DNA from: a virus
Virus record (IMG/VR): IMGVR_UViG_3300010354_000809
Coordinates: 1 to 21,518 of that record
Direction: 5' to 3' (one strand)
Length of the DNA: 21,518 nt
Under the pieces are notes generated by a model, which made no database searches, was not told the origin of the DNA, and saw only the letters and a list, made by a program, of their open reading frames with translations. Position numbers and translations under genes: made by a program. Below, in pieces: positions 1 through 21,518 of the stretch (its first letter is position 1; the number at the start of each line of letters is the position of its first letter).

Positions 1-27
1 ACCAGGGAGAGTTATTTCTTCTGTCAT
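1..27 (-). CDS. 5' end of an unidentified downstream gene (partial)
   Basis: An ATG at 25-27 begins a frame that stays open to the window edge; only nine residues are visible (MTEEITLPG). The ATG overlaps the TGA stop of the DNA polymerase gene in an ATGA junction, the pattern used throughout this gene array, so translational coupling to the polymerase is likely. Nothing can be said about its function. Confidence 0.5.
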
Positions 28-1943
28 AATTCTAATGTTAGCTGATTACTTTGTTTGGGTAGGATGTTTGCTATCTCTCTATAGATGTAGCTTAGATAAT
101 AATCTTCATCTATATCATATTCCTCCCATTTTTTCTTTTCTACTTTGTTGAATATTTGTTGCATCCATTGCCCGGCTTCCAGTTGTATCTGCCGTCCGTC
201 GGACTTGTTTACCTTTATGATCTTGCATCCACCTTTACTGATATAATACCGTATAGTGTTCTGCAAGTCTTCATAAGATATTTGCCCATCGATAACACAT
301 GTCTGTTGAAACTTCCAATCTCCCTTGATCTTCACACCGGCGCAATAATCGAATATGTTGCGGTTCTCGGTTAGATATCTTTCAGGAGGAATGTTGTTTA
401 CGAAATAGTTATAGATAGCTTTACGTATTACTAAGTGGCTTTTGTTTTTATGAAGAGCTAGTCCCTCAAACTCGAATCTACCTTTGCACTTAGTCTTACC
501 GTTTTTATACACGGCGATGTAGTTATTTACATCGGCCAGTATGATCTTGCTATACTCATCATGCTCTAGCTGTAGCTTAGTTATCTTCTCCCACTCGGCA
601 CACACCTCAAGATATTTATCTTTGTACTGTTCCGGTATGATCATCTCTAGACCATCTGTATTCTGCATGAGCGGAATAGATCCTGGTATAGCATCTGATA
701 GCATTTCATAAAGCATGGTTAGTAGTAACTGACCGTTGATAGTTATCTGCATACCAAACTGCGGATCATATAGAAACGAGTTGTGATCTATAGATAAACC
801 ATAAGTAGAATTCAGGATAATCTTGTACACATAGTTCCTTGGATCTTTCTTTGGGATTTTTTTTCTCTCCTCAAAGAACCATTCATACAGATGACAGAAA
901 TCTTCTTTAGGCAGATGAGCCGGAGCCCATTCATTTCTAATAGCTAGATTCGGATAAAAACTTGTTACATCCGAGGTCATGATAATCATGCCGTCCTTAG
1001 CTTCATATATCCCGCTCTTCGTTGCACCATGAAGACCACCGAGACCATATTCTGTATGTACATCTTTATGTTTAAGTTCATACTTGAATGCGCCCTTAAT
1101 GTTTCTCGGATTTATAATCAGTCTTTGATAAGCCTGATGTAGCAATCTGAATTCCGGACGATTGAAGTTTATGTAAGGCAATAGAATATCGCTGACCTTA
1201 ATGCGTTCTCTATTTGTTCTAAGCTGTTTAAGCTCATACTTGGAGATGCCAGTCCTTTTACTAAGGAACAATAAGAATAACTCTTTGGATATCCGTGGCT
1301 CTGATGCATTATACAAGGGGATATTATAATCAGCTGTAAGCGTCCTACGTAGATTAATCTGATCAGAGCTTAGATGCAAGATCTCTTTAGTAGATCTAAC
1401 GTCGTTGATACAATAATCGATTATCGTGCTGATTTCTTTTGCGCCGGCGATATTAGTACTATGATGAATAGGCATCTCTTGAATGTTTTCCCAGTCAGTA
1501 GAATACTGTATCCACTTTAAACCTGATCGCTTGGCATTGTTATCCCAATGGTTAAGCTTAAATACATCTATCTGTTTGATCAGTAGATCTTTCTCAGCAA
1601 ACTCAGAGAACTCCATCCTGTCTTGTCTTTCTATTATCCCTTGAGCTTTCTCATATATGAACCCTGCAATCTCAGAACCAGTCTTATTTAATAGAGACTC
1701 TTTGTTCTTTAGGATATGCATAGTTATCTGAGAGTCGAACGCTAGACCATTAAAGCTTATGTGCCATTCCTTTTGGCTTATGTTGCGTTCTAAGAATCTG
1801 ATGAACTCTTTAATATGGTTCATCTTTTCGTGCACTACAAAGATCATCCTCTCGGTTGTCTTATAATGTTCGAACACGGCTACGAAACAATTTGATAGAG
1901 TTTCGTAATCCATTACCCAGTGAGAGATTTGTTTTTCTTCCAT
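24..1943 (-). CDS. Family B DNA polymerase with 3'-5' exonuclease
   Basis: Replicative DNA polymerase of 639 aa. The N-terminal proofreading domain shows Exo I (D12-Y-E14), Exo II (FNGLAFD, about 64-70) and Exo III (YCIND, about 177-181). A YGLGGLHGA segment near 299-307 marks the exonuclease/polymerase junction. The polymerase domain carries motif A (DVTSFYP, 325-331), motif B (KIILNSTYG, 374-382) and motif C as QNTDG (427-431). In motif C the first Asp of the usual DTD is Asn, while the second, metal-binding Asp is kept. A KNKS segment follows, consistent with the KxY/thumb region. The length is short for T4-type enzymes and closer to protein-primed and crAss-type PolB. I chose the ATG at 1943 over an upstream TTG at 1949. 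The gene follows a terminator-like hairpin, and its stop overlaps the next ATG. Enzyme class is certain; whether it is protein-primed cannot be seen. Confidence 0.95.
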   Translation of the reverse strand: MEEKQISHWVMDYETLSNCFVAVFEHYKTTERMIFVVHEKMNHIKEFIRFLERNISQKEWHISFNGLAFDSQITMHILKNKESLLNKTGSEIAGFIYEKAQGIIERQDRMEFSEFAEKDLLIKQIDVFKLNHWDNNAKRSGLKWIQYSTDWENIQEMPIHHSTNIAGAKEISTIIDYCINDVRSTKEILHLSSDQINLRRTLTADYNIPLYNASEPRISKELFLLFLSKRTGISKYELKQLRTNRERIKVSDILLPYINFNRPEFRLLHQAYQRLIINPRNIKGAFKYELKHKDVHTEYGLGGLHGATKSGIYEAKDGMIIMTSDVTSFYPNLAIRNEWAPAHLPKEDFCHLYEWFFEERKKIPKKDPRNYVYKIILNSTYGLSIDHNSFLYDPQFGMQITINGQLLLTMLYEMLSDAIPGSIPLMQNTDGLEMIIPEQYKDKYLEVCAEWEKITKLQLEHDEYSKIILADVNNYIAVYKNGKTKCKGRFEFEGLALHKNKSHLVIRKAIYNYFVNNIPPERYLTENRNIFDYCAGVKIKGDWKFQQTCVIDGQISYEDLQNTIRYYISKGGCKIIKVNKSDGRQIQLEAGQWMQQIFNKVEKKKWEEYDIDEDYYLSYIYREIANILPKQSNQLTLEL

Positions 1944-1982
1944 AATCAAGTTCGGTTAAGCCGTCCCCCCGTCTATAGACAC

Positions 1983-2006
1983 AAAAGGGAGAGCTACTGC
2001 CCTCCC
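1983..2006 (-). terminator. Terminator-like hairpin after the 119-aa gene
   Basis: Read on the minus strand, GGGAG (2006-2002) pairs with CTCCC (1991-1987) around a 10-nt loop and is followed by TTTT (1986-1983). Weaker flanking pairs can extend the stem. It lies between the end of the 119-aa gene and the start of the polymerase gene. It resembles the hairpin at 11682-11712 in sequence (GGGAGGG ... AGCTCTCCC in both). Confidence 0.5.
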
Positions 2007-2028
2007 CTCCATGCGGTTTATTGGTGTA

Positions 2029-2388
2029 TTAATCTAAGAACTTTTGAAAATCAAATGTATCGTTGATTGCTAGTCTTTTTACCATTTCTTCTATCTCTTC
2101 TCTTTTCTCTATATGCCATTCGTAGTACGTATCTAACTGTCTTCTTTCTTCTGCGTAAGGACTACCGTTTGTCCTTTGCTTTTTTGCTTTAACTGGCTCA
2201 CCCTGTTCGTCTACTTTGACTACCATGTGGTAGCTTTCTTTGTAGTCTTTAGAGATAAGCGCAAGAGCTTTAGTAGACGGATCATAGATCCCTTCTAAGA
2301 AGCCGCATTCTTGTGTGAACGGTACTAAGCGAAATGTTTCTTTATCTCGCCACTTTGATGTATACAACATCATGGATTTTTCTGACAT
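2029..2388 (-). CDS. Conserved phage protein of unknown function, 119 aa
   Basis: No domain is recognised with confidence. The protein is soluble and charged, with no signal peptide or membrane segment. The N-terminal half reads as beta-strands (MMLYTSKW, FRLVPFTQECGF, LEGIYDPSTKALALIS). The second half is a helical charged stretch (EERRQLDTYYEWHIEKREEI), and the protein ends in TFDFQKFLD. The general look (MMLYTS at the start, IYD..TK.LA.IS in the middle, a closing F-D-F/Y-x-K-x-L-D) is one I associate with small proteins of crAss-like phages, from memory only. A candidate promoter lies just upstream (2411-2442) and a hairpin just downstream, so it may be a short transcription unit. The start is the ATG at 2388. 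Confidence 0.75.
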   Translation of the reverse strand: MSEKSMMLYTSKWRDKETFRLVPFTQECGFLEGIYDPSTKALALISKDYKESYHMVVKVDEQGEPVKAKKQRTNGSPYAEERRQLDTYYEWHIEKREEIEEMVKRLAINDTFDFQKFLD

Positions 2389-2410
2389 AGCGTTTTTAAG
2401 TTGGTTTGTG

Positions 2411-2442
2411 CAAATTAAGTGATTTTATTGGTCATGTGCAAA
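2411..2442 (-). promoter_or_regulatory. Candidate Bacteroidota-type promoter for the 119-aa gene
   Basis: On the minus strand TTTG (2442-2439) is followed after 20 bases by TTAATTTG (2418-2411). The Bacteroides consensus is TTTG, 19-21 bases, TAnnTTTG, so the only departure is TT for TA in the -7 box. The predicted start falls about 15-20 bases before the ATG at 2388. The site overlaps the 3' end of the preceding gene. Confidence 0.4.
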
Positions 2443-2996
2443 TCTTTTATGCTTGCGATTAAGTTCTCTTTCTCAAGATCTGGTTTTGAACACAGCTCTC
2501 CTACCTCCTGTAATAGTTTCAACATGTGGTGATTCTCTTCTCTGGAAGAGCTGAGCATCTCTGCATACATGTTGAAATATCTTTCTGGAAATAAAAAGCT
2601 GTCGATATATCCCTGATTGTTTATACCAAAAAAGTTTCGGATACTTCTTTTGAGATCCATACTAAGTTTTGAATATTTACCTTTCACGAACATATCCCAA
2701 TCATCGCTTTGTCTGCTAAAATCGAACACATAAACACCCTTGTCTTCTTTCGTCAGTTTAAAGTCATGAAACATCTTATGATTATAGATGAACTTTTCAA
2801 AAGCTTTAAACTCTTCATCAGATCTAACATGATAGGTACAAGATAGTTTCCTATCTGTTAGAGCATACTGCCCTTGCCAACTAGCATAGGTCTGGATCGG
2901 CGTGACGCTTAGGCCACGCTTCATGCCCAGTGCAGGATATAAGAATAGCCTGCTTTTCTGGACATAGTCTTTGTACAAGGATTCTAGTTTCAACAT
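2415..2996 (-). CDS. Unknown protein, 193 aa
   Basis: I do not recognise this family. It is a soluble, mixed alpha/beta protein rich in aromatic residues, with no signal peptide or membrane helix. Its N-terminus contains SLYKDYVQKSRLFLYPALG, followed by GMKRGLSVTPIQTYASWQG, and the C-terminal third looks helical (MYAEMLSS.. HMLKLLQEVGELC). The start is the ATG at 2996, 13 bases after the stop of the RecE-like nuclease gene, so the two are probably cotranscribed. Its 3' end contains the candidate promoter of the next gene. No catalytic motif is visible, so no function is proposed. Confidence 0.7.
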   Translation of the reverse strand: MLKLESLYKDYVQKSRLFLYPALGMKRGLSVTPIQTYASWQGQYALTDRKLSCTYHVRSDEEFKAFEKFIYNHKMFHDFKLTKEDKGVYVFDFSRQSDDWDMFVKGKYSKLSMDLKRSIRNFFGINNQGYIDSFLFPERYFNMYAEMLSSSREENHHMLKLLQEVGELCSKPDLEKENLIASIKDLHMTNKIT

Positions 2997-3009
2997 TTGC
3001 TGTTTAAGG

Positions 3010-4047
3010 TTAGAGCATTACTTTTCTGTTTGCTAATTTATATGGTAGGTCGTAGCGTTTAGAATTATAATGCCAGTTAGCCTCAATAAAAACTTCTGCC
3101 ATCTTAGTTTCCCATTGCGCCATAGTAACATCAGATACGGTGAAAGGACATATCTGTTTATACTTGTCTATAACAATGAATGAAAACTCTATAGTCCAAT
3201 CTGCTAAGCTGAGCTGATTAAGATGTATAAACTCCCACTCTACCATATGTTTGTACATTGCTGCCTGAAGCCACAGGTTGTAGAATTCTACAGTCTCTGG
3301 AAACTCTATAAGGGTTTTGCTAGTAGTCTTTACATCGTTGATGTAAATAATCTTTAGCGCATTATCTATCCTTATATTATCCACAATACCTTTTACTCCA
3401 AAGGGATAAGCCTTCAGATCTATTTGTATCGGTGTCTCGTTTAGCACTTGTACGTTTTGAGTTGGTTCTAGGCCTAACATTCGAGAGACTTGTTGATTTG
3501 CTCTTACTAATTCTGCTACCTCTGTACAATACTCATAGGTAGGAATATCTATGATATCCTTTCCATCTTTCCTTAATAGGAACTGGAAGTAATCCTTATT
3601 AGCATCAGTAAGGATCTTCTCCAATCGTTGTTCATCGGTCTTGAGTGATTGGTGTAGATTGATTTCCTTGAGCACGTCAAGAATCTTCTGACTATGATCT
3701 TCTAAATATGGAGACGGAATCCCTGTACTACCGGTCTCGGTTGTTACGGGCTCCATATTTATGTAATGTTCATAGACAGCATCTACAACCTTCTTTGGGT
3801 TGTCGCTTGGCATATTACTAGGTAACAGAAGAAACTTCTCATCAAAAGCCTGTGGTTCTAACACTAGACAATGAATGAGCTTCCCCTGCAATAATGCAGG
3901 AGAAGTTTCTTCTTCACGTTGTTTAAGGATATAATCCCTATAGAACAACTGTGGTGAATACATCAGTTTGTTTAGACTAGAGTAGCTGAAATAAAACTTA
4001 TCAGCATAGAACTCAGTCTCCATTTGTAGATTCTCAGTTTTCGTCAT
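3010..4047 (-). CDS. RecE-like PD-(D/E)XK exonuclease
   Basis: Predicted nuclease of the RecE/Cas4-like PD-(D/E)XK superfamily (DUF3799-type), 345 aa. Visible motifs in order: YSSLNKLMYSPQLFYRDYI (22-40); the G-x-x-x-H signature in LLQGKLIHCLVLEP (G55, H59); a D in VKGIVDNIRID (D223); the D-x-K core in YINDVKTTSK (D238, K240); and Q-x-x-x-Y in QAAMYKH (Q261, Y265). Such enzymes resect double-stranded ends and usually work with a single-strand annealing protein; the Sak4-like ATPase at 12435-13196 is a possible partner. The first ATG (4047) overlaps the upstream gene by 14 bases, and a second in-frame ATG at 4023 would avoid the overlap. Superfamily is secure; the exact substrate is inferred. 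Confidence 0.88.
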   Translation of the reverse strand: MTKTENLQMETEFYADKFYFSYSSLNKLMYSPQLFYRDYILKQREEETSPALLQGKLIHCLVLEPQAFDEKFLLLPSNMPSDNPKKVVDAVYEHYINMEPVTTETGSTGIPSPYLEDHSQKILDVLKEINLHQSLKTDEQRLEKILTDANKDYFQFLLRKDGKDIIDIPTYEYCTEVAELVRANQQVSRMLGLEPTQNVQVLNETPIQIDLKAYPFGVKGIVDNIRIDNALKIIYINDVKTTSKTLIEFPETVEFYNLWLQAAMYKHMVEWEFIHLNQLSLADWTIEFSFIVIDKYKQICPFTVSDVTMAQWETKMAEVFIEANWHYNSKRYDLPYKLANRKVML

Positions 4048-5227
4048 CTTCTGTTTCTGTTAATACATCCTCTTCTTCATCATCATAATCATCATCTTTC
4101 TCATCATCTTCTTTCGGAATGCTGTTGAGTAGTTCGTCTGGAATTGGAGGTAGAGTTGGATCAAACTTGCGATCCCCTTTAGCGGCAGCTAGTAATAGCT
4201 TTGGAGATCGTGAGACTTGAGTGACGCTAAAGTACTCATTACCTAGGGAACTTTCAAAATCTTCTTTAGATAATTTTTCAACATAGTCTAAGTGCTCTGT
4301 TGTTAACAGATCTCTTGCTTCCAGTTCACCTATTACGTCTTCCATATCGCTGAGTCTAAAACCTCTTCTTAAATTGAAGAAGTCCATCATGCTTTTGAAG
4401 TTCACATGTTTGGTTTCTGGTCTATCCCAGATCGCATAATGGTGATCTTTAAACAGCATGAATAGATAAAGCGCTGATCTTTCATAATCTACGTTTGCCA
4501 TTAACTCTAACGCTAGTACGTGGTTGTTTTTATCTTGAGAGTCAAACATCTTTGAAGTTTCGTTGAACATATCCTCAGTCATTACATTGTTCATGTTGAT
4601 GATCGTTAGAAGATCTTTCTGATGCACAAGAGTTTTGTTAAGCTCTAGTATACTGTCAAAGTTATTTATAGCGCTTTCTTCTGTTATCCACGTACTTGTT
4701 CTAAAGAACTTTCTGCCGGTACCTTTAAGCGCAGTCTCTATTTGATTTTTAGAAGACCATGATTCTACATATACATAATCTAAATTGTTTTCATCACGAA
4801 GAAAATCTATAAGCTCTGCTATTTGCGGAACAGCTTTATAATCAACATGGCGCTTTTGATATAACAATCCTATAGCTTCCTCAAGATCTTTAGAATGTAT
4901 ACAGTTATACTCAAAATCTTTTTGAGCAACTTCTTTCTCTGTTTCGTTAGAAAAGATTATAACACTAGCATTCTGAGGAGTTTTGCTAATGCTCATTCCT
5001 GTTACTTCGCATAGTTGTTTTACTTTAAATCTAGGCACGGTACACCCTGGCATAAAGTAAATCTTATCTGTTTGTTTAAATAAATAAGCGGTATCAGATA
5101 GCAAAACAGATTGTATAGCACCATCCTTGATGCTATCTCCGTGAGCTGCCAGTCTTGTTTCCCAGTGAAGATAATCATCTCCCACTTCTGTTATGACTAC
5201 TTGTTTCTTAAATACTTCTTTTATCAT
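4034..5227 (-). CDS. Unknown 397-aa protein with HEAT-like motif and acidic C-terminal tail
   Basis: I do not recognise the whole protein. It has no membrane segment. About 25 C-terminal residues are almost all Asp and Glu (for example DDDYDDEEEDVLTETEDDEN at the end), as seen in DNA mimics, histone-like partners and SSB tails. A central helical segment near residues 226-248 (KMFDSQDKNNHVLALELM, then ANVDY) closely matches residues 16-38 of the 142-aa protein at 7936-8364: K, M, S, D, N, V, A, V and D are identical at aligned positions. It starts right after the terminator that closes the MoxR gene and runs into the RecE-like nuclease gene with a 14-base overlap. A role as an adaptor for the MoxR/VWA module or for recombination is inference only. 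Confidence 0.75.
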   Translation of the reverse strand: MIKEVFKKQVVITEVGDDYLHWETRLAAHGDSIKDGAIQSVLLSDTAYLFKQTDKIYFMPGCTVPRFKVKQLCEVTGMSISKTPQNASVIIFSNETEKEVAQKDFEYNCIHSKDLEEAIGLLYQKRHVDYKAVPQIAELIDFLRDENNLDYVYVESWSSKNQIETALKGTGRKFFRTSTWITEESAINNFDSILELNKTLVHQKDLLTIINMNNVMTEDMFNETSKMFDSQDKNNHVLALELMANVDYERSALYLFMLFKDHHYAIWDRPETKHVNFKSMMDFFNLRRGFRLSDMEDVIGELEARDLLTTEHLDYVEKLSKEDFESSLGNEYFSVTQVSRSPKLLLAAAKGDRKFDPTLPPIPDELLNSIPKEDDEKDDDYDDEEEDVLTETEDDEN

Positions 5228-5231
5228 TGTT

Positions 5232-5261
5232 TTAAAATAAGAAAGCCCGGTTGCCCGGGCT
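5232..5261 (-). terminator. Strong intrinsic terminator after the MoxR gene
   Basis: On the minus strand AGCCCGG (5261-5255), the tetraloop GCAA (a GNRA loop) and CCGGGCT (5250-5244) form a perfect 7-bp GC-rich stem. It is followed by TTTCTTATTTT. It lies in the 42-base gap between the MoxR-like gene and the 397-aa gene, separating two transcription units. Confidence 0.85.
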
Positions 5262-5269
5262 CTCAGTTA

Positions 5270-6751
5270 TTACTTAGTGGCCATCTTTACTACCTCTGGA
5301 TTGGTGAGCATCTTCTGAAACTTCTGTTTGTTTCCGTTGATCACCCTCTTTACAATATGATACTTGATATCATTAGTAAAGGTATCCTCATCTGTAGAAA
5401 GACGAATCAAACGATCAATCTCTTTCTGAGAGATCGGATTCTTTTCAGCATAGCTTATGCTAAAGTTGATAATCCTTGTAGCCATGATGCTTGCGATATC
5501 AGCACGATAGTTAGCATCGCGACCGATTGTATTACGTAACTCACCTATGATATAGGCTTCGCTCTCATGCAACAGGATATCTTTAGGACTAAGCATCTTG
5601 TCCATTTTGTTATTGATGAACATGGTGAATAGACTAGAGAACTCAGGTCCAACAGAACCTTCGCCAATCATCTGAATCAATGGTAAACTCTTATCGAAGT
5701 TTTCCAAAGAGCTGATACTATTGAAGAAGTTTGTAATAGACCTAGCATTAATCTTGTTGGTTACAAGCTCCGGATGCATAAGCATGAAGTTGATACAACG
5801 AGAGTCAATGTTAGCAGACTCTGCCCACTTAGCCCACACATCTACATCATACTTTAGATTCACGCTAATGAACCTGGTACGCTGAGCTGTGTCAATAGAG
5901 TTTACAAGATAGTCTCCATTATCTGGATTCGCAGTAAGAACAATGTGCCAGTCTTGCGGAAGCTTCCATGAGATATACTCTTGACGATCAACGAGTTCCA
6001 TGACAGCTTGGATAAACCTGATGTCTGCACGATTCCAGTCGTCAAGGATTAGGATACCACCGCCTTGCTTGTCTGCTATCCATTGTGGAGGACAGTAGGA
6101 CATGCGCTTCTCACCAGTGAATTCATATCCGCGTTTGATATATTCCTGTACGGCATGCTCATCTATCCACAAGCATTCACCATAAGAATCACCAACGAAC
6201 GCAAGTACATCTGCTGTTTCTTCTACATCCGCAGCTTCTACTTCTACCTCTTCCTTCACAATCTTCGTCACCGGAACTTCCTTCTCTACTATGATTGGAG
6301 TCTTAACTTCCACCTCTTTAGTATGGAACTTACCTCCCTCAAACACCTGCTTCTTAACCATCTTCACCTCGAACTCTTCAACCATTTGTTTCTCCATCAC
6401 GGTTACTTCTTTCTCCACAACGGTCTTATCTTTCTTCTTCGCTTTCTTCTTGGGTGCCTGAGCCACAGGAGCTTGTTGCTCTCCTTGCTTACACATTTGG
6501 AACTGACGGATCGGGAAACCTACAAGGTCACCTAACTCTTCTATCTGTGCTAAGTTTAACTTTACAAAGTTTAAATCTAGCTCACTAGCTAGTTGCAAGA
6601 TAGAACTTGTCTTACCGATACCGGACTCACCGATAACCTCAACAGAGATTGGATTCTTACCCTCGCTTTGGATGAAGCGATTATTACTTACAATATGCTT
6701 AAGGAAATCCTTAAGCTCGTCGATGTTTAGATTTACTTGGTTGCTGCTCAT
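5270..6751 (-). CDS. MoxR-type AAA+ ATPase with a charged insertion
   Basis: AAA+ ATPase of the MoxR/AAA_5 type, 493 aa. Visible: Walker A GESGIGKT (41-48), pore-loop-like DLVGF (75-79), Walker B ILILDDWNRA (233-242), sensor-1 Asn in VLTANPDNGD (N275) and an arginine-finger segment TAQRTRF (R291/R293). Between the pore loop and the next core strand sits an inserted stretch of about 90 residues (about 90-182). It is made of KKKAKKKDK and repeated V-E-K-E-V-like units, low in complexity and probably an extended coiled or beta-like arm. MoxR proteins act as chaperone-like ATPases that remodel or insert cofactors into partners, usually with a VWA protein. That partner is encoded immediately upstream: its TAA stop (6755-6753) is separated by one base from this ATG (6751). 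A strong terminator follows. Family is secure, the target unknown. Confidence 0.92.
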   Translation of the reverse strand: MSSNQVNLNIDELKDFLKHIVSNNRFIQSEGKNPISVEVIGESGIGKTSSILQLASELDLNFVKLNLAQIEELGDLVGFPIRQFQMCKQGEQQAPVAQAPKKKAKKKDKTVVEKEVTVMEKQMVEEFEVKMVKKQVFEGGKFHTKEVEVKTPIIVEKEVPVTKIVKEEVEVEAADVEETADVLAFVGDSYGECLWIDEHAVQEYIKRGYEFTGEKRMSYCPPQWIADKQGGGILILDDWNRADIRFIQAVMELVDRQEYISWKLPQDWHIVLTANPDNGDYLVNSIDTAQRTRFISVNLKYDVDVWAKWAESANIDSRCINFMLMHPELVTNKINARSITNFFNSISSLENFDKSLPLIQMIGEGSVGPEFSSLFTMFINNKMDKMLSPKDILLHESEAYIIGELRNTIGRDANYRADIASIMATRIINFSISYAEKNPISQKEIDRLIRLSTDEDTFTNDIKYHIVKRVINGNKQKFQKMLTNPEVVKMATK

Positions 6752-6752
6752 T

Positions 6753-7952
6753 TTAGTTTAATTGTATTGTTACTCCTGGTAAATGATCACACTTGTTAGA
6801 AGTGGACGATAGAGCCCAGAGCACTCTACCTTTTGGTTGCGGAGGCGCCGGTGCCTCACCATCTGTCAAATAGATTAGACAGCTATACTTACGAGTATTC
6901 TCATTGAAATACTCTATTACGGGATCAAAGCTAGTCCCTCCTCTCCCATAGATTTTATATTCATCTCTAGGATTGTAAGGATGCATCTTTTGGATCGCCG
7001 CATCTGCGTGTGCGATAGTTATGTCGATGCCTGTCTTGTGGATATGGTTTATCTCCTGCATGAATTCTACCAACTCGTCAGGGCTTACAGATCCTGAAGT
7101 ATCGATTGCTACTAGGACATGCTTGCGTTGCTTTATCTTTAGAGCTGGATTGTCTTCATACCTCTTGTTATATTTACGGCGAGTCTTCTTAGTAATAACC
7201 TTTACAGATCCCCCGCTAAACATACGTAGATATCCCCGCCAGTCAAACTTTGGTGGCTCTTGAAGATCTATCTTATCTAGAATACTAGCTAGCTCTCCAG
7301 GAATAGTACCTCTGCTTTTCTCTACTTGGTCTTTAAGTTCCTTTAGAATATGCTTGGTCTGATTCTCTATTAGCTTCTTAGTAGCTTCATCTAGTTCTTC
7401 TTGATCTCCCCACGCAGAATGGTCTGGTACTTTTATTTCTCCTTTGCCAGGCATTACACAAGTACCTTGTCCGTTTTCAGCTGCCTCAATCATAGCGTTG
7501 AGGTTAGGACAGTTACCTTTCTTTTTACCTTGACCTAGCTTTTCATAGTAGTACTCAGTACCCATCTTAGGTTCGAGATTCAGTTCAGGATACAGATCAA
7601 GAGTCTGTCCACCTGCGGGTAGATTATCTTCCTTGATGTACTGATTGATTTCTAAGTCCATGGCAATATTTGCTAGTAGCTTATCTTCCATATGACCATA
7701 GTTTGTCAAATGAAAGAAAGCTATATGCAATAGCTCATGTTTTAGTAGACCCTTCCTGTGCGCTAGGATAAGCCTTTCCCAAAACTCCTCATTTATAAGG
7801 AGCTTATAGTTTATTCCGCTCATTGTTACACCAGCAGTAGGAATCTGATTGTTCCACTGCTTATTAAGCATGATGAGAAATAAACCATAGAATGGTTCTT
7901 CCAGCATCAGATCTTTGCTAGCTTTTGCTAGACTTTCAGCGTGTTTGCTCAT
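6753..7952 (-). CDS. VWA-domain protein with HExxH metallopeptidase-like domain (DUF2201 type)
   Basis: 399 aa. The N-terminal half has a zinc-peptidase signature KHELLHIAFFH (H72, E73, H76) followed by NIAMDLEIN (about 95-103), the usual layout of DUF2201-type predicted metallopeptidases. The C-terminal half is a VWA-like domain with an intact MIDAS metal site: D284-T-S286-G-S288 in VAIDTSGSVS, T340 in GGTSFDP and D364 in YLTDGE. The family pairs with MoxR ATPases, and here the MoxR gene follows after a single base. The gene overlaps the upstream 142-aa gene by 17 bases. Protease activity is suggested by the intact HExxH but is unproven for this family. Function in the phage (protein remodelling, host take-over, virion or replisome assembly, counter-defence) cannot be read from the sequence. 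Confidence 0.9.
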   Translation of the reverse strand: MSKHAESLAKASKDLMLEEPFYGLFLIMLNKQWNNQIPTAGVTMSGINYKLLINEEFWERLILAHRKGLLKHELLHIAFFHLTNYGHMEDKLLANIAMDLEINQYIKEDNLPAGGQTLDLYPELNLEPKMGTEYYYEKLGQGKKKGNCPNLNAMIEAAENGQGTCVMPGKGEIKVPDHSAWGDQEELDEATKKLIENQTKHILKELKDQVEKSRGTIPGELASILDKIDLQEPPKFDWRGYLRMFSGGSVKVITKKTRRKYNKRYEDNPALKIKQRKHVLVAIDTSGSVSPDELVEFMQEINHIHKTGIDITIAHADAAIQKMHPYNPRDEYKIYGRGGTSFDPVIEYFNENTRKYSCLIYLTDGEAPAPPQPKGRVLWALSSTSNKCDHLPGVTIQLN

Positions 7953-8364
7953 AGTATTTCTTTTTGATTGTTATGTCTAAGGTTTCTATAAAGTCGAACC
8001 CATACTCAGATAGATCTTTTAGTAAGACTAGGGATACCGCTTTAAGAAAAATGTTTATATCTTTCTCTCCGCAGTTCTTTTGTTTAAGAACGTCTAGGAT
8101 TTCTCTAAAGGTTAAGCTGTGGTTCAGATTCTTCTCATCAACCTTTCTAACCTTGTTTATTTTGTTGTATAGATTAGGAGCGATTTCTTTCCATAGATCT
8201 TTGTCTTTAGTAGCTTTATAGATCAATAAGATCATCGCTATGTTTTTGTTGAAGTCTACAGAATCAAGAACGTTTATCGCCATCACCCTATTCTCTACAT
8301 CACTAGACAGTATCATCTTTTCTAATGATTCATAATCTAAATCTATGTTTACTTTTTTTGCCAT
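7936..8364 (-). CDS. Unknown 142-aa helical protein with HEAT-like motif, linked to the MoxR/VWA pair
   Basis: Soluble, Lys-rich, apparently all-helical protein without a recognised family. Residues 16-38 (KMILSSDVENRVMAI, then NVLDSVDF) resemble one HEAT-like helical hairpin. They match segments in the 397-aa protein (4034-5227), the 90-aa protein (19675-19947) and, more weakly, the 74-aa protein (20473-20697). It overlaps the VWA gene by 17 bases and the preceding 75-aa gene by 35 bases, so it is almost certainly cotranslated with the VWA/MoxR pair. It may be an adaptor or substrate of that pair (inference). The start is the ATG at 8364, directly followed by an A7 run. Confidence 0.75.
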   Translation of the reverse strand: MAKKVNIDLDYESLEKMILSSDVENRVMAINVLDSVDFNKNIAMILLIYKATKDKDLWKEIAPNLYNKINKVRKVDEKNLNHSLTFREILDVLKQKNCGEKDINIFLKAVSLVLLKDLSEYGFDFIETLDITIKKKYYEQTR

Positions 8365-8557
8365 TAGTTTTTGTTTTTAAACCTTCATCATCTAACCAGT
8401 CTAGCTGAAACAATACATTGTTTAATTCCATTACAGTTATAAATGCAGGATTATTAATATCAATATTATCTAGTTCATATGTTTTTTCTAAGAGCTTGAT
8501 AGCTTTATTAACCGAAACTCTTACTCTTTCTTTGATTTGTTCTACTCTGTCTTCCAT
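8330..8557 (-). CDS. Small helical protein of unknown function, 75 aa
   Basis: The first 40 residues form a charged amphipathic helix (EDRVEQIKERVRVSVNKAIK), and the last 15 are basic (KTKTNGKKSKHRFRL). The start ATG at 8557 shares its A with the TAA stop of the DUF6915 gene (TAATG), and the end overlaps the 142-aa gene by 35 bases. The gene spacing supports it as real; no family is recognised. The basic tail lies wholly in the overlap with the next gene and may carry little function. Confidence 0.65.
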   Translation of the reverse strand: MEDRVEQIKERVRVSVNKAIKLLEKTYELDNIDINNPAFITVMELNNVLFQLDWLDDEGLKTKTNGKKSKHRFRL

Positions 8558-8898
8558 TAGTCTTCTAGTTTAGTTGTTCTTCGCATCCAGTCTTTAGGAG
8601 CTTTAAAATTGTCTAGCCATTCCTTAGCTGATGGTAAGTGACCATTACAATCCTCCTTGACATGTTGCTCACCCACGTACCGGGTGTATACTATTTTGCC
8701 ATCACTGTTGGTAAAGCTTGCACCAAATATTTTCTCACACTCAAAGATACCCTCTGAGTGATGCCTAAACATTCTGTGTGCGCTATGTCCAACCCAGGCT
8801 TTGGTTTCATCAAACCACTCGTGATATTTTAGATAGTCAGATATCTGACCTCCCCATTTTTTCACTGAGCTTTTGGCATGCTGTATCGGGTGTGCCAT
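8557..8898 (-). CDS. DUF6915 family protein, 113 aa
   Basis: Conserved small protein with the hallmarks of DUF6915: N-terminus MAHPIQHAKSSVKKWGG, then HEWFDETKAWVGHSAHR, FRHHSEGIFECEKIFG and GEQHVKEDCNGHLPSAKEWL. The many conserved His, Asp and Glu residues suggest a metal-binding fold, but no function is established to my knowledge. I chose the ATG at 8898, where the family begins, not the TTG at 8904. The first 62 bases overlap the 3' end of the HNH gene in another frame. A truncated, diverged second copy of the N-terminus lies at 9535-9627 on the other side of the HNH gene. Confidence 0.85.
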   Translation of the reverse strand: MAHPIQHAKSSVKKWGGQISDYLKYHEWFDETKAWVGHSAHRMFRHHSEGIFECEKIFGASFTNSDGKIVYTRYVGEQHVKEDCNGHLPSAKEWLDNFKAPKDWMRRTTKLED

Positions 8899-9487
8899 TT
8901 TCAATAAAAGTTTTTAGTTTTGTTATCCATTTTTTAAAATCTGACAGTGTTAAATCACTCTTAGCTCTGTTACATATTTTACAACAGGGTACTACATTGT
9001 TTATAGTATAGCCTTTTTTAGAGTCTACTCTATCAATGCCGTTATAAAATACAGGTACACCAGATCTAATTTTATCTGTACCAGGATGCTTTAACTGATA
9101 AACTTGAGAAGGAGGAGTCTTGCAATAGTAACAGTCTAATCCGATTAAAGACTTAAAAGTTTCATAGCTTAACTCAAAAGAAAGTCCTCTACGAACAGCA
9201 TGTTTTTTATAAACATACATTATAGCTTTGTGACCAACCTCTTTATCTTTTTCTTTTTCTACACCTCTGCAAGGTTTTAAACCACAAGAAGTACTAGTAC
9301 CATTTCTAATATTATTTAGACACACGCGTTTTTGCTTACCACATTTACATCGTGCTTCAATGTACCTTCTTCCTGTTCTACTGTTTTTTTCTAGATCTTG
9401 AATATAGATCCAGTCAGTTAATTCTCCTTTAGTTGTGTACAGTTTATCATTTAAAGAAAACTGTAGAGCTGTTTTAAACTTTCCCAT
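8837..9487 (-). CDS. HNH homing-type endonuclease
   Basis: 216 aa. The N-terminal part has a zinc-ribbon-like DNA-binding region (CKCGKQKRVCLNNIRNG, then TSTSCG, about 47-69) common in phage homing nucleases. The nuclease domain has CYYC (119-122), the NGIDRVDSKKGYTINN core (149-164) and PCCKICNRAK (167-176), a typical HNH layout with structural cysteines and IDRVD in place of a catalytic-His core. The natural protein probably ends near WITKLKTFIENG (about 198). The last 18 or so residues are read out of frame through the start of the DUF6915 gene. It sits between a broken and an intact DUF6915 gene, which suggests it arrived as a selfish insertion. Codon use looks as AT-rich as its neighbours. 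Confidence 0.9.
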   Translation of the reverse strand: MGKFKTALQFSLNDKLYTTKGELTDWIYIQDLEKNSRTGRRYIEARCKCGKQKRVCLNNIRNGTSTSCGLKPCRGVEKEKDKEVGHKAIMYVYKKHAVRRGLSFELSYETFKSLIGLDCYYCKTPPSQVYQLKHPGTDKIRSGVPVFYNGIDRVDSKKGYTINNVVPCCKICNRAKSDLTLSDFKKWITKLKTFIENGTPDTACQKLSEKMGRSDI

Positions 9488-9534
9488 AATAGATTATTTG
9501 TAAATACATACGCAATGTACGACAAAATAATCTT

Positions 9535-9627
9535 CTATGCAAATCTTTTATGAATGTGCTGATAGTCCTCTGGCTTACCACCAAACTTCTTAGCACTAGA
9601 TTTTGCGTGTTGCATAGGATGCGCCAT
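9535..9627 (-). pseudogene. Truncated duplicate of the DUF6915 N-terminus
   Basis: An ATG at 9627, two bases after the stop of the DUF6878 gene, opens a 30-codon frame beginning MAHPMQHAKSSAKKFGG and continuing KPEDYQHIHKRFA before a TAG. The first 17 residues match the intact DUF6915 protein at 8557-8898 except at I/M, V/A and W/F. The match is lost after the IH that would precede the WFDE segment. Nearly every codon in the shared part differs at the third base, so the copies are diverged, not a recent direct duplication. The frame ends 47 bases before the HNH start. It is best read as the stump of a DUF6915 gene cut off by the HNH insertion. Confidence 0.8.
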
Positions 9628-9629
9628 AG

Positions 9630-10001
9630 TTAATCAAATTCTACATCACCCTCATGATCATAGCTTTCTACATTTGTATATCTAATATTGTTTTCTATGG
9701 TATAGTTTGCTGACTCTACATCAATTACTATAATACCATATCCGCCATCATTGTTATACCAATCTTCTATATCCTGTGTTAAGTAATAAGAATAATTTTT
9801 TATAAGCTCGTGAACCTCCATATTTATCCCAAGAGTGTGTCTAGTATTTAAGTCTTCATCTGGATTTTCCAAGTTATAATAGATTGCATCTATGTCGCCG
9901 CTGTCTCCACCACCGGAGTATTCAACCTTGACATACTTTACACCTTTATCTTTTAGGTGTATAAAAGCTTTTGTTAGTTCTTCTTTTTGACTAAAGCTCA
10001 T
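9630..10001 (-). CDS. DUF6878 family protein, 123 aa
   Basis: Acidic small protein matching the DUF6878 pattern as I remember it: a G-x-GDSGDID core (YSGGGDSGDIDAIYY, about 28-42), then EDWYNNDGGYGIIVIDV (about 79-95) and a closing NIRYTNVESYDHEGDVEFD. Function is unknown. The ATG at 10001 overlaps the stop of the RuvC-like gene in an ATGA junction. The stop lies two bases before the truncated DUF6915 frame, so DUF6878 and DUF6915 were adjacent cotranscribed genes before the HNH insertion. Confidence 0.8.
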   Translation of the reverse strand: MSFSQKEELTKAFIHLKDKGVKYVKVEYSGGGDSGDIDAIYYNLENPDEDLNTRHTLGINMEVHELIKNYSYYLTQDIEDWYNNDGGYGIIVIDVESANYTIENNIRYTNVESYDHEGDVEFD

Positions 10002-10519
10002 AGTGTGTTTCTTTTTGCGTATTCCGCCATTAGTACTGCATCAACTAGTCCGTCGTGAGGCTTCTTAGCTTTTGGTCCAAAGGTTAGATCTACATTAGGA
10101 AAGAGTCTCTTTACAGCAACGAGTGCCATAGCTTTAGTATCTTTCTTTGTGCTTCCTGCTTTGAGGATCTCATCTACTCCTTGGAACATTTGCTTTTGCC
10201 AATCGACTGCTCTAACCTTTGTGTAGGATATGCTATGGGCAATGCACGCCATCTCTATAGCTCCGGACTGGTGGCCCATTGAGAATGCTGTAGACTTTGC
10301 CGAACCAAAGATTACTCCTAGCTTTTCAAATACAACGTGAAGATTGCAAGCGTATGCTACGCGTAGATCTCTCATCATATCTGATAGCTCATGATAATCT
10401 ACCTGGTCTTTTATCATAGGCATAGGTACAGTATGTATCTCTTGACTACCGTTTTTGTTTTCCATAATCGCTATAGCACCGTGCTTGCCGATGTCTATAC
10501 CTACATAGGTTTTATTCAT
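9998..10519 (-). CDS. RuvC-like Holliday junction resolvase
   Basis: 173-aa RNase H-fold endonuclease. The acidic active-site residues are visible: D9 in VGIDIGKHGAIAI, E65 in VVFEKLG, and D156 with D160 in PHDGLVDAVLMAEYAKR. The length fits bacterial and phage RuvC (about 160-180 aa). Such enzymes cut four-way junctions formed in recombination and replication, and in phages clear branched DNA before packaging. It is cotranscribed with the primase and the 55-aa protein, with ATGA overlaps on both sides. Confidence 0.9.
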   Translation of the reverse strand: MNKTYVGIDIGKHGAIAIMENKNGSQEIHTVPMPMIKDQVDYHELSDMMRDLRVAYACNLHVVFEKLGVIFGSAKSTAFSMGHQSGAIEMACIAHSISYTKVRAVDWQKQMFQGVDEILKAGSTKKDTKAMALVAVKRLFPNVDLTFGPKAKKPHDGLVDAVLMAEYAKRNTL

Positions 10520-10683
10520 AGGTGATATTCTTTTAATCCGTTTATAGTTTTTACTACAGATTTAAGCCTTTTTATGAGGCGTTTTGTTTCTTTTGGATTA
10601 TCCTTTACAGGAATAGATGCTACCAAAACCTCTGCGAACTTTTCTAAGTCACGCAGAGCATCTCTTAATAGTTTATGATTCAC
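10516..10683 (-). CDS. Small helical protein, 55 aa
   Basis: This short gene fills the gap between primase and RuvC. It begins with a GTG (10683) inside the last codons of the primase gene and ends with a TGA that overlaps the RuvC ATG (ATGA). It begins MNHKLLRDALRDLEKFAEVL and ends KSVVKTINGLKEYHL, a very basic, fully helical pattern with an IPVKDNP break. The tight fit between two real genes and the absence of any competing frame support it, though the GTG start is a choice without an ATG alternative. No family is recognised. Confidence 0.6.
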   Translation of the reverse strand: MNHKLLRDALRDLEKFAEVLVASIPVKDNPKETKRLIKRLKSVVKTINGLKEYHL

Positions 10684-11677
10684 TTTGTACATTGAGTGCT
10701 TGTCTTAATAAAGGTGTTATTATTTCTCGAACCTTGTCCAAACCATGCGCTTCTATTGCATCTGAGATATCTTTCTCTAGCTCTAGGTGAACGCTTGGTA
10801 TACCATAACGATCCTGATATTTCTGCATAGCAGCTATACCTGCGGCATCGTTGTCAAATAGGGTGCACACGTTTTTATACTTATGTTTATAAGCAGCAAC
10901 CATGTGTTCTCCGATTAGTGTATTCTCACTATCGGGTGCAATCATTTCTATGTTAGAAAAGCCTAGCTTCTTTAAAGCCATCATGTCTTTTAGAGAACTG
11001 CATATTACCAGATAAGGAACATCATAGGTTAGTTGATCTGAACCTTGTATGTATTCTCTTATCTTAATAAACTTTGTGTCTCTTACTTTAGGCTGATAGA
11101 TTTTATAGAGCAAGCCATCGTTTCTAAAATAGCCATAGATAAACTGGCCTTTTATTTCCAGTTCTTTCACAGATCCATCTTCTTCTTTAGACATCTTATA
11201 GGACTCCAAAGGTGTTACGTTATAGAACTCTAGTATTCTAGATCCTATATGATACTTGCTCCAATAGTTTTTGTCTAACGTATTCCAGCCTCTTGGTGTT
11301 GCATCTGTAACTTTAAACTTAGCCCGGAGTTTGAACTCGCGTACTTCGTATCCTTCTTTGTTATTAAGTGTCCATTGGTTGAAGTCTTCGATTATCTTGA
11401 ATGCTGCATCGCCTCTGCTTGAAAGATTAAACATCATTTGAACGAGAGCGATTGCATCACCAGATCTATCGTGAGAAGAAAAATCTTTGAACTTATAGCT
11501 TTGAGTATTCTTAGAAAAGTATACAAACATGGATGGGTTCTTTTCCAAAGGATTGAATACCGAGGTCATCTTTATATCTTGACCTGTGAGTTTCTCTGTA
11601 AGCTTTAAGTAATACTCGAATACCCATTCTCTAGGTACTTCGTTTAGATTTGATATGAGAGCTTTTGTTCTTAGCAT
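10673..11677 (-). CDS. DnaG-like TOPRIM primase
   Basis: 334-aa primase that lays down RNA primers. The N-terminal region keeps the CHC2-like pattern without zinc ligands (VFNPLEKNPSMFVYF, YKFKDFSSHDRSGDAIALVQ, about 40-80); there are no cysteines there. The TOPRIM domain starts at PYLVICSSLKDMMALKKLG (221-239), where the usual catalytic Glu is Ser in the SSLKD motif. It continues to the acidic pair D275-N-D277 in LFDNDAAG. I took the ATG at 11677; the alternative GTG at 11704 lies inside a terminator hairpin. Its unit starts after that terminator and leads into the 55-aa, RuvC and DUF6878 genes. No helicase domain is fused; DnaB is encoded separately. Confidence 0.88.
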   Translation of the reverse strand: MLRTKALISNLNEVPREWVFEYYLKLTEKLTGQDIKMTSVFNPLEKNPSMFVYFSKNTQSYKFKDFSSHDRSGDAIALVQMMFNLSSRGDAAFKIIEDFNQWTLNNKEGYEVREFKLRAKFKVTDATPRGWNTLDKNYWSKYHIGSRILEFYNVTPLESYKMSKEEDGSVKELEIKGQFIYGYFRNDGLLYKIYQPKVRDTKFIKIREYIQGSDQLTYDVPYLVICSSLKDMMALKKLGFSNIEMIAPDSENTLIGEHMVAAYKHKYKNVCTLFDNDAAGIAAMQKYQDRYGIPSVHLELEKDISDAIEAHGLDKVREIITPLLRQALNVQSES

Positions 11678-11681
11678 AAAA

Positions 11682-11712
11682 TAAAAAAGGGAGAGCTGTA
11701 ACACCCTCCCTT
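11682..11712 (-). terminator. Intrinsic terminator after the ssDNA-binding protein gene
   Basis: On the minus strand AAGGGAG (11712-11706) pairs perfectly with CTCCCTT (11693-11687) around a 12-nt loop, followed by TTTTATTTTAT. It lies between the putative SSB gene and the primase gene and shares GGGAGGG ... AGCTCTCCC with the hairpin at 1983-2006. Confidence 0.8.
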
Positions 11713-11728
11713 ATTATTTAGGTTAGGA

Positions 11729-12418
11729 TTACAGCTTAAAATCGCTGTTAGTAATAGGGCCTTTGCCAGATGGTTCGTTACCAAAAGACTGTACCTTTTC
11801 TTCTTCTTTCTTCTTGATGTGTTCTTTAGGATCGAACTGAAGAATCTTGCTAGGAGCTTTAGTTACAGACTCAAAGGGAACACCCGCACGGCTAAACTTT
11901 GGAAAGAATAAATAGTAGTCAGTATATCCGCCTTTGTTAGTATACTCGTTACCTGCGATACATACATTCAACTCTTTATTCTTGAAAGGTTTATCGTTAG
12001 AGAATGCTTCAATCAAAGAGTGAACTGTCGCATGTTTACCGTCTTCGCCTTCGAACCATTCAACGCAATCTAGTTCTACACATAGACTCTTTAAGAATCG
12101 TAGTATTTCAGCATCTCTTTTTATTTCTCTTCCTCCTTTAGTAAAGCCATCAGAGAATGCAAAGTCGCTGACTTTTACTCTACCGGTTTGACCAGCATGA
12201 TATCCTTTGCTAGGATCGTCACGATCTATTTGCCAGCCTTGAAAGTTTTCATCTTCAATAGCTGGACCTTCAACATGTAGAACAATATGTAATGCACCTG
12301 GTTTAAACTTATAGTCTTCAAGTGTTACATGATTGATTGTAACCGTATGGTTACCTGGTTTTAGGCTCTTTGGTGTTCCTCCACCGCCGCCTGTCTTTAC
12401 GTCTTTTGTGTTTAGCAT
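11729..12418 (-). CDS. Putative single-stranded DNA-binding protein, 229 aa
   Basis: Likely replisome ssDNA-binding protein, inferred from composition and place. It has a Gly-rich N-terminus (TGGGGGTPKSLKPGNHTVTI), a beta-strand-rich core (HTVTINHVTLEDY, ALHIVLHVEGP, ELNVCIAGNEY, YTDYYLFFPKF) compatible with an OB fold, and a hydrophilic tail ending NSDFKL. SSB C-termini often end in a short acidic/Phe peptide that docks partners; here it is only partly alike. It lies directly after the Sak4-like ATPase gene in the DnaB unit and before a terminator. A different nucleic-acid-binding role is possible. Confidence 0.55.
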   Translation of the reverse strand: MLNTKDVKTGGGGGTPKSLKPGNHTVTINHVTLEDYKFKPGALHIVLHVEGPAIEDENFQGWQIDRDDPSKGYHAGQTGRVKVSDFAFSDGFTKGGREIKRDAEILRFLKSLCVELDCVEWFEGEDGKHATVHSLIEAFSNDKPFKNKELNVCIAGNEYTNKGGYTDYYLFFPKFSRAGVPFESVTKAPSKILQFDPKEHIKKKEEEKVQSFGNEPSGKGPITNSDFKL

Positions 12419-12434
12419 TTGTTTTTACTTTAGA

Positions 12435-13196
12435 TTAATCTATATATACTTTGTCCCAATGAGTTACAAGACCTTTGTCTGTCATCTCAGAGATTACAAT
12501 CTCTTGATTACGCAGATGCTCTGGTCTCGCACCACAAGATACCTCATCTGTGGTCTTAAAGCTAAGGATATTTTGGTTACCCTTCCTGAACAGATAGCCG
12601 ATGGCATCTGACTGAGAAGTGGTTATCCTTTTTAGTTTACCTGTAAGATCCAAATCCATACTGCTGAAATCAGCTCCTGCCTTTTCTAGCATTACATCTT
12701 TGATGTGACCAATCAAGATTACTCTTGGTGCCCACGTCTTGATGTACTCTATGATCTTAGTAAAGGCTTCGCGAAGATAAGGATATCCTGCGCCGTTAGG
12801 CATGTTAAGGATAGACCCATACTCCGGCTTTAGTTTACTGAACCAGTTCTTACCCATAGAAGTTCTAGAATAGATAAGCTCTGCATAAGGTATACACATT
12901 TCCTCTAATGCGGTAATAGTATCTACAGCCACATACTTGTATGGCTTTCCTTGTGCAATAATAGCTTCACCGATATCCTTGATATCTTCTACAGAGTGTG
13001 CTTGGATTTTCATAGCGTCGATATAATCAGTACCGCTCTCCAGATCTAGGATTAAACAATCCTCTAGCTGTGCGAACAGGCTGGTCTTACCCACCTTTGG
13101 CTTTGAAAATACAATCAAGTTCTTTGGACTTTGTTGAGCGGCAGCTATCTTAGCTGTCGGCAGTACAATCTTTGGCTTTTCTTTTACTTCACTCAT
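12435..13196 (-). CDS. Sak4-like RecA-fold ATPase (recombinase)
   Basis: 253-aa ATPase of the phage Sak4/AAA_24 type, a minimal RecA-core protein proposed to promote single-strand annealing with SSB. Walker A is SKPKVGKTS (31-39), an acidic strand LILDLESGTDY follows (48-58), Walker B is YVAVDTIT (88-95), and VILIGHIKD supplies the next core strand. The Walker A spelling and length are typical of Sak4. It is encoded next to the putative SSB and in the same unit as DnaB, which fits the described functional link of Sak4 with SSB. The RecE-like nuclease at 3010-4047 would supply its ssDNA substrate (inference). Confidence 0.8.
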   Translation of the reverse strand: MSEVKEKPKIVLPTAKIAAAQQSPKNLIVFSKPKVGKTSLFAQLEDCLILDLESGTDYIDAMKIQAHSVEDIKDIGEAIIAQGKPYKYVAVDTITALEEMCIPYAELIYSRTSMGKNWFSKLKPEYGSILNMPNGAGYPYLREAFTKIIEYIKTWAPRVILIGHIKDVMLEKAGADFSSMDLDLTGKLKRITTSQSDAIGYLFRKGNQNILSFKTTDEVSCGARPEHLRNQEIVISEMTDKGLVTHWDKVYID

Positions 13197-13206
13197 ATAT
13201 GTTGTG

Positions 13207-13746
13207 TTATGATTTCTTAATAAGCTTGTTAAGCCATTCCTTTTTGCTTACAGGAAGCTTCCATAATACAGCCGCTAGATCACGAATACTGGCTTCATTT
13301 AATGAAACATCATCAACATCAGCTGGTATTTCTAGTGCTAGTTGTTTGCCATTTGCTTCTTCCACTTTCGTTTCAGGAGGGTTTACTTTTACAAGTATAA
13401 GCTCAGCAACTGGAACAAAAAACCTAATGCTACCATTAGTATCATGTCTTTGATATTCGTCTTTGTAGTTAGGATTGTATCGCCATTTGTATAGTCTTCT
13501 ATCCGGATCTTTCGGGATATTGTCATACTCAGAATCTTCTGTATAGATGTCTTGTCCCTTTGCCATCTCGCTTGCGAAGAAAGCAACGTGAGGTTCAAGA
13601 CTTGTTATCTCCTTTGGCTTATAGAAAAGCTTAGGGATAAACAGAGGATCTTTGATTCCAATAGCTTCGAAAGTAGTACGGTGAAACTCTTCCATTTGAC
13701 GTTTCCTTTCCTTCTTTTCGTCTACTTTTTCTGTTGTGTTTATCAT
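13207..13746 (-). CDS. Unknown 179-aa protein in the DnaB unit
   Basis: No family recognised. The N-terminus is charged and helical (TTEKVDEKKERKRQMEEFHR), the middle is rich in Tyr, Asp and Arg (DPDRRLYKWRYNPNYKDEYQ), and the C-terminus has a compact helical segment (SIRDLAAVLWKLPVSKKEWL). Its start is the ATG at 13746, one base beyond the DnaB stop (13748-13750), and it ends 10 bases before the Sak4-like ATG. The position between helicase and recombinase suggests a replisome accessory role, without direct evidence. Confidence 0.7.
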   Translation of the reverse strand: MINTTEKVDEKKERKRQMEEFHRTTFEAIGIKDPLFIPKLFYKPKEITSLEPHVAFFASEMAKGQDIYTEDSEYDNIPKDPDRRLYKWRYNPNYKDEYQRHDTNGSIRFFVPVAELILVKVNPPETKVEEANGKQLALEIPADVDDVSLNEASIRDLAAVLWKLPVSKKEWLNKLIKKS

Positions 13747-13747
13747 A

Positions 13748-14773
13748 TTACTTTGTTGTTTTTAGTCCTTCAGTTGGCGGTGTTTCCATCTCACTGACCT
13801 GCATCTTTTCGAACTCTGCTTTCATAAAACTCATACGAGCGTCCCCGTTTCTAGCTTTTAGAAAGTGGAATACAAGAACATTAATGTCTTCGATAATATG
13901 TCTATCTACACCGTAATATCTGATCTTCTGTTTAGCTGGTCTGTTTACACCTACGACAGTGTCAGCATGCTGGAGAAGCGCATCTGAACCATAGATATCA
14001 GATTCTAAGATATAGTTACCATACTTACCGTTTTCATTTCTTTCAGGTCTATCGATGTCTCTGTTGAGTTGACTAAGAATGATGAATGCAATTGGATACT
14101 TTCGTTTTAAATCTGTGAGTGCGCTACCCAAAGCGAACAACATTTCGCGATCGTCTTTTTCAAACGATGCTCGCTTAAGTAATAATGAGTGATCAAGAGT
14201 GACTATTGTTTTGGTGAATTCACGATATGCTTTTCCATCAGTGTCGACTTTCTGAATAGAGTGAGCATCCATGTACTCTGCGATTATCTGCCGGAACTCT
14301 GATACAGTACACGATTCGTCTATGAGATCTATAGGATACTTGATCATATCCCTAGCATAATCATAACACTTTGCCATGTCTGCAGTTGTTAGTGCTTCGC
14401 CTGCACTGCATAAATACTTATAAGCTTTACCTATGTGCGCTGAGAAAGATCGCATAGCTGATACTCTTCCTACCATTTCTAGACTGAAGTCTAACACTCT
14501 AAAGTGTTGGTTAGGATTTAGAGTAAAGGCTTCTCGAACTATCTGATCTTTGATCAGAGTCTTTCCTGTTGCTGGACGGGCTGCTATTATAGTAGTAGAG
14601 TTCCATTCTATGCCATCTGCTATGGCATCATTGAACTTGGGCCATGGAGTTTTAATACTTGTAATCCTACCAGTGCGTCGACCATCCATATAGTCGAGAG
14701 CCTCTTGATATGATTGCTTATTATCTTTCCACTTTCTTTGTCTGAACTTTGGTTGGTTGGTTTCCTGACTCAT
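13748..14773 (-). CDS. dnaB: DnaB-type replicative helicase (ATPase core)
   Basis: 341 aa, equal to the C-terminal RecA-like half of DnaB without the N-terminal primase-binding collar. Visible: Walker A ARPATGKT (65-72), DFSLEM (95-100), Walker B IVTLDH (190-195), the SQLNRD motif (234-239) and the arginine-finger motif KARNG (306-310). It should form a hexamer that unwinds the fork. With the DnaG-like primase and PolB it makes a near-complete replisome. Its own promoter (14850-14880) and a structured leader lie upstream, so it heads the unit running through the 179-aa, Sak4 and SSB genes. Absence of the collar suggests that primase and loader contact it differently. Confidence 0.9.
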   Translation of the reverse strand: MSQETNQPKFRQRKWKDNKQSYQEALDYMDGRRTGRITSIKTPWPKFNDAIADGIEWNSTTIIAARPATGKTLIKDQIVREAFTLNPNQHFRVLDFSLEMVGRVSAMRSFSAHIGKAYKYLCSAGEALTTADMAKCYDYARDMIKYPIDLIDESCTVSEFRQIIAEYMDAHSIQKVDTDGKAYREFTKTIVTLDHSLLLKRASFEKDDREMLFALGSALTDLKRKYPIAFIILSQLNRDIDRPERNENGKYGNYILESDIYGSDALLQHADTVVGVNRPAKQKIRYYGVDRHIIEDINVLVFHFLKARNGDARMSFMKAEFEKMQVSEMETPPTEGLKTTK

Positions 14774-14784
14774 ATTAACGGCGA

Positions 14785-14841
14785 CAATTCCCTGAGCATA
14801 TTGTTTTTATATGCTAACAGAGGAATATTTTTAAGGGATTG
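14785..14841 (-). promoter_or_regulatory. Structured 5' leader of the DnaB gene
   Basis: Between the predicted transcription start and the DnaB ATG, the minus-strand RNA can form AGCATAT (14815-14809), a 7-nt loop, and ATATGCT (14801-14795), a perfect 7-bp stem. An outer stem pairs CAATCCCT (14841-14834) with AGGGAATTG (14793-14785) with one bulge. No U-run follows, so it is not a terminator. It may control translation of the helicase, but this is inference. Confidence 0.4.
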
Positions 14842-14849
14842 TTAGTATA

Positions 14850-14880
14850 CAAATCTAATAAAACATAGTATATTAAACAA
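14850..14880 (-). promoter_or_regulatory. Bacteroidota-type promoter for the DnaB unit
   Basis: On the minus strand TTG (14880-14878), 20 bases, then TAGATTTG (14857-14850), an exact match to the TAnnTTTG -7 box with correct spacing. It overlaps the 3' end of the 202-aa gene and lies about 77 bases before the DnaB ATG. The surrounding 14 bases (TTTTATTAGATTTG) recur exactly upstream of the DnaA-like gene. Confidence 0.6.
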
Positions 14881-15481
14881 CCTTTTCACTAAAGATTTTA
14901 TCCACATCATCACCAGCTCCAGCCTTAATCATTTCACACCAGTCTGCTAAGTCGGATACTACAGTTCCTTTATCTTGCTTCTTAATAAAATACATAGACG
15001 TACGAGTGTACTTATAATTCTCTCGCATCTGTTGTGCTAAGTATCTTTCTGTAGCAGATAAGATATCTTCCCACGTATACTGATAGTTCTCAAAGAACCA
15101 GCGGAAGTTTGTCTCAACACTCTTTAGATTAGAGCGCATGTACTTCTTACTGCCGGCCATCTTGCTTGGAAACAGTTCATTATACTTGGTAAGGTTATCT
15201 TGGAACTCTTTACCTAATAGTTGAATGCTAGTTTTCTTTTTATGTATCTTAAAGAAACTCTCCACTCTCGCTATTAAGCTCATCGCCTTGGGCTGAAGAT
15301 TGTTGTCTTTGTCCAGGTAACCCATTGCTTCTAACGTTCTTATCTCCTGGTGAAGGTTGATGTTTGCCGGACTCACGTTCTCTCTCCTGCAATAGAGAAA
15401 GTAAAACTGATTGGGACTCATCTGTTCCGTTGCCATCATGTTGAACATTTCCATCATCGCCATATCTGTCTTGGATTTCAT
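14873..15481 (-). CDS. Putative replication accessory protein, 202 aa
   Basis: Two parts are visible. Residues about 20-65 look like a winged-helix or small helical domain (MSPNQFYFLYCRRENVSPAN, then LHQEIRTLEAMGYLD). Residues about 105-180 form a helical block with FPSKMAGSKKYMRSNLKSVE, YTWEDILSATERYLAQQMRE and YTRTSMYFIKKQD. The second part resembles proteins I have seen beside DnaB in Bacteroidota phages; a helicase-loader or initiator role is a guess from place. The first 233 bases overlap the 3' end of the DnaA-like gene in the +1 frame. This reading looks the more protein-like of the two in the overlap. Confidence 0.7.
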   Translation of the reverse strand: MKSKTDMAMMEMFNMMATEQMSPNQFYFLYCRRENVSPANINLHQEIRTLEAMGYLDKDNNLQPKAMSLIARVESFFKIHKKKTSIQLLGKEFQDNLTKYNELFPSKMAGSKKYMRSNLKSVETNFRWFFENYQYTWEDILSATERYLAQQMRENYKYTRTSMYFIKKQDKGTVVSDLADWCEMIKAGAGDDVDKIFSEKVV

Positions 15482-15893
15482 TTTTTATAAGGTTATAGGT
15501 TCGTACTACATCCATGTCTTTTATCTCCAGCTTGTTAGTGATGTTGGTATTTGAATGCAAAACAGTCGCATGATCAAACCCTACAAATTCACCTATAGCT
15601 TTAAACCCGTATCCGGATTCTCTGGCTATCTTAAAAAAGATTTGCCTATGCAGAACGACTTGCTGACGGCGCAGCTTTGATCGTATACCTTCTGCAGGAA
15701 AGGATTCAGGCGCATGCTTTTTAAATACATCGTTTACTATTTCTTCAGCTTGAGTTAAAGATAAAGGTGGTATAAAGAATGAGTTGATGTTAAACTTGAC
15801 GACTGGCCAAAAACCAAACTTGTTATAGAACGCTGAGGTGAATTCTTTTATCATGTCTTCAGCCTCGTTAATTTGCTCTATAGCTTTTTTCAT
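15249..15893 (-). CDS. Replication initiator-like protein with DnaA domain IV
   Basis: 214 aa. Residues about 70-140 match the DNA-binding domain IV of bacterial DnaA: RSKLRRQQVVLHRQIFFKIA, a helix-turn-helix region GYGFKAIGEFVGF, and the signature DHATVLHS (108-114), which in DnaA reads DHSTV. The AAA+ domain of DnaA is absent, so it probably binds DNA but does not itself melt an origin. Residues from about 145 on are a disordered Gly/Ser/Gln/Glu-rich tail that overlaps the next gene by 233 bases. I chose the ATG at 15893; the TTG at 15926 lies inside the promoter. It could instead be a transcription regulator borrowing the DnaA domain. Confidence 0.82.
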   Translation of the reverse strand: MKKAIEQINEAEDMIKEFTSAFYNKFGFWPVVKFNINSFFIPPLSLTQAEEIVNDVFKKHAPESFPAEGIRSKLRRQQVVLHRQIFFKIARESGYGFKAIGEFVGFDHATVLHSNTNITNKLEIKDMDVVRTYNLIKNEIQDRYGDDGNVQHDGNGTDESQSVLLSLLQERERESGKHQPSPGDKNVRSNGLPGQRQQSSAQGDELNSESGEFL

Positions 15894-15907
15894 GTTGTTA
15901 TTATTTT

Positions 15908-15915
15908 TATATTTG
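15908..15915 (+). promoter_or_regulatory. Possible -7 box for the spanin-like pair
   Basis: TATATTTG matches TAnnTTTG 24 bases before the rightward ATG at 15939. No TTG or TTTG is present 19-21 bases upstream, so the match is incomplete. It is placed back to back with the leftward box at 15924-15931. Confidence 0.3.
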
Positions 15916-15923
15916 AAGGACCG

Positions 15924-15931
15924 CAAATCTA
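15924..15931 (-). promoter_or_regulatory. Candidate -7 box for the DnaA-like gene
   Basis: TAGATTTG on the minus strand, inside TTTTATTAGATTTG, which is identical to the DnaB promoter. A TTG at the -33 position is lacking. It lies 30 bases before the ATG at 15893. Confidence 0.45.
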
Positions 15932-15938
15932 ATAAAAG

Positions 15939-16295
15939 ATGGTAAATAAAAACGATAACGATAGAACTGTTTCAGTTCTTTTCATTGTTTTTCTTCTTTT
16001 CGCAGCAGGTATTTGCTTTCTAATCTACTACTTAGATTTAGAAAAGAAAAAGTTAGATAACACCGCTGAAGAAAAAAGATTACGTGACTCGTTATCTTTG
16101 TTACAAAAAGAGATTGATACACTGCATGTTAAACAGAACCAGCTGCAAGTTGCTTACGATAGCATGCTTCTTATTGAACCTACCATAATATACAAAACCC
16201 GTGAAAAAGTTAAGTTTATTTATCTTGAAGCTAATGCTACTCAGCTTGACAGTATCATTCGCAAAAAGTCAAAACGTAAGCGCAGATACAGTTAG
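15939..16295 (+). CDS. Rz-like inner-membrane spanin candidate, 118 aa
   Basis: Rightward gene among leftward replication genes. Residues about 10-31 form one N-terminal membrane helix (VSVLFIVFLLFAAGICFLIY). A charged coiled coil follows to about 78 (KKKLDNTAEEKRLRDSLSLL and on), then a Pro-containing segment IEPTIIYKTREKVKFIY and a basic end (KKSKRKRRYS). This N-in, single-helix plus coiled-coil plan is that of i-spanins, which with an outer-membrane partner fuse the two membranes at lysis. The 3' 95 bases overlap the next gene in another frame, as in Rz/Rz1. No endolysin or holin is visible beside it, so the assignment rests on architecture. A membrane-anchored accessory protein is the alternative. 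Confidence 0.6.
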   Translation: MVNKNDNDRTVSVLFIVFLLFAAGICFLIYYLDLEKKKLDNTAEEKRLRDSLSLLQKEIDTLHVKQNQLQVAYDSMLLIEPTIIYKTREKVKFIYLEANATQLDSIIRKKSKRKRRYS

Positions 16296-16611
16296 ATGTT
16301 ACGGCATGACGGAACTTCGAGAGATTGCCATAAGCCTCGAAGAACTAGATGCGTGTGATACTATTCTTAGCACTACTAAGATTATGCTAGCCAATAGAGA
16401 TTCTATGATTGTACTTAAAGACTCTGAGATATCCAAACAAAGTTTGTCTCTGATGTTAAAAGATAAAATCATAGGTGTAAAAGAAAACGAGATAGAAAAA
16501 TTGACTGAAGATCTAAACAAAGCAAACACCCACAAAAAGTTACTGACTATAGGGTGGGGATCTACTTCATTAGTGTTTGTCGGAATGATTTTCTACCTAG
16601 CAATCCATTAG
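16201..16611 (+). CDS. Secreted/membrane partner overlapping the Rz-like gene, 136 aa
   Basis: The frame starts with GTG at 16201 inside the Rz-like gene (95-base overlap). The GTG gives a textbook signal peptide, MKKLSLFILKLMLLSLTVSF, with a likely cut after SFA (about 21). The next ATG (16234) would lose the basic n-region, so GTG is preferred. The mature part has DTVRCYGMTELREIAISLEE and a helical region with KDSEISKQSLSLMLKDKIIG. A C-terminal membrane helix follows (LLTIGWGSTSLVFVGMIFYL, about 114-133). There is no lipobox, so it is not a classical Rz1 lipoprotein. It ends in a 4-base overlap of stop codons with the convergent helicase gene. Confidence 0.6.
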   Translation: MKKLSLFILKLMLLSLTVSFAKSQNVSADTVRCYGMTELREIAISLEELDACDTILSTTKIMLANRDSMIVLKDSEISKQSLSLMLKDKIIGVKENEIEKLTEDLNKANTHKKLLTIGWGSTSLVFVGMIFYLAIH

Positions 16612-18233
16612 TTTTTCCTTACAACGTATACCGTATCGGTTGCCCGTGAATAGCTGGTATACTTGATCCGGTTACGCTCTAAAGTTTTATGGTTAGCATC
16701 AATGTCGTTCTCGAATATCATGACATGTTTATAGGTTGAACCCTGCGATTTGTGCGCGGTTATAGAGTACGCATAACCTACATCGGCTGTCCACTTTTGT
16801 AAGTTGTAAAAGCATATCCAATCCCTAGCTTGCCTGGCTCTTAAAGCATTCATTCTGGCTTTTTCTACAAGCGCATTGTAAGCCTTCTCACTTTTCTCAT
16901 GAACAACATATATGTTATCGTAGTAAGTGCGGTCTTCTGTCGGTGAATAATAGGATACATAAAGTTGATATGCTTCTAAGTTCATTGCGTATCCGCATTC
17001 GTGCACGTATCTTATAGTAGTATCTATATCTATAACCTCTAACTCTTCCGATGTAGTAAACAATACTTTCCAATATTCGTTTACAAAACCATTCTTTTCA
17101 GATTCTTGTCTTTCAAATATAGGTTTCTTTGCTACAAGCTTTTCTCCTACAACAAACCGTGGAGGATTCTTTCCGTAAAGCATCTCTCTTACTACACTGT
17201 TTACATACTCTACGGTGTTATTCTTCCAGGCTATAGTTCTCATGTAATCGGAATCTTCTTTGAACTCCTCACACTTAAATCTTTGTTCTAAGATATCTCT
17301 TATCTTCTGTCTATCTTTCTCAGGATCTAAATGGATTATACCATGACCATTACTGTTTAATGATGTAACAATCTTAGGTATAGGTTGCTTCATGAGAAGA
17401 TTGTTTCTTAGTTCCAACGAAGCTTTGACTATAGGATTGTCACCTTTCTGCCTCATGATTTCGCTAAGCTCTATGAGTTTAAAGTTATAGCCTTGATTGC
17501 TTCTAAATGGAATAGAGTCTGTCTTCTTTACCGGTGGAATCTGAGCGGGATCTCCCATGAATATGATTTTTATATGCTTAGAATACTTAAGTATATCTTT
17601 GCATAACTTATCATCTAGCATGGATACCTCATCTACAATAAGATAATTGTACTTGCTAAGCTCACTTTTATTTAAAGCATCTGGTAAAAAGATTTGTTCG
17701 CCGTCGTCTGTTACCCTTTCTTTCATACCTAAGAGCTTGTGGATTGTACTATAAGTAAGCTTGGATGCTGAGTTAAATATATCTTCGAAGATATATCCCT
17801 GCATTGCGTCGCCTACACTATGGAACAATACCTTAACAGCCTTATTGGTTGGAGCACCGCAAGCTATCATGCATCTTTCATCAGTAAGACCTATGTACTG
17901 TATCAATCTCTTTACAAGAAATGTTTTGCCAGTACCAGCATAGCCTCTTAGAACTACTGCATCTTCTACAGGATTATCTAGAAAATCTATCATGTCGTTA
18001 AAAGCTGCGGTCTGCCCTTCGTTCAAACCTATAGCCAGCTTTTCCTTTATGAAGTTTTCCATTATCCTTTTAACAATGGTAAAGTTTTCTTTGTCCGGAG
18101 ACTTTAGCATGGTTAGCAATGACTCGTGCTCATCAAGATTTATTATCTCTTTCTGAAGCATCTCATCTACTCGCTTCATCCACATTTTAGTTCTCCAGTC
18201 TAGAAAACCGCTACCACTTGATGTCTTTGCCAT
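16608..18233 (-). CDS. SF1 DNA helicase (Dda/RecD-like)
   Basis: 541-aa 5'-3' type SF1B helicase. Motifs in order: Q74 upstream of the core, Walker A GYAGTGKT (97-104), motif Ia APTNKAV (127-133), Walker B VDEVSM (200-205), motif III GDPAQIPPV (227-235), motif IV region EIMRQKGDN (258-266), motif V ITAHKSQGSTY (491-501) and motif VI YTSYSRATD (525-533). The size and motif set match phage Dda and short RecD2 proteins, which clear obstacles at forks and help initiation and recombination. The start overlaps the UDG gene by 23 bases, and the 3' end overlaps the convergent spanin-like gene. Confidence 0.93.
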   Translation of the reverse strand: MAKTSSGSGFLDWRTKMWMKRVDEMLQKEIINLDEHESLLTMLKSPDKENFTIVKRIMENFIKEKLAIGLNEGQTAAFNDMIDFLDNPVEDAVVLRGYAGTGKTFLVKRLIQYIGLTDERCMIACGAPTNKAVKVLFHSVGDAMQGYIFEDIFNSASKLTYSTIHKLLGMKERVTDDGEQIFLPDALNKSELSKYNYLIVDEVSMLDDKLCKDILKYSKHIKIIFMGDPAQIPPVKKTDSIPFRSNQGYNFKLIELSEIMRQKGDNPIVKASLELRNNLLMKQPIPKIVTSLNSNGHGIIHLDPEKDRQKIRDILEQRFKCEEFKEDSDYMRTIAWKNNTVEYVNSVVREMLYGKNPPRFVVGEKLVAKKPIFERQESEKNGFVNEYWKVLFTTSEELEVIDIDTTIRYVHECGYAMNLEAYQLYVSYYSPTEDRTYYDNIYVVHEKSEKAYNALVEKARMNALRARQARDWICFYNLQKWTADVGYAYSITAHKSQGSTYKHVMIFENDIDANHKTLERNRIKYTSYSRATDTVYVVRKN

Positions 18234-18924
18234 AATGTTTCTTTGTTAAATGGTTTATTCTTCCGAATATATTTTCGGAATCCCATGTCTCCAGGTTCAT
18301 ATGCGCAGCAAATGCCGGATGAGTACATGTAAGTTTAAAGTTGTTACTAGGTATAGATTTCATCCAGTCTTGGGCTTTCTTACCCATGAATGCATAGATT
18401 AAACCTGGATTACTGAACGCTAAAGTATCTAGAAGATAAGCCATGAATGGTTGCCAAAGTTGATAGTGCTGACCTACCTTGTTTACCGTAGTTGTAAATG
18501 CACTATTAAGCATAAGCACACCTTGCTTTGACCATCTAGCTAGATCTGGATCCCAGGTATATCCCTGCTCAGGATAAATGTTTGTCTCTATATCCTTAAA
18601 GATATAACGTAAAGATGCTTGTATTTTCTTATCGTTGCTACAAGAAAATGCTAGACCATCTGCTACACCAGGATAGGGATAAGGATCTTGGCCTATAATA
18701 ACAACCATCAATTCGTTGTAAGGACATTCTTCAAATGCCCTGAACACTTGCTTAAGAGGAGGAGTAAATCGTTTGTTATCCTGTGCTTCCTTTAGTAAAT
18801 CTTCTAGGATCTTATAGAAATCTTCACTTAGTAGGAATCCTTTTAGCTTGTCCGCCCAGCCGGAAGGCTTGAGCTTTTCATAAAGTTTAGATTGTATATC
18901 TTTTAAGTTTATTGTTTCTGACAT
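18211..18924 (-). CDS. ung: Family 1 uracil-DNA glycosylase
   Basis: 237 aa. Removes uracil from DNA. Visible: the water-activating motif GQDPYP (78-83, catalytic D80), GVADGLAFS (86-94), the uracil-binding LMLNSAFTT (137-145), GQHYQLW (151-157) and the His motif HPAFAAH (202-208). Two departures from the E. coli enzyme: the His after QDPY is Pro, and the intercalating Leu of HPSPLS is missing. The first is seen in other viral UDGs, from memory. It is translationally joined to the SF1 helicase. Active repair is likely; a structural role in the replisome, as in poxviruses, is possible. Confidence 0.9.
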   Translation of the reverse strand: MSETINLKDIQSKLYEKLKPSGWADKLKGFLLSEDFYKILEDLLKEAQDNKRFTPPLKQVFRAFEECPYNELMVVIIGQDPYPYPGVADGLAFSCSNDKKIQASLRYIFKDIETNIYPEQGYTWDPDLARWSKQGVLMLNSAFTTTVNKVGQHYQLWQPFMAYLLDTLAFSNPGLIYAFMGKKAQDWMKSIPSNNFKLTCTHPAFAAHMNLETWDSENIFGRINHLTKKHYGKDIKW

Positions 18925-18928
18925 ACAC

Positions 18929-18960
18929 TTGTAATGTTTAGATTATTTTTTATACCTTTG
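18929..18960 (+). promoter_or_regulatory. Bacteroidota-type promoter for the rightward 107-aa gene
   Basis: TTG (18929-18931), 21 bases, then TACCTTTG (18953-18960), an exact TAnnTTTG box. The ATG begins only four bases after the box, so the transcript would start at or within a few bases of the start codon. Confidence 0.6.
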
Positions 18961-18964
18961 AAGC

Positions 18965-19288
18965 ATGTCAAAGAAAATACCTATAGATACTATTCCTTTT
19001 GATGCTAGCATAAAGATAGATATGCCTGGTTCTTTTTATGCAAGAATACAACAGTTCGTTCTTTATTTTTCTAATACGCATCCACCTGAAGAAGTGGTTA
19101 AAGCTATGAATCAGCTTAAAGAAAGAAAAGAACCTGAGACAGACTTCCAATACCACCTTCATACTCTTACTATTTTGATCAACGATATTGAACAAAGCGC
19201 AAAGAAACAAGGTGTTATGGTAGTTAAAGAATTTGAACTTGATGATGATGGCACTATAAAAGCTGTAAAAGAATCTAACGAAAGTTAA
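18965..19288 (+). CDS. Unknown 107-aa protein, rightward
   Basis: Small soluble protein, not recognised. It begins MSKKIPIDTIPFDASIKIDM, has a helical middle (FYARIQQFVLYFSNTHPPEE, HLHTLTILINDIEQSAKKQ) and an acidic C-terminus (FELDDDGTIKAVKESNES). No signal peptide or membrane segment. It is divergent from UDG and converges on the NinB-like gene with a 14-base 3' overlap. Its own promoter places the -7 box four bases from the ATG. Separate control of a single reversed gene suggests a regulator or a gene needed at another time, which is inference. An internal ATG at codon 20 is possible but would cut off a normal-looking N-terminus. Confidence 0.7.
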   Translation: MSKKIPIDTIPFDASIKIDMPGSFYARIQQFVLYFSNTHPPEEVVKAMNQLKERKEPETDFQYHLHTLTILINDIEQSAKKQGVMVVKEFELDDDGTIKAVKESNES

Positions 19289-19691
19289 TATTCACAGTAT
19301 CACCTAGTTCTATTATAGTCTGTATAGTCAAAGCTAGCTCCTCGACAGAGGCATCGCCGAATGACTTACATACTAGGAACTTTTCTCCCTGAATGGTTTT
19401 CTCTACGCATAACCCAGACATCTTCTTTACTTCAAGTTTGAGATCCTCAAAGCTATAACCCGTTTCCCTAGCAAGTTCTCTGATACATGCATGTATCTTT
19501 GCTATCTGCGGAAGGGTGCCTGTATCTGCATTAGATTCTATGAATATCTCAGCACGCTGATTGTGCTCCATAGTTTCTAGGAATAGCTTATACTTATTAG
19601 CGGTACCTTCCGTAGCCGGATACAAAGAACACTTACCGTTCTCTATCTTAGCTACAAACTGACCATGAAATATGTTATTTTGTTGTTTCAT
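19275..19691 (-). CDS. NinB-like recombination protein (tentative), 138 aa
   Basis: The order of features follows phage NinB/Orf: a beta-rich N-terminus, a helical stretch QIAKIHACIRELARETGYSF where NinB has its Q-N-x-x-x-W-x-x-L helix, then EDLKLEVKKMSGL. It closes with KSFGDASVEELALTIQTIIE, where NinB ends with a Ser-x-x-E-x-x-x-x-I helix. NinB proteins bind ssDNA and modulate RecFOR-type recombination. The likeness is in pattern only, so the label is tentative. The gene overlaps the 90-aa gene by 17 bases. Confidence 0.6.
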   Translation of the reverse strand: MKQQNNIFHGQFVAKIENGKCSLYPATEGTANKYKLFLETMEHNQRAEIFIESNADTGTLPQIAKIHACIRELARETGYSFEDLKLEVKKMSGLCVEKTIQGEKFLVCKSFGDASVEELALTIQTIIELGDTVNINFR

Positions 19692-19947
19692 TAAATGTAG
19701 AGTTTACGTGCGCACTGATTATTTTTTCGGCCATGTATCTGTTTTCCTCATCGATGGAGTTTAGCATCTTAAACAAACTTATCATTTCATTATGAGTGAT
19801 CAAACCTGTTTGTTTTATAATTAAAATCTCTATCGCCTTCTTCATATTCTGAATTTGGTTAGACATAGATTCTAGTTTTTTTTGTGTATCATAGTTTTCT
19901 ATGTATATTACATTTGAACCGTCGCTGCTTCTACTCACCATAACCAT
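19675..19947 (-). CDS. Unknown 90-aa protein with HEAT-like motif
   Basis: The N-terminus has YIENYDTQKKLESMSNQIQN, a coiled-coil-like region. Residues 59-77 (FKMLNSIDEENRYMAEKII) share K-M-x-x-S-x-D-x-E-N-R-x-M-A with the 142-aa protein at 7936-8364, nine identities in 18 positions, and a related run in the 74-aa protein at 20473-20697. Two ATGs (19947 and 19941) are close together; both overlap the upstream gene. No function known. Confidence 0.65.
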   Translation of the reverse strand: MVMVSRSSDGSNVIYIENYDTQKKLESMSNQIQNMKKAIEILIIKQTGLITHNEMISLFKMLNSIDEENRYMAEKIISAHVNSTFNETTK

Positions 19948-20179
19948 ACTTTTTAAAGGCCAGCATCTTATTTCTTTCTTCTATAGCTTCTAGTCTAGGC
20001 ATATCTAATTCTGTAATAGATTCACCTGCCATCTCAAGATCTCTTTCCACCTCTTCTAGGAATCTTACCAGATCTCTTATTAGTTTTGGCTTTATTACTT
20101 TTGCTAGGTCTTGTTTGTTTTCTAACAGATGCTCTAGACCCATGCGCTGTTGCGCTACTTGTTTTAAGTTTACGTTCAT
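19931..20179 (-). CDS. Unknown 82-aa helical protein
   Basis: I took the ATG at 20179; earlier in-frame codons read a poor, membrane-like N-terminus. The protein begins MNVNLKQVAQQRMGLEHLLE and continues as charged helices (IRDLVRFLEEVERDLEMAGE, LEAIEERNKMLAFKKYGYGE). It is not recognised. Its first 146 bases overlap the tail of the preceding gene in the +1 frame, and its stop overlaps the next gene's start. Confidence 0.65.
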   Translation of the reverse strand: MNVNLKQVAQQRMGLEHLLENKQDLAKVIKPKLIRDLVRFLEEVERDLEMAGESITELDMPRLEAIEERNKMLAFKKYGYGE

Positions 20180-20372
20180 TGATGTTGATTTTAAATGTGT
20201 TGTTTTTACATAAACGAATATCGTTAGCTTCATAATGTTTAATAGCACCATCTTCTTCTAAAGCTACAACCCACACTGTATTTTCATGTGGACCATAGTC
20301 TATTATGAAGAGAGCGTGACCATCTCCGTGAGGTGTTATTACCCACAAGAACTGTTTGATTTCATGTATCAT
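20034..20372 (-). CDS. Unknown 112-aa protein with overprinted basic tail
   Basis: The first 65 or so residues look like a real folded domain (FLWVITPHGDGHALFIIDYG, TVWVVALEEDGAIKHYEAND, LCKNNTFKINI). The remaining residues (for example VRKQTRPSKSNKAKTNKRSG) are a Lys/Arg/Ser-rich tail produced where the frame runs 146 bases into the next gene. The start ATG at 20372 overlaps the stop of the tiny lipoprotein gene (ATGA). Function unknown. Confidence 0.6.
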   Translation of the reverse strand: MIHEIKQFLWVITPHGDGHALFIIDYGPHENTVWVVALEEDGAIKHYEANDIRLCKNNTFKININERKLKTSSATAHGSRASVRKQTRPSKSNKAKTNKRSGKIPRRGGKRS

Positions 20373-20476
20373 GATTTTCCGTATTCTCTCTGCTCTTCAT
20401 CTTTAGGGTCTTGACATTGGCATGTGCAACCAGTAAGAAACAATGAGAGGACTACTAATATAATAAATCTTTTCAT
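20369..20476 (-). CDS. Tiny lipoprotein, 35 aa
   Basis: Short gene fitted exactly between two others by ATGA overlaps at both ends (20476 and 20369-20372). It encodes a type II signal peptide, MKRFIILVVLSLFLTGC, with lipobox L14-T-G-C17. A mature part of only 19 residues follows, starting CTCQCQDPKDEEQ. The lipobox, the basic start and the perfect gene packing make it convincing despite its size. Possible roles are an o-spanin (Rz1-like) or a superinfection-exclusion lipoprotein; the sequence cannot decide. Confidence 0.75.
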   Translation of the reverse strand: MKRFIILVVLSLFLTGCTCQCQDPKDEEQREYGKS

Positions 20477-20697
20477 GATATACCAAGTTTATCTTTTAGT
20501 ATGTAAGCAGCTAGTTCTCGATCTTCTTCTGTACTGTTTATCATTTTAGCAAGAGTGCTTTCCTCTTCTTTGTTAACAAGTTCTTGTACAGAACAATCGT
20601 TTAGGTATTGGAATAGCCTCCACTTTCTAATCATTTCCCAGTTAGTTTCTGGATCATGATCAGGAGGAATGTTTTTTAGTAAGTCGTTTAAGTCCAT
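20473..20697 (-). CDS. Unknown 74-aa acidic protein
   Basis: The ATG at 20697 shares its A with the TAA stop of the SPL-like gene (TAATG), a better start than the TTG at 20724. It begins MDLNDLLKNIPPDHDPETNW and ends with a helix LAKMINSTEEDRELAAYIL. That helix is a one-residue-shorter version of the motif in the 90-aa protein two genes downstream (KMLNSIDEENRYMAEKII). The two may be paralogues or share a binding motif. Function unknown. Confidence 0.65.
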   Translation of the reverse strand: MDLNDLLKNIPPDHDPETNWEMIRKWRLFQYLNDCSVQELVNKEEESTLAKMINSTEEDRELAAYILKDKLGIS

Positions 20698-21518
20698 TAG
20701 AATATGTATCTTATTTTGTTCCAAGGTATAATCTCATCATGAAGAGCGGTCCATTCTTCTATGTATCCCGCTTTTAGATCGTGCTTATACCTTATGTTTT
20801 CTCCACCAAACTCAGAAGTCTTGGACTCTTGTACTGCTGGAGTCCACAATAAATCTTCTCCTGGCAAGTTATGTTTTAAGTTATAGTCATGCTTTTGTTC
20901 ATTATGTGTCAGGAATATGACCTCAGCTTTGACTTTATCTTTAAACTTAACGTGCCTATCAAGCTCCTCAAATAGTACTCTATAGTTTTGTAGCCATCCT
21001 TTGGTTACTATTACCGGACTGAAGTTCACATGAACATCATAGCCCGATCCTATTAACCAGTTGATAGCTTTCATTCTAGAGAATATTGTTGAGGTGTTTG
21101 GTTCTAGCTGATCAGCATAGAACTGCGGCATCAGACTAAGTCTGACCCTTATCTTTTCATGCGGGTCGTAGCTCATTAGATCTGTGTTCACATGTTTAGT
21201 AGCAAAACTGCCCATAGCTTTATCATGAGTCTTAAAGAATCCAAAGATTCTTTTCCAGTCATGATACTTTAGATGTAGAGCAAAGTCCTCGTTACATGAT
21301 ATATCGTACGTTGTGTACACATCATGTGTCTGATTAGGTTTCTCTACCTCAGCAAAAGCGCAGTGGCTGTTTATCTCTGTAAGTATATCTCCTACATTCC
21401 TTGCTATAGATAAACCTTCCGGCTTATGCCTTTTCATATAGCAATATGTACAGTTATATAAGCACCCATGACCAAAGCTAGGACTAATAAAGTCCGTGCT
21501 TCTACCGCTAGGTCTTAT
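20697..21518 (-). CDS. Radical-SAM protein resembling spore photoproduct lyase (5' end outside window)
   Basis: The frame is open to the right edge; 273 residues are visible. The radical-SAM signature C-x3-C-x2-C is seen as GHGCLYNCTYCYMKRH (Cys at 19, 23 and 26 from the edge), preceded by RPSGRSTDFISPSFG. The rest has barrel-like strands (IRVRLSLMP, YDVHVNFSPVIV, KAEVIFLTHNEQKHDYN). SPL-family proteins repair UV thymine lesions by a radical reaction; phages of Bacteroidota often carry SPL-like genes of unproven substrate. It heads a run of small genes, joined by TAATG to the next one. Radical-SAM class is secure, SPL function is inferred. Confidence 0.85.
   Translation of the reverse strand: MRPSGRSTDFISPSFGHGCLYNCTYCYMKRHKPEGLSIARNVGDILTEINSHCAFAEVEKPNQTHDVYTTYDISCNEDFALHLKYHDWKRIFGFFKTHDKAMGSFATKHVNTDLMSYDPHEKIRVRLSLMPQFYADQLEPNTSTIFSRMKAINWLIGSGYDVHVNFSPVIVTKGWLQNYRVLFEELDRHVKFKDKVKAEVIFLTHNEQKHDYNLKHNLPGEDLLWTPAVQESKTSEFGGENIRYKHDLKAGYIEEWTALHDEIIPWNKIRYIF

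Follow-up and report, generated by a model that had tools for sequence, protein, structure and literature searches.

Here we describe a four-gene cassette on the minus strand of a DNA record from an uncultured virus (positions 4034-8364 of the window, by which we mean the whole 21.5-kb stretch of DNA that was analysed) encoding a small protein of 142 residues, a DUF2201 metallopeptidase-VWA protein, a MoxR-type AAA+ ATPase and a 397-residue protein with a predicted BRCT fold. Our preferred reading, a tentative one to which we give slightly less than an even chance, is that these genes specify an AAA+ remodeller linked to replication, with dedicated partners that bind to it by way of a short conserved element, the SDEN hairpin, probably at the MIDAS of the VWA protein. 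Phage MoxR/VWA pairs are already published from jumbo phages, archaeal viruses and cyanophages; what is new here is the BRCT gene in the unit, the shared hairpin and the occurrence of counterparts on bacterial chromosomes. A preliminary description of this DNA missed these three features, including the dispersal of the hairpin over several proteins, as well as the published phage pairs of MoxR and VWA-metallopeptidase. The features on which the argument draws are as follows.

4034..5227, minus strand: BRCT plus ARM/HEAT-like protein (397 aa), fourth cassette member, from model, fold, shared domain and co-occurrence
4475..4585, minus strand: SDEN hairpin in the BRCT protein, residues 215-251 (hairpin HMM)
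4589..5083, minus strand: BRCT-like domain with an insertion, residues 49-213 (VIA-align to 2le0)
5241..5264, minus strand: intrinsic terminator between the ATPase and BRCT genes, a 10-bp stem and then a T-rich tail
5270..6751, minus strand: MoxR-type AAA+ ATPase (493 aa), from PHROG 1297, motifs and its place 3' of VWA in relatives
6194..6472, minus strand: K/E-rich (K/E/V) insertion of ~90 residues in the ATPase, ~residues 94-186 (alignment)
6753..7952, minus strand: DUF2201 protein (399 aa), N-terminal metallopeptidase-like and C-terminal VWA domains (Pfam, PHROG 1314)
7089..7103, minus strand: MIDAS DxSxS motif, DTSGS, residues 284-288, then GRGGT and TDG, all intact
7725..7739, minus strand: HExxH motif, HELLH, residues 72-76, then the invariant H81 and D99 (motif, alignment)
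7936..8364, minus strand: small ARM/HEAT-like hairpin protein (142 aa), from conserved position, model and fold neighbours
8242..8346, minus strand: SDEN hairpin in the 142-aa protein, residues 7-41 (hairpin HMM)
18054..18146, minus strand: SDEN hairpin near the N-terminus (residues 30-60) of the Dda-like helicase encoded at 16608-18233 (hairpin HMM)
19714..19800, minus strand: SDEN hairpin, residues 50-78, in a 90-aa open reading frame at 19675-19947 (hairpin HMM)
20494..20574, minus strand: weaker SDEN hairpin (i-E 2e-7), residues 51-77, in an 83-aa open reading frame at 20473-20724

The VWA and ATPase genes are separated by a single base and the gene for the 142-aa protein overlaps the start of the VWA gene by 17 bases, so that the preliminary account of an adjacent ATPase and VWA protein with intact MIDAS and HExxH motifs, preceded by an overlapping helical protein, is borne out by the open reading frames, the motifs and the structural model. 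That account also had a terminator closing the unit after the ATPase gene. The terminator is real and lies 3' of this gene, but it does not mark the end of the unit, as the BRCT gene beyond it belongs to the same unit on comparative evidence. Directly upstream of the cassette the window encodes a DUF6915 protein (8557-8904, E=2e-40), which keeps this position in many relatives. A search for RNA families found none in the window.

The comparative evidence comes from IMG/VR, which was scanned with two queries, the VWA protein and the 397-aa protein, the best 80 matches being kept per scan; the co-occurrence counts therefore describe this phage lineage, not all phages. Among these best matches there are 119 non-redundant viral loci with a VWA gene. 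In each of the 74 loci with full context (again from the best 80 matches per scan) VWA and MoxR genes are followed by a relative of the 397-aa protein of 340-480 aa, and in 67 of the 74 a gene of 100-160 aa lies just before VWA. The seven full-context loci that lack the small gene (L006, L009, L011, L058, L080, L150 and L162) retain its domain within the BRCT protein. Of 78 loci collected through the 397-aa protein on its own, 76 carried both VWA and MoxR, and the other two end at a contig edge. This co-occurrence in relatives supports the earlier proposal of a protein-remodelling machine that is conserved and has a third component. Relatives without the VWA and 142-aa genes would have spoken against that proposal, but no full-context locus lacks VWA and only the seven named lack the small gene. 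The third component is real, but it is not the lone added partner first suggested, its domain being common to several proteins of the window.

The MoxR label of the ATPase rests on its match to PHROG 1297 ('ATPase', E=1e-31), its motifs, its VWA partner and midasin, which provides its best solved relatives, because the Pfam AAA models score below their curated cut-offs (AAA_3, 16.5 bits against 27; AAA_5, 15.6 against 22). Walker A (GESGIGKT), Walker B (ILILDD), sensor 1 (TANP) and the arginine finger (AQRTRF) are all recognisable, and in relatives, too, the ATPase gene lies immediately downstream of VWA. The K/E-rich insertion lies just after a DLVGFP segment and is missing from the other six aligned relatives; ATPases of similar length (495-528 aa) are encoded in L017, L018, L019, L021 and L099. 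In several relatives open reading frames of 249-266 aa break up the MoxR gene. Group I introns, which suggest that the gene is important, were identified in it in five loci (L005, L039, L049, L128 and L133) and occupy at least two different sites. Reading frames like those of the MoxR introns (~250 aa) are also found between VWA and MoxR elsewhere among the loci, and in one contig (L132) the two genes are fused into a single frame of 786 aa.

Both Pfam domains of the DUF2201 family are present in the VWA protein (DUF2201_N, 2.8e-16; DUF2201, 1.8e-16), together with HExxH and MIDAS, and it matches PHROG 1314 with E=2.8e-62. This family is named 'HNH endonuclease', whereas the members we examined (among them PBS1 gp214, LUZ7 gp39 and the protein at 6753-7952 of the window) are DUF2201 metallopeptidase-VWA proteins, and the wrong name has spread across phage records. 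Among the 119 loci from the best 80 matches per scan, MIDAS is found in all VWA copies and HExxH in all but that of L108, where the frame is split before the motif. HExxH is probably a real metal site. In three bacterial relatives its catalytic glutamate is a glutamine while the other metal ligands and MIDAS are kept. Cleavage, one of the functions initially envisaged, is therefore not the core shared by all versions of the system, and for the phage proteins, which retain the glutamate, peptidase activity is a candidate function. The same two observations bear in opposite directions on the idea that the pair remodels and clips structural proteins during virion assembly or maturation: HExxH is intact in all full-length phage copies, but the loss of the glutamate in bacteria argues against clipping. 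The idea itself has precedent in two papers, in one of which a role in virion assembly is proposed for the MoxR and metallopeptidase-vWA pair of group 2.2 jumbo phages (Iyer et al., 2021, PMC7824862), while the other shows in part that the p618/p892 MoxR-VWA pair of Acidianus two-tailed virus (ATV) acts in tail development (PMC4124505).

An AlphaFold model of the 142-aa protein (pLDDT 90) is all-helical, with ARM/HEAT repeats as its fold neighbours at modest scores (Z up to 6.3). The model of the 397-aa protein (pLDDT 88) has an alpha/beta domain and, after it, helices. Its fold list is headed by BRCT structures (Z 6.8-6.4 over 74-79 residues, below the Z 8 comfort line of the tool), the best alignment being to 2le0 (VIA-align, Z 6.8, 79 aligned residues, rmsd 3.0), and Pfam BRCT gives a weak match in four of 53 members of the family; on this model the protein is assigned a BRCT fold. 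ARM/HEAT repeats also lead its fold list, with modest Z of about 5-6, and the profiles of the 142-aa and 397-aa families align over ~54 residues (hhalign, E=7.8e-8) and can be described by one common HMM. By profile comparison, then, the ARM/HEAT-like domain of the 397-aa protein is homologous to the 142-aa protein. Neither the 142-aa protein nor the BRCT protein of L011 had a significant match in a phage collection, and Foldseek with the 142-aa and BRCT proteins returned no PDB match at E<=0.001 and only four phage proteins from its viral library.

The region common to these proteins contains the SDEN hairpin, a segment of ~30 residues with the consensus L..ML.S.D.EN...A and the core S-x-D-x-E/D-N. 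An HMM of the hairpin, run on the window and six related sequences, matched 31 proteins, of which the window encodes five; among the carriers, the Dda-like helicase has the hairpin in two phages, that of the window and its homologue in G004. The HMM had no matches in reversed or shuffled open reading frames or in crAss001 and PBS1 stretches, and no hairpin was found near the MoxR/VWA pairs of other phages. The acidic residue of the hairpin is frequent but varies: of 57 small proteins, 49 have D. In the NorQD system a finger of the VWA protein enters the pore of the MoxR ring, and the target contributes an acidic residue to which MIDAS binds (PMC9976466; PMC13036017). By analogy, the S-x-D-x-E/D-N core is a natural candidate for what the phage VWA protein holds.

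The hairpin could instead be a generic ARM/HEAT unit, with VWA and MoxR working alone and the small and BRCT genes being neighbours only through operon architecture. The ARM/HEAT fold matches fit this explanation, as do the stable order of replication genes across the lineage and the retention of VWA/MoxR pairs without hairpin proteins by other phages. We nevertheless consider it unlikely, since the hairpin is sequence-specific and missing from the controls, and the association is met again, in unrelated contexts, on the chromosomes of bacteria, as described below.

The replication neighbourhood noted at the outset is real: the window encodes a DNA polymerase B, a PD-(D/E)XK nuclease, a Holliday resolvase, a primase, Sak4, DnaB, the Dda-like helicase and a UDG-like protein, and the cassette lies on the same strand as the replication genes around it. 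Such a neighbourhood alone can arise from gene clustering. Together with the BRCT domain in the partners and the hairpin in a helicase, this same-strand position argues against virion assembly as the role of the pair, which we regard as quite unlikely. The window also encodes a spore photoproduct lyase-like protein (20697-21437; Pfam SPL, E=9e-15), a radical SAM enzyme of DNA photolesion repair.

The primase, nuclease, DnaB and u202 genes of the window match genes of crAss001, in a similar order. Structural genes are absent from the window, but longer relatives carry them, with strong crAss matches in G016 and G017 (portal, E 1e-122 to 1e-124; capsid, 1e-57 to 1e-58) and distant ones in the remaining longer relatives (portal, 1e-13 to 1e-29; capsid, 1e-6 to 1e-10). 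The crAss001-like gene order and the crAss-like portal and capsid of the relatives suggest that the lineage lies within the crAss-like phages or is a sister of them, and the phage itself, through these relatives, appears to be distantly crAss-like. Between its primase and PD-(D/E)XK nuclease genes crAss001 has gp76-gp79 (L179:31395-35805) in place of the MoxR/VWA cassette; by annotation and sequence we take these genes to be a JAB/ThiF/ubiquitin-like cassette. The 'metalloprotease' gp77 was considered as a relative of the VWA protein and rejected, as it had no HMM match; from its sequence and neighbours it is presumably JAB/E1/ubiquitin-like.

MoxR/VWA-type pairs are also found in N4-like LUZ7, PBS1, AD45 and S-TIM5, and those of LUZ7, D520 and MTATph1 likewise lie in a replication neighbourhood. 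As in the cassette, the MoxR gene of the jumbo-phage, LUZ7, PBS1, AD45 and S-TIM5 pairs adjoins a VWA gene with an N-terminal metallopeptidase-like domain, often close to helicase and DNA polymerase genes. These pairs differ in falling on another branch of the VWA tree, in having 'DE' in Walker B where it is readable, and in that no BRCT or hairpin partner was found nearby. Neither partner is mentioned in the accessible text of PMC7824862, PMC8651126 or PMC4124505, and a literature search for BRCT with MoxR/VWA gave no relevant report among the hits listed. Viral MoxR/VWA pairs have been termed 'cobST' in archaeal and other tailed viruses and proposed (PMC8651126) to help host CobN and so raise cobalamin production. 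A weak, short match of the ATPase to PHROG 249 is in keeping with this, but the VWA protein is a DUF2201 protein with no CobT match in Pfam and its linked partners are BRCT and hairpin proteins, which makes such a role here very improbable.

The cassette shares with NorQ-NorD, RavA-ViaA and CbbQ-CbbO an AAA+ ring and a VWA adaptor whose MIDAS would hold the target, and differs from them in the N-terminal domains of the VWA proteins and in the targets. With the MoxR-vWA-VMAP ternary systems proposed to act in biological conflicts (Kaur et al., 2020, PMC7159879) it shares a MoxR-VWA core and a conserved third component. The preliminary description raised the possibility of counter-defence or host takeover, with a host protein as the substrate for remodelling or cleavage. 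The third component of the cassette is, however, the BRCT/hairpin protein, with no VMAP, effector or DGR; Pfam and PADLOC matched no VMAP or other conflict partner among the cassette proteins, all PADLOC matches being at noise level, and the cassette is found in essentially all relatives with replication genes and not patchily. We judge counter-defence improbable.

A genome scan with the phage BRCT proteins had revealed no relative, whereas one with the VWA profile matched Ferrimonas kyonanensis and Saprospiria. In Ferrimonas, two proteins of ~930-950 aa, encoded divergently from VWA-MoxR, contain LRRs and a BRCT domain directly followed by the hairpin; among 248 genomes of this order only Ferrimonas has VWA or BRCT-hairpin. 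With the Ferrimonas BRCT-hairpin region as the query, matches were obtained in 14 of 100 Saprospiraceae genomes; the VWA protein is present in 33 of the 100, which include 13 of the 14 (hypergeometric P=9e-7, ignoring phylogeny). A search with the hairpin only, which is insensitive, gave two clear Saprospiraceae genomes, both with VWA, and a marginal one without it. One Saprospiraceae genome (G351) has VWA, MoxR and BRCT/hairpin genes in the phage order, with four bases between the last two; G405 shares this order, though with a gap. In G088, from a Bacteroidia sample, two BRCT-hairpin proteins, one of them with WGR, TPR and LRR, are encoded upstream of MoxR-VWA, and an Aureispira MAG (G023) has an expansion to nine to eleven BRCT-hairpin matches. 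We know of no earlier description of LRR-BRCT-hairpin proteins beside VWA/MoxR in Saprospiraceae or Ferrimonas.

In the VWA tree the phage cassette (100/100) groups with the bacterial proteins (96/91), to the exclusion of the N4-like, PBS1, AD45 and S-TIM5 pairs, and Walker B reads 'DD' in the cassette and the bacterial group. The bacterial loci thus resemble the phage cassette in the VWA-MoxR pair, the BRCT domain followed by the hairpin, this Walker B and, in one genome, the same order; they differ in having large proteins with LRRs (also WGR/TPR) and no small 142-aa gene, and in some cases in the loss of the HExxH glutamate. The phage and bacterial BRCT-hairpin profiles align weakly (E=0.002) and only over the hairpin, which does not establish common descent of the proteins as a whole.

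According to the replication-linked reading that we favour, the MoxR protein would form an ATP-driven ring on which the DUF2201 protein sits as an adaptor, as in NorQD. The 142-aa and BRCT proteins would dock on this machine through the SDEN hairpin, other carriers such as the Dda-like helicase probably docking likewise, and the acidic residue of the hairpin could serve as sixth ligand of the MIDAS metal. ATP turnover would then load, remodel or remove the docked proteins at replication or recombination complexes. The replication neighbourhood, like the BRCT and WGR domains, points to complexes of DNA replication or repair. The sequences themselves show which genes are present, that their motifs are intact, that their linkage is deep, that the hairpin is shared and that bacteria have related loci; from these we infer physical docking, MIDAS as its site, replication proteins as clients and the direction of remodelling. 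A bolder version, in which the hairpin is a portable docking tag that recruits a set of phage proteins including the replication helicase and the BRCT protein, its acid completes MIDAS, and the same system, with LRR-BRCT proteins, operates in some marine bacteria, is possible, if doubtful.

Many phages carry MoxR-VWA pairs without a known target, and databases call the VWA protein an 'HNH endonuclease'. The cassette described here offers candidate partners, namely two hairpin proteins, the BRCT protein and the Dda-like helicase, and with these, a motif that can be mutated and counterparts in bacteria, the targets of phage MoxR machines become directly testable.
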